This document shows positions 1 to 64,000 of a stretch of DNA of 64,000 nucleotides, in pieces; position 1 is the first letter of the stretch; every line of letters starts with the position of its first letter. Source of the DNA: Stackebrandtia endophytica. GTDB lineage: Bacteria; Actinomycetota; Actinomycetes; Mycobacteriales; Micromonosporaceae. The notes under the pieces were generated by a model that did no database searches, was not told the DNA's origin, and saw only the letters and a program-made list of their open reading frames with translations. Made by a program: the position numbers and the translations under genes. The stretch covers positions 124,001 through 188,000 of the forward strand of contig NZ_VFOW01000001.1 of NCBI RefSeq assembly GCF_006716355.1, given 5' to 3'.

Positions 1-13
1 GTGCAAAGTCGGG

Positions 14-835
14 TCAACAGCTGCCTAGGCTCTCCCAGACACCCCAATCACCCGTCGATCCGGGCTCCTCGCCCTGAGTCCACCACTTGGCGCGGTACTC
101 CGCACCGTTGTGGCTGACGACGGCTCCACCGTTGTAGGCACTGGATGCGGTCCATGCCGAGGCGGCGCACTCACCGGGCTCGCCGGGCTCACCCGGTTCG
201 CCGGGTTCTCCGGGCTCTTCACCGTTGCCGCTGAAGTCGACATCGGAGCAGGCGTAGAACGCGTTGGAGGTGTCGGCAACCGACCACACCGCCAACACGA
301 CGTGGTGGCCGGTCTTACCCTGCGGGAAGGTTCCACTGTGGCTGTACTGGAACGGCGGCTGTCCGCTGAACGGAACGGTCAGGAATGGCGCCGGCTCCAG
401 ATCGGCCCGAGTGATCGGGTTCAACGGGTTCCAGCCGTTCTTGGTGATGAAGTACTCGAAGCTGGAGGTCCGGTGCGGAGCGGTGAAGGTCCAACCGAAG
501 GTGAACTGGCCACCGGCGGTGACACTGGTCTTCGGCCAGTTGCCGCCACGCGGGTTGTCCAATGGGGCGAAGGCTCCGTTGCCACCGGCGCAGATCTGGC
601 CGTCGGCGGGCCCGGCCTGCGGGAATCCTTTGGGGCCCTCGACACTCTGCGGCTCATATTGGATCGGGCCGCAATCGGTGACGACACCTTGTGAACAGTA
701 AAGCTGGCGGCTGGTCGGACTGGTGGTGTATCCGTGCGCCGATGCGGGCATTGCGCCGGCCACGGCGAGCAACACCGCGGTGATGCCTCCCACCATCAGG
801 GAGAACACCACCCTCGCGGGCTTGGTGAGCGCCAT
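14..835 (-). CDS. Secreted AA10 lytic polysaccharide monooxygenase with CBM5/12 chitin-binding domain
   Basis: Copper-dependent oxidative cleavage of crystalline chitin (AA10 family knowledge). The 273-residue product has a signal peptide (residues 1-33, ending ASA) and the mature protein starts with His34, the copper-ligating N-terminus; the second brace histidine is His121 in a TAPHRT motif. A GEP-repeat linker then leads to a C-terminal CBM5/12-type module rich in Trp (AEYRAKWWTQ, WGVWESLG). I chose the ATG at 835 because GGAAG lies 8 bases upstream; a GTG at 844 in the same frame overlaps that site. Acts outside the cell, and probably cooperates with the GH18 chitinase 6 kb away. Confidence 0.95.
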   Translation of the reverse strand: MALTKPARVVFSLMVGGITAVLLAVAGAMPASAHGYTTSPTSRQLYCSQGVVTDCGPIQYEPQSVEGPKGFPQAGPADGQICAGGNGAFAPLDNPRGGNWPKTSVTAGGQFTFGWTFTAPHRTSSFEYFITKNGWNPLNPITRADLEPAPFLTVPFSGQPPFQYSHSGTFPQGKTGHHVVLAVWSVADTSNAFYACSDVDFSGNGEEPGEPGEPGEPGEPGECAASAWTASSAYNGGAVVSHNGAEYRAKWWTQGEEPGSTGDWGVWESLGSC

Positions 836-1064
836 GTGAATCACTTCCAGAGATTGAAATGTTTAAAAGGCTCTTTACGGTAACCAACCGGAAGGATTCT
901 TGTCTATAGGCTTGCGGTAAAGAAACCGTCGAATGAACAAACGGCTGACATACCCCGTAACCAGCCACTCGACACCCCATGGCGATACACATCACAAGGC
1001 GGGTTAATTCCCCCTTATAGCCGCCTGAAACGCTGTTAAATCCACCATCATCAACAGCCACTAC

Positions 1065-1083
1065 CTCATATGTGAGATACAGT
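1065..1083 (+). promoter_or_regulatory. Imperfect palindrome plus -10 hexamer before the HTH-MurA gene
   Basis: CTCATATGTGAG (1065-1076) is a 12-bp inverted repeat with one mismatch. TACAGT (1078-1083) follows immediately and sits 7 bases before the ATG at 1091, which fits a leaderless promoter; no Shine-Dalgarno is visible. The palindrome would lie between -35 and -10, so it could be an operator for the HTH domain encoded just downstream. The operator role is inference. Confidence 0.45.
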
Positions 1084-1090
1084 AACGCTC

Positions 1091-2638
1091 ATGCCAGACA
1101 CCTTCGGTAGTACTGAGGACTATCTCCGCCGCATCGGCACCCTGATCCGCGACGCGCGAAAGCACCGCGGCCTGACCCAGGCACAACTCGCCGAAACCCT
1201 CGGCACCAGCCAAAGCGCGGTCAATCGCATCGAACGCGGCCAGCAGAACCTCAGTATCGAGATGCTGACCAGGGTCAGTGACGCCCTCGACAGCCAGATC
1301 GTCTCCCTCGGCCAACCCGGCGCGATGCACCTGCGCGTCCATGGTGGAGCCAAGCTGTCGGGCTCGATCGACGTCAAGACGTCCAAGAACGCCGGGGTGG
1401 CGCTGCTGTGCGCGTCGCTGCTCAACCGGGGCCGGACCGTGCTGCGCCGCGTCGCCCGCATCGAAGAGGTCAACCGTATCCTGGAAGTCCTTGAGAGCAT
1501 GGGCGTCCGCTACCGCTGGCTCAACAGCGACAACGATCTCGAGATCGTCCCCCCGGTACAGCTCAAGCTGGACAACATCAACGCGGCGGCAGCCCGCCGT
1601 ACCCGCAGCATCATCATGTTCCTCGGGCCGCTGCTGCACGATCACCCGAGCTTCGCGCTGCCCTACGCCGGCGGTTGCGACCTGGGTACCCGCACCGTCG
1701 AACCGCATATGATCGCACTGCGGCCGTTCGGTTTGGAGGTGAAGGCCACCTCCGGTGACTACCACGCCACCGTCAACGCCCCCACGCCGCCCAGCCGACC
1801 CATCGTTCTGACCGAACGCGGTGACACCGTCACCGAGAATGCGATCATGGCTGCCGCCCGCATCGACGGCATCACCATCATCCGCAACGCCAGCTCCAAC
1901 TACATGGTTCAAGATCTCTGCTTCTACCTGCAGAAGCTCGGAGTCGACATCGAAGGCGTCGGCACTACCACCCTCAAGATCCACGGCCAACCGATCATCG
2001 ACCGCGACGTCGATTACGCGCCCGCCGAGGACCCCATCGAGGCGATGAGCCTCATCACCGCCGCGATCGTCACCGAATCGAAGATCACCGTCACCCGGGC
2101 ACCGATCGAGTTCCTGGAGATCGAACTCGCCGTCCTGCAGGAGATGGGGCTGAAGTACGAACTGTCCGAGGAGTACCCGGCCGCCAACGGCCACACCAGG
2201 TTGGCCGACATCACCGTCCTACCGTCGGTGCTGCGCGCACCCATCGACAAGATCCACCCGATGCCGTTCCCCGGCCTCAACCTGGACAACCTGCCGTTCT
2301 TCGCGCTCATCGCGGCCTGCGCCAACGGTGCGACTCTGGTGCACGACTGGGTCTACGAGAAACGGGCCATCTACCTGACCGAACTGGACAAACTCGGTGC
2401 CCGCGTATCCCTGATGGATCCGCACCGGGTCCGCATCGAAGGCCCCACCCACTGGTCGGGTGCCGAGGTGATCTGCCCACCGGCACTACGCCCCGCCGTC
2501 GTGATCCTGCTGGCCATGTTGGCCGCCAAGGGCACCTCGGTCCTGCGTAACGTCAACGTCATCCACCGCGGATACGAGCAGTTGGCGGAGCGGCTGGGCA
2601 AACTGGGCGCGCAGATCGAGATCTTCGGCGACGTCTGA
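1091..2638 (+). CDS. UDP-GlcNAc 1-carboxyvinyltransferase (MurA-type) with N-terminal XRE-family HTH domain
   Basis: MurA transfers enolpyruvate from PEP to UDP-GlcNAc, the first committed step of peptidoglycan synthesis, in the cytoplasm. Residues about 12-68 form an XRE/Cro-type helix-turn-helix (LTQAQLAETLGTSQSAVNRIERG). Residues about 78-515 are an EPSP-synthase-like fold: the SKNA motif corresponds to the MurA Lys/Asn pair, and Cys196 in GGCDLGTR is the PEP-binding loop cysteine. At 515 residues it is about 80-90 longer than ordinary MurA, and the excess is the HTH. Divergence from housekeeping MurA suggests a paralogue that also binds DNA. The start is leaderless-like (TACAGT 7 bases upstream). 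Enzyme activity is likely but substrate identity is not proven. Confidence 0.88.
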   Translation: MPDTFGSTEDYLRRIGTLIRDARKHRGLTQAQLAETLGTSQSAVNRIERGQQNLSIEMLTRVSDALDSQIVSLGQPGAMHLRVHGGAKLSGSIDVKTSKNAGVALLCASLLNRGRTVLRRVARIEEVNRILEVLESMGVRYRWLNSDNDLEIVPPVQLKLDNINAAAARRTRSIIMFLGPLLHDHPSFALPYAGGCDLGTRTVEPHMIALRPFGLEVKATSGDYHATVNAPTPPSRPIVLTERGDTVTENAIMAAARIDGITIIRNASSNYMVQDLCFYLQKLGVDIEGVGTTTLKIHGQPIIDRDVDYAPAEDPIEAMSLITAAIVTESKITVTRAPIEFLEIELAVLQEMGLKYELSEEYPAANGHTRLADITVLPSVLRAPIDKIHPMPFPGLNLDNLPFFALIAACANGATLVHDWVYEKRAIYLTELDKLGARVSLMDPHRVRIEGPTHWSGAEVICPPALRPAVVILLAMLAAKGTSVLRNVNVIHRGYEQLAERLGKLGAQIEIFGDV

Positions 2639-2643
2639 TTCGG

Positions 2644-3846
2644 TCACTCCTCCGGCCACCGCGCCGGAGTGTCAACCCACCCGACCACCGGCATCACGCC
2701 GGTGGGACGGTGCACCACCAGGTAGCCGAAGGGACGATTGAACGTCACCCTCACCACGGTTCGCCAACCGTCCTCTGGAGAGGGCAGCATCGCACCGGCC
2801 ATCCATGCCATCGCGGTGACGGCGGCGGCCTCGAAACCGACCGCGCTGAACCGGGCCACGGCCCGTTGGCGAGCCTGAGTCACGACCACCGGTTCGACGG
2901 GTTCGACAGTCAGGCCGGTCAACGAAGATGTCGCGGGGTCGAGTGATCGCAGCAGCCCCAACACCCCGGCACTGTCCAATATGTCATGGTCGGCGCCGAC
3001 GTCGAACGCCACAGTGGTCACCTCCAGCCGCGGCACGGGATCGGGGTCGGCGTCACGCTCCCGTGTGACGGTGACGCCGTTCGCCTCCTCCCCCACCGTC
3101 AGGTCCGTACCGGTGCGGTAGCCACCGCCCTCGCTCAGGTTCTCCACCGCCCGAGCCAGCACCTCGGTCGGTTCGGTGTCCACGTCACCCATGACGAGAA
3201 CGACATCCACATCGGCCTCACCGGGGATCGTGAGCGTCGTCGAGCCGTCATCCCATACCCGCAGGTTCGCCATGTCCTCGGTGACGCATGTCAGGCCGTG
3301 CCAGGTTCGCTCCCCCGACCACGGACCGGAGTTGAAATGCCAGGGTTCGTCCATGAAGGGTTCACGCCACCGGGTTCGAAGCGCCAACGCCGAAGCCAGC
3401 ACCACGTCTACGTCGGAATCCACGGTCAACGGGAAGGTCGGGATGAGACCGGCGGTGTTGGTCGAAGCCCACGAGTCCAACATGGCCTGATCGGTCGCCG
3501 CGTCGCCGGTGAGCTGTCCGGCCAGGCCGACGGGTACCTGCGCCAGCCACGCCGGGTCGAGTCGGATCCGCTGCCCGGACCAGATACCCAGGGCGATGCG
3601 CATGGTCCGGCTGTCGTTGAGCAGGGTCACCAGTGCCGCCAGCTCGGCGGCCAGCTCGTCGTGTGCCGTGCCGGTGGCCGCCGCCAGTTCGTCGTCGGTA
3701 CCGGGCTCGGTCCCCAATCGAAGCGCCGCCAACAGCGGCCAGAGCCCCACTCCCGACAACACCTGCGGCGGATCGGTCACATCACGCAGCCATGACACGG
3801 TGAGCCGGTTGACGTGTTCAGCGGCAGCAGAGCGGGGTGTCTCCAT
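2644..3846 (-). CDS. Serpin-family serine protease inhibitor
   Basis: Serpins trap target proteases by insertion of a cleaved reactive-centre loop. The 400-residue length is normal for the family. An N-terminal stretch (VLSGVGLWPLLAALRLG) matches the helix with the conserved small residues, VLASALALRTRWREPF matches the central strand segment, GFEAAAVTAMA resembles the reactive-loop hinge, and the C-terminus (NRPFGYLVVHRPTGVMPVVG) matches the closing serpin signature. No signal peptide is seen, so it may act in the cytoplasm. Start chosen at 3846: TATAGT at 3858-3853 lies 6 bases upstream (leaderless type), and the 42 in-frame codons before it do not look like serpin. Target protease is unknown. 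Confidence 0.85.
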   Translation of the reverse strand: METPRSAAAEHVNRLTVSWLRDVTDPPQVLSGVGLWPLLAALRLGTEPGTDDELAAATGTAHDELAAELAALVTLLNDSRTMRIALGIWSGQRIRLDPAWLAQVPVGLAGQLTGDAATDQAMLDSWASTNTAGLIPTFPLTVDSDVDVVLASALALRTRWREPFMDEPWHFNSGPWSGERTWHGLTCVTEDMANLRVWDDGSTTLTIPGEADVDVVLVMGDVDTEPTEVLARAVENLSEGGGYRTGTDLTVGEEANGVTVTRERDADPDPVPRLEVTTVAFDVGADHDILDSAGVLGLLRSLDPATSSLTGLTVEPVEPVVVTQARQRAVARFSAVGFEAAAVTAMAWMAGAMLPSPEDGWRTVVRVTFNRPFGYLVVHRPTGVMPVVGWVDTPARWPEE

Positions 3847-3982
3847 TCGACGACTATAGAAGCTCGCACCGCGGTGGTGGGTGAGTCGAAATGGAAGCTG
3901 GGGCGTCGTTTCCCCGAATGCCTCGTGATCGATATATAGGGCTTTGATGATAATACGCACAGGATAGGCCATAATGGGCGGT

Positions 3983-4513
3983 ATGTTGAAGCTTGCGATA
4001 CTCGGGTTCCTCCGGGATCACCCACTGCACGGGTACGACCTCAAAAGCCGGATCGCCGCCCTCACCGGACACGTGAAACCGATCGCCGACGGAACCCTCT
4101 ATCCGGCGATCAAACGGCTGGAAAACGCCGCCCTCCTCACCCGCCGCTCCGCCCCCGGAAAGATCGCCGCCCCGCGCCACATGCTCGAACTCACCCAGGA
4201 CGGCATCGACTTCCTGCGGCGACTGCTACGCGACCCGGATGAACTGTTCATCACCGACGAGAACCGCTGGTTCACCCTCCTGGCGTTCCTGCGCCACCTG
4301 GAGAACCCGCGCGAGCAGGCCATAGTGCTGCGACGCCGTCTGGCGTTCCTATCCGATCCGGTCAGCTACTTCTACGACGCACACGGCCGCCCCATGGCCG
4401 CCGACGAATTCGAAGACCCGTTCCGGCAGGGACTGCTCACCATCACCAACGCCGCCAACCGAGCCGAATTCCGCTGGCTGCACACCACGATCGGAGAACT
4501 GGACCGCCACTGA
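3983..4513 (+). CDS. PadR-family transcriptional regulator
   Basis: A 176-residue DNA-binding repressor-type protein. The N-terminal winged helix is clear (MLKLAILGFLRDHPLHGYDL, then KRLENAALL), followed by a C-terminal helical part with ENPREQAIVLRRRLAFL typical of PadR C-terminal dimerisation regions. I prefer ATG 3983 over ATG 3974 because CATAAT at 3970-3975 is 7 bases upstream and PadR proteins normally begin at this point. It is divergent from the serpin gene with about 135 bases between, so it may control the serpin, itself, or both; the ligand is unknown. Confidence 0.88.
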   Translation: MLKLAILGFLRDHPLHGYDLKSRIAALTGHVKPIADGTLYPAIKRLENAALLTRRSAPGKIAAPRHMLELTQDGIDFLRRLLRDPDELFITDENRWFTLLAFLRHLENPREQAIVLRRRLAFLSDPVSYFYDAHGRPMAADEFEDPFRQGLLTITNAANRAEFRWLHTTIGELDRH

Positions 4514-4593
4514 ACCCGCGACCCCAACTCAACCGGCGACACCGCAGCGCCCCGCCCAGAAATCACACCCCAGGCGTGGCAGACTCATCTCCC

Positions 4594-5901
4594 GTGTCCG
4601 ATACATCCATCGAGTTGTCCCGCTACACCAGCCGGAAGGGAAACCGACTCGCCGACTCCATCATCACCGACGGAGATCTGAGCGATCTGGTCAACTCTTT
4701 CGAAACGGCGCTGTCCGATATTCGAAAGAACACCGAGACCAACGTCGTCATCGACGCGTTCGGGCGGATGCTGTGGCAGTACGCCATCGACTTCGCACAC
4801 GGCGAACGCAATCATCGCCGCCTTCCAGGCACCGACGACCGTCCACTGTATTGGGCGCGCCTGGCCATGCGGCAGTCGCTCCGGCAGTGGCGACCACGGT
4901 TTCGCGTCGACGCCGATCGGCTGGCCGACTGGACCCGTCGCCTCGAATGGTCGTCCCGCGGCGTCACCGCCACCTCGTTCAGCGAAGAAGACGACGCGAT
5001 CAAGGTGCTGATCAGCGGCTTCGATCCATTCGGACTACAGCACCACCCCTCCGCCTCCAACCCGTCGGGTGCGGCGGTCCTGCGGCTGCACGACACCACG
5101 ATCGACACCGATGAGGGCCCGGTTCGCTTCCGGGGGGTCATACTCCCGGTACGCTACGCCGACTTCGACAACGGTCTGGTCGAGAAGATCTTCCGGCCGC
5201 ACCTGACCGAAGGCCCCCAACAGGTCGACCTCGCGGTGACCATCAGTCAGGGAAGACCCGAGGGCTTCGACTTGGAGGTCTACAACGGACGCGGCCGCTA
5301 CAGCGGCACCACCCGCGACAACGACGGGGTCGCCGGCGGAACCGACCAACTCGCGCCCGCACAGCCGGGAAAGCTCGACCCCGGACCCGAGTTCACCCGA
5401 TCGACGTTGCCCATGGCCGCGATGATGGCCGTCGACGGAAAGCCGTTCACCGTCAGGGTGAACCCCCAGACGTCGCGGCTTCTACCCGGCCGGGACTACC
5501 TCACCACGAACCATCAACCGCCCGAGCCGACCGCGATCGCAGTCAAGGGCAGCGGCGGCGGATTCCTGTCCAACGAAGTGGCCTATCGGGTGACCCGACT
5601 GCGGGACGAGTTGGGGGTGAGCGTTCCCTGTGGACACATCCACACACCCTCACTGGAAGCGCCGATGGACACCAAATCCACCACATTGGATCCGGATACC
5701 ATTGCCGCGCAACGGATCGACATCATCGATCAAACCCGGGAACTGTTGTTGCTGGCGGTCACCAACCGGCGATCCGGTCACCAGTTAAAAACGGTGCCCT
5801 GCCTTCATAGGGGGTGGACAACACGATCGTGGTCCGGTGGGTCACGCCGGCGACGTTTCGAATCCTCGCCAACAGATCCTCCAGCGCGGCCGGGCCGTTG
5901 A
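4594..5901 (+). CDS. Pyroglutamyl-peptidase-I-like (C15 fold) protein lacking catalytic Cys
   Basis: The region from about residue 135 onwards resembles C15 pyroglutamyl peptidase: VLISGFDPFG matches the N-terminal strand, DLEVYNGR holds the Glu position and CGHIHTP holds the catalytic His. The catalytic Cys position (VCN in active enzymes) reads LSN here, with Ser at codon 5569-5571. A family-atypical N-terminal extension of about 140 residues precedes the domain. After about 5777 the frame runs antisense through the Lrp gene; these 37 low-complexity Arg/Ser residues may not belong to the protein, and an out-of-frame TAA lies at about 5785. Start: GTG 4594 with CAGACT 8 bases upstream; GTG 4576 is possible. 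Probably a pseudoenzyme or one with changed chemistry. Confidence 0.72.
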   Translation: MSDTSIELSRYTSRKGNRLADSIITDGDLSDLVNSFETALSDIRKNTETNVVIDAFGRMLWQYAIDFAHGERNHRRLPGTDDRPLYWARLAMRQSLRQWRPRFRVDADRLADWTRRLEWSSRGVTATSFSEEDDAIKVLISGFDPFGLQHHPSASNPSGAAVLRLHDTTIDTDEGPVRFRGVILPVRYADFDNGLVEKIFRPHLTEGPQQVDLAVTISQGRPEGFDLEVYNGRGRYSGTTRDNDGVAGGTDQLAPAQPGKLDPGPEFTRSTLPMAAMMAVDGKPFTVRVNPQTSRLLPGRDYLTTNHQPPEPTAIAVKGSGGGFLSNEVAYRVTRLRDELGVSVPCGHIHTPSLEAPMDTKSTTLDPDTIAAQRIDIIDQTRELLLLAVTNRRSGHQLKTVPCLHRGWTTRSWSGGSRRRRFESSPTDPPARPGR

Positions 5902-6223
5902 CCCGTACCTTGAGCAGGTAGTAATCCTCCCCCGCCACCGAGTGGCACGACTCGATCTGCGGAAGCGCCGCCAGTCTTTCGGGGGCATCGTCGGGAGCAG
6001 CGGGGTCGATCGGCCTGATGGCCACATAGGCCGTCAGCGTCAGTCCCAATGCCTCGTAATTGATCTTTGCGGTGTATCCGGTGATGACACCACGTTCTTC
6101 CAGCCGTTTTACCCGCTGATGAACCGCCGAAGTGGACAACCCGACCCGGGTGGCCAACTCGGTGAACGATATCCGGCCGTCGGCGGTCAGCGCCGAAACG
6201 ATCGCCAGGTCAAGGTCCTCCAC
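5759..6223 (-). CDS. Lrp/AsnC-family transcriptional regulator
   Basis: A 154-residue feast/famine regulator: N-terminal HTH (FTELATRVGLSTSAVHQRVKRLEERGVI) and C-terminal RAM ligand-binding domain (residues about 65-145, with GEDYYLLKVRV). The start is GTG 6223; TAGGTT lies 5 bases upstream with no clear Shine-Dalgarno. The 3' end overlaps the convergent pyroglutamyl-peptidase-like frame by about 140 bases. The amino-acid ligand and targets cannot be read from sequence. Confidence 0.93.
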   Translation of the reverse strand: MEDLDLAIVSALTADGRISFTELATRVGLSTSAVHQRVKRLEERGVITGYTAKINYEALGLTLTAYVAIRPIDPAAPDDAPERLAALPQIESCHSVAGEDYYLLKVRVNGPAALEDLLARIRNVAGVTHRTTIVLSTPYEGRAPFLTGDRIAGW

Positions 6224-6304
6224 CCCCCTAACCTACCCCGTGACACTCACCGGGCCACGCCTCGCAGCGAACTCACCCCCGATGAACGGCCCACGAAGCG
6301 GCGA

Positions 6305-6341
6305 AACGGTGGAGGCGTGATCTGAACACGCCTCCACCGTT
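6305..6341 (-). terminator. Strong hairpin downstream of chitinase
   Basis: Perfect 15-bp arms 6305-6319 and 6327-6341 around a 7-base loop, placed 8 bases past the chitinase stop codon. It has no U-tract, as is common in high-GC actinomycetes. It should end the chitinase transcript before it reaches the Lrp gene region. Confidence 0.85.
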
Positions 6342-6349
6342 CGATGCGG

Positions 6350-7684
6350 TTATCCGGCGGCCTGAACCTCGGCGATCGTCGAGATCAACTCGTTGTCACG
6401 GTCCCCCACGATGTCCCACACCATCATTCCGCCCAGCCCGTTGTCCACGGTGTACTGCGTCTTGATGGCCATGGTCTCGGGGACGTCATAGCTCCACCAC
6501 GTCGTGCCGTCGTAGTGGTAGGCCGCGACCGTCTCCTCGTCGATGAACGTGGTGCCCGGCAGATCCTTGACGACGCTGTAGTTCTCAGCGCTGCCGTCCG
6601 AACCGTCCGCGGGACCGGTACCGGTCTGGTACCGACCGTTGTCGACGTCGGGAACACCGGTCCAGCCTCGGGCGAAACTCGGAGCACCCAACACGATCTT
6701 GTCGGCCGGAGCGCCTTCGGCGATCATGTACTCGATACCGGCCGACGTGCTGTGACGATTCCACACGTATGGATTGTCATCGCTGTCGAACAGCTGCGCG
6801 TGATGGTTGGTGGTGAGGTTCTGATCGCTCCAGGCACCGTACATGTTGTAGCCCTGGATGGTGACGAAATCGGAGGCCGCGAAGACCGCCGGAATGTCGA
6901 ACCCGGCCTGATAACCGGATGAGTCCACATTGCCCGGAACCGTCGTGTTCAACGTGTAGTATTCACCGGTCTCGGCACCCAGGTCGTCGAGGGCGGCACG
7001 GAACTCCGTGTGCAGCGCGGCGAAGTCGTCGCGACTGTCGGCCTCCGGCCACTCCCAATCGATGTCGATGCCGTCGAAGATCCCGGCGCCGGTGCCCGGT
7101 CCACCGCGAGGCGTTCCGGTGTCACCACCGCCGTGACGCGTGATCGGCAGGTTGCCACGTAGAAACACGTCGATGCAGTTCTCGATGAACTCGGCGCGAA
7201 TCGTCGGATCTGCCGCCAGCGCCGCGAACGCGGCCCCGGCACCGTCGTCGCCGATACCGGCCCCACCACCCAGCGAAATGGTCACGTTGAGATCGGGGTG
7301 CAGCTGCTTGAGTTTCTTCAGCTGATGGAACTGACCCACGATCGGATCGTCGGCGGTGTCGGCGACACCGTCGACCGACTCCTCCGCCGACATCGCGTAG
7401 GTGTAGTCGCCCCAGTCCAACTGAGGCGAACAACCGCCCTCGGGTGTCACGTTCGCGAACGCGTACGCGAGGTGGGTGAGGTCCTCGGCGGCGCCACTCT
7501 CGTGGACGTCCTTGAGGTAGAAGTCGTTGGGGCCTCCGACGACGTTCCACCGGGCGTAATACGCGAGGTTGATGGGTTCGCCCGACTGGTCGACCGTGTC
7601 GGCGTTGGCCGATACGACCGCCAATCCGGTCGCGGCCAGCGTGGCCAACGCCGTTACGGTCCCCAATATCATTCGGCGCGTCAT
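6350..7684 (-). CDS. Secreted GH18 chitinase
   Basis: Endo- or exo-hydrolysis of beta-1,4-GlcNAc polymers outside the cell. The 444-residue product has a signal peptide (MTRRMILGTVTALATLAATG..., cleavage near SANA-DT) and a single GH18 barrel. The catalytic DxxDxDxE motif reads FDGIDIDWEWP with the acid Glu211 (codon 7054-7052). VTISLGGG matches the second GH18 signature and GGMMVWDIVGD the last barrel strand. No carbohydrate-binding module is attached. Start at ATG 7684 is set by GAGGAG 5 bases upstream; the open frame before it is noncoding. Likely works with the LPMO at the left edge of the window. Confidence 0.95.
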   Translation of the reverse strand: MTRRMILGTVTALATLAATGLAVVSANADTVDQSGEPINLAYYARWNVVGGPNDFYLKDVHESGAAEDLTHLAYAFANVTPEGGCSPQLDWGDYTYAMSAEESVDGVADTADDPIVGQFHQLKKLKQLHPDLNVTISLGGGAGIGDDGAGAAFAALAADPTIRAEFIENCIDVFLRGNLPITRHGGGDTGTPRGGPGTGAGIFDGIDIDWEWPEADSRDDFAALHTEFRAALDDLGAETGEYYTLNTTVPGNVDSSGYQAGFDIPAVFAASDFVTIQGYNMYGAWSDQNLTTNHHAQLFDSDDNPYVWNRHSTSAGIEYMIAEGAPADKIVLGAPSFARGWTGVPDVDNGRYQTGTGPADGSDGSAENYSVVKDLPGTTFIDEETVAAYHYDGTTWWSYDVPETMAIKTQYTVDNGLGGMMVWDIVGDRDNELISTIAEVQAAG

Positions 7685-7899
7685 ACACACTCCTCTTTGG
7701 GTGCCCACTGTGGAGACAGCAAGCACTAAGGTGTATTGGAATTCGTGCGCGCGAACAGATTGGGGCCAAGCGCGGCAAACGCTTATCTGCTCACCATCAG
7801 ACACCCTACACGCCGCCGCGCCACGACAAACAGCCTCGCGAGACGAGCGGAGGCCACCCGGGAGCCTCGATGGGAAGCGGTTGCCACTAGGTCGTAGGA

Positions 7900-8110
7900 G
7901 GGCCGCTCCCCCACGGGCGGGGAGCACTGACAGCCGTGACCAAATAGGACCTGGATATGAGGACCATCCCCGCGCAGGCGGGGAGCACCCGTATCAACTG
8001 GCACAACACCGGATACACCCAGGACCATCCCCGCGCAGGCGGGGAGCACCCGCCCGTCAGCGTGGCGACTGTCGCCCAGGCGGGACCATCCCCGCGCAGG
8101 CGGGGAGCAC
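7900..8110 (-). CRISPR. Short orphan type I-E CRISPR array (4 repeats, 3 spacers)
   Basis: Three identical 28-bp repeats at 7961-7988, 8022-8049 and 8083-8110 and one degenerate copy (7 mismatches) at 7900-7927. The three spacers are exactly 33 bp (7928-7960, 7989-8021, 8050-8082), giving the 61-bp period typical of type I-E. On the minus strand the repeat begins GTGCTCCCCGC and ends GGATGGTCC, the usual actinobacterial I-E form, so transcription is probably on the minus strand, with the leader above 8110 and the degenerate terminal repeat at the old end. No cas gene is in the window. Confidence 0.93.
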
Positions 8111-8485
8111 AAGGGCCGACCTGCGGCTCCGTCGGCGGACCGGCCGAATTCGCCGCATGATCACTTTCGAGCCCACTGTGGAGTTGTGTCAGCCTACGAT
8201 CTTGGTAGGCAAGCCTACGAGCAACGCCGCCAGACACGTGCCTGAGCGATGCGCAAACCGCCCGTCCAGACACGTGCAACGCCAGACGCGGACCGGCGCC
8301 GCCTACGTGCATTTTTGTAGGCAAGCCGGTCCACACCCACCGACGCGCCCGGCCAGGTGCGCGTATGGCAAGGCGCTCGCAGGCGCCGCCTACGGTTTTG
8401 GTAGGCAAGCCTACGAGCAACGCCGCCAGACACGTGCCTGAGCGATGCGCAAACCGCCCGTCCAGACACGTGCAACGCCAGACGC

Positions 8486-8528
8486 GGACCGGCGCCGCCT
8501 ACGTGCATTTTTGTAGGCAAGCCGGTCC
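8486..8528. other. Nested hairpin B of the 196-bp unit (representative copy)
   Basis: Outer arms GGACCGGC (8486-8493) and GCCGGTCC (8521-8528); asymmetric internal loop GCC/AA; inner arms GCCTAC (8497-8502) and GTAGGC (8513-8518); 10-base loop ending in a T-run. Other copies are at 8290-8332, 8682-8724 and 8878-8920. Confidence 0.85.
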
Positions 8529-8570
8529 ACACCCACCGACGCGCCCGGTCAGGTGCGCGTATGGCAAGGC

Positions 8571-8614
8571 GCTCGCAGGCGCCGCCTACGGTTTTGGTAG
8601 GCAAGCCTACGAGC
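8571..8614. other. Nested hairpin C of the 196-bp unit (representative copy)
   Basis: Outer arms GCTCGCAGGC (8571-8580) and GCCTACGAGC (8605-8614) with one mismatch; the same GCC/AA internal loop and the same inner GCCTAC/GTAGGC stem as hairpin B; 7-base loop GGTTTTG. Other copies are at 8375-8418, 8767-8810 and 8963-9006. A degenerate copy at 8192-8222 keeps the inner stem and changes only the loop. The inner GTAGGC can also pair with the adjacent GCCTAC (GTAGGC-AA-GCCTAC), so two folds exclude each other. Confidence 0.8.
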
Positions 8615-9039
8615 AACGCCGCCAGACACGTGCCTGAGCGATGCGCAAACCGCCCGTCCAGACACGTGCAACGCCAGACGCGGACCGGCGCCGCCTACGT
8701 GCATTTTTGTAGGCAAGCCGGTCCACACCCACCGACGCGCCCGGTCAGGTGCGCGTATGGCAAGGCGCTCGCAGGCGCCGCCTACGGTTTTGGTAGGCAA
8801 GCCTACGAGCAACGCCGCCAGACACGTGCCTGAGCGATGCGCAAACCGCCCGTCCAGACACGTGCAACGCCAGACGCGGACCGGCGCCGCCTACGTGCAT
8901 TTTTGTAGGCAAGCCGGTCCACACCCACCGACGCGCCCGGTCAGGTGCGCGTATGGCAAGGCGCTCGCAGGCGCCGCCTACGGTTTTGGTAGGCAAGCCT
9001 ACGAGCAACGCCGCCAGACACGTGCCTGAGCGATGCGCG

Positions 9040-10176
9040 TTAGAGGTGGCGGGAGATTACTAGGCGTTGTATCTGGTTGGTGCCTTCGACTATTTGGAGC
9101 ACCTTCGCTTCTCGGAAGTAGCGTTCTATCGGGTGGTCGGTGACGTAGCCGTATCCGCCGAGGACTTGTACCGCGTCGGTGGTCACCTTCATCACCGTGT
9201 CGGTGGCGAAGAGTTTCGCCTGGGCGGCTTCGCGGCTGAAGGGCCGTGCGGCGTCTTTGAGTCGGGCTGCGTGGAGGGTTAGTTGTCTGGCTGCGGCGAC
9301 TTGGGTGGCCATGTCGGCCAACATGAATCCGAGTCCTTGGAACTGGATGATCGGGCGTCCGAACTGTTCGCGTTCCTTGGCGTATTCGACCGCGTAGTCC
9401 AGGGCCGCTTGGGCGAGTCCTACTGCGCAGGCGGCGATGCCGAGGCGTCCGGAGTCGAGGGCGGCCATGGCGATGCGGAACCCGGTGCCTTCGTCGCCGA
9501 CCATCGCGTTTCGGTCGATGTGGGCATCGTCGAACACGATTTGGGCGGTGGGTGAGGAGTTGAGGCCCATCTTCTGTTCGAGGCGCTGGGGCAGTACTCC
9601 GGCGGTGTCGCCCGGCACGTGGAAGCAGGAGATTCCGCTGGCTCCTTCGCCCCCGGTGCGGGCGAACAGGGCGTAGAAGTCGGCGACTCCGGCGTGGGTG
9701 ATGAAGGCCTTGGTTCCGTTGACGACGTATTGGTCACCGTCGAGGGTGGCCTTGGTGGTCATGGCGACCGCGTCGGATCCACCGGCGGGTTCGGTGAGGC
9801 AGTAGCCGCCCAGCAGGTCGCCACCGAGCAGGCTGGGCAGCAGTTTCTCGCGTTGTTCGTCGGTGCCGGCCGTGGCGATGGGGAAGCATGCGAGGGTGTG
9901 CACGCTGACGGCTTCGGCGACGACGACCCAGCGGTAGGCCAGTTCTTCGAGGACTTGGAGGTATACCTCGTATGGTTGGCCTCCTCCCCCGACGGATTCG
10001 GGGTAGGGAAGTCCGAGGAATCCGGCTTGCCCGAGGGTGCGTAGGACTTCGCGGGGGAATTCGCTGCGGGCTTCGTAATCCGAGACGCGTGGGGCGAGTT
10101 CGGCGTCGGCGATCTGCCGGGCCAGGTCAATGATCGCTTCGGCTTCCTCGGAGGGCAGTATGCGTTGCACAGTCAT
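9040..10176 (-). CDS. Acyl-CoA dehydrogenase
   Basis: FAD-dependent alpha,beta-dehydrogenation of acyl-CoA. The 378-residue length is standard. Seen: the central YCLTEPAGGSDA motif with FITHAG (flavin/substrate binding), FGRPIIQFQGLGFMLADMA, and the C-terminal VLQIVEGTNQIQR where the Glu of VEGT is the catalytic base in short- and medium-chain family members. Chain length and pathway are undetermined; no other beta-oxidation or branched-chain catabolic gene is adjacent. ATG 10176 has GAGG about 10 bases upstream. The stop codon directly abuts the tandem hairpin array. Confidence 0.93.
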   Translation of the reverse strand: MTVQRILPSEEAEAIIDLARQIADAELAPRVSDYEARSEFPREVLRTLGQAGFLGLPYPESVGGGGQPYEVYLQVLEELAYRWVVVAEAVSVHTLACFPIATAGTDEQREKLLPSLLGGDLLGGYCLTEPAGGSDAVAMTTKATLDGDQYVVNGTKAFITHAGVADFYALFARTGGEGASGISCFHVPGDTAGVLPQRLEQKMGLNSSPTAQIVFDDAHIDRNAMVGDEGTGFRIAMAALDSGRLGIAACAVGLAQAALDYAVEYAKEREQFGRPIIQFQGLGFMLADMATQVAAARQLTLHAARLKDAARPFSREAAQAKLFATDTVMKVTTDAVQVLGGYGYVTDHPIERYFREAKVLQIVEGTNQIQRLVISRHL

Positions 10177-10265
10177 GAAGTCGATGCCTCGAAGTGTGGT
10201 GGATGGAGAGGTCTCGGCTGGAGCTTAACGGTTATTCAGGTCGTGGGTGTGGCAGGCTGACGAAC

Positions 10266-11174
10266 ATGCTGATGCTCGTTGACGCCCCCGGCCTGTGGTA
10301 CCGCGCCTTTTACGGCGTCCCCTCGTCGATGCGGGGCCCTGACGGTACTCAAATCAATGCGGTTCGGGGGTTCTGCGACGGCCTCTCCACGTTGATCCGC
10401 AACCAGCGCCCCACCGGCCTGGTGTGTGCGATCGACGCGAACTGGCGCCCGGATTGGCGGGTGGAGTTGTTGCCCTCGTATAAGGCTCATCGGGTCGCCG
10501 CGGACGGCGGCGAGGAGGAACCGGACGCATTGGGCCCGCAGGTCGAGATCATCATGGAGCTGCTGCGGTGCCTGGGCATCGCGACGGTGGGGTCGACCGG
10601 GTTCGAGGCCGATGACGTGTTGGCGACTCTGGCGGCCGGTCATGACGGCCCGGTCGAGGTGGTCACCGGCGATCGTGACCTCTTTCAGCTGGTCGACGAC
10701 GATCAACCGGTGCGGGTGATCTACATCGGCCGTGGCATCGCGAAGGCGGAGACCTATGACGAGGCGGCGGTGAGGCAGCGGTTCGGGGTCCGTGCCGACC
10801 AGTACGCCGATTTCGCGGTGCTGCGCGGCGACGCCTCTGATGGTCTGCCGGGTGTGAAGGGGGTCGGTGACAAGACGGCCGCCAAGTTGATCACCGAGTA
10901 CGGTGACCTGGCGACTCTACTGGGCGCCGCAGCCGATCCGGCCAGTTCGTTGACGCCTCGGGTGCGCGGTTCGCTCATCGATGCCGCCGATTACCTCGCG
11001 GTGGCGCCGAAGGTGGTGCGAACGGTCGCCGATGTGCCGGTGCCGAAGGTCGATACCGACCTGCCCGAGACGGTCGCCGATGAGGCGGGTCTGTCGGAGT
11101 TGACGCAGAAATACGGTTTGGCGAATCCGGTGACCCGGTTCGGCGAGGCGGTGGCGGAGAATCCGGCGACCTGA
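10266..11174 (+). CDS. 5'-3' exonuclease (PolA N-terminal-like, flap endonuclease superfamily)
   Basis: Stand-alone version of the DNA polymerase I 5'-nuclease domain, expected to remove RNA primers or flaps. The 302-residue product shows the metal-binding series: VDAPGLWYRAFYGV, SYKAHR, GFEADDVLATLA, VVTGDRDLFQLV, and the helix-hairpin-helix GVKGVGDKTAAKLI. Start chosen at ATG 10266 because CAGGCT lies 7 bases upstream (leaderless type) and homology begins there; an upstream ATG at 10194 adds non-homologous residues. Convergent with the RND gene across a shared terminator. Confidence 0.9.
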   Translation: MLMLVDAPGLWYRAFYGVPSSMRGPDGTQINAVRGFCDGLSTLIRNQRPTGLVCAIDANWRPDWRVELLPSYKAHRVAADGGEEEPDALGPQVEIIMELLRCLGIATVGSTGFEADDVLATLAAGHDGPVEVVTGDRDLFQLVDDDQPVRVIYIGRGIAKAETYDEAAVRQRFGVRADQYADFAVLRGDASDGLPGVKGVGDKTAAKLITEYGDLATLLGAAADPASSLTPRVRGSLIDAADYLAVAPKVVRTVADVPVPKVDTDLPETVADEAGLSELTQKYGLANPVTRFGEAVAENPAT

Positions 11175-11189
11175 GCGCGGAACCCGTTG

Positions 11190-11222
11190 GCGGGCGCCGG
11201 ACCGAGTGGGTCCGGCGCCCGC
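11190..11222. terminator. Bidirectional terminator between exonuclease and RND pump genes
   Basis: Perfect 14-bp stem with arms 11190-11203 and 11209-11222 and a 5-base loop (GAGTG). It lies in the 52-base gap between two convergent genes and can serve both strands. Confidence 0.88.
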
Positions 11223-11226
11223 ACCG

Positions 11227-14200
11227 TCATTCGGCCCCGACCAGGACCGGTTCGGGTTGCTCGCTGTCGGCGGGTTCCTCACGGGAGGGTTTGCGCCGGA
11301 AGCGTTCCTTGGTGCGTTCCACGATCGTGTAGAGCGTCGGAACCAGTAGCAGTGTCATCACCGTCGAGGTGATCAGACCGCCGATGACGACCATCGCCAG
11401 GTCCTGGGCGATGAATCCACCGTTTCCGGTCAGTCCGATCGCCATCGGGGTCAACGCCCCGATTGTGGCGATCGCGGTCATGAGGATGGGTCGCAGTCGA
11501 CGTCGGCCACCGGCGATGACCGCGTCGTGGATGTTCATCCCCTGTGCCCGGTACTGGTTGATGAGGTCGATCAGCACGATCGCGTTGGTCACGACGATGC
11601 CGATCAGCATGAGTAGGCCGATCATCGCCGGAACTCCCAGCGGCGTGTTGGTGACCAGCAGCAGCACGAGCGCACCGGTGGCCGCGAACGGGATCGACAC
11701 CAGCAGGATCAGCGGTTGGATGAAGCTGCGGAAGGTCGCGACCATGATCATGAAGACCAGCGCGATCGCCACCGCCATGGCCAGTCCGAGGTCGGCGAAC
11801 GCCTCTTCCTGGTCGGAACTGGATCCGCCGATGGTGTAGGTCACTCCGGCGGGCAGTTCGATGCCGTCGAGGGCGTCTCGCACGTTGGCGGTGACGGTTC
11901 CCAGGTCGCTGGGGTCGACGGCGGCGGTCACGGTGGCGCTTCGTTCTCCGTCGATGCGGGTGACCTGGGTGGGTCCGTCGACGATGGCGACCTCGGCCAG
12001 GTCGGACAGCTTCACCGGACCGGTGGCGGTCATGATCGGCAGGTCCTCGATCTCGTCGAGGCCGGCGGGGGCGTCTCCGTTGGAGAGCACCACCGGGCTG
12101 GTCCGCCCGTCCAGTGGCAGTTCACCGACCGGGGCGCCGTTGAACGCCTGGGCGACGAATTGGCCGATGGCGGCTTCGGAGGTTCCGGCCGCGGCGGCGG
12201 CTTCCCGGTCGACGGTGATGCTCACGCGGGGCGCGGCGCCTTCCAGGTTGGAGGTGACGTCGCGCAGGTCGCCCAGTGGGGCCAGTGCCGCTTCGACGTC
12301 GTCGGCGGCGGTGGCCAGGGCGTCGGAGTCGGGTCCTTGGAGGATGACTTCGACGGCGTTGCCGCCCATCATGTCTCCGCCGTGCATTCCGACGGTGATT
12401 TCACCGATGCCGGTGATGCCGTCGAGTTCGTCGCGGAGTCGATTTTCGATGTCGGGAGCTTCGACGCCCTCGTCGAGAGTGATGCTGAAGGTGGCTCGGT
12501 TGCTGCCGCCTCCCATCCCGCCGAACATGGGGTTGCCGGATCCGACGTTGACCTGATATTCGGCGATGCCGTCGGTCTCGGCGAGCACGGTCTCGACCTT
12601 CTTGGCCGCGGCGTCGGTGGTGGCGAGGTCGGTTCCCACCGGCATGGTCTGGCTGAGTTGTGTGGTGTCCTGACCGGCGGCGTCGATGAAGTTGGTCTTC
12701 AGGTTCGGCGCCAGGGCCAGGGTTCCACCCAACACGACCAGTCCGATGAGGATGGTGACGACCTTGAAGCGGGTGGCGAAGCGCAGTACGGGAACGTACA
12801 TCCGTTGCAGTGGGCTGCGCAGTTCCTTGGCCTCGGCGGCCTCCCGGATGGCGGCCTGCTGTGACGCGTCGCCCTTGGGGGGTTTGAGGAACCAGTAGGC
12901 CAGGACGGGAATGACCGTCAGCGACACCAGCAGGGATGCCATCAACGCCACGGACACGGTCACGGCGAAGGAGGAGAACAGTTCTCCGACCATGCCCCCG
13001 ACCAGGGCGATGGGCACGAAGACGGCGACGGTGGTCAATGTCGACGAGGTCACCGCCCCGGCGACTTCGCGAACACCGTTGACGACCGCGGAGTTCTTGG
13101 CCTCACCGTAGCTGAGGTGGCGTTTGATGTTCTCCAGGACGACGATGGAGTCGTCGACGACTCGGCCGATCGAGATGGTCAGTGCGCCGAGGGTGAGCAT
13201 GTTGAGCGAGTAGTCCCCCGCCCATAGTGCGATCAGCGCGATGACCACCGACATCGGGATGGACACCGCGGTCACGATCGTCGATCGCAGTGACAGCAGG
13301 AAGACCATGATGACCAGGACCGCGAAGATCAGTCCGAGGGCGCCCTCGGTGGTGAGGTCCTCGATGGAGCGTTCCACGTAGGGTGCCTGGTCGAAGATCA
13401 CCGACAGTTGGGCGTCGCCGCCGAGGGCGTCGGCCAGTTCCGGTAGGAGGTCGCGCACGTCGTGGGAGATGGCCACGGCGTTTCCGTCGGACAGCATGGT
13501 GATGCTGACGCCCAGGCTGGGTTCGCCGTTGGTGCGGGTGAGGCTGGTCGCGGTCTCGGGTACGAGTTCGACGGTGGCGACGTCGCCCAGGGTGACCGGT
13601 TTGGGGGCCGCGGGTGGGGCTTGGTCGCCTCCGGCCGCGGTCGGGTCACCGGCGGGCGGGGCCTGCGGGGTGAGGTAGAGCTCTTCGAGTTGTTCCAGTT
13701 CGGTGATCTGTTCGCCGACTTGGACGGTGAGTTGGCGTTCCTCTTCGGTGAGGCTGCCGACCGGCATCGCGATCCCGTTGGTCTGAAGGGTTTCGATGAT
13801 GCTGGCGGGGGTGAGTCCGGCGGCGGCCAGGTCGGCGAGGTCGGGGGTGATCACGATCTCGTTGTCGCGGGCGCCGGTGACGGCGGCTTCCTTGACGTCT
13901 TCGATGTTCTCCAGGCCGGGAATGACTTGGGATTCCACGAGTCGTACGAGTTCGGCTTCATCGGCGTCGGCGCTGACGGCCAGTGCCATGACCGGGATGT
14001 CGTCGGTGCTTCCGGCGATGACGCTGGGGGTGACGTCTTGCGGCAGTTGATTCTGGACGCGGTTGACCGCGGTTTCGATCTCTCGGGAGATCTCGGCGGT
14101 GTCGGCGTCGTAGTCGAAGGCGACGCGAATATTGGCCATGCCCTCGCTGGACGTCGAGGTGATCTCCTCGACGCCGGGGACGCTCTGAATGGCGGCTTCG

Positions 14201-14403
14201 ACGGGCTCGGTGACCTGAGATTCAACGATCTCAGGTGAGGCCCCCGGGTATACCGCGATGACCGAGACCATTGGAAGATTGAGCGACGGCAACAACTGTT
14301 GGTTGAGCTGTGGAATGGCAAAGACGCCGATTCCGCCCAACACCAGCGCAATCATGATGACAAGACTGCGGTTGGCAAGGCTGAGCCTGGCCAGTGCGGT
14401 CAT
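11227..14403 (-). CDS. RND-family efflux transporter permease (HAE1/AcrB type)
   Basis: Proton-driven inner-membrane drug/hydrophobe exporter. 1058 residues in the usual two-fold repeat: TM1 at residues about 10-30, a large periplasmic-type loop, TM2-6, second loop, TM8-12. The TM4 motif GRVVDDSIVVLENIKR carries the proton-relay Asp pair. As in SwrC/YerP-like pumps of Gram-positives, no membrane-fusion or outer-membrane partner is encoded beside it. Start ATG 14403 follows GAGAGG by 7 bases. A divergent marR gene and a perfect palindrome in the shared 123-bp spacer suggest local repression. Confidence 0.93.
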   Translation of the reverse strand: MTALARLSLANRSLVIMIALVLGGIGVFAIPQLNQQLLPSLNLPMVSVIAVYPGASPEIVESQVTEPVEAAIQSVPGVEEITSTSSEGMANIRVAFDYDADTAEISREIETAVNRVQNQLPQDVTPSVIAGSTDDIPVMALAVSADADEAELVRLVESQVIPGLENIEDVKEAAVTGARDNEIVITPDLADLAAAGLTPASIIETLQTNGIAMPVGSLTEEERQLTVQVGEQITELEQLEELYLTPQAPPAGDPTAAGGDQAPPAAPKPVTLGDVATVELVPETATSLTRTNGEPSLGVSITMLSDGNAVAISHDVRDLLPELADALGGDAQLSVIFDQAPYVERSIEDLTTEGALGLIFAVLVIMVFLLSLRSTIVTAVSIPMSVVIALIALWAGDYSLNMLTLGALTISIGRVVDDSIVVLENIKRHLSYGEAKNSAVVNGVREVAGAVTSSTLTTVAVFVPIALVGGMVGELFSSFAVTVSVALMASLLVSLTVIPVLAYWFLKPPKGDASQQAAIREAAEAKELRSPLQRMYVPVLRFATRFKVVTILIGLVVLGGTLALAPNLKTNFIDAAGQDTTQLSQTMPVGTDLATTDAAAKKVETVLAETDGIAEYQVNVGSGNPMFGGMGGGSNRATFSITLDEGVEAPDIENRLRDELDGITGIGEITVGMHGGDMMGGNAVEVILQGPDSDALATAADDVEAALAPLGDLRDVTSNLEGAAPRVSITVDREAAAAAGTSEAAIGQFVAQAFNGAPVGELPLDGRTSPVVLSNGDAPAGLDEIEDLPIMTATGPVKLSDLAEVAIVDGPTQVTRIDGERSATVTAAVDPSDLGTVTANVRDALDGIELPAGVTYTIGGSSSDQEEAFADLGLAMAVAIALVFMIMVATFRSFIQPLILLVSIPFAATGALVLLLVTNTPLGVPAMIGLLMLIGIVVTNAIVLIDLINQYRAQGMNIHDAVIAGGRRRLRPILMTAIATIGALTPMAIGLTGNGGFIAQDLAMVVIGGLITSTVMTLLLVPTLYTIVERTKERFRRKPSREEPADSEQPEPVLVGAE

Positions 14404-14457
14404 GAGTAGACCTCTCGAAGGGGATGGTTGACGAGGGAATTCGCCCGACGATAACAT

Positions 14458-14472
14458 TTCGCATCATGCGAA
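14458..14472. promoter_or_regulatory. Candidate MarR operator between RND pump and marR-type gene
   Basis: TTCGCA-TCA-TGCGAA is a perfect inverted repeat with a 3-base centre, located 54 bases from each start codon in the divergent spacer. Size and symmetry suit a winged-helix MarR dimer. Binding by the adjacent MarR protein is inference. Confidence 0.55.
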
Positions 14473-14526
14473 CTATTCGTGTCTCAGGTTGATCTCAGCT
14501 AACCAACCGCCCGAAGGAGGCCCGCC

Positions 14527-15015
14527 GTGCCCGACATGACCGAACGCGACGAGCTCATCGAGAGCATCCGCTCCGTGCAGGACGACCTGACAAGGCTGGT
14601 GGCCCAAGACCGGTCGGAACCGTTGTTGGCCTCCACGTTGACGATGCAACAGCTCAAGGTCGTCATCATCCTGTCGCAGGAGGGGTCGGTCTCCGGCCAG
14701 GAGTTGTCACAGCGGTTGCGGATCGGTCTGGGTACCGTCACCGGGATCGTCGACCGGTTGGTGTCGCAGGATCTGGTCCACCGGTTCGAGGATCCCGCCG
14801 ATCGTCGGGTTCGCCGGGTCGCACTGACCGCCAAGGGCGAACGGTTGATCAGTGAGTTCACCGACGTCGGCGCCGCGCGATTCCGGGCCCTGCTGAACAG
14901 GTTGGACATGGACACCTTGAGGGACTTCGATGTGATTATGCGTAAGATTCGTGCCGCCATTCGCGAATCCGATGACTTTTCCGTGGCCGGGTACCGGCCG
15001 AGCGAATCCGAATGA
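14527..15015 (+). CDS. MarR-family transcriptional regulator
   Basis: 162 residues with a winged-helix core (QQLKVVIILSQEGSVSGQELSQRLRIGLGTVTGIVDRL, then DPADRRVRRVALTAKGE, the MarR wing). Start GTG 14527 follows AAGGAGG by 6 bases. Divergent from the RND pump, and 6 bases upstream of the next gene, with which it probably forms an operon. Likely represses the pump in the absence of ligand; ligand unknown. Confidence 0.93.
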   Translation: MPDMTERDELIESIRSVQDDLTRLVAQDRSEPLLASTLTMQQLKVVIILSQEGSVSGQELSQRLRIGLGTVTGIVDRLVSQDLVHRFEDPADRRVRRVALTAKGERLISEFTDVGAARFRALLNRLDMDTLRDFDVIMRKIRAAIRESDDFSVAGYRPSESE

Positions 15016-15021
15016 GGTGAC

Positions 15022-18000
15022 ATGGCGGCGACCAACTGGACGCTCCCACTGGCGGACCCCACCGCCGAATTGACCACAGTGGGCGGAAAGGGCGCTTCGC
15101 TGGCCCGACTGGCCGGCTCCGCCCTGCCGGTGCCCGACGGTTTTCACGTCGTGACCGACGCCTACCGCGCCTTCGTCGACTCCGAGACCGTCGCCACGGC
15201 TCTCAAAGCGGACCTCGACGCCGAGGCCGTCGCCGAATTGTTCGCCTCGGCCGACCTGCCCGCCGGTTTGGCGGAGGAGTTGACCGAACACTGTGGAAAG
15301 CTGTCCGCGCCGTTCGCGGTACGGTCATCCGCCACCGCCGAGGATCTGCCGGATCTGTCGTTCGCCGGCCAGATGGACTCATTCCTCAACGTGACCGAGC
15401 CCGCCGACGTCATCGCCGCGGTGCGGTCCTGTTGGGCTTCATTGTGGACCGACCGAGCCGTCGAATACCGTCGCCGCAACGACATCGACTCGACCGGGCT
15501 GGCGATCGCCGTCGTGGTGCAGGAACTGGTACCGGCTCGGATCTCGGGTGTCCTGTTCACCGCCGACCCGGTCAGCCACCGCACCGACCATCTGATGGTC
15601 AATTCCACGTGGGGCTTGGGCGAGTCGCTGGTCGACGGGACCGTCACCGGGGACCAGTACATTATCGACAAGGCCTCGCACACCGTCATCACCCGCGATC
15701 TGGGTGACAAGACCGTCGAAGCGGTTCCGACCGAGACCGGAACCCGGCAGCGCCCGATCACCGGAGATCGCCGGAGCGGGAGCACGCTCACCGATGACCA
15801 ACTCGCCCTGTTGGCCGAGTTGGGCACCCGGATCGAAGACCTGTACGGCCGTCCCATGGACATCGAATGGGCATGGACCGATGAGCCGCACATCCTGCAG
15901 GCTCGACCGATCACCGGACTCGCCGAGGACCGGGAGGTCTGGAATGACAGTCTCATCGGCGACTTCCTGTGGACGTCGGTGAATCTGGGCGAGGCGATGC
16001 CCAATGTGATGACTCCGGCGGCGTGGGCTCTGATTCGGGAGAATCTCACGGTCGCGATGGTGTTGCCGGAGCCGAAACCGGTGCCGCTGGCCGGAAACAT
16101 CGGTGGACGGCTGTACCTGAACTATTCGGCGATGATCGGTACCGCAACGGCGCTGGGGTTCGGGCGACTCATGTCCAGTGCCTCCGAGATCGTGTTCGGT
16201 GGGCTTCCCGCGGATCTGACGGTACCGCCACTGCCCATGCCACGGGGGCGCATCATCCGGCAGACCCTGTCCGCGGGGGTGCGGGCGATGCGGCAACTGC
16301 GCCATTATCAGGGGAATCTCGACCGGCTGGTGGCCGAGTATCCGCAGCGGTGCGAACGAGCGCGTCAGGCGATCCACTCGGCAGACGGTCCAGAACGGCT
16401 GCAACAGATCTGGACTGAGCACTGTGCCCCATTGTTCCACGACGCGCCGCGGATGCTCGCCGCCGGCAGTCGAGTCAACGCCACGATCCTGACCCGCCTG
16501 CGACCGTGGCTGCGTCGACTCGTCGACGAGGCCGATGTCAGCGCGTTGACCAGCGGGGCCGGCGCGGGCGGGCAGGAGATGGCAAGCCTCGGGCCGCTGC
16601 GCGGGCTTCAACAGTTGGCGGACGGGCAGATCGACCGCGACACCTATGCCGCCCGGTGGGGGCATCGCTGTCCCGACGAACTGGAGGTGTCGACACCCCG
16701 TCCCGCTGAGGATCCGGAGTGGATCGACCGCCAGCTGGCGAATCTCGCCGGGGCACCCGATGTCGATGAGCTGCTGGAGTTGCAGAGCCGTCGTCGCGCC
16801 GAAGCCATGGACCGGTTCCGCGCGGCCCACCCCCGACAGGTCGCCAAGTTGCGTCGGTGGCTGAGCAAGAACGCCGAGTCGGTGCGTGCCCGTGAGGCCA
16901 CCCGCTCCGAATCGGTCCGATGCATCTGGGTCATGCGGGAGTGGATGATCAAGGTCGGTGAGGTCACCGGTTTGAGCGACGACGTCTTCTTCCTGTCACC
17001 GCCGGAGATGCTGCGGGTGCTGGCCGGTGACTCGACGGTGGCTTCGGTGATCCCGGCGCGGAAGGCGGCGCATCGTCATTACCAGGCGCTACCGGTGTAT
17101 CCGACCTTGATTCGCGGCCGCTTCGATCCCGAGGCGTGGGCGGCCGATCCGCATCGGCGCACCGACCGGTTCGAGAAGGCCACCGGCCGACTGCCGACGC
17201 GGACTGCCGGCGACGACTCCGCGACGGTGTCGGGTACTCCGGGTTCGGCCGGTGTCGTGGAGGGGATCGCGCGCGTCATCATCGACCCGGACGACGCCGG
17301 AATGCTGGAGGTCGGTGAAATCCTGGTCACCAAGGTCACCAACGTCGGCTGGACTCCGATCTTCCCCAGGGCCGCCGCAGTGGTCACCGATATCGGGGCG
17401 ACGCTCTCGCACGCGGCCATCGTCGCGCGGGAGCTCGGGATCCCCGCCGTGGTGGGCACCGGGGTCGCCACCGAGCGGCTCCGATCCGGTGACCGCGTCA
17501 GGGTCGACGGCAGTACCGGAACCGTTGAAGTGTTGTCGTTACGCGATTGTCGGGTGAACACCCGATGGTTGTGGCGACGCGGTGCGACTATAACTTCCAT
17601 CATGGAGACCATCGTGTTCGTCCACGGCCTCGGGTCCGGCCCGCGGGCGTGGCACCCACAACGGATCGCGCTACAGGGGCGGTATCGCGTCGTCACTCCC
17701 ACTCTGCCGGGGCACGGCGACAAACCCGGCCCGTTCACGTTGCGAAGCGCAGTAGAGGCCGTCACGGATGAACTGTGCCGCGGTGCCCACCTTGTGGGGA
17801 TGGCCGCGGGTGGGACCATCGCGTTGCTGGCGGCCATGACCCATTCGCCGCTGCTGGGCAGTCTCACACTGTCGTCGCCTATAACCCACCAGACCACCAC
17901 CGGTGCCCTCCATCGTGCCGTGGCGGCGGTCGCGACACCTTCGATGCTGCGTTCCATCCTGTGGCTGCCCGAATCTCCCAACCCCGCCACTCGAGCGGTC

Positions 18001-18300
18001 ATCGCCGAGGACCTCGCGGCCTGTGGCCGCACCACGATCCGGGAGGCGTTGACCAAGTTGTCTCATATCGACCTACGGCCGCGTCTGGACCAGGTCACCG
18101 TACCGACGTTGGTGTTGGCCGGGCAACGGGACCGGGTCGGGATCGACGCCGCCACGGAGACCGCTTACCGATTGAGTGAGGCCCGCCTGCACCTGGTCCC
18201 GGATGCGGGTCGTATGTGGAACCTAGAATTGCCGAACACCTTCAACCGGATATTGACGGGATTCATAGATGTCCATACCCATCGAACCGTCGGCGGTTGA
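15022..18300 (+). CDS. PEP-synthase/rifampin-phosphotransferase-like enzyme continuing into an alpha/beta hydrolase
   Basis: Residues 1-300: PEP/pyruvate-binding ATP-grasp domain (VGGKGASLARL, AVRSSATAEDLP, SFAGQMDSFLNV). Residues about 320-750: middle domain with WGHRCPDELE and a layout like rifampin phosphotransferase. Residues about 755-855: swivelling phosphohistidine domain, TLSHAAIVAREL with His797 as the phosphorylated residue. The same frame then goes, through about 25 poor-quality residues, into an alpha/beta hydrolase (VFVHGLGSGPRAW, from codon 861). Whether this is a real fusion or two genes is unresolved: codon 861 is an ATG preceded by a TATAAC hexamer. GAGGTG precedes the ATG at 15022. 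Substrate (pyruvate, a rifamycin, or other) cannot be decided by eye. Confidence 0.8.
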   Translation: MAATNWTLPLADPTAELTTVGGKGASLARLAGSALPVPDGFHVVTDAYRAFVDSETVATALKADLDAEAVAELFASADLPAGLAEELTEHCGKLSAPFAVRSSATAEDLPDLSFAGQMDSFLNVTEPADVIAAVRSCWASLWTDRAVEYRRRNDIDSTGLAIAVVVQELVPARISGVLFTADPVSHRTDHLMVNSTWGLGESLVDGTVTGDQYIIDKASHTVITRDLGDKTVEAVPTETGTRQRPITGDRRSGSTLTDDQLALLAELGTRIEDLYGRPMDIEWAWTDEPHILQARPITGLAEDREVWNDSLIGDFLWTSVNLGEAMPNVMTPAAWALIRENLTVAMVLPEPKPVPLAGNIGGRLYLNYSAMIGTATALGFGRLMSSASEIVFGGLPADLTVPPLPMPRGRIIRQTLSAGVRAMRQLRHYQGNLDRLVAEYPQRCERARQAIHSADGPERLQQIWTEHCAPLFHDAPRMLAAGSRVNATILTRLRPWLRRLVDEADVSALTSGAGAGGQEMASLGPLRGLQQLADGQIDRDTYAARWGHRCPDELEVSTPRPAEDPEWIDRQLANLAGAPDVDELLELQSRRRAEAMDRFRAAHPRQVAKLRRWLSKNAESVRAREATRSESVRCIWVMREWMIKVGEVTGLSDDVFFLSPPEMLRVLAGDSTVASVIPARKAAHRHYQALPVYPTLIRGRFDPEAWAADPHRRTDRFEKATGRLPTRTAGDDSATVSGTPGSAGVVEGIARVIIDPDDAGMLEVGEILVTKVTNVGWTPIFPRAAAVVTDIGATLSHAAIVARELGIPAVVGTGVATERLRSGDRVRVDGSTGTVEVLSLRDCRVNTRWLWRRGATITSIMETIVFVHGLGSGPRAWHPQRIALQGRYRVVTPTLPGHGDKPGPFTLRSAVEAVTDELCRGAHLVGMAAGGTIALLAAMTHSPLLGSLTLSSPITHQTTTGALHRAVAAVATPSMLRSILWLPESPNPATRAVIAEDLAACGRTTIREALTKLSHIDLRPRLDQVTVPTLVLAGQRDRVGIDAATETAYRLSEARLHLVPDAGRMWNLELPNTFNRILTGFIDVHTHRTVGG
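17589..17604 (+). promoter_or_regulatory. Possible internal leaderless promoter and start for the alpha/beta hydrolase part
   Basis: TATAAC (17589-17594) lies 7 bases before ATG 17602, the same geometry as other leaderless starts in this window. If used, it gives a separate 232-residue alpha/beta hydrolase (17602-18300) beginning METIVFVHGLG, an ordinary hydrolase N-terminus, with the nucleophile expected near VGMAAGG (a non-standard elbow lacking Ser). Confidence 0.4.
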
Positions 18301-19636
18301 TCCGATCACCCTCGCCGAGGTGGACCGTCTGGCCGCGCATTATCACCGGGGACAGCGGGACAAGAGCGGTCGGCCGTACATCCATCATCCGCGCGCCGTG
18401 GCCGAGTTCGTCGCCGAAACCGGTGGGTCGACTCATCAGCGTATGGCGGCGCTGTTGCACGATGTCGTCGAGGACACCGAGGCGACCATCGATGATCTTG
18501 CCGGACATGGGGTTCCCGAACCGGTGCTGACCCTGGTCGAGGCGTTGACCAAACGCGACGGTGAGACCTATGAGGACTATCTGGCGCGGGTGGTGGCCGT
18601 TCCCGGTGCGGCGTTGGTGAAACGCGCCGACATCCGGCACAACTCGCTGCCCGACCGGATGTCGCGGCTGGGCGCGCCGACGCGGGCGAGGCTGCTGTCG
18701 AAGTATCGGCGCGCCGGGCGACTGTTGAACGACGAGACTTGATAACGCGACGGGGTTCATCGGCGGGCCGGTCACCACGGCCGCGATTCGGGATCCGGTG
18801 GCGATCTGCCCGTCGGCGACCAACCGGTAGACGGCGTAGAGCGCCTTGGCCACGTAGATCGGTTCCAGCCGTACCCCGTGTTGGACGTCGAAGCGGTCGA
18901 TGAACTCCGTCAACTGTGGGCTTCGCTTGGCGTATCCACCGTGGTGAAATCCGTAGGCGATGCGCCAGTCCCCCATCCGGGTCCCGAAGGCTTCGCGTTG
19001 GAGTTCCGCCACGATCGGGTCGAGGAATCCGGTTCCACCCAACACCGATACGCCCAGCACGCGGGTTCTCTCGGCCACGCCCGCCGCCAGGCCCGCCAAC
19101 GTGCCGCCGCTGCCGACCGGGCAACACACCCAATCGACCTCCAGCTGCGCGGCGAGTTCCCCACCCAGTTCCCGACAGCCGACGACCCCGGCGGCATTAC
19201 TGCCCCCCTCGGGAATCATCTGAACGTCACCGAACTCCGATCGCAACCGCGCGACGACCGGTGGGTCGGTTTTGCGTCGGTACGTTGTACGGTCCAGGTA
19301 GGTCAGTCGCATGCCGTGGTCGCGGGCCGCCGTCAGTACCGGGTTGAGGGGTAGTCGTTCCTCGCCGCGGATGACCCCGATGGTGGCCAAGCCGTACCGG
19401 TGCCCGGCGGCGGCGGTCGCCGCGATGTGGTGGGAGTAGGCACCGCCGAAGGTCAGGATCGGGCGATCGGTGGTGGCTCCCGCCAGATTGTGCTTGAGTT
19501 TGCGCCACTTGTTGCCCGGTATCAGCGAGTCGATCAGGTCGTCTCGCTTCAGCCACAGTCGTACGCCGTACGATCGCAACCGGTCGTCGTGCACTTCGAT
19601 CACCGGTGAGGGCAATGCGATGCCGGTGTCGGTCAC
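18263..19636 (-). CDS. ACC deaminase/D-cysteine desulfhydrase family PLP enzyme
   Basis: Fold-type II PLP enzyme. LKRDDLIDSLIPGNKWRKLKHNL contains the Lys that binds PLP (NKWRK); FGGAYSHHIAATAAAG and CPVGSGGTLAG are the phosphate-binding segments. Homology covers about 295 residues and should end near TGSRIAAVVTG (about 18765). The frame stays open for about 500 more bases antisense to the HD gene; a one-base shift would meet a TGA near 18754. So the true end is doubtful: frameshift or long tail. Start GTG 19636 overlaps the TetR stop as GTGA, so it is translationally coupled to that regulator. Substrate not determined. Confidence 0.75.
   Translation of the reverse strand: MTDTGIALPSPVIEVHDDRLRSYGVRLWLKRDDLIDSLIPGNKWRKLKHNLAGATTDRPILTFGGAYSHHIAATAAAGHRYGLATIGVIRGEERLPLNPVLTAARDHGMRLTYLDRTTYRRKTDPPVVARLRSEFGDVQMIPEGGSNAAGVVGCRELGGELAAQLEVDWVCCPVGSGGTLAGLAAGVAERTRVLGVSVLGGTGFLDPIVAELQREAFGTRMGDWRIAYGFHHGGYAKRSPQLTEFIDRFDVQHGVRLEPIYVAKALYAVYRLVADGQIATGSRIAAVVTGPPMNPVALSSLVVQQSPGAPILRQQPRPRRRAQPRHPVGQRVVPDVGAFHQRRTGNGHHPRQIVLIGLTVAFGQRLDQGQHRFGNPMSGKIIDGRLGVLDDIVQQRRHTLMSRPTGFGDELGHGARMMDVRPTALVPLSPVIMRGQTVHLGEGDRINRRRFDGYGHL
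18269..18742 (+). CDS. HD-domain phosphohydrolase, RelA/SpoT HD-like (MESH1 type)
   Basis: 157 residues resembling the isolated HD hydrolase domain of SpoT: HYHRGQRDKSGRPYIHHP, HD at 64-65 in ALLHDVVEDT, and VKRADIRHN near the end. In SpoT and MESH1 these residues bind Mn and remove the 3'-diphosphate of (p)ppGpp; that activity is family inference. No synthetase domain is attached. It overlaps the end of the preceding gene by 32 bases, so is probably co-transcribed. The opposite strand frame from the ACC-deaminase-like gene runs through the whole of it. Confidence 0.85.
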   Translation: MSIPIEPSAVDPITLAEVDRLAAHYHRGQRDKSGRPYIHHPRAVAEFVAETGGSTHQRMAALLHDVVEDTEATIDDLAGHGVPEPVLTLVEALTKRDGETYEDYLARVVAVPGAALVKRADIRHNSLPDRMSRLGAPTRARLLSKYRRAGRLLNDET

Positions 19637-20256
19637 CCCCACTGGCGGCACCGTCCGGGGAAGACCTCTGAGACCGCCTCGGTGACTAGACGCGCGGCGG
19701 AGACGGAATCGGGGTTCGGCCGACTGCTCTGTTGTGCGGCGAGACCGTCGGTGAGCGCGAGCAGCCGCCATGCCGCGCTGGTGGAATCGGTGTCGGTCGG
19801 CACCTCGCCACATTCCTTGCCGTTGTGGACGGCCTGGCCCAGCAGATTGAGCTGGTGATCGAACGCCGTCTCGTACTGAACGGACAGGTCCGGGCGCACC
19901 GAAGCGCGAGATAGGAATGCCATCCACACCCGCTGTTCCCCCAGCTGCTCGGGTGTAGCGGGCAATCGATCGGTCAGGGCCTCGACAACCACCGAGCGGA
20001 TCGAGCTTCTGGCGCCGACCGAGGCCTCGGCCAACTCGCCGGCGCGGCGGCGCATTCGGTGTACCTGTCGGGCGAACATGTCCTCCAGTAGTGCGTCTTT
20101 GCTGTCGAAGTAATGCTGCAACTGTCCGACCGAGACCCCGGCGGCCGATGCCGCACGCGCCATCGTCAGACCGTCGAGGCCCTCCTGACCGACGAGACGC
20201 TGCACCGCCTCACTGATGGCTCTGCGACGTGCGGCGTGATCGACAACCCTGGGCAT
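19633..20256 (-). CDS. TetR-family transcriptional regulator
   Basis: 207 residues; N-terminal HTH (LTMARAASAAGVSVGQLQHYFDSKDALLEDMF) and a C-terminal ligand domain of the TetR_C_6 style. ATG 20256 has AAGGTGA 4-5 bases upstream. It forms an operon with the ACC-deaminase-like gene (GTGA overlap) and is divergent from a membrane serine hydrolase whose start lies in a perfect palindrome, a candidate operator. Confidence 0.93.
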   Translation of the reverse strand: MPRVVDHAARRRAISEAVQRLVGQEGLDGLTMARAASAAGVSVGQLQHYFDSKDALLEDMFARQVHRMRRRAGELAEASVGARSSIRSVVVEALTDRLPATPEQLGEQRVWMAFLSRASVRPDLSVQYETAFDHQLNLLGQAVHNGKECGEVPTDTDSTSAAWRLLALTDGLAAQQSSRPNPDSVSAARLVTEAVSEVFPGRCRQWG

Positions 20257-20371
20257 GCGTTCACCTTAAATAGCGTCCGGACTCACGGAGGTCGGCGGGC
20301 ACGACCGCGCCGCGAACACCCGACGGTCTTCTTCACAACCGGGCGGGTTGAAGAGAGCATAATAATATGCC

Positions 20372-20391
20372 TATATTAATACCGTGGTATT
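20372..20391 (+). promoter_or_regulatory. Leaderless promoter and start-codon palindrome of the serine hydrolase gene
   Basis: TATATT (20372-20377) is 6 bases before GTG 20384. The perfect palindrome AATACC-GT-GGTATT (20378-20391) covers the predicted transcription and translation start, so a bound dimer would block initiation. A second, weaker repeat AATAT-N4-ATATT lies at 20364-20377. The divergent TetR is the obvious candidate binder (inference). Confidence 0.5.
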
Positions 20392-21916
20392 GAAAAAATG
20401 GGCTCGCCGCATGTCAATCGTCACGGCTATCGCACTGCCCCTTCTCCTCGTCAACGCGTCGGCCGCCACCGCCGAGTCCACCGAGGAGGAGGTCATCACC
20501 GCAGTGGAGGCGCGATTGGCCGAGACCGCGACCCCGGGAGCGGCCCTGGCACTCATCGGCCCCGAAGGCCACCGTCGAATCGAAACCTTCGGTGTCGACG
20601 GCAACGGCGTCCCGGTCACCGCCGACACCCCGTTCCTCTGGGGTTCGGTCGCCAAACCGGTGACCGCCTCGCTGATCCTTCGCCTGGTTGACCGCGGGGC
20701 CGACCTGGCTCTGTCGGACCGGGTCGAGGCGCACCTGCCGTGGTTCTCCCCTACCCTGGCCGGCAATCCCACCCAGATCACCGTCGAGCAACTGCTCACC
20801 CATACCGCCGGGTTGCCAAGCCCGCAGTCCGGCTCCGTCACCGACCGGGAGGATGCGAGCCCCGATGCAGTCACCACGAGAGCCCGCGAGCTGGCAGACG
20901 TGGAGCTGTTGACAGAGCCGGGAACGTCGTATCGGTACTCATCGGTGGATTACCTGTTGCTGGGTGCGATCGTGGAGGCCGTCACCGGTCGGCCTTTCAG
21001 CGAAGCACTCCGGCATGAACTGGCGGTTCCCTTGGGAATGAACGACATCATCACCGATCATCAGACCGCCGATGCGAAGCTGCCACCGGGACACCGGCTG
21101 TTCCTCGGGCAAGCGCTGCCTCATCGGGTCGACTACGACAACTCCGGCGTCCCCTATGGATACCTGGGCGGCAGCGTCGACGACCTCGCCACCTTCGCAC
21201 TCGCGCATCTAACCGGCGAGGTCGCGTCGGCGGCGTTGTTGGATCGGGCACATCGGTCCCAGACCGATTCCACGGGCGGCTCCTACGGGTACGGCTGGTC
21301 GATCGGCACGGTCGCGGATTCGTCGACCCCGATGGTCTGGCATTCCGGCGCGGTCCCCGGTTATCAATCGGTGGTGATCCTGTTGCCGGAATCGCAACGG
21401 GCGCTGGTGCTGACGCAGAACACGTTCGGCCTGTATCGCGACCTACAGCTGCTCAACGCCGCGTTCGACGCCGCCGCCCTGCTGGCGAACGTGGCGCCGC
21501 CCGTCGGCCACGGCCTGGATTGGTCCTATGTGATCATCATCGGATCGGCGTTGGTGATCGCCCTCGCCTTCGGCGCCGCCACACTGGTCGGACCCCGGGC
21601 GAAGCCGTTTAGACCGCGGCACGTGATCTGGCCACTCGTGACGGCCGTCGGCACCACGGTCAGCTGTCTGGTCGTGTTGCCGGCGGCGGCGGGGGTGTCA
21701 CTGTCGTTTCTGGCGCTCTGGCTTCCCGATGCGTGGCTGGCGTTGTGGCTGTTGTCCACCGCCTCTCTGGCGTGGGCCACACGACGGATCCTCGCCCGGT
21801 GGCGTCACCGAGGGTCGTCACCCTCCAGGTCGAACGGGTCGGGCCACAGCGGGTCCATCCACAGTGGGTCTTCTTCCAGCCAGGTGGTCTCGGTGACCGC
21901 CAACGACAGGACATGA
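20384..21916 (+). CDS. Membrane-anchored serine hydrolase (class C beta-lactamase/DD-peptidase fold)
   Basis: 510 residues. A signal sequence (residues about 8-28) precedes a beta-lactamase-fold domain with the SxxK motif SVAK in LWGSVAKPVTA, a YxS-like RYSSVDY segment and the third motif HSGAVPG. After about residue 370 come three to four hydrophobic segments (WSYVIIIGSALVIALAFGAA; VTAVGTTVSCLVVLPAAAG; LSFLALWLPDAWLALWLL), anchoring the catalytic domain outside the membrane. Family members include carboxypeptidases, esterases and D-aminopeptidases, so substrate is open. The last 112 bases overlap a small gene on the other strand. Confidence 0.87.
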   Translation: MVLKKWARRMSIVTAIALPLLLVNASAATAESTEEEVITAVEARLAETATPGAALALIGPEGHRRIETFGVDGNGVPVTADTPFLWGSVAKPVTASLILRLVDRGADLALSDRVEAHLPWFSPTLAGNPTQITVEQLLTHTAGLPSPQSGSVTDREDASPDAVTTRARELADVELLTEPGTSYRYSSVDYLLLGAIVEAVTGRPFSEALRHELAVPLGMNDIITDHQTADAKLPPGHRLFLGQALPHRVDYDNSGVPYGYLGGSVDDLATFALAHLTGEVASAALLDRAHRSQTDSTGGSYGYGWSIGTVADSSTPMVWHSGAVPGYQSVVILLPESQRALVLTQNTFGLYRDLQLLNAAFDAAALLANVAPPVGHGLDWSYVIIIGSALVIALAFGAATLVGPRAKPFRPRHVIWPLVTAVGTTVSCLVVLPAAAGVSLSFLALWLPDAWLALWLLSTASLAWATRRILARWRHRGSSPSRSNGSGHSGSIHSGSSSSQVVSVTANDRT

Positions 21917-22131
21917 TGTGGACACGGCCACCGGGTCTTACAGGTCAGACAGGTCTTGCGAACGAGTCCACGGGGCATATGGACGACTCGGTGGAATCCG
22001 ATCATACGGCGATCACCCTCGATCAACGTCGAGAATCCTTGCCACTGAACGTATCCGGCGATCACTGTCTGCCAGGGGTCTATGACGGATATCCGACATC
22101 GTGGGTCCACATGGTGGAATGGGACCCGCAT
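21805..22131 (-). CDS. Small zinc-ribbon-like protein with CxxC...WPCP motif
   Basis: 108 residues, function unknown. The central KTCLTCKTRWPCPHH segment gives CxxC plus Cys-Pro-His-His, a motif I know from small uncharacterised actinobacterial proteins, probably metal binding. The tail is acidic and Trp/Pro rich. ATG 22131 lies 20 bases past the nitrilase stop codon, so it is probably the last gene of that operon. It overlaps the 3' end of the convergent serine hydrolase gene by 112 bases. No signal peptide or membrane segment. Confidence 0.6.
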   Translation of the reverse strand: MRVPFHHVDPRCRISVIDPWQTVIAGYVQWQGFSTLIEGDRRMIGFHRVVHMPRGLVRKTCLTCKTRWPCPHHVLSLAVTETTWLEEDPLWMDPLWPDPFDLEGDDPR

Positions 22132-22151
22132 CCACGCCCGCCCCGGTCGCC

Positions 22152-22979
22152 TCAGTTCTCGGTGACCTCACCGATCGCGATGCGTCGGTGCGACGCCGAG
22201 GGAAGGAGCCGGCGTATTCGCTCGGTCGCGTCGTCGTCGACGGTTCCGACCGCGGTCCCGGGAAATCCGCCCAGATCGGTACGGACCACGCCCATCGGGT
22301 CGATCAGCAGGCTGCGGCCGATTCCGGTGGGTCCTCCCGACGGCGGAGGTTCGATCTCGGGTGCCTTGCCCACCGCGACCGTCCACATGGTGTTCTCGAT
22401 CGCGCGGGCCCGTGCCAGCGTGATCCAGTGATCCTCCTTGTAGGGCCCGGGAGTCCAGGCGGCGATCACCACGAACATCTCGGCTCCCCGGTCGACCAGG
22501 GAGCGGAACAACTCGGGGAATCGCAGGTCGTAGCAGGTGACCAGGCCGATCTTTCGGCCGACGTCGACCACCAGGGGTTCCCGGCCGGGGGAGACCGTGT
22601 CCGACTCGCTGAACGCGAACGCGTCGAACAGGTGGATCTTGCGGTAGGAGCCGACCAGCTCACCTTCCGCGTCGACGACGACCGCCGTGTTGTGAACGCG
22701 GCCGGAGTCGGCCGGTTCGAACGTTCCCGCCACCACCGCGATCGAATGGCGTCGGGCAGCCTCCCGCAGTCCGGTGACGAACTCCCCGTCCAGCGGTTGA
22801 GCGGCCGCGACGAGATCGTTGCCGAATCGCACCAGGCTCGCCTCGGGGAACACCGCCAGGTCGGCGTCGCACTCGGCCAACGACGCCTCGATCGCGGCCA
22901 GGTTCCGGGCCGGATCGTCGCCGATCGCCAACTGGCACAGGGCGACCCGGAACGGGTGGGAGGAGGACTGATCGGTCAT
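22152..22979 (-). CDS. Carbon-nitrogen hydrolase (nitrilase superfamily)
   Basis: 275 residues with the full Glu-Lys-Cys triad: VFPEASLVRFG (Glu), SYRKIHLFDAF (Lys) and VTCYDLRFPELFRSL (Cys). The overall form resembles omega-amidase/deaminated-glutathione amidase-like members, but the substrate cannot be fixed by eye. ATG 22979 overlaps the stop of the DUF1801 gene as ATGA, showing translational coupling. Confidence 0.92.
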   Translation of the reverse strand: MTDQSSSHPFRVALCQLAIGDDPARNLAAIEASLAECDADLAVFPEASLVRFGNDLVAAAQPLDGEFVTGLREAARRHSIAVVAGTFEPADSGRVHNTAVVVDAEGELVGSYRKIHLFDAFAFSESDTVSPGREPLVVDVGRKIGLVTCYDLRFPELFRSLVDRGAEMFVVIAAWTPGPYKEDHWITLARARAIENTMWTVAVGKAPEIEPPPSGGPTGIGRSLLIDPMGVVRTDLGGFPGTAVGTVDDDATERIRRLLPSASHRRIAIGEVTEN

Positions 22980-23398
22980 GGGGTCACCGTTGTTCCGTCG
23001 AAGGCGCGATACGACCGGTCGACTAGGTCGCGAAGCACCTGTTCGTCGATGTCGTCGAGACGCTTGATGTAGAGGCAGGACTTGCCGATGGTGTGTGGTC
23101 CGAGCTCGCGCAGCCGCTCCGCATCCGCGTCGAACCCACCCGGGAAGTACAGGGTGAGGTTCGCCTTGCGGGGCGAGAATCCGACGGCGGCGGACTCCCC
23201 GGTGCGACCGGAGGCGTATTCGTACCGGTAGGCGCCGAATCCGACGATCGCGGTGCCCCACATCGCGGCCGCCGCCCCGGTCACCTCGGCCATCAGATGG
23301 CGGGCCCGATGCGCGTCGGCTCGGCGGCGGGGGTCGGCCACCCCGTCGAGGAACGCGGTGACATCCCCGTCGTTGCGGGTCGTCTTGTTCTGCGACAT
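22976..23398 (-). CDS. DUF1801 domain-containing protein
   Basis: 140 residues of the YdhG-like DUF1801 fold: ARHLMAEVTGAAAAMWGTAIVGFGAYRYEY, then GFSPRKANLTLYFPGGFD and GKSCLYIKRLDDID. Biochemical role unknown; family members are small cytoplasmic proteins. First gene of a coupled set with the nitrilase and the small Cys protein. Confidence 0.88.
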   Translation of the reverse strand: MSQNKTTRNDGDVTAFLDGVADPRRRADAHRARHLMAEVTGAAAAMWGTAIVGFGAYRYEYASGRTGESAAVGFSPRKANLTLYFPGGFDADAERLRELGPHTIGKSCLYIKRLDDIDEQVLRDLVDRSYRAFDGTTVTP

Positions 23399-23436
23399 GG
23401 CCGAATGCTATCCCTCCTCGGTGGCGGACCGAGGGT

Positions 23437-24093
23437 TCAGCCCAGCATCCCCTCTCGGATGGCTCGTAGAACGGCGTTGGTCCGGTCGCGGGCGCCGAGT
23501 TTCATGAGGGTCGCGGAGATGTGGTTCTTCACCGTGCCTTCGGCCAGGTGGATCAGCCCGGCTATCTGACGGTTGGAATAGCCTCTGGCCACCAATCGCA
23601 GAACCTCGATTTCACGGTCGGTGAGCGCTTCGACGACGGTCTGGTCGGCGCCGGCGGGCGGTGGAGCGGCCTGAATCGCCCTGACCAGCCGGTCGTTGAT
23701 GGAGGGGCCGATCAGGTTGCCGCCGGAGGCGAGGGACTCTATGGCGTGGGAGAGTTGGTCGACGGTGACGTCTTTGAGTAGGTAACCCCGGGCTCCGGCG
23801 CGCAGGGCTTCGAACACCGCGGTGTCGTCGTCGAAGGTGGTCAGGACCAGGGTGGGGATCTCGATTCCCAGTTGCGACTGTTTGTCGAGGAACCACAGCC
23901 CGTCGTAGACGGGCATCCGCAGATCCAGCAGGATGACGTCGGGGGTGTGGTCGCAGCATGCCCGCAGCGCCTCGGCGCCGTCGGCCGCCTGGCTGATCAC
24001 CTCGACACCGGCGAGCTCCAGCAGCGTACCGATCCCCTGGCGGACGAGGGTCTGGTCGTCGACGACGAGAACCCGGGGGGCGGGCTGGTTCAT
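23437..24093 (-). CDS. NarL/FixJ-type response regulator
   Basis: 218 residues. Receiver domain with the acidic pair in VVDDQTLVR, phospho-acceptor Asp in VILLDLRMP and Lys in YLLKDVT; C-terminal LuxR HTH (LTDREIEVLRLVARGYSNRQIAGLIHLAEGTVKNHI). ATG 24093 overlaps the kinase stop as ATGA. The adjacent divergent ABC exporter is its probable target. Confidence 0.95.
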   Translation of the reverse strand: MNQPAPRVLVVDDQTLVRQGIGTLLELAGVEVISQAADGAEALRACCDHTPDVILLDLRMPVYDGLWFLDKQSQLGIEIPTLVLTTFDDDTAVFEALRAGARGYLLKDVTVDQLSHAIESLASGGNLIGPSINDRLVRAIQAAPPPAGADQTVVEALTDREIEVLRLVARGYSNRQIAGLIHLAEGTVKNHISATLMKLGARDRTNAVLRAIREGMLG

Positions 24094-25265
24094 GTCCGCA
24101 ACCGCCGATCGTGGGTCATCGGCAGTCGGGCGTCCACGGTGAACTGTGGAGTGGTGTGGATCGCCAGGCGCCCGCCGAGTAGTTCCAGCCGTTCTCGCAG
24201 CCCGGTGAGTCCGTGCCCGGGTGTGATGGTGCGCGGTGGGGTGCCGTCGTTGGTGCCGCTGAGGGCCAGGACGTCCCCGTCCGTCGTGACCGTGAGGAGT
24301 AGTTCGGTGGCCTCGGCGTGCTTGATGGTGTTGGTGATGATCTCCTGTGCCGCGCGGACCAGGGCCTCGGTCATCACCTCGTCGGCGTCGATCCCGGGGG
24401 CTACCGCGACGTGAATGTCCAGGCTGGGCACGGCACCGGCCAACCGTTCGAGGCTCTGCCGCAGGTCGCCGGGGCTGTCGCGGCGTAGCCGTCCGACGGT
24501 GCCGCGTACGTCGGTCAGCAGTTCTTTGGCCACCACCCGGGCACGGTCGACGTGGTTACGTCCAGCGGCGCCGTCGCGATGTTTGGCCGCCTCCAGGTCC
24601 AGGTTGAGGACGGTGAGTTGGTGGCCGATCAGGTCGTGCAGTTCCCGTGAGATGCGTAGACGCTCGGCGGAGGCGGCCGCGTCCTCCAGTAGCACCCCGG
24701 CGGCCTCCAGCTCCAGGTTCTTCTGCTCCAGCTCGGCTCTGAGTTGGGTTTCTCGCAACATCGCGTAGGCGCTGAAGACCATGGCCAGGTGGATGATCAG
24801 GTAGAAGGCGACGTAGACGGCAGAGGTGGTCGGGTCGGCGCCGTTGACATGCATATGTCCGAAGGCGACCAGCGAGTTCAGCAGCACGACGCCCCACACC
24901 CACCGCAGCGGGATCAGGTGGGTACCGACGACGGCGACCACGATCAGGAGGATCACCATCATGCTGCCGGAATCGGTTGTCGTCGCCAGCAGCACCCAGG
25001 AGGTGAGCAGTGCGCCGGCGTAGAGCAGCCGTTGCCCGGTGCGGTTGAACCGGTCGTTGATGGACAGGTTCACGGTGATGGTCCACGCCACGAGGATTCC
25101 GGCCCACATCCACACGGGAATGGCGGTGTCTCCCATGATCAGCGTGAGGCCGCCGACGCCCAGACTGAGTCCCATGAACGCGTAGCCGGCGACGGCGTCG
25201 GCGCGACGGCCCGCGCGACGACCGGGAGCCATGGATGCCGTGGCCCCGGCACGATGATCATCCAT
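24090..25265 (-). CDS. NarL-family sensor histidine kinase
   Basis: 391 residues with about five to six N-terminal membrane helices (residues about 25-175), a coiled linker (LRAELEQKNLELEAAGVLLEDA), a HisKA_3 phospho-acceptor in LRISRELHDLIGHQLTVLNLD (His of ELHD) and a compact HATPase_c domain (AAQEIITNTIKHAEA, HGLTGLRERLELLGG). It has no large extracellular sensor, a pattern of intramembrane-sensing kinases associated with ABC exporters of antimicrobial compounds. Divergent from the ABC genes by about 110 bases. Confidence 0.94.
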   Translation of the reverse strand: MDDHRAGATASMAPGRRAGRRADAVAGYAFMGLSLGVGGLTLIMGDTAIPVWMWAGILVAWTITVNLSINDRFNRTGQRLLYAGALLTSWVLLATTTDSGSMMVILLIVVAVVGTHLIPLRWVWGVVLLNSLVAFGHMHVNGADPTTSAVYVAFYLIIHLAMVFSAYAMLRETQLRAELEQKNLELEAAGVLLEDAAASAERLRISRELHDLIGHQLTVLNLDLEAAKHRDGAAGRNHVDRARVVAKELLTDVRGTVGRLRRDSPGDLRQSLERLAGAVPSLDIHVAVAPGIDADEVMTEALVRAAQEIITNTIKHAEATELLLTVTTDGDVLALSGTNDGTPPRTITPGHGLTGLRERLELLGGRLAIHTTPQFTVDARLPMTHDRRLRT

Positions 25266-25376
25266 GGCGATCAGTCTATGGAGTCCCGATTCCGGGTGTC
25301 AGGTGCCGAAAGTCATGATCAGGCTGGTGCCCGTTGGCACATACGTTGCCCGAACGGGTGTTGAAAACTCTTCCGC

Positions 25377-26123
25377 ATGGCGACGACGACACCGCCTCTG
25401 GCCATTGATGCCCGGCATCTGGTCAAGCGTTACAAGAGCAAGACGGCCGTTGACGGGATCAGCCTGCAGGTCCGGGTCGGGGAGACCTTCGGGGTCCTGG
25501 GCAGGAACGGTGCCGGCAAGACCACCACCATGGAGATGGTCGCCGGACTGCGCCGCCCCACCAAGGGAAGCGTGCGGATCCTGGGCCTGGATCCGTTCAC
25601 CGACCGGGCCGAGGTCCGTCAAGTACTCGGCGTCCAGTTGCAGCAGGCCAATCTCCATGATGCGCTGACCGCTCGTGAGCTGGTGAACCTCTACCGCAGT
25701 TTCTATCCCGACCCGTTGGACACCGATCGGGCTCTGGCGATGGTGGAACTGCAGGAGAAGGCCAAGACCCGGTTCGGCAATCTCTCCGGGGGCCAGATGC
25801 AGCGGCTCTCGATCGCCTTGGCGTTGGTGGGTCGGCCACGTGTGGTGATCCTCGACGAGTTGACCACCGGGTTGGATCCCAAGGCCCGGCGCCGGGTGTG
25901 GGCGACGATCGAGTCGTTGCGGGAGCAGACGGTGGTCTTGGTCAGTCACGCCATGGACGAGGTCGAGCGGCTCTGCGACCGGGTGGCGCTCATCGACGCG
26001 GGACGCATCATCGCGCAGGGCACCCCGGACGACCTGAAGGCACAGGCCCGCGTCGCCACTCTGGAGGACGCCTTTTTTCAGTTGAGCGGCAAGGAATTCC
26101 ACCACGATCACGAGGACGACTGA
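25377..26123 (+). CDS. ABC transporter ATP-binding protein (drug/antibiotic exporter type)
   Basis: 248 residues: Walker A GRNGAGKTT, signature LSGGQMQRLSIA, Walker B VVILDELTTGLD, H-loop VSHAMDEVERL. Sequence style (DrrA/CcmA group) suggests export. The ATG at 25377 lacks a good Shine-Dalgarno; AAAACT is 7 bases upstream. Stop overlaps the next start as TGATG/ATGA, coupling it to the permease. Confidence 0.94.
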   Translation: MATTTPPLAIDARHLVKRYKSKTAVDGISLQVRVGETFGVLGRNGAGKTTTMEMVAGLRRPTKGSVRILGLDPFTDRAEVRQVLGVQLQQANLHDALTARELVNLYRSFYPDPLDTDRALAMVELQEKAKTRFGNLSGGQMQRLSIALALVGRPRVVILDELTTGLDPKARRRVWATIESLREQTVVLVSHAMDEVERLCDRVALIDAGRIIAQGTPDDLKAQARVATLEDAFFQLSGKEFHHDHEDD

Positions 26124-26899
26124 TGACAACGACGACGATCCGCTCCTGCCGGCCCGGCGCCCTGGCCTTGACCAAGATGATCCAGGCCGAGGCCAAGATG
26201 ATCACCCGCTCCACCGCCAACCTCGTCGTTCCGTTGGGGCTACCCGTTCTGCTGTTGGTGATGCAGGGCTTGCGATCTGATGATCTGGGTCAGGAGGTCA
26301 CTCCCGGGGTCACCACGATGGACTACTACGCGCTGCCGGTGGTACTGACCATAGTGGTCACTTATATCGGTGCGATGAACTTCCCCAGTTTCCTGTCGAC
26401 GTATCGCAAGACCAAGGTGCTTCGACGTTTGGCGGTCACCCCGGCTTCTCCGGCCATGGTGCTGGTGGCTCAGATGGTGGCCAGTCTGATCCAGGTGTTC
26501 GTGGGCATCGCGCTCGCCTTCGGACTCGCCGTGCTGTTCTTCGAGGCCAATCCACCCGCCGACACGTTCATGGCCGTGATGGTCCTGGCTGCCTGTTGCG
26601 TGGCGATGTACGCGGTGGGCATGATCGTGGCCTCGGTGGCGCCCACTCCGAACGCGGCGGCGGCCATCGGTTTGATCGCGTTCTTCGCCATGGCCGCGCT
26701 GGGCGGGATGTTCGGTCCCATGGAGAATCTGCCCGAGGCGTTGGCGCAGGTGGGAGCCTGGCTGCCCTTCGGTGCCGCCGTCGAGGCATTCCAGTCCACG
26801 TGGATCGGCGAGACGGTCTCGTGGCAGAACTGGGTCAGTCTGGGTGGAAGTACGGTGCTCGGTCTCGCCGTGGCCTCCGCGCTCTTCCGTTGGGAGTGA
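26123..26899 (+). CDS. ABC-2 type transporter permease
   Basis: 258 residues with six predicted membrane helices and the ABC-2 layout (ANLVVPLGLPVLLLVMQGL; YYALPVVLTIVVTYIGAM; TYRKTKVLRRLAVTPASPAMVLVAQ; a late AALGGMFGPMENLPEAL loop). ATG 26123 overlaps the ATPase stop. Together they form a two-gene exporter beside a two-component system; the substrate is unknown. Confidence 0.93.
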   Translation: MTTTTIRSCRPGALALTKMIQAEAKMITRSTANLVVPLGLPVLLLVMQGLRSDDLGQEVTPGVTTMDYYALPVVLTIVVTYIGAMNFPSFLSTYRKTKVLRRLAVTPASPAMVLVAQMVASLIQVFVGIALAFGLAVLFFEANPPADTFMAVMVLAACCVAMYAVGMIVASVAPTPNAAAAIGLIAFFAMAALGGMFGPMENLPEALAQVGAWLPFGAAVEAFQSTWIGETVSWQNWVSLGGSTVLGLAVASALFRWE

Positions 26900-26915
26900 A
26901 CCGAATCAGCGTCGA

Positions 26916-26949
26916 CGGTGCCCACCGACCAAATGGTCGGTGGGCACCG
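26916..26949 (+). terminator. Terminator after the ABC exporter operon
   Basis: Perfect 16-bp stem with only two unpaired loop bases (arms 26916-26931 and 26934-26949), starting 17 bases after the permease stop codon. No U-tract. Confidence 0.88.
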
Positions 26950-27085
26950 CTCGTCAACCGGCAGGTGAACCGGTACAAGGTCTTGCGCACGACGAGGGCC
27001 CACGGCGCAGTTTGGCGGCCCCCTTCCGACCGAGCGGGTTCGCGGCCCCACACGGCAGAGCGATCTCGGCGTAGCATCCGGGGCC

Positions 27086-28444
27086 ATGACCGACGTGCTG
27101 CCCCGTTCCACCCGCATCGGATACGCCATGGGCTCTCTGGCGACCGGGGCGTTCGGCACGGTTCCGGGCCTGTTGCTGCTGCCCTACCTCACCGACAACC
27201 TCGGCGTCACCGCCGCAGTGGCCGGGTTGTTGGTCCTCCTGCCGAAAGCCTGGGATGTCCTGCTCAATCCCGTCGCCGGGCGCATTTCGGACCGCACCCG
27301 CTCCCGGTGGGGGCCGAGACGCCCGTACCTGTTGTTCGCCGGTGTCGCGATGGCGCTGTCGTTCGCCGGGATGTTCGCGGCACCGGTGGAGGAGCCGGTC
27401 TGGGCTGCCGCCGTCTGGTGTGCCGCCGTGTTCTTCCTGACCGCGACCGCCTTCGCGTTCTTCCAGGTCCCCTATGTCGCGATGCCCGCCGAGATCACCG
27501 ACGGATACACCGAACGGACTCGGCTGATGACCTGGCGAGTGGCGGTCCTCGCGGTGGCGATTCTGGTCTCCGGCGCGGCGGCACCGCTGGTGGTCACGGC
27601 CACCGGTGGTGGAATCACCGGGCACCGCTGGATGGGGGTGTTCGTCGCCGGGTTGATCGCGATCGGCGCGATAGGCGCGTTCGTGGGCACCCGAAGCTCA
27701 CCGATGTCGAGCCCGACCGCCAACGAACCGAGCCTGCGAGCTCAACTGGCGATCGCTCGACGCAATCGTCCGTTCATGATCCTGTTGACGGTGTTCGTGG
27801 TTCAGACGGTGGGTATCGCCACGATGTTGGCAGGAGTCAAATATGTGGCCGATCAGGTGATCGGTCGTCCCGACGACGGTGCGACGTTCCTGTTCGCGTG
27901 CTTCGTCGGCCCGGCGCTGCTGGTGATGCCACTGTGGAATCGCGTCGGTGCCGCAGTGGGCAAGAACCGATCGCTGGCCATGGCCGCGACGCTGATGGCC
28001 GTGGCCGCCTCGCTGCTGGTGACCGCGTGGTGGCTGCCGCCCCCGGTGGTTTATCTGATCGTCGCGGTGATGGGTGTCGGGTACGCGGGTCAGCAGGTGT
28101 TCGCCATGGCGATGCTGCCCGACTGCATCGCCTACGACACCGCCCGCACGAAGCGCCGCCAGGCGGGGGTGTTCACCGGGTTGTGGACCGCCGGTGAAAC
28201 GCTTGGCCTGGCATTGGGCCCCGGGGTGTTCGCCGTCGTGTTGACATTGGGGGGTTACCTGTCGTCGGCGGGTGAGACGGTCACTCAACCGGACTCGGCG
28301 CGATGGGCGATTCTGTTGGGGTTCACCGTGATCCCGGCGATCCTGATCGGCCCGATCACGGCGTTGCTGTCACGCTACGACCTGACCGAGACCACAATGG
28401 AGTCGGTGACGGCGAACCCACCGACTGACGCCGCACTGGGATAG
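27086..28444 (+). CDS. MFS transporter of the GPH (glycoside-pentoside-hexuronide) symporter type
   Basis: 452 residues with 12 membrane helices. The N-terminal GYAMGSLATGAFGTVPGLLLLPYLTDNLGV and WDVLLNPVAGRISDRTRSRWGPRRPYLL are characteristic of GPH cation symporters of the MelB group, where the Asp residues bind the coupling cation. Cytoplasmic loop TRTKRRQAG is also typical. Sugar substrate unknown; no glycosidase is adjacent. It is 3 bases from the next gene, suggesting an operon. Confidence 0.88.
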   Translation: MTDVLPRSTRIGYAMGSLATGAFGTVPGLLLLPYLTDNLGVTAAVAGLLVLLPKAWDVLLNPVAGRISDRTRSRWGPRRPYLLFAGVAMALSFAGMFAAPVEEPVWAAAVWCAAVFFLTATAFAFFQVPYVAMPAEITDGYTERTRLMTWRVAVLAVAILVSGAAAPLVVTATGGGITGHRWMGVFVAGLIAIGAIGAFVGTRSSPMSSPTANEPSLRAQLAIARRNRPFMILLTVFVVQTVGIATMLAGVKYVADQVIGRPDDGATFLFACFVGPALLVMPLWNRVGAAVGKNRSLAMAATLMAVAASLLVTAWWLPPPVVYLIVAVMGVGYAGQQVFAMAMLPDCIAYDTARTKRRQAGVFTGLWTAGETLGLALGPGVFAVVLTLGGYLSSAGETVTQPDSARWAILLGFTVIPAILIGPITALLSRYDLTETTMESVTANPPTDAALG

Positions 28445-28447
28445 TTT

Positions 28448-29905
28448 GTGAGGGTGATCAACGCGCTGCCGCCCCGTGGTGTCCCCGCCGAACAGGTGCT
28501 GGCCGAACTGACTCGGCTACGTTCGGTCGACCTTCCCACCCACGGTGGAACCCTGTTCAGTTACGTCTACGACTCCGGCGAACCCGACCTCGACGCTCTC
28601 GCCCAGTCGGCCCACGCGTTGTCGTCCCACGTCAACGGACTCGATCCGACCGCGTTCCCGTCACTGTTGGCCACCGAGAACGCATTGGTGGCCGCGGCCG
28701 CCGAACTACTCGGCGGCCCGGAGGCGCGACCGGTGGGTTCGGTGACCAGCGGCGGCACCGAGTCGATAATTCTGGCGGTCAAAGCCGCCCGCGACTCCCG
28801 CCCCGAGGTGTCCCACCCGCGGATGGTGGTGCCCGGAACCGCCCATGCCGCCTTCGCCAAGGCCGCCTCGTATCTGCGGGTCGAGTTGGACTCGATTCCG
28901 GTTGACCCGCGAACGCTGATGGCCGACCCCTCGGCCATGGCCGAGGCCGTCACCGCCGAAACCGTGTTGATCGTGGCATCGGCACCCTCCTATGCGCACG
29001 GCGTCATCGATCCGGTGTCCGACATCGCCGCGATCGCGGCGGCCGCCGGGATCAGGTGTCATGTGGACGCCTGTTTCGGAGGGTGGATCCTGCCGTATCT
29101 GCGACGCCTCGGGGTGACCGTGCCCGACTTCGACTTCACCGTCGAAGGGGTCACGAGCGTGTCCGTCGACCTCCACAAGTACGCCTACTGTCCCAAGGGG
29201 ACATCGGTGCTGTTGCACCGGGACGACCGGTTGCGCATCAGCCAGTACTTCGGTTACGCCGACTGGCCCGGCTACACGATGGTCAACTCCGGTATCGCCT
29301 CGACCAGGTCCGGCGGCCCCATAGCCGCGGCGGTGGCGACGATGCGCCACATCGGTGATGACGGCTATCTGCGATTGGCGGAACGGACACGGCGCGCGGT
29401 CGAGCAGATCGCCCGGGCCGTCACCACGGTGGACGGTCTGCGCCTGATGGCTCCGGCCGATTACATGGTCGTCTGCTTCACCTCCGACGACCCCGACCTG
29501 GACCTGTTCGTCCTGGCCGACGAGTTGGCGGCCGCCGGTTGGCACACACAACCCCAGTTGCCCTTCGGCGACATCGACGCGAGCATCCACCTGACGGTGA
29601 CCGCGGCGGTGGAACCGACGGCGCACCGGTTCGCCGCGGCACTTCGAGATGCCGTCGACGCGGCACGACGGCGTGGGCGCCCCGAACTGCCTTCGCAATT
29701 GACGACGATGGTGGCGGCCATGCAACCCGATCAGTTGACTCCGCAGTTGGTCGGCGGGTTGGCCGCTCAACTCGGGTTGACCGACCCGGATTCCATAGCC
29801 GGGAACATGGCCGCGGTCAACGGTCTGCTGGCCGTCGCCTCCCCCCGCGTCCGTGAGCGGCTCCTCGTCGAGTTCGTCAGCCTGCTGCAACGGCCGACCT
29901 CATGA
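28448..29905 (+). CDS. PLP-dependent group II decarboxylase/sphingosine-1-phosphate-lyase-like enzyme
   Basis: 485 residues of fold-type I PLP enzyme. VTSGGTESIILAVKAAR binds the cofactor phosphate, HVDACFGG stacks on PLP, and Lys of SVDLHKYAYCPKG forms the Schiff base, all as in sphingosine-1-phosphate lyase and glutamate-decarboxylase relatives. The extra C-terminal 75 residues are helical. Start is GTG 28448. It lies between a transporter and endonuclease V with 3-base gap and ATGA overlap; substrate unknown. Confidence 0.88.
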   Translation: MRVINALPPRGVPAEQVLAELTRLRSVDLPTHGGTLFSYVYDSGEPDLDALAQSAHALSSHVNGLDPTAFPSLLATENALVAAAAELLGGPEARPVGSVTSGGTESIILAVKAARDSRPEVSHPRMVVPGTAHAAFAKAASYLRVELDSIPVDPRTLMADPSAMAEAVTAETVLIVASAPSYAHGVIDPVSDIAAIAAAAGIRCHVDACFGGWILPYLRRLGVTVPDFDFTVEGVTSVSVDLHKYAYCPKGTSVLLHRDDRLRISQYFGYADWPGYTMVNSGIASTRSGGPIAAAVATMRHIGDDGYLRLAERTRRAVEQIARAVTTVDGLRLMAPADYMVVCFTSDDPDLDLFVLADELAAAGWHTQPQLPFGDIDASIHLTVTAAVEPTAHRFAAALRDAVDAARRRGRPELPSQLTTMVAAMQPDQLTPQLVGGLAAQLGLTDPDSIAGNMAAVNGLLAVASPRVRERLLVEFVSLLQRPTS

Positions 29906-30627
29906 CCGATCTGTCCGTTGACGACGCGATACGCCTTCAGGAGGCGTGGCGGGATCGGGTGCGCATCCCCACCGAGCGGCTCGACCCCGACACCGCGACC
30001 GGTGTCGACATCGGATACGACTCAGCCTCGGATCGGCTGGTCGCCGTCGCCGCGACCATCGACCTGGCGACGTTGACCGTGACCGAGGTGGCCGTTGCCG
30101 TCGGCACCGCCGACTTTCCATACGTACCAGGGTTGTTGGGCTTTCGTGAAGTCCCGATGTTCGAGATCGTCGTCGGGAAACTGCGCGACCGGCCGCAGTT
30201 GTTGGTCTGTGACGGGCACGGTTTGGCGCATCCTCGCCGATTCGGCTCGGCTTGCCACCTGGGTGTCGCCACGGGGATACCGGCCATCGGGGTGGCCAAG
30301 AACCCGCCGCAGTATTCGGTGCCCGACCCGGCCGACCAACGCGGCTCCCGGACCGGTGTCTACGACGGAACCGACCACATCGGATATTCGCTGCGCACGC
30401 GCACCTCGGTCAAACCGGTCTACGTCTCGGTCGGCCACGACATCGGGCTCGACGAGGCCGTGGACATCGTGCTGCGATTGACCCCTGAGTACCGGTTGCC
30501 GGAGACGACCCGACAAGCCGACCGACTGGGCCGACGACTGCTCGCCGAGATGTCTGGCGATTCCGCCCTGAGTGTCCCCTCCGAAAGGCTAGCGTCTCAA
30601 CCGGGCGCGATATCCGAGCCCACCTGA
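29902..30627 (+). CDS. nfi: Endonuclease V (deoxyinosine 3' endonuclease)
   Basis: Nicks DNA one base 3' to deoxyinosine in alternative excision repair. 241 residues with GVDIGYD (first metal Asp), FPYVPGLLGFREVP (the PYxP wedge motif), VCDGHGLAHPRRFGSACHLGV and GVAKNP. ATG 29902 overlaps the previous stop as ATGA. The last 15 or so residues are non-conserved. Confidence 0.94.
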   Translation: MTDLSVDDAIRLQEAWRDRVRIPTERLDPDTATGVDIGYDSASDRLVAVAATIDLATLTVTEVAVAVGTADFPYVPGLLGFREVPMFEIVVGKLRDRPQLLVCDGHGLAHPRRFGSACHLGVATGIPAIGVAKNPPQYSVPDPADQRGSRTGVYDGTDHIGYSLRTRTSVKPVYVSVGHDIGLDEAVDIVLRLTPEYRLPETTRQADRLGRRLLAEMSGDSALSVPSERLASQPGAISEPT

Positions 30628-30642
30628 AACGGAGGGGCCACC

Positions 30643-31011
30643 ATGAGAATCCGCACCGTGCTGATCACCGGTGTCACCGGGGCGCTGTTGGGTTTGAGCA
30701 GCATCGCACCCGCCGGTGCGGTCGTGACCGATTCGACCGGCGGTCCGGTGGCGGAATCCGAAGTCTGCCCACAAGGGTGGTTCTGCGGCTTCCAACAACC
30801 GTCCTATCAGGGCGAATGGGTCGGCGGGGCGGACTCCTACATCTGTTACACGCCCCTCAACGACGCACAGTCGGTGGCCAACCGGACCGGCCACACCATT
30901 CGGTTCTTCAGCCAACCGCACTGCCAAGGCGAATACTTCGACCTGACCACCGGATACGGAATGACCCACACACCGTTCGCAGTGGCCAGCACCAGCACCG
31001 CCTGGTACTGA
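30643..31011 (+). CDS. Secreted peptidase inhibitor family I36-like protein
   Basis: 122 residues; signal peptide about 1-28 (ending PAGA). The mature protein has the I36/crystallin-like pattern CPQGWFCGFQQPSYQGEW ... NRTGHTIRFFSQPHCQGEYFDL, with four cysteines likely forming two disulfides. Family members include the Streptomyces metalloproteinase inhibitor, but many are untested. GGAGGGG is 5 bases before the ATG. Possible partner to the serpin in protease control, though that one lacks a signal peptide. Confidence 0.85.
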   Translation: MRIRTVLITGVTGALLGLSSIAPAGAVVTDSTGGPVAESEVCPQGWFCGFQQPSYQGEWVGGADSYICYTPLNDAQSVANRTGHTIRFFSQPHCQGEYFDLTTGYGMTHTPFAVASTSTAWY

Positions 31012-31100
31012 CAAACCGGTTTCGGCGCGCCCGGGTGAAATCCACGCCCCCGAGCGCGACGTGCCGTATCGTCCCTCCCGCTGACCGCGAAAGGGGCGCC

Positions 31101-31364
31101 ATGACCCGGCCCGACCCGGCACGACCGACCTCGGCATCCGACCTCCCCGGACCACGAGGCTCCCGCTCGACATCGATCAACTGTTCCCGCCGGACTCTGT
31201 TGCTCGGTACCGCGGTGTCGGCCGGGCTGTTGGCCGTCGGCGGCGGGACCTGGTCGGCCGTCGCCGAACCCGGCGTCGAATGTCGACAATGGTGCCTGGA
31301 GTTCAGTGACAACGAATGCAGGCGTGGAAATCGACCCGCCTGCGCGCCCCTATCCGCGTCATAG
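31101..31364 (+). CDS. Small Tat-type secreted Cys-containing protein, unknown function
   Basis: 87 residues. After a 30-residue hydrophilic lead, SRRTLLLGTAVSAGLLAVGGG is a twin-arginine-like signal with a hydrophobic core. The short mature part has four Cys in CRQWCLEFSDNECRRGNRPAC, suggesting two disulfides or a metal site. AAGGGG lies 4 bases before ATG 31101. It sits between the I36-like inhibitor and the threonine-dehydratase-like gene. I do not recognise a family. Confidence 0.62.
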   Translation: MTRPDPARPTSASDLPGPRGSRSTSINCSRRTLLLGTAVSAGLLAVGGGTWSAVAEPGVECRQWCLEFSDNECRRGNRPACAPLSAS

Positions 31365-31382
31365 CCGGGAACAATGGTGGCC

Positions 31383-32327
31383 ATGGAACTGGTAACGCTG
31401 GAACGCGTACAGCAGGCGGCCGAGACCATTGCCGACCTCGCGGTGAGAACCCCGTTGATTCCCGCCGGCTGGGCGGGTCGGCTCTGGTTGAAGCCGGAGA
31501 ACCTGCAACCCGTCGGCGCCTTCAAGATCCGCGGTGCCGCCAACGCGGTGGCTCACCTGACCGACAGCGCCGTCGGAGTACTCACCCATTCTTCGGGCAA
31601 TCACGGTCGGGCGCTGGGATACGTAGCCGCCAGTCTGGGTATTCCCTGCGTCATCGTGGTGCCCGACGCCGCCCCGAAGGTGAAGATCGACGCGATGCGC
31701 GCCACCGGCGCCGAGATCGTGATCGTTCCAGGCGCCGAACGTGAATCCACGGCCGCGGCGCTGCTCACCGAACGCGGAATGCAGTTGGTCCCGCCCTACG
31801 ACGACCCCGACGTGATCGCCGGGCAGGGGACGGTCGGCCTGGAAATCCTCGCCGACGCCCCCGATGTGGACACCGTCGTGATTCCGGTCGGCGGCGGTGG
31901 CCTGGCTTCGGGGGTCAGCACCGTCGTCAAGGCGTTGTCACCGCGAACCCGCGTCATCGGCGTGGAACCGGAGCTCGCCGCCGACGCCGCCGACAGCCTT
32001 CGACAGCGTCACCGGGTGGTCTGGTCCCCCGCGGCCACCTACCGAACCATCGCCGACGGCGCGCGAACCGCCCTGTCGGAGCTCACGTTCGCCCACATCG
32101 ACGCACATGTCGACGAGATCGTCACCATCAGCGACGACGAGATCCGTGCTGCGGTCGGACTGTTGGCCAGACGATCGCACCTGGTGGCCGAACCGACCGG
32201 CGCGATGACCACGGCCGCCCACCTGAAGTACGGTCACACCTGGGGCCGCACCGTCGCGGTGATCTCCGGCGGCAACATCGAACCGTCCCAATTGGCGGAG
32301 CTGGTGGTTCAGACCGATCCCGCCTGA
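31383..32327 (+). CDS. Threonine ammonia-lyase/serine-threonine dehydratase family PLP enzyme
   Basis: 314 residues, fold-type II PLP enzyme. Schiff-base Lys in GAFKIRGAANAV; THSSGNHGRALGY binds substrate carboxylate; PVGGGGLASG binds the phosphate. It lacks the C-terminal ACT-like regulatory domain of biosynthetic IlvA, so resembles catabolic threonine dehydratase or serine racemase-like enzymes. Start ATG 31383 is preferred: AACAAT (31370-31375) lies 7 bases upstream; ATG 31374 is in frame. Confidence 0.88.
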   Translation: MELVTLERVQQAAETIADLAVRTPLIPAGWAGRLWLKPENLQPVGAFKIRGAANAVAHLTDSAVGVLTHSSGNHGRALGYVAASLGIPCVIVVPDAAPKVKIDAMRATGAEIVIVPGAERESTAAALLTERGMQLVPPYDDPDVIAGQGTVGLEILADAPDVDTVVIPVGGGGLASGVSTVVKALSPRTRVIGVEPELAADAADSLRQRHRVVWSPAATYRTIADGARTALSELTFAHIDAHVDEIVTISDDEIRAAVGLLARRSHLVAEPTGAMTTAAHLKYGHTWGRTVAVISGGNIEPSQLAELVVQTDPA

Positions 32328-32724
32328 GACTGGGTGACCATGTCGCGATCGAGACTGGACTTCCCATAGCGATCGGTGGCGGACCACTGGTCGGTGCGAG
32401 TCTCCAAGCACATCACGCCGGATCGACCAGGCGAGCCCCCGCCCCGCCGTCTCGTCGGTTCGCCGACCGATCCCGACCCGATCCCTTCCGAACGGTCCAG
32501 GTCGAACCGTCGTAGAGCCCGCAGACCGTCGACCGACCCCGGGGTCCAAACCCGTTCGGCCACAAGGACCTGTCCGGGTCGGCATATCCCAGATCCGGCG
32601 TCGGCGATCGGCTCGACATCCAGTTTGGAGCGGGCGAATCGATGCCCGTCACCCGTCTGCCGATTCCGACGTCGATCATCATGTACATTTGTCCATGTAC
32701 TTTTGTACATGAAAGGATTCGACA
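32328..32724. other. Intergenic stretch of about 400 bases, no convincing gene
   Basis: Open frames exist on the minus strand (for example 32309-32710, 133 codons) but run into the dehydratase gene, are Arg/Ser/Gly rich and match nothing I recognise. The right end holds the operator-like palindromes of the SMR gene. Confidence 0.5.
32680..32711 (+). promoter_or_regulatory. Two overlapping 18-bp palindromes upstream of the SMR pump
   Basis: Site 1 (32680-32697): CATGTAC-ATTT-GTCCATG, one mismatch. Site 2 (32694-32711): CATGTAC-TTTT-GTACATG, perfect. They share four bases and are offset by 14 bp, a layout suited to two TetR dimers. The second gene of the operon encodes a TetR protein, so autoregulation of pump plus regulator is likely (inference). 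Confidence 0.65.
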
Positions 32725-33045
32725 GTGGCCTACCTCTTCCTGTCCCTCGCCATCACCTCCGAAGTCATCGGCACCAGCCTCCTCAAAAGCACCGAGGGGT
32801 TCACCAAACTCTGGCCCACTGCGGCATCACTCGGCGCATACGCCGTAGCCTTCTACCTGCTTGCTCGCACCGTCGAGAAGCTTGAGGTCGGCATGGTCTA
32901 CGCACTGTGGTCCGGAGTCGGAACGGTCATCATCGTCATCATCGGGATGTTGTTCCTCAATGAACCCGTCACCGCCGTGAAGGTGCTCGGCATCGGTTTG
33001 GTGGTGGGGGGAGCCGTCATCCTCAATCTGGGAGGAACCCATTGA
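32725..33045 (+). CDS. SMR-family multidrug efflux protein (EmrE/QacE type)
   Basis: 106 residues with four membrane helices. Glu13 in LAITSEVIGTSLLKS is the essential drug/proton-binding residue of the family; YALWSGVGTV in TM3 is also conserved. Works as a dimer in the membrane exporting lipophilic cations. GTG 32725 follows AAAGGA by 7 bases. Stop overlaps the next start (TTGA). Confidence 0.95.
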   Translation: MAYLFLSLAITSEVIGTSLLKSTEGFTKLWPTAASLGAYAVAFYLLARTVEKLEVGMVYALWSGVGTVIIVIIGMLFLNEPVTAVKVLGIGLVVGGAVILNLGGTH

Positions 33046-33575
33046 GTCCGCGCCGTGACCCCAACCGCCGGTCGGCGATCCTCGCCGCGACCCGACAGAT
33101 CATCGCCGAACACGGCACCGCCCGCGTCACCCACCGGCTCGTGGCGGCGAAGGCGAATGTGCCGTTGGGTTCGACGACCTACTACTTCGCCGATCTCGAT
33201 GAACTGGTGACCGCCGCGTTGGACGACGCGCTGGCGCGGTACACCGAGATGATTCAACGCTGGCGGCACGAGTTGACAACCGACGACGACCTACCGTTGA
33301 CCCTCATCCGTCTGGCCGTCGAATGCCTCGCCGACCGGACCACCGCGATCACCGAGTTCGATCTGCGGTTGGCCGCCGTCCGCGAACCGAAGCTTCGTCC
33401 GCTGGCCAGGGCATGGGATTCCCAGTTGTATCAACTGTTGAGCGAACATGCACCACCCGACGCCTGCCGCGCGGCCATCGACCTGGTCAACGGTGCGATG
33501 CTCGCCGCGTTGAGAGACGACGGCGAGCTCGACCGGCGCTATCTCACCGACACGCTGACCGCCCTGGGACTGTAA
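33042..33575 (+). CDS. TetR-family repressor of the SMR pump
   Basis: 177 residues; HTH in ILAATRQIIAEHGTARVTHRLVAAKANVPLGSTTYYFADLDEL. TTG 33042 follows GGGAGGA by 5 bases and overlaps the pump stop codon, so the two are coupled. Likely binds the double palindrome before the pump gene and is released by a pump substrate (inference). Confidence 0.9.
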   Translation: MSPRRDPNRRSAILAATRQIIAEHGTARVTHRLVAAKANVPLGSTTYYFADLDELVTAALDDALARYTEMIQRWRHELTTDDDLPLTLIRLAVECLADRTTAITEFDLRLAAVREPKLRPLARAWDSQLYQLLSEHAPPDACRAAIDLVNGAMLAALRDDGELDRRYLTDTLTALGL

Positions 33576-33590
33576 ACCTCGATCGATGGT

Positions 33591-33631
33591 GGTCCGGTGA
33601 GAGTAGAAACCACTCAAGCTCTCACCGGACC
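33591..33631 (+). terminator. Terminator of the SMR-TetR operon
   Basis: Perfect 13-bp arms, 33591-33603 and 33619-33631, with a 15-base loop, starting 15 bases after the TetR stop codon. Confidence 0.85.
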
Positions 33632-33995
33632 GTTTGTGGAATGCCGAACGCGAGGTTCACCATCGGGCTCAACCGAGCAGCCACCTCGCTTCGGGCAAAA
33701 AGGTTGTCTTTGAGCCTGCTGTTCCGTTACACAACGAGGCCCGAAGACAACCTCCATGAACCAGTCTCCCCCACCGTAGCCCGCGCGCACCGGGCACCGG
33801 GCACCGAAATCTCCAGTTCTTTTGACAGCCAACGATAATGAGCCGGGTAGCGGCGTGACATCGGAGTGCGCGACGGTTCTGGCAACAGGCGATTCCCCGT
33901 TCTGCCGAGACACGCCGACGTCGAATCCACCGAACTACTGGAGTTGATCACGATCACCGCGACTCGGACCGGCATCGATCCCGGTCCCGGCTAAA
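33632..33995. other. Intergenic stretch with an unexplained inverted repeat and a possible gene remnant
   Basis: AGGTTGTCTT (33701-33710) and AAGACAACCT (33744-33753) are perfect 10-bp inverted arms 33 bases apart. On the plus strand, a short open stretch ending at the TAA near 33993 (ESTELLELITITATRTGIDP...) reads like the C-terminus of a lost protein. No complete gene is supported. The base composition is less GC-rich than the neighbours. Confidence 0.4.
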
Positions 33996-35069
33996 TCAAC
34001 CGGTCAAGCCGTAGGACTCCGCGATCAACTCCAATGAGCGGACGCGAGAAGGGCCGCCCCAGACGTTGGCGGTGATCATCAACTCGTCGACCCCGGTGCG
34101 AGCGACCAGGTCGGTCAGTCCCGAGGTCACCTCATCCGGTTCGCCGTAGACGACGTCGGCCAACCAGTTGTCGATGAACTCGGCTTCGGCCGCACTGTAG
34201 GAGTACGCCTCGGCCTCATCGGGCGACGGCATGAGACCGGGGCGCCCGGTCCGCACCTTCAACATGGCCAGGCCCAGGGTGCGGGCATGTCGGTGCGCCT
34301 CGGCAGTGGTGTCGGCCGCGAAGGCGCTCGCAGCGATCATCGCGTAAGGCTTGTTCAACACATCGGACGGTTCAAAGTGGCGTCGATACAGTTCCAACGC
34401 CGGAAGCGTGTTGCGCGCGGAGAAGTGGTGGGCGAATGCGAACGGCCAACCGAGTTGCCCCGCCAACCGCGCACTGTACCCACTGGAGCCCAGCAGCCAA
34501 ATCGGTGGTCGCGCTGACGATTCAATTCCACTCTGGACAGGACCGGGGACGGCGTGGATGTGCCGGTACGGGTGACCGGCGGGAAACGACCCGTCCAGGA
34601 AACCGGTCAACTCGGCCAGCTCGGCATCGAAGTCGTCGGCGGACGGATCGGCGCGGCGCAGTGCAGCAGCCGTCGCCCGGTCGGTGCCGGGTGCCCGACC
34701 CAGCCCCAGGTCGATCCGGCCGGGAGCTAGAGCCGCCAGGGTGCCGAACTGCTCGGCGATCACCAGTGGCGAATGGTTGGACAACATGACCCCGCCAGAA
34801 CCCAGCCGAAGCCGACTCGTGTGAGCGGCCAGGTGAGCGATCAACACCGCCGGGGAGGAACTGGCGATCCCGGGCATCGAATGGTGCTCGGCGACCCAGA
34901 GCCGGTGATAGCCCGACCGATCGGCCGTCTTCGCGACCTCGGTGGTCGTCTCCAACGCCGCGACCGGGTCGCTTCCGGAACTGACGGTCGCCAGGTCCAG
35001 CACCGACAGCGGAACCGGTGCACCACCCGCCGACACCCCTCGGATCGGATCGGGCTTGGCTTCAGACAC
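33996..35069 (-). CDS. LLM-class flavin-dependent oxidoreductase (luciferase-like)
   Basis: 357 residues of the bacterial luciferase-like barrel: [37 protein letters not shown] and [43 protein letters not shown] are typical of the MsnO8-like LLM subgroup that uses FMN or F420. Start chosen at GTG 35069 because GGGAG lies 5 bases upstream; longer starts at 35081 and 35117 are in frame. Substrate unknown. Confidence 0.9.
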
Positions 35070-35191
35070 GGTGACTCCCATCGATCGGTCTGTCCAGGAG
35101 GACTCAGACACCGCCAACCCGGTCGCTCACGGCGATATTCCATGATGCGACTGCGAATCCGGCCACACCGGAGCTCCGACGCCCTAGGCGT

Positions 35192-36007
35192 TCAACGCTC
35201 CGCCAGAGCCGTCCGCATCGCCGAGACCGGTGCCGTTACCCCGGTGAACTGTTCGAACTGGTGCACCGCCTGCGCCAACAGCAGATCCAGGCCCGCCAAC
35301 ACACGGCACCCAGCCGACAACGCGCCATCGGCCAACGGTGTGGGCCACGGGTCGTACAGCACGTCGAACAGCACCGTCGAGGGCTTCCAGTCGATCACCA
35401 GGTCGTCGGCGACGCCCTTGGGAACGGTGGAGACGACCACGTCGGCGTTGGACGCCTCGGTGATCTGAGTCCACGGCGCCGCCACCAACGTCAGGCCCAA
35501 TCGTCGTGCGATCGGCCGCAACTCGTCGACGGCGGCCGGGCGACGGGCGTAGACGATCACCTCATCGGTGCCCAACGCCGCGGCCGCACCGAGGGCGGCT
35601 CGGGCGGTGCCTCCGGCTCCCAGGATCGCCATCCGACCGATACCGGTGACACCATGCTCGACCAGCGCATCAACCATTCCCGGTGCGTCGGTGTTGTCGG
35701 CACGCCAACCGCCGTCGACCCTGACCAGGGTGTTCGCCGCGCCCAAGGCCGTCGCGGTCTCGGTGGCCGAGGTCGCGATCCGCAACGCCGCCGTCTTCAG
35801 CGGCATCGTGATCGACAAGCCCGCCCAGGTGTCGTCGAGATCAGCCAGCAACCCCGGCAGTTTCGCCTCGTCGCACTCGATCGCGGTGTACTCCCAGTCG
35901 GACAGTCCCGCCGCTTCATACCCGGCGCGGTGAATCACCGGTGAGAGCGAGTGCGCCACCGGTGATCCCAGTACTGCCGCACGGTGTCTGAGAACACCCC
36001 GTGTCAC
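35192..36007 (-). CDS. aroE: Shikimate dehydrogenase
   Basis: NADP-dependent reduction of 3-dehydroshikimate in aromatic amino-acid synthesis. 271 residues: LGSPVAHSLSPVIH (shikimate-binding Ser pair), ITMPLKTAAL (catalytic Lys), NTDAPG (Asp) and the Rossmann motif AILGAGGTARAALGA. GTG 36007 overlaps the mltG stop as GTGA. Last gene of the alaS-ruvX-mltG-aroE order familiar in actinobacteria. Confidence 0.95.
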   Translation of the reverse strand: MTRGVLRHRAAVLGSPVAHSLSPVIHRAGYEAAGLSDWEYTAIECDEAKLPGLLADLDDTWAGLSITMPLKTAALRIATSATETATALGAANTLVRVDGGWRADNTDAPGMVDALVEHGVTGIGRMAILGAGGTARAALGAAAALGTDEVIVYARRPAAVDELRPIARRLGLTLVAAPWTQITEASNADVVVSTVPKGVADDLVIDWKPSTVLFDVLYDPWPTPLADGALSAGCRVLAGLDLLLAQAVHQFEQFTGVTAPVSAMRTALAER

Positions 36008-37182
36008 AGGACCCCGTTCTCCTTGGCCTCTTCGATGTTCTCCCTGTGCTCGGCCTCGGTCTCGGCGAACTTGGAGTTGCCCTCCTTGTCGACCGCGACA
36101 AAGAAGTACCAGAGCCCCGGCGGCGGGTCCATCGCGCCCTTCAAGGCGAGTTCACCGGGGTTGTTGATCGCAGTGGGAGGAAGTCCCGCGTAGACGTGCG
36201 TGGACCACTTGTTGTCCGGGTCCTTCAGGTCGGCATCGGTGAGGTGCTTCGACTCCTTCTTGTCACCGCCGGCGACCATCAGACCGTAGTTGGTGGTGAC
36301 GTCGAACTGGAGACAATTGGTCAGGTCACCGGAACAGTAGAATTCTTTGTACAGCCGGTTGTACGCCACCCGAGCCACCTTGCCCAGATCGTCCGGCACG
36401 CCCGCCTCGGCCTGCGCCAGGGACGCCACGATCAACGCCTCATAGGGGCTGATACCCAAACCGTCCTCCACGGTGGGGACGAATTCCATCCCCTCGACGA
36501 CCGTGTTGAACTGGGCGACCATGATCGACAACATGTCCGACGCCGTCGCGTTGGGTGGGAACTCGTAGGTCGAAGGGTAGAGAAAGCCCTCGATGGACTT
36601 GGTGACTTCCTTGCCGTCGGTACGGGTGAACCAGTAGTCCAGGACGCCCAGGGTCTCGGGATCCTCGGCGGCGGCTTCGAAATCCTCCACCGGTATGTCA
36701 AAGGCCTCGGACAGGAGTTCGTAGATAGCCCAGGATTCGAGGCCCTCGGGAATGGTGATGCCGTTGGTGACTCGGTTCGCCCGATCCAACAGTGCCAGAA
36801 CGGCCGCCTCCCCCGACATCTCCTCCTGCATCCGGTAGGTGCCCGGTTGGATACCCTTGGAGTCGGGGTTGGCATCGGCGGCCTGAACGAATGCCTGCGG
36901 GCTGGCGACCACACCCTTGTCGGCCAGCTCATTGGCGATATTGGACAGCAGTGCGCCCTCGGCGACCTCGACCAGGACTTCGGTCCCGTTTCCGGTTCCC
37001 TCGAAGTCCTCGGCCGACAGCATGCCACGGACCTGCTCGAACCCAAACCAACCACCCAGGCCCAGTGCGCCAAGCAACACCACGACGAGGAGAAGGGTGA
37101 AGCCGGTCCGCCCTTTGCGTTTGCGGCGATGACTTCGGGGTTTGGCGGCGTCGTCGGCTTCGAACGGTAGTTCGTCCAACAT
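36004..37182 (-). CDS. mltG: Endolytic murein transglycosylase MltG
   Basis: Cuts nascent peptidoglycan strands near the membrane. 392 residues: basic cytoplasmic N-terminus, one membrane helix (FTLLLVVVLLGALGLGGWFGF, residues about 28-48), a LysM-like region, and the YceG domain with ASLAQAEAG containing the catalytic Glu position and ending in the AGLPPTAINNPG and ALKGAMDPP motifs. Sits between ruvX and aroE in a tightly packed operon. Confidence 0.94.
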   Translation of the reverse strand: MLDELPFEADDAAKPRSHRRKRKGRTGFTLLLVVVLLGALGLGGWFGFEQVRGMLSAEDFEGTGNGTEVLVEVAEGALLSNIANELADKGVVASPQAFVQAADANPDSKGIQPGTYRMQEEMSGEAAVLALLDRANRVTNGITIPEGLESWAIYELLSEAFDIPVEDFEAAAEDPETLGVLDYWFTRTDGKEVTKSIEGFLYPSTYEFPPNATASDMLSIMVAQFNTVVEGMEFVPTVEDGLGISPYEALIVASLAQAEAGVPDDLGKVARVAYNRLYKEFYCSGDLTNCLQFDVTTNYGLMVAGGDKKESKHLTDADLKDPDNKWSTHVYAGLPPTAINNPGELALKGAMDPPPGLWYFFVAVDKEGNSKFAETEAEHRENIEEAKENGVL

Positions 37183-37188
37183 CGTCGT

Positions 37189-37647
37189 CTATGCCTTCCG
37201 CTGTTTATCCAGCCACTGCTGAAGAATCTCCACGGCGGCTGCCTGATCGACGACCGCACGCTTGCGTTTGCCCTTGACGCCCCGCTCCGTCAACCTACGT
37301 GACGCTACAGCAGTGGTCAACCGTTCGTCGATAAGCTCGACGGGTATCGGGGTTACCCGTCGGCTCAACAGATCGGCGTAGTCACGGGCCTCGGCTGCGG
37401 CGAAACTCTCGGTTCCGCTCAGGGTGACCGGAAGGCCCACGATGACGCCGACGATGTCGTGTTCGTCGACCAACTCGGCGATCCGCGCGATGTCCTTGGG
37501 GTCGGGGGTGTCGGGGGTGCGATCTCTCGGAACGGTCTCCAACGGTGCGGCCAAGATGCCGTCGGGGTCGCTCCAGGCGACCCCGACGCGCACCTTGCCG
37601 ACGTCCACGCCCAACCGGCGGCCACGCCGGAATTCGGGCTCCGTCAC
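37189..37647 (-). CDS. ruvX: YqgF/RuvX family pre-16S rRNA nuclease / Holliday-junction resolvase-like
   Basis: 152 residues of RNase-H-like fold: [20 protein letters not shown] (first Asp), [11 protein letters not shown] and [13 protein letters not shown]. Family work assigns 16S rRNA 5' end maturation. GTG 37647 overlaps the alaS stop as GTGA. Confidence 0.93.
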
Positions 37648-40325
37648 GCGTCACCGATCTGAGCGGCGATGGAGGTCAACAGCGCCGACGCCTGCTCGGC
37701 CGGCACTCCGCCGCCCTGCGCGACTTCGGCGTTTCCGCCGCCACGGCCCGACAGCGCGGCCTTGACCAGGCCCTGCGCCGACAATCCATTGGCGACACCG
37801 TTCTTGTTGACCGCCACGACCAGCGAGGCCTTGCCTCCGGCGGTGGCCACGACGGCGGCCACTCCCGGCGCGTCCGCGGGCAGGTGCCCACGAATCTCCA
37901 GGGCGAGCTTGCGAACGTCGCCGCCCGCGGTGCCCTCCGGCGCCGGTACCGTCGCCACCCGCACTCCGTTGATGAGCGTGGCGGAGGCCGCCTGATTGGC
38001 GGCCTGGTCCCGAACGGCCTGGGCACGCATGGCGGCCAGCTCGCGTTCGGCCTCCTTGGCGCGTTGGATCAGCTGCGAGATCTTCTCCGGCAGCTCGCTG
38101 CGCTGGGTGCCGAGCTCATCGGCCAATTGGCTGACCAGGTCGCGTTCGCGCGCCAGGTACTGGTACGCCTCGATACCGGTGACGGCTTCGACTCGACGTT
38201 GGCCCGATCCGACCGACGCCTCCGACGTGATGACGACCGGGCCGATCTGGGCGGCATGCTCCACATGGGTGCCACCGCACAGTTCTCGGGACCATTCGCC
38301 GCCGATCTCCACGACCCGCACGGACTCGTCATAGGTCTCGCCGAACAACGCCAACGCACCGATCTCCCGGGCCTTGGCCAGCGGCATGTACTTCACCGCG
38401 ACCGGCAGGTCTCGGCGGACCGCGCGGTTGGCGACCTCCTCGACCTCGCTGCGGGTCTCATCGGACATCTTGGTCCGCCAGGAGAAGTCCAAGCGCAGGT
38501 ATCCGGGCCGGTTGAACGAGCCCGACTGCAGAGCGGAGGGGCCGAGCACCTCGCGCAACGCCGCGTGCACGACGTGGGTACCCGAATGCGCCTGCCGAGC
38601 GCCGAGTCGCCATTCCGGGTCGACGGCCGCGTTGGCGGAGTCGCCGACGGCGATCTCGCCCTCGGTGACCCGAACCTGGTGGACCACCAGTCCCTTGACG
38701 GGTCGCTGGACGTCGATGACCTCACCGTGTCCGCCCGCGGTCGTGATTGACCCGGCGTCGGCGTGCTGGCCACCGGACTCGGCGTAGAACGGGGTCTTGT
38801 CGAGGACGACCTCGACGACCTGGTCCTTGGTGGCCACCGGCACCGAGTTGCCCTCGTGCAGGATGCCCACCACCGACGAATCGGTGCGCAGTGTCTCGTA
38901 GGCGACCCAGTCGGTGGGACCGCTGCCGTCGAGGAACCCGCGATAGGCGGACTTGTCGGCGTGCCCGGTCTTGCGGGACTGAGCGTCGGCCTTGGCGCGA
39001 CGACGCTGCTCCGCCATCAGTTGGCGGAAGCCGGACTCGTCGACCTTCAGGCCCTGTTCGCCGGCCATCTCCAATGTCAAGTCGATCGGGAACCCATAGG
39101 TGTCGTGCAGTTCGAACGCCCGGTTGCCCGGCAGAGTGTCCGAACCGGACTCCTTGACCTGCCGCACCGCCGTGTCCAAAATGACCGTTCCCTGGCGCAG
39201 GGTGCTGCGGAACGCGTCCTCCTCACCGTAGGCGTAGGAGGAGATACGTTCGAAATCGTTGGCCAATTCCGGATAGGACGGTGACATGCAGTCGCGCGCC
39301 ACCGGCAGCAGCTCGGGCATCGCCCGGTCTTCGTAGCCGAGTAGGCGCATCGCCCGGATCGCGCGGCGCATGATGCGGCGCAGCACGTAACCGCGCCCCT
39401 CGTTGGAGGGCACCACACCGTCACCGATCAGCATCAACGCGGTGCGGACGTGGTCGGCGACCACCCGGAACCGTACGTCGTCGGGGTGCGCCGACGCCGC
39501 GGTGCGTCCACTGGAGACACCGTAGCGCCTGCCGGTGAGTTCACTGGCCTTGTCGATCAGCGGGCGGACCTCATCGATCTCGTACATGTTGTTGACGCCC
39601 TGAAGCAGGTACGCGACCCGCTCCATGCCCATGCCGGTGTCGATGTTCTTCTTGGGCAGTTCGCCCAGGATCTCGTAGTCCTCCTTGCCGATGCCCTCAC
39701 CGCGCAGGTTCTGCATGAACACGAGGTTCCAGAACTCCATGTAGCGGTCGCCGGCCTCCCAGTCCCGGTCGGCACCGAACTCCGGTCCCCGGTCGATCAG
39801 GATCTCCGAGCAGGGTCCGCAGGGACCCGGGATTCCCATCGACCAGTAGTTGTCCTTCTTGCCCAGTCGGACGATCCGGTCGTCGGGCAGTTTGGCGACC
39901 CGCTTCCACAGTTCGGCCGCCTCGTCGTCCTCGTGGTAGATCGACGCGTACAGAACCGACTCGTCGAGCCCGAAACCACCGTCGGACTGTGGCTTGGTCA
40001 CCAGTTCCCAGGCCAGCTCGATCGCCTTCTCCTTGAAGTAATCACCGAAGGAGAAGTTGCCGTTCATCTGAAAGAAGGTGCCGTGCCGAGTGGTCTTTCC
40101 GACCTCGTCGATGTCGGGGGTGCGAATGCACTTCTGCACCGAGGTGGCCCGCAGGTACGGCGGCGTGACCTGCCCCAGGAAGTAGGGCACGAACTGGACC
40201 ATTCCCGCGTTGATGAACAGCAGGTTCGGATCCTCGATCGCCGGCAGCGGTGCGCTCGGCACCACCGTGTGACCATTGGCTTCGAAGTGTGCCAGGAACC
40301 GCCTCTTTATTTCGGCCGTCCTCAT
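37644..40325 (-). CDS. alaS: Alanyl-tRNA synthetase
   Basis: 893 residues, full length. Class II catalytic core at residues 1-240 ([25 protein letters not shown]), tRNA-recognition region, editing domain with the zinc motif HSGTHVVH and CGGTHVEH, and a C-terminal C-Ala domain ([12 protein letters not shown]). ATG 40325 overlaps the stop of the DUF6167 gene. Confidence 0.97.
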
Positions 40326-40618
40326 CGGATAGTACCTCCCATTCCACTGTCGTCGTGATCGTCGTACGGGTCTTCGAGCAGCTCGCCGATGGGACGTCCC
40401 TCGGCAAGCGCGTCTTGGAGCTCTGCTTCCTTCTCGGCCATGCCCTCGGACACGTCCGCCATGAAGTTACGCAATGAATCGCCGGCTGTCACCGCGGTTT
40501 CGCGCAGCCGATCCGCGATGCCCCCCGGGGACATCGCCTCGGCGGTCTTGGCGAGTTTCCGAACCACGACGACGCCGACGGCGACGCCCACACCCAGCCA
40601 CAGCAGTCGCTTCAGCAT
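40322..40618 (-). CDS. DUF6167-type small membrane protein
   Basis: 98 residues: one N-terminal hydrophobic helix ([15 protein letters not shown]), then a charged, helical tail ending in acidic residues. This small protein is regularly found just upstream of alaS in actinobacteria; its role is unknown. Coupled to alaS by an ATGA overlap. Confidence 0.85.
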
Positions 40619-40635
40619 TGTTATTCCCTCGTCCC

Positions 40636-41133
40636 TTATTTCCGGCGACGCGAGGTCCGGTTGGCCTTCACGGTGTCGCGGACCTCGGCCTCTTCCTGGT
40701 CACGGCGACGCTTCGCGGTGGCGCGCTTGACGCCGAACCCGAAGGCGGCGACCTTGACCAGCGGGCTGGTCGCGGCGGCGGTGACCAAGGTGGACACGTT
40801 GGCGACGTTGCCGGTGATCTGCTGAGCGTGCTCGGTCATCGAGTCGACCTTGGCGAGCTGACCGTTGACCTCGTCGAGGGTCAGGTGGCTCTTGACCAGC
40901 GCGGTGTTGAGGTGTTCCACCGTGACGTTGACGTTGTCCATCATGACGGCGGCACGTGCGTCGACGTTCTCAATGGCTCGGGTCGCCCGTTTGATGGCGG
41001 TGCCGACCTTCGTCACCAGTAGATAGGACAGCGCCAATGCGAGAATCAGGAAAGCGGCGGCGAACACCAACCCCACCACATTGGTTCCGGTCAACACGAT
41101 CTCGCTGTTGATCGCCGAGAGTTGGGCTGACAC
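40636..41133 (-). CDS. DUF948 domain-containing membrane protein
   Basis: 165 residues: one membrane helix (VVGLVFAAAFLILALALSYLLV) followed by a long heptad-like helix (AIENVDARAAVMMDNVNVTVEHLNTALVKSHLTLDEVNGQL, read as segments) typical of DUF948, and a basic tail. Role unknown. Seventeen bases before the DUF6167 gene, first of the alaS-side operon. Confidence 0.88.
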   Translation of the reverse strand: MSAQLSAINSEIVLTGTNVVGLVFAAAFLILALALSYLLVTKVGTAIKRATRAIENVDARAAVMMDNVNVTVEHLNTALVKSHLTLDEVNGQLAKVDSMTEHAQQITGNVANVSTLVTAAATSPLVKVAAFGFGVKRATAKRRRDQEEAEVRDTVKANRTSRRRK

Positions 41134-41232
41134 GTCAGCTCCCCCTTTTGGTCGTTATGCCGGGCGTCTACACGACGCAGGACGCAGAGCCATGAAGCAT
41201 GAATAAGCAGCGTCGACCTTACCGTCGTACTG

Positions 41233-41784
41233 TCAAAGCCCACCGATCGCCCCGGAACCCGGCGCCGGGCGAGTCGACGGGCGCACCATCGCCAACACCG
41301 TCGACGTTGCACAACCCGACGTGTCGCAGCCGGCCGGACCGATCCACACGTCCATCAGGAACTCCTCGCGTTGCACGCAGATGCGCGCCACGTCCGGGGA
41401 GTCGGGTGCACAGTCCCGACCGGATGGTCGCCACCCCCGTGCCGACAGGGCTGCGGTCACGGCGGCCTCGGTGTCGGCCACCGTCGCGCCGGCCGACCAC
41501 ACCCGTTCCCGCACCCGGCACTGCCCGATGCACCATCGGTTGCCGTCGGCGCTGTCACGGGCCGAGTCGGCGATCAGCGGAGCCACCGCCAACTCGTCCA
41601 GCACCCGGTAGCCGGGGTCGGTGGTCCACCGGTCGGCGCCCAGACCCAACCCCACCATGGCCACCAGAGCGGCCGCGACGACCCCGATCGTGGCCAGCCG
41701 CAGGCGACGCAGTCGCCGGTACTGCCGAATCAGTTCGGCGCGGACCTGACCGACACGGGACCCCGGTGGGTTTCGTCGATTCAC
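41233..41784 (-). CDS. Predicted single-pass membrane protein with extracellular Cys-rich domain, unknown function
   Basis: 183 residues. A basic N-terminal segment, a membrane helix ([21 protein letters not shown]), then an external part with six cysteines ([30 protein letters not shown]) that can pair. No recognised domain. Start GTG 41784 overlaps the rarA stop as GTGA; a longer start at 41808 is possible. Confidence 0.65.
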
Positions 41785-43163
41785 CGGGAGCCCTCGGGGA
41801 GGTCCCACACGATGGCCCGCAACTTCGGCAGTCGGGCCGCCACCGCGCCCTCGGCTCCGTGGGAGGTCGGCCGGTAGTACTCCCGACCGGTCACGTCGTC
41901 GGGCGCGTACTGCTGTGACACCACGCCGCGAGGATCGTCGTGCGGGTAGCGGTATCCGGTGGCATGCCCCAGCTTCCTCGCCCCCGCGTAGTGGCCGTCG
42001 CGCAGTGAGGCGGGCACCGGCCCGGTGCGGCCGTCACGGACGTCGGCGATGGCCGCGTCGATGCCGGTGATGACGGCGTTGGACTTCGGGGCGGTCGCCA
42101 GGTGCACCACCGCCTGCGCGAGGACGATGCGACCCTCGGGCATCCCGATCAACTGCACCGCCTCGGCGGCGGCCACCGCGGTGGTCAATGCGGTGGGATC
42201 GGCCATGCCGACGTCCTCGCTGGCGAAGATGACCAGCCTTCGTGCGATGAACCGGGGGTCCTCCCCCGCCACGATCATGCGTGCCAGCCAGTGCAGCGCC
42301 GCGTCGACGTCCGAACCGCGCATGCTCTTGATGAAGGCGCTGGCGATGTCGTAGTGGTTGTCGCCGTCTCGGTCGTAACGCACGGCCGCGACGTCGATGG
42401 CGGCCTCGGCGGTGGCCAGGTCGATGCGGTCGGCCGATACCGCGTCGGCGGAGGACGCGGCGGCCTCCAGGGCCGTCAACGCCTTGCGGGCGTCTCCGCC
42501 GGCCAACCGGATCAGGTGGTCACGGGCGTCGGTGACGAGTTCGAACCTGCCGTCCAAACCGCGCCCATCCTGACAGGCACGATCGATGAGTTCCCCGATG
42601 TCCTTGTCCCCCAGCGGTTCCAAGGTCAACAGGACACAACGGGACAGCAGGGGTGCCACGACCGAGAAATAGGGGTTCTCCGTGGTGGCGGCCAGCAGTG
42701 TGATGGTGCGGTCCTCCACCGCCGCCAACAGTGCGTCCTGCTGAGTCTTGGTGAATCGATGCACCTCGTCGATGAACAGGACCGTCTGAGGCGCGCCGCG
42801 ACGTCGAGCGGCGCGGGCGGTGTCGATGACACCTCGCACGTCCTTGACGCCGGCGTTGAGCGCGGACAGGGCGACGTAGGTGCGGTCGGTGGCCGATGCC
42901 ACCAGGTTGGCGACGGTGGTCTTACCGCAGCCGGGAGGTCCCCACAGGATCACCGACATCGGGGCGTTGCCACCGACGAGTTGACGCAGCGGCGATCCGG
43001 CCGCCAGCAGGTGGGATTGCCCCACCAACTCGTCCAGCTCGGCGGGACGCATCCGCACCGCCAACGGCGAGTCGGCGGTGACCTCCGGTACCGGCGTGAC
43101 CGGCGAGTGATCGGGGGGCGGCGGAGCGGTGTCCGCCAACTCGAACAGTCCTGGCCCTTCCAT
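41781..43163 (-). CDS. rarA: Replication-associated recombination protein A (AAA+ ATPase)
   Basis: 460 residues: [20 protein letters not shown], Walker [10 protein letters not shown], Walker [10 protein letters not shown], sensor [11 protein letters not shown], and the C-terminal MgsA tetramerisation domain ([35 protein letters not shown]). Acts at stalled forks. ATG 43163 has TACCCT 8 bases upstream (leaderless type). The usual rpsD neighbour between this and alaS is absent. Confidence 0.95.
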
Positions 43164-43220
43164 GATCGGACAGGGTACCCGGCGGCTGTGACAGCCTGAT
43201 CGCACCAAGGGTGCGGCGGC

Positions 43221-43673
43221 TCATTCGTCGTCGACCCGGATGAAATCGAAGTGGGACGGGAACGGCGCGGTGTCGGTGCCGTTGCCGGTGATGCGGGTCA
43301 CCCTTCCCCGGTTGTCGCATTCGACGGAGACGGCGACGTAGCTGGGCTGCCAGGGCACCTGTGCGCCCGTGTCGAGCACGTTGAGTCCGTCGATGGTCCA
43401 TTCGACGAGGTTGTCCTCGGTTACGTGCCAGGTCCCGGCGCCGTCGGCCTGATGTACGACGCCCGTGGAGCGACCGGCGCCGTTGACTATCCGGTCGCGA
43501 CCGAACACGACCGAACTGGCGGCACCGGGCCCCTCCCGCTGTTCGAATCGCCCCAGGTAGTCGTTACGCCAGGGGTGGCATTCCACCTCGTACCCGCCGT
43601 CGGAGTTTCGCAACGCGATCGCGCCGCCGATCACCACCAACACCCCCACGATCACCATGGCCTTGCGCTTCAT
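43221..43673 (-). CDS. Predicted membrane-anchored or secreted protein, unknown function
   Basis: 150 residues: short basic start then one hydrophobic segment (MVIVGVLVVIGGAIAL), followed by a soluble beta-rich domain with two cysteines (VECHPW, VECDNRG). No family recognised. ATG 43673 follows GGAG by 5 bases; GTG 43679 is in frame. It is separated from rarA by about 57 bases. Confidence 0.65.
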   Translation of the reverse strand: MKRKAMVIVGVLVVIGGAIALRNSDGGYEVECHPWRNDYLGRFEQREGPGAASSVVFGRDRIVNGAGRSTGVVHQADGAGTWHVTEDNLVEWTIDGLNVLDTGAQVPWQPSYVAVSVECDNRGRVTRITGNGTDTAPFPSHFDFIRVDDE

Positions 43674-43807
43674 CGCCACTCCATGTCGCCGTACCGACCA
43701 CCGTCATGTCCATGTAAGACCGTAGCGGCGGAGGCTCCGTCTAGTGAGCAACCACACGCCTGCCGGGGTGCCCCGGTCGGTTGACCCCGGGGCTAGAGTC
43801 AGCGCTC

Positions 43808-45199
43808 ATGAGCTCCACCAAGGCCGCCTCCGCGCGTCGGTTTCTCGGTTCGATCATGGTGGACACCCGCCCACTGCGCATCCCCGCCTATCGGCGGTTG
43901 TGGGCCTCGGGCGCGGTCACGGCCATCGGCAGCCAGCTGACCGCGGTCGCGGTGCCCAAACAGATCTACGACCTCACCAGCTCCAGCGGTTACGTCGGGT
44001 TGACCGGTGCCGTCGCGTTGTTGCCGCTGCTGGTGTTCGGGCTGTGGGGCGGCGCGATCGCCGACACCGTCGATCGTCGGAAGCTCATGGTGTTCAGCAA
44101 CATCGGCGTGGCGGCCACCTCGGGCGGGTTGTGGTTTCAGGCGTGGGCCGGCGTCTCCTCGGTGTGGTTGATCCTGGTACTTCTGGCGCTGAACCAGGTG
44201 TTCTTCGCCATCAACTCGCCGGCACGCAACGCCTCGATCGCGCGTTTGGTGCCGGCGGAGTTGGTGCCGCCGGCCGTGGCGCTGGGATCGACGACGATGT
44301 CGTTCGGTGCGGTCATGGGCCCGATGGCCGCCGGTGTCCTGCTGCCGGTCCTGGGCCTGTCGACGCTGTACCTCATCGACACCGTCGCGTTGACATTGGC
44401 GGTGTTCGCGGTGCTGCGGCTCCCGTCGTTGCCGCCGTTGAACGGGCCGTCACGTCGGGCGGGGCTGCGCGACGTGTTCGAGGGATTCCGGTACCTGAGT
44501 CTTCAGAAGGTACTGCTGGCGTCTTTCCTCCTCGACATCATCGCGATGGTCGCGGGTATGCCTCGCGCCCTGTTCCCGGAGATGGCCGAGTTGACGTTCG
44601 GTGACCCACCGGGCGGCGGCACGGCACTGGGGTGGCTGTACGCGGCGATTCCATTGGGCGCGTTGCTGTGCGGCCTGGCATCGGGGCGACTGTCCAGGTT
44701 CAACCGGCACGGTGTCGGAGTGACGGTGAGCGTGTGCCTGTGGGGTGGCGCGATCGTCGGGTTCGGGTTGTCCGGTTCACTGTGGTTGGGTGTGTCGTTC
44801 CTGGTCATCGCAGGAGCCGCGGACTTCGCCAGCATGGTCTACCGTGGCGCGATGTTGCAGCAGGCCGCCACCGATGAGATGCGCGGTCGGCTTCAGGGCG
44901 TCTTCATCGTCGTGGTGGCCGGTGGACCGCGACTGGCCGACGCGACGCACGGCTGGGCCGGAGAGGCCGCCGGTACCGGGTTCGCCGCCACCGGTGGCGG
45001 CATGCTGGTCATCGTGCTGACGATCATCGCGGTGGCGCTGATTCCGAAGTTCTGGCGGTACCGGGCGCCCACCACAACCGATCCCGAAGCCACCGTCTCG
45101 GACACCGCCTCGACCGGTGACGAATCCAGCCGGGCGTCGAGGACACCGGATGACGACGACTCCGGAATGGCGACCGCGCGAGCCGATTCGGACCCGTGA
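43808..45199 (+). CDS. MFS transporter, enterobactin exporter (EntS)-like subfamily
   Basis: 463 residues, 12 membrane helices of the MFS_3 type: RIPAYRRLWASGAVTAIGSQLTAVAVPKQIYDLT, GGAIADTVDRRKLM and the INSPARNASIARLVP loop. Members export siderophores, drugs or macrolides; the substrate here is unknown. The C-terminal 45 residues are polar and disordered. ATG 43808 has TAGAGT 8 bases upstream, so it looks leaderless. Confidence 0.9.
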   Translation: MSSTKAASARRFLGSIMVDTRPLRIPAYRRLWASGAVTAIGSQLTAVAVPKQIYDLTSSSGYVGLTGAVALLPLLVFGLWGGAIADTVDRRKLMVFSNIGVAATSGGLWFQAWAGVSSVWLILVLLALNQVFFAINSPARNASIARLVPAELVPPAVALGSTTMSFGAVMGPMAAGVLLPVLGLSTLYLIDTVALTLAVFAVLRLPSLPPLNGPSRRAGLRDVFEGFRYLSLQKVLLASFLLDIIAMVAGMPRALFPEMAELTFGDPPGGGTALGWLYAAIPLGALLCGLASGRLSRFNRHGVGVTVSVCLWGGAIVGFGLSGSLWLGVSFLVIAGAADFASMVYRGAMLQQAATDEMRGRLQGVFIVVVAGGPRLADATHGWAGEAAGTGFAATGGGMLVIVLTIIAVALIPKFWRYRAPTTTDPEATVSDTASTGDESSRASRTPDDDDSGMATARADSDP

Positions 45200-45249
45200 C
45201 GGCGAGTCGGAAACCGGCAACGTCTCACCGAACGAACACAATGGCTGGC

Positions 45250-46134
45250 ATGAACGACTTCGTCACCGCCTTCGTCACCGAACCCGATCCGCTTGCGGCA
45301 CATCGACGAGTGAACCGGCTGATCGTCGAGCTGTTGGAGACCCTTCGGCCCGAGCAGTTGGGCGACCCCACGCCCGCCGGAAACTGGACGGTTCGCGAGG
45401 TCATCGCGCATCTGGCCGACATCAACGACATCTACGCGACCCTGGCACTGGACAGCACGATGGCCCCGCCGCAACCACCCTCATCGGAGGCTAGCCTCGA
45501 ACGCTTCATCGAACAGGCGACCAGGGCCGAGAACGCGTTCGGTCGCACCGATTACCTGACGACGGTCGCGGCCACACCGATCGGCCCGCAACCGGGATCG
45601 GTGGTGGTGCAGCATGTCCTCAACGAACTGTTGACCCACGCCTGGGATCTGGCGGTGGGGCTGCACGCCTCCACCGACCTCCTACCCGACGTCGCGGAGC
45701 GGTCTCTGGCCAGCTGGCAGGCGTTCTTCGCCGTCACACCGCGGTCGGTCATGTCGTTCAACTTCGACCCCGAAACCACCGCGCCGGCCGACGCGACGGC
45801 GGCAGACCGGCTTGCGGCCTATCTGGGTCGCTCGGTGCCGACGGCGTTATCTGGTCGTGTGGTCGTACTGTGCGACCAGTGCGGTCAATCCGCCGACCTG
45901 GGCCGGGTCCGACAGCGCCGAGCCAAGCGCGACGACGCGCGCACCGGCGGACAGGTAGTCGGGGGCCGTCGTCACCGATACGCCTCCGGTGGCCACCAGG
46001 TTCAGGTCGGGGAACGGGCCGCTGATCGCCCTGAACCAGGCCGGGCCCAGCGCGGTGGCGGGGAACACCTTGACCCAGTCGCAGCCGACTCCCAGCGCCT
46101 GTTGGACCTCCGTCGCCGTGGCCACGCCCGGTAG
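45250..46134 (+). CDS. TIGR03086/maleylpyruvate-isomerase-N-like metal-binding protein (DinB fold)
   Basis: The first 200 residues are a DinB-type four-helix bundle: PTPAGNWTVREVIAHLADIND, VLNELLTHAWDLAVG and AADRLAAYLGR, with His positions for a metal. Family members may be mycothiol- or bacillithiol-dependent transferases. The domain ends near 45845 but no stop follows; the frame continues about 290 bases antisense through the KDPG aldolase gene, so the true 3' end is doubtful. Start ATG 45250 has CACAAT 7 bases upstream; ATG 45241 is in frame. Confidence 0.72.
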   Translation: MNDFVTAFVTEPDPLAAHRRVNRLIVELLETLRPEQLGDPTPAGNWTVREVIAHLADINDIYATLALDSTMAPPQPPSSEASLERFIEQATRAENAFGRTDYLTTVAATPIGPQPGSVVVQHVLNELLTHAWDLAVGLHASTDLLPDVAERSLASWQAFFAVTPRSVMSFNFDPETTAPADATAADRLAAYLGRSVPTALSGRVVVLCDQCGQSADLGRVRQRRAKRDDARTGGQVVGGRRHRYASGGHQVQVGERAADRPEPGRAQRGGGEHLDPVAADSQRLLDLRRRGHAR

Positions 46135-46461
46135 ATGCGGCATCCCGGCGGCACGACTGGCCACCGCGAGGGTCGCATCGAATCCCGGAGCGACGGTGTA
46201 GCGGGCTCCGGCCTGCGCCGCACCGCGCACCTGGTCACTGGAGATCACCGTCCCGGCTCCGACGAGTTTGCCGCGTTCGGCTCCGGCGGCGACCGCGGCG
46301 GCCAGCGACGCGACCTGTTCGGGTTTTCCGATGGGCACTTCCAGCAATTCGACTCCGGCGTCCCAGGCGAGGGTCGCCAACTCCACGGTGCGTTCGGGGG
46401 ACATTCCCCGCAGGATGACCATGATGCGTCGGGTGCCGAAGAGTTCGTTGAAGTGTGTCAT
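45847..46461 (-). CDS. 2-dehydro-3-deoxy-phosphogluconate (KDPG) aldolase
   Basis: Cleaves KDPG to pyruvate and glyceraldehyde 3-phosphate. 204 residues: RIMVILRG, GVELLEVPIGKP (catalytic Glu), GAGTVIS and the Schiff-base Lys in CDWVKVFPA. ATG 46461 follows AAGGAG by 6 bases and lies 10 bases after the KDG kinase stop, so the two enzymes form one operon. Confidence 0.94.
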   Translation of the reverse strand: MTHFNELFGTRRIMVILRGMSPERTVELATLAWDAGVELLEVPIGKPEQVASLAAAVAAGAERGKLVGAGTVISSDQVRGAAQAGARYTVAPGFDATLAVASRAAGMPHLPGVATATEVQQALGVGCDWVKVFPATALGPAWFRAISGPFPDLNLVATGGVSVTTAPDYLSAGARVVALGSALSDPAQVGGLTALVAQYDHTTR

Positions 46462-46471
46462 CGCGGGCTCC

Positions 46472-47407
46472 TTACCGGCCATCACCGTCGGTGATGACGC
46501 GCTCAATCTGGGCGGGGTCGGGTGCCGGTCCGATGTCGCCGGTGACTCCGAGAACGGCGGCGGCCATGAGGTGTCCCAACCGTAGGCCGACTTCTCGGTG
46601 GGCGTTGCGGGTGAGGGCGTAGAGGTATCCGGCGGCGAAGGCGTCGCCGGCTCCGACCGGCTCGACGACCGTCACCGGCGGGGTCGGCACGAACCACTCG
46701 TCGTTTCCGCAGTAGACGGTCGCGCCGACGGCGCCGTCCTTGACGACGAGGGTCGCGACTTGATCCAGATGGTCGCGGACCTGTTGCGGGGTGGCGGTTC
46801 CCCACAGGTTCTCGGCTTCGTCGCGTCCGACGAACACCAGGTCGCTGGCGTTGGCCAGCCGACGTAGGACGGGCGCGGCGAACTCGGCGGGCCACAGCTT
46901 CTCGCGATGGTTGACATCGAAACTGATCGTGGCAGGGTGCGGGCGGTCGACGATCAGGTGTTGGACGGCTTCGGCGCAGTGTGGTGACAAGGCCGGAGTG
47001 ATACCGCTGACGTGGATCAGCTTCGTGGTAGGAAGTCGCGCGATGAACGACGTGTCGATGGCCGATGCGGCCGATCCACTGCGGTAGTAGTAGACCGTTC
47101 CGCCCTGCGGGTCCTTGAAGTAGACCCCGGTGGGCAACGTGGTGTCCACTTGGATGGAGCCCACGTCGACCCCCGCATCGGAGAGTCGATCGATGATCAT
47201 GGCACCGAACGGGTCGGCTCCCACCCTCCCGCACCAGGCGACGTCGGCGCCCAGGCCCGCCAGGTTGACGGCGACGTTGGATTCGGCACCGGCCACACTC
47301 AATCGCAGCGCGGTGCCGTCGGTCAACGGGCCGATCGATTCGGGCGCCAGCAGTGCCATCGACTCCCCCAGACACACCACGTCGAACCCGCCGGTCGCAT
47401 CGGTCAT
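46472..47407 (-). CDS. PfkB-family sugar kinase, probable 2-keto-3-deoxygluconate kinase
   Basis: 311 residues: DVVCLGESMALLAP, GAESNVAVNLAGLGADVAWCGRVGADPFG (PfkB signature 1) and VEPVGAGDAFAAGYLYAL (signature 2, catalytic Asp). Coupling with KDPG aldolase points to KDG phosphorylation in hexuronate or polyuronide breakdown, an inference from context. ATG 47407 has GAGG 8 bases upstream. Confidence 0.9.
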   Translation of the reverse strand: MTDATGGFDVVCLGESMALLAPESIGPLTDGTALRLSVAGAESNVAVNLAGLGADVAWCGRVGADPFGAMIIDRLSDAGVDVGSIQVDTTLPTGVYFKDPQGGTVYYYRSGSAASAIDTSFIARLPTTKLIHVSGITPALSPHCAEAVQHLIVDRPHPATISFDVNHREKLWPAEFAAPVLRRLANASDLVFVGRDEAENLWGTATPQQVRDHLDQVATLVVKDGAVGATVYCGNDEWFVPTPPVTVVEPVGAGDAFAAGYLYALTRNAHREVGLRLGHLMAAAVLGVTGDIGPAPDPAQIERVITDGDGR

Positions 47408-47489
47408 CGCGCCGTCCTCACCTTCTCGCCTCGTCACGCGCCAATATATGTCGGACCGGACGAGGCCGCCGTGGTGGCGTGGTGGCGGT

Positions 47490-49976
47490 TCACGACCGTG
47501 AGCGCCGGGTGGTGTGTCGGGTGGGTTGAGCCTGCGCCGGGTCGGTGGGCCACGGGTGCCTGGGGTACCGACCGCGCAGTTCGGACCGAACCGACGGGTA
47601 GCCCTGCCGCCAGAACGAGCTCAGGTCGGCTGTGACGGCGGCCGGACGGCCCGCCGGTGACAGCAGGTGGAGAACCACCGGCACTCGGCCGTCGGCGACG
47701 GTGGGGGTGACGTCGGTACCGAAGAACTCCTGGAGTTTCGCGCGCACCGTCGGTGCGGCGGGGTCGGTGTAGTCCACTGTGACCGGGGAGCCGCTGGGAA
47801 TGGTCAACCGGGGAGGCGCCACCCGGTCCAGTTCGCCGAGCTGTCGCCAGTCCAGCAGTCGGCGTAGCGCGGCGACGATGTCGATGCGCGTCAGGTCGGC
47901 GCGCTTTCGCGCGGTCGCCAGTTGTGGACCCAACCAGTCGGTCACGGTGGCACGCAGCGTATCGGTCGACACGTCCGGCCATTGGGGACCGAATGTGTGG
48001 CGACAGAACTCGATGCGAGCACGCAGGTTCGTCGCCGCGGGCGTGAAGTTCAACAGCGCCAGGCCTTCTCCGGCCAGCCCGTCGGCGAGCGCCGCGGCGA
48101 CGGCCTCCGGCGCCGGCCGCCGCAACGGCGACGTCTCCAAGGTGATCGCGCCCAACCGCTCGACGCGTTCGGCCCGCACGTCACCGTTGGCCCAGGTGAC
48201 CTCATCGGAGCGCGCCAGCAACGACGCGGCGGTGTCGCGGGCGGTGTCCGCATCGGTGGCGGCCGCGAGCCGGATGGAGGCGACCGCCTGTCCGGGTTGG
48301 CGCACCGCCTGCGCCACGACCAGCCATTCCACTCCGGTCAGCGCCGACTCCGGCGACAGTTGTGCGGCGGTCCCGGAGGCCAGTAGGTAGTCCCGACTGT
48401 CGGGATTTCGTCGTCGCCCCACCCACTCCGGATAGGACAGTCCCACCACGAGCGCGGCGGCCTGGTCGTCGGTCGGTCGATCGGCGGCCGACCCGCCGGA
48501 CGACGGGGCCAGCCGTCGCAGTCGCTCGACCTCCCGATGCCACCGACTGGTTCGGTCGCGGCGGAGGCGTCGCCACACGGCGTGGACGTCGTCGTCGCCG
48601 CGACGGGTCGGTTCAGCCAGCGTCGCGACTATCGCCGCGGCCCGGTCGGCACCGACCGCCGCCGCACCGTCCAGAAGGGCGCGGGCCAGACGGGGGTGGG
48701 CACCGATCTTGGCCATCGCGGAGCCTCGGTTGGTGATCTTTCCGGACTCCTCGACGGCGCCGAGCCAGCGCAGCGTCCTGGTCGCGGCGGCGGCCCCGCC
48801 CTCCGGTGGGCGGTCCAGCAACGGCAGACCGTCACCGCCGGGCGCGCCCCAGGCTGACAACTGAAGCATGAAATCGGCCAGGTCGGCGGTGAGTACCTCG
48901 GCGGGCGCGTGGCGCGGCAATCGATCGTGTTCGGCCTGGGACCAGCACCGGTACACAGCTCCCGGACCGAGGCGTGCTGCCCGGCCGGCGCGTTGGGTCG
49001 CGGAATCCTGCGAGACCCGAACCGTCACCAGACTGCCCATCCCGCGCGCGTGGTCCATGCGGGGTTGTCGCGACAGCCCCGCGTCGACCACCACCCGGAC
49101 ACCGGGGACGGTGAGGCTGGATTCGGCGACGGCGGTCGCCAGAACGACTCGGCGTCGTGAGCTCGACCGCAACGCGGCATCCTGGTCGCTTGAGGACTGT
49201 CGTCCGTGGAGCCGCAGCACATCGACATCCACGGTCGACAGCCTCCGCGCCACCCGCTCGATCTCGGCGGCACCGGGAAGGAAGACCAGCACGTCGCCCG
49301 TCTGTTCACCGACGGCTCGACTCGTCACCCGGGCCACATGATCCAGCAGCGCGTCGTCGACCCTCAGCCCCTCGACCATCGCCGGACGCGGTGGCGGACA
49401 CCAGCGGACGTCCAACGGGTGGGATGCCGCCGCCACCTCGAGGATCGGAACGGGAGCCGTCTCCCCGCCCAGCAGCGCCGCCAGTTCGGTGGCTCGCGCG
49501 GTCGCCGAGGTGGCGAGGATCAGGAGGTCGTCCCGCAGGTTCATGCGGACGTCGGTGAGAAACGACGCGGCCAGGTCGGTGTCGAGGTGCCGTTCGTGAC
49601 ACTCGTCGATCACCACCGCCCCCACATCGGACAGTTCGGGATCGTTGTGCAGACGGCGCACCAGGACACCGGTGGTGACGACTTCGATCTTGGTGGCCGC
49701 CGAGACTCGCCGCTCTCCCCGAACGGTGTAGCCGACCAGATCGCCGAGCCGAGTGCCGGTCAACTCCGCCATCCGGGCCGCCGCCGCGCGGGTGGCGATC
49801 CGGCGCGGTTCGGCGACCAGGATTCTTCCTTCGAACGCATCGGCCAGTGCCAACGGAACGAGGCTGGTCTTGCCGGTGCCCGGAGGGGCGACCAGGACGG
49901 CCGCCCCGTTCTCGGACAGGGTGTCGCACAGTGTCGGCAGAATCGTCCGCACCGGCAGGTCGACGTCGGGAAGCAT
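47490..49976 (-). CDS. hrpB: ATP-dependent helicase HrpB (DExH box)
   Basis: 828 residues: Walker A in APPGTGKTSLVPLAL, DECH box in VVIDECHERHLDTD, motif III SATARA, motif VI QRAGRAARLGPG, the helical HA2 region, and the C-terminal HrpB-specific domain ending in VVLHLLSPAGRPAAVTADL..SFW. RNA helicase-like, precise role unknown in actinobacteria. ATG 49976 has CAGACT 6 bases upstream (leaderless type). Confidence 0.94.
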   Translation of the reverse strand: MLPDVDLPVRTILPTLCDTLSENGAAVLVAPPGTGKTSLVPLALADAFEGRILVAEPRRIATRAAAARMAELTGTRLGDLVGYTVRGERRVSAATKIEVVTTGVLVRRLHNDPELSDVGAVVIDECHERHLDTDLAASFLTDVRMNLRDDLLILATSATARATELAALLGGETAPVPILEVAAASHPLDVRWCPPPRPAMVEGLRVDDALLDHVARVTSRAVGEQTGDVLVFLPGAAEIERVARRLSTVDVDVLRLHGRQSSSDQDAALRSSSRRRVVLATAVAESSLTVPGVRVVVDAGLSRQPRMDHARGMGSLVTVRVSQDSATQRAGRAARLGPGAVYRCWSQAEHDRLPRHAPAEVLTADLADFMLQLSAWGAPGGDGLPLLDRPPEGGAAAATRTLRWLGAVEESGKITNRGSAMAKIGAHPRLARALLDGAAAVGADRAAAIVATLAEPTRRGDDDVHAVWRRLRRDRTSRWHREVERLRRLAPSSGGSAADRPTDDQAAALVVGLSYPEWVGRRRNPDSRDYLLASGTAAQLSPESALTGVEWLVVAQAVRQPGQAVASIRLAAATDADTARDTAASLLARSDEVTWANGDVRAERVERLGAITLETSPLRRPAPEAVAAALADGLAGEGLALLNFTPAATNLRARIEFCRHTFGPQWPDVSTDTLRATVTDWLGPQLATARKRADLTRIDIVAALRRLLDWRQLGELDRVAPPRLTIPSGSPVTVDYTDPAAPTVRAKLQEFFGTDVTPTVADGRVPVVLHLLSPAGRPAAVTADLSSFWRQGYPSVRSELRGRYPRHPWPTDPAQAQPTRHTTRRSRS

Positions 49977-50038
49977 CCGGCCAGTCTGCCCGCCGTGGTG
50001 TCCGGAACCGTGCGCGGTCACCGCCTCAAACCGTGTCG

Positions 50039-51016
50039 TCAGCTCTCGACCGCGGCCGAGTCGCGCTCGACCAGCGCGTTCAGTAGCGCCGCGGCCGAGG
50101 CGGCGTCGTCAACGCTGAGGAAGACGTTCTTCTTCCCGCGCCGTTCGATGACCAGGCATTCACCCGACCGCAGCATCAGCGCGGTGCCGTACGGGGTGAC
50201 CCGAAGGCCCCAGCCGCCGACCTCCAGTGCCTGCCGGTCCTCAACGGAGGCACCCGCGATGTCGGACAGCTTGATGCGCCAGACCGGCCAGCCGATTACT
50301 CCGAATCGGACGGTTACGCCGCGGGCACCGATGGAGATCGAGACCGAGGTCATCGTGATCCCGGCGACCGAGACCAGCGCCAGCGCGACCGGGGTGATCC
50401 ACGGGACCTGCCCGAATCCGGCGGCCGCCAGGGCGGCGGTCACAACCGTCAACACGGCGACACCGATGAAGGAGTAGGTCGCCCAGCGCGCCGAGACTCG
50501 GGTGGCCCACGCGGCGCGGTCGCCACTGCCGAGGGTGATGGTGGGAAGCTCCGCAGTCTGCCGGGGCTTGTCGGCGTTGCCGGCCAACAACCAACCCGCG
50601 GCGAACCCGACCGCCGACGGGACGAGGATCAGCGGCAGGGCGATCAACGAGGTTCGAGCGTCCTGCCAGTCGGTGACGTCCAGGTTCGCGATCAGCACGG
50701 TGGCCTGCAATCCGACGGCGGAGCCGCCCCAGGCCAGCAGTCCGGCGAGGAAGGCGCGCCGGGTGGACCGATATCCCCAGTCGGGCGTGGTCGCCAACGC
50801 CCCACAGGCGACGGCGGTTCCCGCTACCAGCAGTCCCAGCACCACCGCCAGCCAGCCGATCTGTGACATCGACCCGTCCGGACTGATCCCACTCCAGTGC
50901 ACCGCCAGCGGGTCGGGCAGCCGATCGGCGACGGCCAGCCATCCTCCGACGAGGGCGGCGATACCGACCACCGACCAGATGAGAACCAATATGGACAAAC
51001 TACGACGGGAGGTCAC
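50039..51016 (-). CDS. DUF1648 domain-containing membrane protein
   Basis: 325 residues. Near the N-terminus a membrane helix and then LPDPLAVHWSGISPDG, the DUF1648 signature; about six further hydrophobic helices, then a soluble C-terminal domain (IERRGKKNVFLSVDDAASAAALLNALVE). Such proteins often pair with GntR regulators; here GTG 51016 overlaps the GntR stop as GTGA. Function unknown. Confidence 0.87.
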   Translation of the reverse strand: MTSRRSLSILVLIWSVVGIAALVGGWLAVADRLPDPLAVHWSGISPDGSMSQIGWLAVVLGLLVAGTAVACGALATTPDWGYRSTRRAFLAGLLAWGGSAVGLQATVLIANLDVTDWQDARTSLIALPLILVPSAVGFAAGWLLAGNADKPRQTAELPTITLGSGDRAAWATRVSARWATYSFIGVAVLTVVTAALAAAGFGQVPWITPVALALVSVAGITMTSVSISIGARGVTVRFGVIGWPVWRIKLSDIAGASVEDRQALEVGGWGLRVTPYGTALMLRSGECLVIERRGKKNVFLSVDDAASAAALLNALVERDSAAVES

Positions 51017-51360
51017 GGGAGTCTCTCAATCATGGATATCAATTCGGCTCGGCTGTATCCGTATTTGCCGGCCAGGGTTTCGAGTTCGGCGGCGGCCTGG
51101 GTGACGATGGCGCGCCCCTCGGCGGCCTCGGCGATGGTGATGCCCCGGCCGCGCCGAAACTCCAACAGCGATTCGTCGCGCAACTCTCGCAGCGCGCGAA
51201 GCACCGTGTTGGGGTTGACGTCGAGTTGTTCGGCGAGGTCCTTGGCGGGCGGCAACCGGTCTCCGGGGCGCACCCGCCCCTCGGCGATCGCGCGCCGCAG
51301 CCCGCCGGCGACCTGATCGTGCAGGGGCCGGGGATCTGAGGCGTTCAACTGAAGCAACAT
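51013..51360 (-). CDS. GntR-family (YtrA-like) transcriptional regulator
   Basis: 115 residues: winged-helix DNA-binding domain (HDQVAGGLRRAIAEGRVRPGDRLPPAKDLAEQLDVNPNTVLRALRELRDESLL) and only a short helical tail, as in the YtrA subgroup. ATG 51360 has no clear Shine-Dalgarno; the upstream TGCTA-N7-TAGCA palindrome (51362-51380 region) is a candidate autoregulatory site. Operon with the DUF1648 protein. Confidence 0.9.
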   Translation of the reverse strand: MLLQLNASDPRPLHDQVAGGLRRAIAEGRVRPGDRLPPAKDLAEQLDVNPNTVLRALRELRDESLLEFRRGRGITIAEAAEGRAIVTQAAAELETLAGKYGYSRAELISMIERLP

Positions 51361-51410
51361 GGTGCTATTGATAGTAGCATCATTAGCGGGATCATGAGCT
51401 GGGCCGTGGC

Positions 51411-52328
51411 TCAGAACACCGAACAACCCGTGATCGCCGTGAATCGATCCAGGGCGTCGATACCGGCCACCGAATTGCCGCGCCGGTCGAGCCCGGGACT
51501 CCAGACGCACAGCGTGTAGCGGCCGGGAACGATCGCCAGGATCCCGCCGCTGACACCGCTCTTCCCCGGCAGTCCCACCCGGAAGGCGAACTCCCCCGCC
51601 GCGTCGTAGGCGCCGCAGGTCAACATGATGGCGCTGATGCGCTTGGCCTCCGTCGGCGACAGCAACCGACGCCCGTCGCCACGCAGGCCGTGTCGAGTGA
51701 ACAAACCGCCCGCCAGCGCCAACTCCCGACACGACATCGAGATCGCGCACTGCCGGACATAGTGGTGCAACACCTGCGGCACCGGATGACGAAGGTTGCC
51801 GTAGTCGGCCATCAGGTGCGCCAGCGCGGCATTGCGATCGATCCGCGTCGACTCGGAATCGGCGATGGCCAGATCGATCTCCAGGTCATCGGCCCGGGCC
51901 TCGGCCCGCAGAAAGTCCCGCATCAACTCACACGGCTGATCGCTGTACTCCAACAGCTCATCGGTGACGGCCAAGGCCCCCGCGTTGATGAACGGGTTAC
52001 GGGGAATGCCCTGCTCGTACTCCAACTGCACCAGCGAGTTGAACGGGTTACCCGACGGCTCCCGCCCCACCCGGGACCACACCTGCTCACCCCGGTGCGC
52101 CAACGCCAAAGCCAACGCGAAGACCTTCGAGATGCTCTGGATCGAGAAACGGGTGTTCCAGTCACCCGCCCCGATGACGCGGCCGTCCGGATACGCCAAC
52201 GCGATACCGAACAGATCCGGTTCGACCTCGGCCAACGCCGGAATGTACTGCGCCACCCGGCCGGCGGATTCATCCGCGGCGGCACGGGTGGCGATGTCGT
52301 TCAACACTCGTTGCAGATCGACGGTCAC
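51411..52328 (-). CDS. glsA: Glutaminase
   Basis: Hydrolyses glutamine to glutamate and ammonia. 305 residues of the serine-dependent beta-lactamase-like family: SIQSISKVFALALA (SxxK), NPFNSLVQLEYEQGIPRNPFINAGALAV, and the late GKSGVSGGILAIVPGR. GTG 52328 has TAACGT 7 bases upstream, better than the in-frame GTG at 52337. Confidence 0.95.
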   Translation of the reverse strand: MTVDLQRVLNDIATRAAADESAGRVAQYIPALAEVEPDLFGIALAYPDGRVIGAGDWNTRFSIQSISKVFALALALAHRGEQVWSRVGREPSGNPFNSLVQLEYEQGIPRNPFINAGALAVTDELLEYSDQPCELMRDFLRAEARADDLEIDLAIADSESTRIDRNAALAHLMADYGNLRHPVPQVLHHYVRQCAISMSCRELALAGGLFTRHGLRGDGRRLLSPTEAKRISAIMLTCGAYDAAGEFAFRVGLPGKSGVSGGILAIVPGRYTLCVWSPGLDRRGNSVAGIDALDRFTAITGCSVF

Positions 52329-52372
52329 GACCGACACGTTAGATCGTGACGGTCCGCCATGGACGGCAACAT

Positions 52373-52394
52373 TCGGTTCGAGGTTTCGAACCGA
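52373..52394 (-). terminator. Hairpin directly after the copper ATPase gene
   Basis: Perfect 9-bp arms 52373-52381 and 52386-52394 with a 4-base loop; it touches the ATPase stop codon at 52395. Confidence 0.72.
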
Positions 52395-54530
52395 TCAGTC
52401 GACGGTCAACTTCACGCGGCGGAGCAGTTGCGCGTTGAGCGCCACCACGATCGTCGACACCGACATCAGGATCGCGCCGACGGCGGGGTTGAGGTTCACT
52501 CCGGCCCAGCTGAGCACACCGGCGGCCAACGGAATGGCGACGATGTTGTACCCGGCCGCCCAGGCCAGGTTCTGGCCCATCTTGCGGTAGGAGGCCAGCG
52601 ACAGCCGACGGATGCTGGCGACTCCCCGCGGGTCCGACGAGGCTAGAACCACCCCGGCCGATTCCATGGCGACGTCGGTTCCCGCACCGATCGCGATACC
52701 GACGTCGGCGCGCGCCAACGCCGGAGCGTCGTTGACACCGTCGCCGACCATGGCCACCGACAGACCGCGCGACTGGAGTTGCGCGACCGCCCGGTCCTTG
52801 TCGGCGGGCAGAACCTCGGCGAACACCTCGTCGTCGGGACCGAACCCCAGGTCGGCGGCCACCGCCTCGGCCACCGGTCGTGCGTCCCCGGTGATCATGA
52901 CGATCTTGCCGATGCCGAGGTCGCGCAGTTGTCGAATCGCCTCGGCCGCCTCCGGGCGAACCTCGTCCTCAAAGGCCAGTGCTCCCAGCACCGTCGAGTC
53001 GTCGCCGTCGAGGCGCCACAGATACAGCACCGCCGCGCCACGGTCGGACCACGCGTGCGTCCGCTTCGCCAATTCCTCGGGGATCGAGGAGTCCAGTTCG
53101 CGGACCATCGCCGGGCCACCCACCACGTACCGGTGTCCGGCGACGGTGGCGGTCACACCCCGGCCCGTCTTGGACTGGAAGTCGGTGGCGGCGGGAACCT
53201 CGGTGGCCGCGGCGACGATCGCCCGCGCCAGCGGATGCTCGCTGTCGGACTCGACGGCGGCGGCGACGCGCAGCACCTCGTCACGGTCGTAACCTTCGGC
53301 GGCGGCCACATCACTGAGGACGTGGGCGCCCTTGGTCAGGGTCCCGGTCTTGTCGAACAGGACGGCGTCCACGGTTCGCATGCGTTCCAGTGCCATCCGG
53401 TCCTTGACCAGGATGCCCGCCTTGGCCGCCACCGCAGTCGACAGAGCGATCACCAACGGGATGGCCAAGCCCAACGCGTGGGGGCATGCGATGACCAACA
53501 CCGTCACCGTGCGGATCACGGCCTCGGAGACGTTGCCGAAAACCGCCCAGGCCGCGAAGGTGATCACGGCCGCGGCGACGGCCACATAGAACAACAGCGC
53601 AGCGAACCGGTCGGCGAGCACCTGGACTCGACCGCCGGAGCTCTGCGCCTGGGCGACCAGTCGCTGGATGCCGGCCAATGCGGTGTCCTCGCCGACGGCG
53701 TCGACACGCACCCGAATCGCCGAGTCGGTGGCCACGGTTCCGGCCACGACCGGGTCGCCGGGGCCTCGGCTCACCGGGCGGGATTCACCGGTGATCATCG
53801 ATTCGTCCAGTTCGGCCTGTCCCCGGGTGATCTCACCGTCGGCCGGGACTCGGGCACCCGATCGCACCAGGACGGTGTCGCCCACCGACAGTCCGGAGAT
53901 CGGAACGGTCTCGACACCGGAATCGGTGACCCGTTCGGCGTCGTCGGGCAGCAGTGCCGCCAACGCCTCCAGGGCACCCCGCGCCTGACCGATGGCCTTC
54001 ATCTCCTGCCAGTGCCCCAGCAGCATGATCGTCACCAGTGCCGCCAGCTCCCACCAGAAGTCCAGCCCGAACGCGCCCAGACTCGTTGCCAGCGAAGCGA
54101 TGTAGGCCACCACGATGGCCAGGGAGATCAGCAACATCATGCCGGGTGCCCGGTCGGCGACCTCGCGCCAGGCGCCCTGCAGGAATGGCCAGCCTCCGTA
54201 GAAGAACACGATCGAGCCGAGAATCGGGCCGATCAGGGTTATCCCCGGGAAGTCCAGTCGGTACCCGAACCAGTCCATGACCATGTGGCTGGTGACCACG
54301 ATCGGAATGGTGAGGATCAGACTCAACCAGAACTTGCGCCGGAACGCCTCGGGGTCGTGGCCGGCATGTTTGTCGTGGCCACCGTGACCGTCATGCCCCG
54401 CGTACCCGGCGTGACCACCGTGACCAACCTGGTCACCCGTGGGGTCGCCATGGTGGCCATTGTGGTGTGAGTGATCCATGTGCGCATGCGCCGTCTCATC
54501 CGCGGCTGAGTCGTGCCCGTGTTGTTGCAT
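52395..54530 (-). CDS. Copper-translocating P-type ATPase, CopB-like (CPH motif)
   Basis: 711 residues. The first 60 are extremely His-rich (HGHHGD, GHGGHAGYAGHDGHGGHDKHAGHD read as segments), a metal-binding tail in place of CXXC domains. Membrane domain with CPHALGLAIPLV (the CPH metal site of P1B-3 pumps), phosphorylation motif DKTGTLTKG, and hinge GDGVNDAPALARADVGIA. Exports Cu or Ag ions. ATG 54530 follows GGGAAG by 6 bases; expression is probably controlled at the CsoR-like operator upstream. Confidence 0.94.
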   Translation of the reverse strand: MQQHGHDSAADETAHAHMDHSHHNGHHGDPTGDQVGHGGHAGYAGHDGHGGHDKHAGHDPEAFRRKFWLSLILTIPIVVTSHMVMDWFGYRLDFPGITLIGPILGSIVFFYGGWPFLQGAWREVADRAPGMMLLISLAIVVAYIASLATSLGAFGLDFWWELAALVTIMLLGHWQEMKAIGQARGALEALAALLPDDAERVTDSGVETVPISGLSVGDTVLVRSGARVPADGEITRGQAELDESMITGESRPVSRGPGDPVVAGTVATDSAIRVRVDAVGEDTALAGIQRLVAQAQSSGGRVQVLADRFAALLFYVAVAAAVITFAAWAVFGNVSEAVIRTVTVLVIACPHALGLAIPLVIALSTAVAAKAGILVKDRMALERMRTVDAVLFDKTGTLTKGAHVLSDVAAAEGYDRDEVLRVAAAVESDSEHPLARAIVAAATEVPAATDFQSKTGRGVTATVAGHRYVVGGPAMVRELDSSIPEELAKRTHAWSDRGAAVLYLWRLDGDDSTVLGALAFEDEVRPEAAEAIRQLRDLGIGKIVMITGDARPVAEAVAADLGFGPDDEVFAEVLPADKDRAVAQLQSRGLSVAMVGDGVNDAPALARADVGIAIGAGTDVAMESAGVVLASSDPRGVASIRRLSLASYRKMGQNLAWAAGYNIVAIPLAAGVLSWAGVNLNPAVGAILMSVSTIVVALNAQLLRRVKLTVD

Positions 54531-54619
54531 CGTGAGCTTCCCTCGCACTCGATGGCCTCGCTTGACGATAGGTGAGGTCGACGTCGGCGTTGGCCGGTTC
54601 GGCGGCGACCACATCGCAG

Positions 54620-54639
54620 ACTATACCCCCCTGGGGTAT
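54620..54639 (-). promoter_or_regulatory. CsoR-like operator overlapping the -10 box of the copper ATPase gene
   Basis: ATACCCC-CCT-GGGGTAT (54623-54639) is a perfect 7-bp inverted repeat matching the G-run/C-run form of CsoR copper-repressor operators. Read on the minus strand it overlaps TATAGT (54625-54620), a good -10. A bound CsoR tetramer would hide the promoter. No csoR gene lies in the window. Confidence 0.75.
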
Positions 54640-54717
54640 TTGCCAAACCTGTTTCGGTGAAACACGACATACGGGCGAGGGGTATGCCCGCCACCCTCCC
54701 CAGTGCTCGTCGAAGTC

Positions 54718-54746
54718 TTGACAATGTAGGCATCGCGTGGAATATT
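54718..54746 (+). promoter_or_regulatory. Near-consensus sigma-70 promoter of the Cys-rich peptide gene
   Basis: TTGACA (54718-54723), exactly 17 bases, then AATATT (54741-54746). Predicted transcription starts near 54753, leaving a 30-base leader with AAAGGGG before the ATG at 54785. It is the strongest promoter match seen in the window. Confidence 0.7.
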
Positions 54747-54784
54747 TCGCGACGGCAACATTCACCTGCTGAAAGGGGTTTGCG

Positions 54785-54946
54785 ATGCGCAAGATCTCCC
54801 AGAGCTTCGATCGGGTGCTCGACCGTATGCTCGGCCAGGCCAAAGCCCGCGCCGCCAAGTGCGGCGAATGCTGGAACGTCGGCGACTGCCTGGTATGCAG
54901 CAACCCGATCACCTGCCAGGAAACCATCCACTGCGGTCCTCGCTAA
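54785..54946 (+). CDS. 53-residue Cys-rich peptide, unknown function (possible RiPP precursor or metal-binding peptide)
   Basis: Two-part peptide: residues 1-25 form an amphipathic basic helix (SFDRVLDRMLGQAKARAAK), residues 26-53 contain six Cys (CGECWNVGDCLVC, then CQETIHC) with Ser/Thr and Gly. No signal peptide. ATG 54785 follows AAAGGGG by 6 bases and a TTGACA-N17-AATATT promoter, so it should be well expressed. The leader/core division recalls ribosomally made modified peptides, but no modifying enzyme is adjacent. The alternative is copper binding, given the divergent copper ATPase. A strong hairpin follows the stop. Confidence 0.72.
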   Translation: MRKISQSFDRVLDRMLGQAKARAAKCGECWNVGDCLVCSNPITCQETIHCGPR

Positions 54947-55432
54947 CCCATACCGGGTAGCGCGCCCCGCCCCTCACCGAAGCCGCCGCCCCGGTCGTCA
55001 CCGACGATCGAGGGCGGCGGTCGTCGTTCGTCCGGACCACCACCACCGCTCCCGCCACGGCATCCGGCACTCCCACATCATGTCGGCGGCGGTCGACGAC
55101 AGGCCTTCAGCCGACCCGATGCGCGACGAAGGTCCGGCACGCACGCTTGACGTCCATCCTCATGAGACTGCTTCAGTCCAGCCGGAGGCGGACGGAACCC
55201 GATCACGCCCGGCCGCCTGCGCATGGCCCACCACTTCATGAACGAGCACCCGTTCGATGCCTTCGACGCGGTGACACGCGTGACGGAGAGCCACCGCACC
55301 GCGCGGGCCCGAACCGCCCGAAGGCGTTGTGGCGGTTTCATGGAACCCACTCCTACGCTTCGGCAAACGCTTGCCCACATGGTTGATCAGTCGACGCCCC
55401 GCCTGACCCTCCACAGCCGACCTGGAGCGCCC
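54947..55432. other. 486-base stretch without a convincing gene
   Basis: Apart from the terminator at its left end, I see only Arg-rich open frames on both strands. An in-frame plus-strand extension of the next gene (from 55223) contains FMNEHPFDAFDAVTRV but lacks a ribosome site and a family match. Confidence 0.5.
54983..55020 (+). terminator. Hairpin after the Cys-rich peptide gene
   Basis: Outer 9-bp arms CCGCCGCCC (54983-54991) and GGGCGGCGG (55012-55020), with a further inner stem around GGTCGTC/GACGATC. It begins 37 bases after the stop codon. Confidence 0.75.
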
Positions 55433-56662
55433 ATGAGATCCCCCACCGGTCCCCTCCCCCTGCTCACCCGGTCCATTCTGGCCATTCTGGCCATTCTGAT
55501 GGCAGCCGCCGTCCTGGTGGGCACCACCGCACCGGCACACGCCGACGACACCATCCAGGTGCACACCACCGAGACGATCGCGCCGGGGGTTCAATACCAG
55601 GCGTTCACCGCCGACACCCCCGACGGCTCCTATGAGGGGCATGTGATCCGCGCGGACCTGCGGCATCCGCTGGTCGGCGCCGGACTGCTGTACCCGGGCT
55701 CGGTGGCGGCAACCGCCGCCGTCTCGACCATGACCGACGACGCAGGGGCCGTGGCCGCGGTCAACGGGGACTTCTTCAACATCGGCCAAACCGGTGCGCC
55801 CGTGGGACCGGCGGTCGTCGACGGCACCCCGTTGAAGGCGGCGGTGCCCGACCGGCAGCGGCACGGCCCCGACATGCCACCCGGTTACAGCAACGACGAC
55901 GCCTTCGGCATCACCTGGGACGGCCGAGGTGTTCTCACCGACCTGCGGGTCACCGGAAAGGCCGTCGGCCCAAAGGGCGGGTTCGAACTGGACGCCCTGA
56001 ACCAGTATGCGATCACCGTCGACGGTATCGGGGTGTTCGATCGGCATTGGGGCAGCACCGCTCGGGATCGGGCCGTCTGCGGTACCGACGACAACCGCAA
56101 CGGGCCGTGCAGTGAGGACGTCACCGAGGTGCACGTGACCAACGGACGGGTCACCCGGGTCTCCGACGCACCCGGAAGCGGTCAGATCGACCGTGACACC
56201 GTGGTTCTGCTGGGGCGCGACCTTGGGGCCGCCCGGTTGAGCGAACTCTCCGTCGGTGATCGACTCATCGTCCGCTACGGGTTGAGCGAGGAGCGCGGTG
56301 CCACGCTGCGCACGGCGATCGGCGGTTTTCCGATCGTCGCCGACGGTGGACGATTGACCGGAGTCGACGACATCGCCCTGGCACCCCGCAGCGCCGTCGG
56401 CGCCGGTCCCGACGGCAGGGTGCTGTACCTGGTGGCCGTCGAGGGCCGAGGAGCCTCCGGAGCCGGGGTGTCGTTGGCGAGCCTGGCCGACATCATGCTC
56501 GAACTCGGCAGTCGCATCGCGGTCAATCTCGACGGTGGCGGTTCCACGACATTGACGACCCGATCACCAGGCGATTCGAGTGCGACAGTCCGAAATACTC
56601 TGTCGGGCGGCGTAGAACGCTTGGTGCCCAACGCTTTGGGAATCTACTCGTTTCAATGGTGA
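55433..56662 (+). CDS. Secreted phosphodiester glycosidase family (NAGPA-like) protein
   Basis: 409 residues: signal peptide with a long hydrophobic core (ILAILAILMAAAVLVG), cleavage near AHA-DD. The NAGPA domain shows AVNGDFFNIG, AIGGFPIVADGG, TAIG and the signature RIAVNLDGGGSTTL. Family members remove GlcNAc from phosphodiesters or act on cell-wall polymers; substrate here unknown. GGAG lies 5-6 bases before ATG 55433. Confidence 0.9.
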   Translation: MRSPTGPLPLLTRSILAILAILMAAAVLVGTTAPAHADDTIQVHTTETIAPGVQYQAFTADTPDGSYEGHVIRADLRHPLVGAGLLYPGSVAATAAVSTMTDDAGAVAAVNGDFFNIGQTGAPVGPAVVDGTPLKAAVPDRQRHGPDMPPGYSNDDAFGITWDGRGVLTDLRVTGKAVGPKGGFELDALNQYAITVDGIGVFDRHWGSTARDRAVCGTDDNRNGPCSEDVTEVHVTNGRVTRVSDAPGSGQIDRDTVVLLGRDLGAARLSELSVGDRLIVRYGLSEERGATLRTAIGGFPIVADGGRLTGVDDIALAPRSAVGAGPDGRVLYLVAVEGRGASGAGVSLASLADIMLELGSRIAVNLDGGGSTTLTTRSPGDSSATVRNTLSGGVERLVPNALGIYSFQW

Positions 56663-56846
56663 ATATGTCCGGTTGCTGTGCATCGGTTCGGTTACATCAC
56701 CGTCGAACCTGTTCGCCACCGCGCTTTTCCCGTGGGGTCTTGTGGATGTCGCCGGTCGCGTATAAGTTCTGTTTTCGTGCGTCGCGCCCGTACTAAACCA
56801 ATGCGGCGTCCGTAATCGAGAATGGTACGCCCCTCAGAGGAGATCA

Positions 56847-58019
56847 ATGCGCTTCAAAATAGGTTCAGTCGCCGCAGCGGTGATGCTGCTGGCGGCGGGC
56901 TGCGTCTCGGAATCGTCGAATGCGACCGCCGACGCCGACAACAGCCTGGTGGGAACCGGATCCGGTGACGACTGTGTCATTGAAAGCCCGGTCAAGGTGG
57001 GGCTGGTTCTCAGCCTTACCGAGGGCGCCGCGTTCGCCGGCGAATACCAGCAGCAGGGTCTCGAACTGGCGTTCAACCAACTCAATGAGAAGGGCGGCGT
57101 GGAGTACCAGACCCTCCTCGAGGATGACCAAACCAATCCCGAAGTGGGCATCGCCGCGTACGAGAAACTCATCGACCGGGAAAAGGTCAGCATCATCGTG
57201 GGCCCCACACTGTCCAATGTGGCGTTCTCGACGTTCTTTGACGCGCAGGAGGCCGGTGTTCCGGCGCTCGGAATTTCCACAACAGCCGAAGGCATTCCGG
57301 AGATCGGCGACTACATCTTCCGGGATTCACTCTCCGAACAGATCGCACTCAACGCCAGCATCCCCGCGGCCAAGAAAACCCTTGGCCTGGAACGGGTCGC
57401 GATCATGTACGACAGCACCGACGAGTTCACGGAGTCGGCCTACACCACGATGAAGGAGGTCCTCGAGGACGAGGGCATCGAGATCGTGGAGGACCAGGCG
57501 TTCGAGACCAGCGACCAGGAGTTCCGCGCCCAGCTGACCAAGGTCAAGGACGCCAACCCCGACGCGGTCGTCCTGTCGGCGCTGCCGGGGGCAACGATCC
57601 CGCTGGTCAAGCAGGCACGTGAGCTCGGCATCGATGCTCCGATCATCGGCGGAAACGCCTTCAACTCCCCCGTCATGGTCGGCGCGCTGGAAGATGCCGC
57701 CGAAGGCTTGATCGTCGGTGGCGCATGGAGTTCGGCGCTGGACAGCGTCGGCAATGAGGAGTTCATCGCCGCCTACACCGAGGAGTACGACCGCGCCCCC
57801 GACCAGTTCGCCGCTCAGGCCTACACCGCCGCACAACTGATCGACGTCGCGGTCCGAGCCGACTGCGACGGCAACCGGGAAGCCATCAAGGACAACCTCG
57901 GACAGATTCTGGAGCTGGAGACGATTCTGGGAACCCTGTCGCTCGACGAGAACGGCGAGGTCCACCAGGACCCGGTCGTCCAGATCGTCGAGAACGGTGA
58001 GTTCAAGATCCTCGAATAG
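56847..58019 (+). CDS. Branched-chain amino-acid type ABC transporter substrate-binding lipoprotein
   Basis: 390 residues: lipoprotein signal with lipobox LLAAGC (Cys19), then a Peripla_BP_6/Leu-binding fold (KVGLVLSLTEGAAFAGEYQQQGLELAFNQLN; IIVGPTLSNVAFSTFFDAQEAGVPALGIS). AGAGGAGA precedes the ATG. First gene of a complete HAAT-type transporter; ligand may be branched-chain amino acids, amides or urea. Confidence 0.94.
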   Translation: MRFKIGSVAAAVMLLAAGCVSESSNATADADNSLVGTGSGDDCVIESPVKVGLVLSLTEGAAFAGEYQQQGLELAFNQLNEKGGVEYQTLLEDDQTNPEVGIAAYEKLIDREKVSIIVGPTLSNVAFSTFFDAQEAGVPALGISTTAEGIPEIGDYIFRDSLSEQIALNASIPAAKKTLGLERVAIMYDSTDEFTESAYTTMKEVLEDEGIEIVEDQAFETSDQEFRAQLTKVKDANPDAVVLSALPGATIPLVKQARELGIDAPIIGGNAFNSPVMVGALEDAAEGLIVGGAWSSALDSVGNEEFIAAYTEEYDRAPDQFAAQAYTAAQLIDVAVRADCDGNREAIKDNLGQILELETILGTLSLDENGEVHQDPVVQIVENGEFKILE

Positions 58020-58178
58020 CGCCTTCGACACCGTCTGGCCCCCGACGCACGGCGGGCCGGACGGTGTCGGCATGAGCGGGTCCCCACCCCGCGCCGCACG
58101 ATGCCCACGCCCCCTCGTGGGTCATCCGCGCTCACACACCCGGCATCCTAGACAGCCCACCACTTTGGATTCCCACAC

Positions 58179-59057
58179 ATGATTCAACAACTCGCCAATG
58201 GCCTGTTCACCGGCGCGATCTACGCGCTGTTCGCCATTGGCTTCACCCTGGTGTTCGGGATTCTCCGACACCTGAACCTGGCGCACGCGGCGATCTTCAC
58301 CGCCGGCGCCTTCCTGGGCATCGATCTCGTCGCCCGCCTCGGACTGTCGATCTGGCTGGTCTTCGGACTGGTCATCGTCGCCGGCGGCATCATGGGCCTG
58401 CTGTTGGAGCGGGCGGCATTCCGCCCGCTTGCCGGCCGTCGCGACGAGCACTTCGCCGGCCTGATCTCATCGGTGGCCTTCGGCGGCATGCTGTTGGCGC
58501 TGCTGCAGGCGCAGTACGGAACCGAACCCGCCGTCTTCCCCACCGGGGCGTTCCCCAACGAGATCATCCACATCGGCGGCGTCCGGATCAGCCTGGCACA
58601 GTTGACGATCCTGGGACTGGCCCTGGTGTTCATGCTGGCGCTGGCCTGGCTGGTATCGGCCAGCCCCATGGGACGCGCAATGCGCGCCGTGGCGGAGAAC
58701 CCCCAGGCCGCCCGGGTCGTCGGCATCAACGTCAACCGGGTCACCGCGGGCACCTATGCATTGTCGTCGGCACTGGGCGCCATGGCCGGAATGCTGATGG
58801 CGCTCAACGTCGGTCAAGCCGAACGAGGCATGGGACTGTCCATTGAGCTCATGGGATTCGCGGTCATCATCCTGGGCGGCATGGGTTCGCTGTGGGGTGC
58901 CATGGCAGCCGGAGTGATCCTCGGTCTCACCGAAGCCCTCACCGTCCAATTGTTCGACTCCTCATGGAAGGGCGTCGTGGCCTTCGCGGTCCTGTTCATC
59001 ATCCTGCTCCTGCGGCCACAAGGCCTGTTCGGGACGATCAAGGCTCGGGTGGTCTGA
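58179..59057 (+). CDS. livH: Branched-chain amino-acid type ABC permease (LivH-like)
   Basis: 292 residues with about eight membrane helices: LANGLFTGAIYALFAIGFTLVFGILRHLNLAHAA is the LivH start motif, and RAVAENPQAARVVGINVNRV the cytoplasmic EAA-like loop. Stop overlaps the next ATG (TGATG). Confidence 0.93.
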   Translation: MIQQLANGLFTGAIYALFAIGFTLVFGILRHLNLAHAAIFTAGAFLGIDLVARLGLSIWLVFGLVIVAGGIMGLLLERAAFRPLAGRRDEHFAGLISSVAFGGMLLALLQAQYGTEPAVFPTGAFPNEIIHIGGVRISLAQLTILGLALVFMLALAWLVSASPMGRAMRAVAENPQAARVVGINVNRVTAGTYALSSALGAMAGMLMALNVGQAERGMGLSIELMGFAVIILGGMGSLWGAMAAGVILGLTEALTVQLFDSSWKGVVAFAVLFIILLLRPQGLFGTIKARVV

Positions 59058-60760
59058 TGCTGGAGGGATTCGGTTACGACACTCTCATCACCACCCTGGC
59101 GTTGACCGGCATCTTCGCCTACTCGTTCCACGTAGTCCTGATGGCCGGGCAGCTCAGTCTGGGCCAGGCCGGCTTCGCCTCGCTGGGCGCATTCGTCTCC
59201 ACACTGGTCGTTCCCGCCGACCCGCTGTTCGGTTCGCTGTCACCGGTCCTGGTCGGCATTCCCGTCGGCATGGCGGTCGGCGCGGCGGCGGCGTTCCTGT
59301 TGGGACTTCCCGTCCTGCGGCTTCGAGGAGTGTTCCTGGCGATCGCCACCATCGCGTTCGGCGAAGGTGTGCGCATCGTCTTGACCAACTCCGAATGGAG
59401 CGGTGGCGCGGCCGGTCTCCGCCTCGACAAATGGGTCAACCCTGATTTCGCGGTCCTGGTCCTACTGATCCTGGTCTACGCGTTCTGGCGGTTGCGGCCC
59501 ACTCGTGCCGGGCGAGCATTCGCGGCGTTGCGTGAGGACGAACTCGCCGCCAGTTCCATGGGCATCAACGTCGCGCGCACCCGGATGATCTCCTTCGTCG
59601 CCTCCGGTGCGATCGCCGGTCTCTACGGTGTCCTGTTGGCGTACTTCATCCGGCGCATCCTGCCCGGAGACTTCGACTTCAGCATGATGCTGAACGGACT
59701 CATCGTCGCCGTGGTCGGCGGGTTCCTGGTGTTCTTCGGACCGGTGTTGGGCAGCGGATTCCTCACCCTGGTCCCCGAAGCGCAGCGCGCCGCCGGACTG
59801 GAAGCCGGTTGGGTGCACCCGTTCATCACCAGTGCCCTGTTGTTGCTGGTCATCCTGTTCCTGCCGGGTGGACTGTCCAGTCTGCTCACCCACATCACCC
59901 GCAGGCGGCGTCCACGCCTACCGGCCGGTGCAACGCAGGCACAGCACGTCGACCTGTCCCATCTCCCCTCCCCAGGTACCGAACTGGTGTCGGTGAACGG
60001 ATTGAGCAAGGACTACGGCGGCGTCCACGCGGTGCGTTCGGTCGACCTCACCGTCGACGCCGGAGAGGTCCTGGGCATCATCGGCCCCAACGGATCGGGC
60101 AAGACCACGCTGGTCAACATGCTCAGCGGTCTCATCGATCCGACCGGTGGTGCCGGGAACGTCCTCGGCGAGAAGTTGGGCTCCGGAAAGGGCGCGCATC
60201 GATTCGCCAAGGCCGGTATCAGCCGCACCTTCCAACACTCCAAACTGTTCGAACGACTGTCGGTTCTGGAGAACGCCCTGGTGGGAACTCACGTGCGCAG
60301 CAAGTCGACCTTCCTGCGTCGACTCATCTGGCTGCCCTCGGCGCGTCGTGACGAACACGCCGCCATCGGCTGGGCCATGGCCGCTCTCGAACGGGTCGGC
60401 TTGGCGGATCGGGCACACCTGAGCGCCGCCGAACTGTCGTACGGCGATCAGCGTCGGTTGGAAATCGCCCGCGCGTTGGCATCCAATCCCGCACTGCTGA
60501 TTCTGGACGAGCCGGCCGCCGGCATGAACCATGTCGAGGCCACCGAACTCTCGGAGCTGATCACCTCCCTGGCTTCGGACGGGATCACTGTTATGTTGAT
60601 CGAGCACAACGTGGGTATGGTCCTCAACACCTGTACTCGGCTGGTAGTACTCAACTTCGGTGAGGTCATAGCCGCCGGCGAACCGACGACGGTCGCCGCC
60701 GATCCGGCAGTGATCGAGGCCTACCTGGGAACCGAGCAGACGGGAAGCGCACATGTCTGA
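59057..60760 (+). CDS. LivM-LivG fusion: ABC permease with C-terminal ATP-binding domain
   Basis: 567 residues. Residues 1-300 are a LivM-type permease (GQLSLGQAGFASLGAF; FAALREDELAASSMGINVARTRM). After a 20-residue linker, residues about 312-565 are a LivG-type ATPase: Walker A GPNGSGKTT, signature LSYGDQRRLEIARAL, Walker B LLILDEPAAGMN. In most bacteria these are two proteins. ATG 59057 overlaps the LivH stop. Confidence 0.93.
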   Translation: MLEGFGYDTLITTLALTGIFAYSFHVVLMAGQLSLGQAGFASLGAFVSTLVVPADPLFGSLSPVLVGIPVGMAVGAAAAFLLGLPVLRLRGVFLAIATIAFGEGVRIVLTNSEWSGGAAGLRLDKWVNPDFAVLVLLILVYAFWRLRPTRAGRAFAALREDELAASSMGINVARTRMISFVASGAIAGLYGVLLAYFIRRILPGDFDFSMMLNGLIVAVVGGFLVFFGPVLGSGFLTLVPEAQRAAGLEAGWVHPFITSALLLLVILFLPGGLSSLLTHITRRRRPRLPAGATQAQHVDLSHLPSPGTELVSVNGLSKDYGGVHAVRSVDLTVDAGEVLGIIGPNGSGKTTLVNMLSGLIDPTGGAGNVLGEKLGSGKGAHRFAKAGISRTFQHSKLFERLSVLENALVGTHVRSKSTFLRRLIWLPSARRDEHAAIGWAMAALERVGLADRAHLSAAELSYGDQRRLEIARALASNPALLILDEPAAGMNHVEATELSELITSLASDGITVMLIEHNVGMVLNTCTRLVVLNFGEVIAAGEPTTVAADPAVIEAYLGTEQTGSAHV

Positions 60761-61463
60761 ACCCATCCTCTCGGTGTCCGACCTGCACGTCAACTACGGC
60801 CGGGTCCAAGCCGTCCGAGACACCTCCTTCGACGTTCCCGAGGGCGGACTCGTCACTCTGGTCGGCTCCAACGGCGCCGGGAAGACCTCGGTGCTGGCGG
60901 CCACCTCCGGCCTGGTGCGTCCCCGCTCGGGACGAATCACCTTCCTGGGCCAGGACGTCACCCGCTGGTCGGCGCACCGGCGGGTCAGCGCCGGAATCGT
61001 TCTGGTGCCGGAGGGCCGACAGATCCTGTCCACGCTGACCATCGAGGAGAACCTCCAACTCGGTGGTTGGCGACGACGCCAGTCGGGAGCCCGGATCGGT
61101 CAGATGTACGACCGGTTCCCGGTGTTGGCACAACGACGGCGGCAACTGGCCGGAACCCTGTCAGGTGGTGAGCAGCAGATGCTGGCCATCGGGCGCGCCC
61201 TGGTCGCCGAACCTCGTGTGCTGCTGATGGATGAACCGTCGATGGGCCTGGCCCCGAAGATGGTCGACGAGGTCTTCGCCGTCATCGAATCGGTTCGCGC
61301 CGAAGGCGTCACCGTGGTTCTGGTCGAGCAGAACGCCCGCCGGGCCCTGACCGTTGCCGACACCGGCCACGTCATGGAGACCGGTTCCATCGCGCATAGT
61401 GGACCTGCTAACGAGTTGCTTGAGGACCCGCGCGTCGTCAAGGCCTACCTAGGAATGGAGTGA
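60753..61463 (+). CDS. livF: Branched-chain amino-acid type ABC ATP-binding protein (LivF-like)
   Basis: 236 residues: Walker A GSNGAGKTS, signature LSGGEQQMLAIGRAL, Walker B VLLMDEPSMGLAP. The start overlaps the LivMG end by 8 bases. Pairs with the fused LivG domain to power import. Confidence 0.94.
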   Translation: MSEPILSVSDLHVNYGRVQAVRDTSFDVPEGGLVTLVGSNGAGKTSVLAATSGLVRPRSGRITFLGQDVTRWSAHRRVSAGIVLVPEGRQILSTLTIEENLQLGGWRRRQSGARIGQMYDRFPVLAQRRRQLAGTLSGGEQQMLAIGRALVAEPRVLLMDEPSMGLAPKMVDEVFAVIESVRAEGVTVVLVEQNARRALTVADTGHVMETGSIAHSGPANELLEDPRVVKAYLGME

Positions 61464-61571
61464 GACGATGCACATGCGGTCGCACGTCCCTCGAAGACCC
61501 GGCTGATCGAAGTCGGTGGCAACCCGACGCCCCATCGGGAACGCCACCGCCACAGACCCTCCAGGTCACAC

Positions 61572-61605
61572 GACGGGCTTCGGTGGTGCCCGACCGAAGC
61601 CCGTC
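61572..61605 (+). terminator. Terminator of the Liv-type transporter operon
   Basis: Perfect 13-bp arms (61572-61584 and 61593-61605) with an 8-base loop, about 110 bases after livF. Confidence 0.87.
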
Positions 61606-61745
61606 ACACCCACAGACATAAACACAGCCATCCGGCATTTCAACGATTCACTCACCACTTGTGGTGAGCCCCATCGGGTGTCGACACCGCCGCGTATCCC
61701 GCGATGAGCGGCCGACACACCCGGCCAGGCGATCCGGGAGGATTC

Positions 61746-64000
61746 ATGCCCGCTGGTGACCACAACGGCGTAGCAGGTCACAGTCGGTCGAGGTTCAAGC
61801 GACCAACTACATTGCGCATTCGCACCAAGCTCGCACTCATGCTGCTCATCCCGCTGCTGGCCCTGACCGGAATCGCGTCGGTGCGACTGGCCGACTCCGC
61901 CCAGGAGGCCGCCAGCGCGGCACGCATCTTCGACATGGTCCAGCTCAACGGTGACATCACCAATGTGATCCGCGCGTTGCAACACGAACGTTCCCAGGCG
62001 GCGATCCAGGTCTACCGCCAGGACATGGACCTCTCCAGCTCCACCGGCGGACTCGAGGAGGCCGTGGCCTCCTCCGACGCCTTCCTGGAGACGCTTCGGT
62101 CCACCCGGGAAGACTTCACCGCCGATGACGAGATCATCGCGCTGTTGGAGTTGGCCGACAAACCGCTCTCCCGGTTGAACGTGGTTCGCGACGCCGCCGA
62201 GGGCACCCTGTCCACGGTGCACCTGACCGTCTACAACGCCGCCGTGAGTCGTCTCAGCGCCGTCATCGAGCGATCGGTCGACCTGGCCGACACCGCCGAC
62301 CTCAGCCGCAGTCTGCGCGCGGTCAGTCTGCTCACCACCGCCGACGAGAGCTCCGAGCGTCTCCGGGTCCTGACCCTCGAATTGGAGGACGGCAAACCGC
62401 TCGACGCCGCCTACCGCCCCTTCATGGCGTTGAACGCCGCCCGGGACCTGGCGCTTGAGGAGTATCGACGTATCAGCGCCGACGGACACTTGGCGACCAC
62501 GTTCGAATACGGCGGGCTCGGATCGCAGGAGGCTCGTCCGGCCAACACCTTCGAGCGGTCGGTCTCGACCAGCCGGTCCAACGAACCGATGCGCGTCGAC
62601 CACACCGCGCTCATGGGAGCCTACGACGCCCGGCACGACGCCACCGGAACCGTCATCAACACCCTGCTGGATCAGACCGTCGAACGCACCGAGGTGATCC
62701 AGGACGGCGTGTTCCAGCGAGTGACCATCGAGGTCGCCACCGTGTTGGTCACGCTGGCGTTGGCGGTCCTGATCGCGTTGTGGCTGGGTCGGTCGGTCAC
62801 GCTGGGTCTGCGTCGGCTGCGGGAGTCCGCGCACCGCATCGCGACCCGGGAACTGCCCACCGCGGTGCGGCAGGTCGACGAACATGAGGATCTCGCCGGT
62901 TTGACACCGGAGGAGTTCGCCGATCAGACCACTCCCCCGTTGACGACACAGGGCTCCGACGAACTGAGTGAGGTCGCCACCGCGTTCAACCAGGTTCACC
63001 GTGAAGCCATTCGGGTGGCCGCGCAGCAGGCGATGCTGCGAGTACACATCGGATCGATGTTCGTCCGGCTGGCGCGACGTGGTCACTCGTTGACCGGACG
63101 ACTGACCGCCGAGTTGGACGCCGCGGAACGGGAGGAGCAGGATCCCGACAACCTCGCCCGACTGTTCCGTCTGGACCACCTGGTGTCGCTCCAGGCTCGC
63201 GCCAACGACAGTCTGCTGGTCCTGGGTGGCGCCTCCGTCGCCAAGGTCCGGTCGGCCAACGCCAGCCTCGGCGACGTCCTGAAGGCCGCGCAGAGCCACA
63301 TCGAGTACTACGAACGGGTCAACTTCGAGATCATCGACGATGGTGTGTGGATTCGCGCGAACCTCGTCGACGACACCGTGCAGTTGCTGGCGGAGTTGAT
63401 GGACAACGCCACCCGATACTCCACCAGTCCCACGGAGGTCATCGCCCGGTTCCTCACCGACAAGGTCGTCATCCACATTCGCGACCGTGGCATCGGCATC
63501 AAGCCGGTGCCGTTGGCCGCCTACAACGATCGTCTGTCGACGCAGTCGCCGCTGGACCTGGATGCGTTCCAGGCCATGGGGTTGACGGTGGTGGGTCTGC
63601 TGGCTCACCGCAACGGCATCTCGGTACGGCTGCGACCGGGGTCCGAGCAGGGCACGATCGCCGAGGTCGTGCTGCCGCTGACCATCCTGGAGTTCCAGTC
63701 CTCCGGCCAACAGCCGCAGATCGCCCAGACCGCCGCCGAACCGCCGCGCCGCGAGGCGCCGCTGTTCCGAAGCGACGAGATTCCACAGTCGCCGCGCGTC
63801 GAATACGACTCGGCCGGTCGGCCGGACTACGGTCCGCCGGGCGCACCGGTACCCGCGGGACTACCGATAGTCCACTTCGACACGTTCGGTCCACGGGCGA
63901 CCACGATGCCTCCGGCTCAGCCGTCCACCGACGCCGCCGGGTTGCCGCATCGGCAACCGATGTCTAACCTTGTTCCCGGCGAAATCTCCCCTCGACCCGA
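61746..64000 (+). CDS. Conservon-type sensor histidine kinase with NIT domain (CvnA-like), 3' end outside window
   Basis: At least 751 codons, open to the window edge. First membrane helix LALMLLIPLLALTGIASVRLA; extracytoplasmic helical nitrate/nitrite-sensing-like region (IRALQHERSQAAIQVY); second helix VTIEVATVLVTLALAVLIALW; HAMP-like linker; a degenerate phospho-acceptor region FRLDHLVSLQARANDSLLVLGG; HATPase_c with ELMDNATRYSTSP and IRDRGIGI. A long Pro-rich tail begins. This is the layout of the first protein of actinomycete conservons. GGAGG lies 4 bases before ATG 61746. Confidence 0.9.
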   Translation, partial: MPAGDHNGVAGHSRSRFKRPTTLRIRTKLALMLLIPLLALTGIASVRLADSAQEAASAARIFDMVQLNGDITNVIRALQHERSQAAIQVYRQDMDLSSSTGGLEEAVASSDAFLETLRSTREDFTADDEIIALLELADKPLSRLNVVRDAAEGTLSTVHLTVYNAAVSRLSAVIERSVDLADTADLSRSLRAVSLLTTADESSERLRVLTLELEDGKPLDAAYRPFMALNAARDLALEEYRRISADGHLATTFEYGGLGSQEARPANTFERSVSTSRSNEPMRVDHTALMGAYDARHDATGTVINTLLDQTVERTEVIQDGVFQRVTIEVATVLVTLALAVLIALWLGRSVTLGLRRLRESAHRIATRELPTAVRQVDEHEDLAGLTPEEFADQTTPPLTTQGSDELSEVATAFNQVHREAIRVAAQQAMLRVHIGSMFVRLARRGHSLTGRLTAELDAAEREEQDPDNLARLFRLDHLVSLQARANDSLLVLGGASVAKVRSANASLGDVLKAAQSHIEYYERVNFEIIDDGVWIRANLVDDTVQLLAELMDNATRYSTSPTEVIARFLTDKVVIHIRDRGIGIKPVPLAAYNDRLSTQSPLDLDAFQAMGLTVVGLLAHRNGISVRLRPGSEQGTIAEVVLPLTILEFQSSGQQPQIAQTAAEPPRREAPLFRSDEIPQSPRVEYDSAGRPDYGPPGAPVPAGLPIVHFDTFGPRATTMPPAQPSTDAAGLPHRQPMSNLVPGEISPRP

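Follow-up and report, generated by a model that had tools for sequence, protein, structure and literature searches.

The locus lies in a window of Stackebrandtia endophytica DNA, the window being the whole stretch of 64,000 nucleotides that was analysed (NZ_VFOW01000001.1, positions 124,001 to 188,000). Near its left end, a tandem array of hairpins abuts the stop codon of an acyl-CoA dehydrogenase gene. The array contains four hairpins of a type B and four of a type C, together with a truncated C at its left edge. Hairpin B reads GGACCGGC-GCC-GCCTAC..GTAGGC-AA-GCCGGTCC and hairpin C reads GCTCGCAGGC-GCC-GCCTAC..GTAGGC-AA-GCCTACGAGC, the latter with one mismatch. The features are listed below in window coordinates, R3 being a covariance model described further on.

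8192-9038, plus strand: tandem array with a period of 196 bp, 4.3 copies and 99% match (Tandem Repeats Finder)
8192-8210, plus strand: truncated left-edge hairpin C, inner stem and loop (weak model match at 8180-8228, E 0.065)
8271-8351, plus strand: element core type B, copy 1, with its tip hairpin at 8290-8332 (model R3, 43.5 bits, E 1.7e-7)
8358-8436, plus strand: element core type C, copy 1 (model R3, 88.2 bits, E 1.4e-17)
8467-8547, plus strand: element core type B, copy 2 (model R3 search)
8554-8632, plus strand: element core type C, copy 2 (model R3 search)
8663-8743, plus strand: element core type B, copy 3 (model R3 search)
8750-8828, plus strand: element core type C, copy 3 (model R3 search)
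8859-8939, plus strand: element core type B, copy 4 (model R3 search)
8946-9024, plus strand: element core type C, copy 4, on the gene side (model R3; 9/10 pairs in the outer stem and 10/12 in the basal stem)
9040-10176, minus strand: acyl-CoA dehydrogenase gene (Pfam PF00441, PF02771, PF02770), stop codon at 9040-9042 abutting the array

Just left of the hairpin array, at 7899-8113, four repeats of about 28 nt with a 61-bp spacing (GGACCATCCCCGCGCAGGCGGGGAGCAC; repeat family D2) form a short CRISPR array, presumably of type I-E from its look. A glycosyl hydrolase family 18 gene (Pfam PF00704) is located on the left of both arrays, at 6350-7687 on the minus strand.

A sequence-only reading of this DNA had described B and C as hairpins with a common inner stem and internal loop and with different outer arms, one mismatch in C, and a left-edge copy that differs from C in loop bases only. 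All of this was seen again in our analysis. The same reading had taken the paired change of the arms as a covariation-like sign of selected structure. Since the copies in the window are near-identical and the two independent arm types amount to one comparison and not nine, the window alone is unable to show covariation.

We therefore looked at the copies present elsewhere. In the S. endophytica genome (5,663,490 bases, one contig), one unit gave 88 BLAST matches, which manual grouping reduced to 32 clusters; the window and 29 fetched stretches contain all of them (30 places, two of which hold two clusters). A register-aware scan of these places detected 86 tip hairpins, 69 of them distinct, once a false row at 133988 had been removed (87 to 86). 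Twenty further 20-kb stretches of the same genome contained two more, more distant members, both on the minus strand and one per replichore, meaning that 86 is a lower bound and that the polarity figures given below concern the type found by BLAST. For other genomes, we used covariance models. Model R1, built on the tips, matched in 5 of 200 family genomes including this one. Model R2, with a longer core, matched in 26 of 250 family genomes, which represent 12 of 44 genera (own included). Across the phylum it matched in 5 of 396 genomes: this genome, another from its class and three from different classes, of which one (G612) had two weak matches only. Model R3, which includes distant members, matched in 43 of 394 class genomes, spread over 20 of 138 genera (own included). 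These large searches scored 11-29 candidates per genome, so the copy numbers that they return are too low; with 150 candidates scored, 2 to 56 copies were detected in 14 of 16 genomes, most of which had been chosen for having matches. As a control, 80 loci fetched for relatives of the neighbouring gene (467 kb, some with short 3' flanks) contained no convincing element, with one weak match (E 0.048) inside the gene itself. A BLAST search of plasmids and phages with the window's unit gave no match, and a degenerate element pattern was found 0 times in viral contigs. The hairpins of the window belong to a large dispersed family present in several actinobacterial classes. The element had been proposed to be undescribed, and this agrees with our searches: no Rfam family covers it in the window (7000-10500) or in 15 further loci, and no description of the hairpin family was found among open-licence PubMed Central papers.

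The hairpins first seen in the window turned out to be only the tips of a larger fold, since pairing runs outward to about 100 nt per hairpin. From the outside inwards, this fold consists of a basal stem, an internal loop AAGGC/AACGC (also given as AAGGC/AACGCC), an outer stem, the internal loop GCC/AA, the inner stem and a loop. One copy is a near-palindrome of 100-200 nt with variable basal and outer stems. The AAGGC/AACGC loop is nearly fixed and is its most constant part, holding the letters most conserved across genera, and the GCC/AA loop is found in many copies, being missing or altered in part of them, mostly CTAG-ended palindromes. Three typed units of this genome's family folded better than their shuffled versions (z -7.4, -3.0 and -4.8), the first of them being a composite at -70.6 kcal/mol.

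Within the genome, the 69 distinct tips gave a covariation of 0.281, against a shuffled mean of 0.103 (0 of 500 shuffles as high) and at most 0.090 in slid controls. Covariation was strong in the outer stem, while the inner stem was nearly invariant; on one of the five measures, the number of pairs changed on both sides, there was no excess (8 against a shuffled mean of 7.6). In 28 chosen sequences that include the basal stems, the alternative basal stems compensate, with 23 of 28 pairs changed on both sides (16.8 in shuffles) and a score of 0.497 versus 0.168 shuffled and at most 0.107 slid. As an outside test, all 72 loci fetched from other genomes (71 distinct; 68 from outside the genus and 4 from the same genus) were aligned on sequence only. 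Both-side changes were found in 27 of the 28 pairs (shuffled mean 22.9), and covariation reached 0.602 versus 0.166 shuffled and at most 0.132 slid. In this set 84.9% of cells pair (basal stem 90.5%, outer stem 72.5%, inner stem 93.9%), two outer-stem positions are mostly unpaired, and the inner stem itself changes, for example to GTGTGC/GCACAC. A smaller set of 40 of these 72 loci, picked by eye and all from outside the genus, gave 26 of 28 pairs (19.7 shuffled) and a score of 0.569 versus 0.154; on it, RNAalifold found the basal stem, part of the outer stem and the inner stem unaided, with 19 of 21 pairs compensated. The two weak matches of genome G612 (L125 and L127) are in neither the 40-locus nor the 72-locus alignment. 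Because the copies were found by models built from related copies, the sample leans to structure, but the slid controls make chance implausible. Selection on the folded structure is thus well supported by these alignments, and so is the selected structure proposed from the window alone. The outcomes that would have spoken against it, a lack of homologous hairpins or arms varying with no compensation, were looked for and did not occur. A shape kept while its letters change points to a machinery that would read the shape.

Then, we looked at the position of the copies relative to genes. Of the 30 places in this genome, 24 have a right-hand gene antisense to the element. At 21 of the 30 the array directly adjoins a confident stop codon, and at the other 9 the junction has no such stop codon. 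The base before the abutted stop is C in 17 of 21 cases versus 117 of 336 genes. Of the 72 loci from other genomes, 56 have an antisense right-hand gene, and in 29 its stop codon is 6-20 nt away from the core. As judged by reading of the loci, copies that end in a CTAG-like sequence can have the abutting stop codon at either end. A copy follows the stop codon of rpsD in two genera, which also fits vertical inheritance for a function. At one locus, a tRNA-Gln gene (L042, 2015-2086) lies directly upstream of a hairpin array, in the tRNA's own sense, indicating attachment to a gene end and not to stop codons alone. At the gene-side end of loci L046 and L039, no stop codon was found at the junction, and the gene called in L046 overlaps with the array. 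In the left flanks of the arrays of L021, L025, L046 and L048, some units have a further small hairpin, CTGCCGAAGGCAG or a similar one, 5' of the long hairpin, with an A-run after it in L025 and L046. Tandem glycine riboswitch aptamers (RF00504) stand beside an element copy in L112 (1188-1402).

The copies of an array are not equal. The gene-side, 3'-most copy is intact at 30 of 30 places and distal copies are often decayed: an outer stem with at most 6 of its 10 pairs was found in 0 of 30 gene-side copies versus 12 of 56 other copies, and the basal stem keeps 9.9 of 12 pairs on the gene side versus 7.2 elsewhere (p 5e-7). Chimeric hairpins with unmatched arms occur among the copies that are not gene-side. 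This gradient fits either the insertion of new copies beside the gene or selection on the gene-side copy.

Which strand folds can be read from mismatches, as a folded strand tolerates G.T and not A.C. Counted on the strand antisense to the abutting gene, the basal stem has 108 G.T to 14 A.C in the 71 distinct loci of other genomes and 48 to 4 in the 40-locus set, these copies having been found by models that prefer G.T. In this genome the figures are 51 to 21 (p 0.0005); they come from 28 distinct gene-side copies that BLAST, and not the models, had detected and that fall into few basal types. Other counts are less clear or go the other way. The outer stems show a weak bias in the 71 loci (34 G.T versus 26 A.C), with 15 versus 18 in further counts and 5 versus 7 in this genome; the trend is reversed in the basal stems of a same-genus genome, G046 (8 copies, 4 G.T to 9 A.C); and all tips of this genome together give 26 G.T versus 76 A.C, a figure to which decayed copies and one column without true pairing contribute. 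Taken together, the counts suggest that folding concerns the strand antisense to the abutting gene. With the caveat of the model preference and of the few basal types, folding of the antisense strand speaks against a gene-sense RNA.

The arrays also have an orientation relative to replication. In this genome, dnaA lies at 3.017 Mb and the terminus was taken as its antipode; the GC skew is for the most part negative up to dnaA and positive past it, with a second change within the window or close to it. In 29 of 32 clusters the arrays have one and the same direction relative to the fork, and their orientation switches near dnaA and in the terminus region. The window's own array is one of the three exceptions, at about 53 kb from the dnaA antipode, where the replichore is uncertain. 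Among 336 genes called in 400 kb of the genome, 167 are leading-strand genes; since half of the genes are leading, gene bias does not explain the polarity (p about 1e-6). At 12 convergent gene pairs, the array abuts a stop codon in 9, and this is always the stop codon of the leading-strand gene (p 0.004). With positions computed from rounded genome lengths, four family genomes gave 13/17 (one contig of G009), 23/30, 16/20 and 11/13, together 63/80, and four other genomes were without polarity, with 4/5 and, among the matches listed, 4/10, 4/6 and 2/5, together 14/26. The apparent folding strand would correspond to the leading-strand template or the nascent lagging strand, and not to the lagging-strand template.

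Signs of mobility were found in this genome and in a relative. Identical copies of about 87 nt are present at 3.41 and 5.48 Mb of the S. endophytica genome, and likewise at 1.93 and 4.49 Mb. A Streptomyces-type relative of the element is carried by 59 plasmid records (58 Streptomyces and 1 Embleya), at up to 12 places in one of them. Two plasmids, NZ_CP108366 (L302) with the element and NZ_CP109439 (L305) without it, are 97.5% identical. The empty site in NZ_CP109439 is CTAG and includes the stop codon of a reading frame whose last residues are LRKLG in both plasmids; NZ_CP108366 has 165 extra nt between CTA and GGTCTG, with TA repeated and a single G added, and its stop is TAA instead of TAG. 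In a third plasmid, NZ_CP109481 (L306), the sequence diverges after CTAG. The copy concerned is of a Streptomyces sub-type whose terminal repeats are IS-like and which could be moved by an ordinary DDE transposase; no empty site was seen for the window's type of element. At the window's own locus, the lack of a convincing element in the 80 loci with relatives of the neighbouring gene fits a gain of the array; in the examples compared, the C-termini of these relatives exceed the one found here by one to several residues. No Y1_Tnp (PF01797) match was found in this genome, while the control search matched in 5 of 14 genomes. Between neighbouring arrays at 1.76 and 3.41 Mb, reading of the ORFs revealed no transposase or REPtron-like gene; these ORFs look like PhoH/PIN, MutY and cell-wall proteins.

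Altogether, the stop codons, the dispersal, the empty site of the relative and the polarity point to a mobile ssDNA element more than to an RNA gene, and mobility of the window's own type is inferred from them. The structured element proposed at the outset therefore stands as to its selected fold; it is refined to the whole hairpin of about 100 nt, in a setting that favours mobile ssDNA over an RNA gene. We hold it to be probable, by a little, that the hairpins are a non-autonomous, hairpin-shaped mobile element family of Actinomycetota, recognised as folded ssDNA by an enzyme. A protein would recognise the folded single strand via its conserved loops and would insert it beside stop codons during the single-stranded phase of the DNA around replication. 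Such an insertion might be tolerated because the stop codon is kept. Repeated insertion at one stop codon, together with tandem duplication, could then build the arrays, with the youngest member beside the gene. More tentatively, and with more doubt than belief, these features may belong to a new ssDNA transposition system, in which a non-Y1 enzyme would read the strand by its loops, insert it at stop codons in a fork-linked manner and stack new copies on the gene side, the core having come to lie in DDE terminal repeats in some lineages.

The main rival is an RNA element of 3' ends, transcribed with the gene, which would end or stabilise the mRNA or bind a regulatory protein, and which would have spread by duplication or gene conversion. 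We find it rather unlikely. It would account for the position beside stop codons in many genera and mainly in one orientation, for the gene-side copy being kept intact, and for the copies after rpsD in two genera and once after a tRNA-Gln gene. However, no U-tract of an intrinsic terminator follows the hairpin in the gene sense (T 0.12-0.31 per position, with hairpin ends that were estimated and are maybe over-extended), and the G.T excess of the basal stem lies on the antisense strand, with the exceptions given above for the outer stems, G046 and the count of all tips. An RNA also gives no reason for arrays to stand at leading-strand genes, when 29 of 32 clusters are polar and half of the sampled genes are leading, and the identical distant copies require a copying mechanism anyway.

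Alternatively, the copies might be ordinary MITEs, that is, palindromic leftovers of DDE insertion sequences with a TA or CTNA target, moved by their transposase, the core being only what makes a good palindrome. This is consistent with palindromes of about 200 bp that differ in their terminal repeats, have ends like CTAG and occur in each genome as many copies scoring equally, with the TA repeated at the empty site, and with the C that precedes the stop, which a CTNA target would explain. Yet MITE interiors would not be expected to share one internal loop and compensatory stems between genera with different terminal repeats, the polarity is left unexplained, and no parent IS was identified, the window's type being without such terminal repeats. 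We consider it improbable. A polar element for chromosome organisation or replication, like KOPS or ter sites, with its orientation under selection, would agree with an orientation that follows the replichores and switches near dnaA and in the terminus region, but it is hardly credible for a family that is patchy (26 of 250 family genomes), has 1 to at least 86 copies, attaches to stop codons, forms tandem arrays and lacks polarity in some carriers. Finally, correction of quasi-palindromes by template switching, with no selection on structure, would make arms complementary to place-specific ends beside the stop codon, as was read at many places, and is very improbable since it would erase the asymmetric internal loop AAGGC/AACGC, the most conserved part across genera.

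Whichever holds, the question of which protein reads the fold, as DNA or as RNA, becomes directly testable. A mobile element of this kind would have a way to insert beside genes without harm and to build tandem arrays, and an RNA would mean that actinobacteria commonly have a 3'-end structure that is so far undescribed.

Tandem arrays that are intergenic and beside stop codons are known in mycobacteria as MIRU/VNTR, like this actinobacterial array; to our knowledge, a conserved folded core is not part of the description of MIRU. MITEs resemble the Streptomyces-type members, which have terminal inverted repeats, a TA repeated at the target and many near-identical copies, so that these copies look like MITEs. 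Unlike MITEs, members with different ends have a common internal structure with compensatory changes, and the window's type has no such ends. Terminal inverted repeats and target duplication were seen at one Streptomyces locus and not for the window's type; a 44-nt Streptomyces-type end has many plasmid matches that seem to fall at the places of element copies, as judged without a row-by-row comparison.

IS200/IS605 elements, which also have non-autonomous derivatives, have two subterminal hairpins, and here the whole element is one hairpin. According to PMC6006769, these elements rely on hairpin recognition and have a replication-linked orientation, the IS608 type targeting the lagging-strand template. 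The orientation of the hairpin family likewise follows the fork (29/32; 63/80), but not in four other genomes (14/26, among the matches listed), and, unlike IS200/IS605, the genome has no match to a Y1 HUH transposase and the apparent folding strand is not the lagging-strand template. REP elements, with their GTAG and CGTC super-families and RAYT/TnpA-REP transposases, are described in PMC3733652 as palindromic, dispersed, mostly downstream of genes and thought to be mobile, and flanking ORFs often take their stop codon from them; the main text of that paper does not contain the words Actinobacteria, Streptomyces, Stackebrandtia or Micromonospora. Like them, the hairpin family is mostly downstream of coding regions. 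In contrast with REP elements of 20-40 bp, it measures 100-200 nt, with a core of 79 positions and 28 pairs in units of about 100 nt, and it has no GTAG or CGTC foot, its ends being mostly TTCGC or CGCGC, with GTAG inside the inner stem. It further differs by its conserved asymmetric internal loop or loops and by a genome without a Y1_Tnp match. Its position is REP-like, but its size, foot and transposase differ. By these comparisons, the element would work like a mobile palindrome of the REP/MITE type, yet we assign it to neither.
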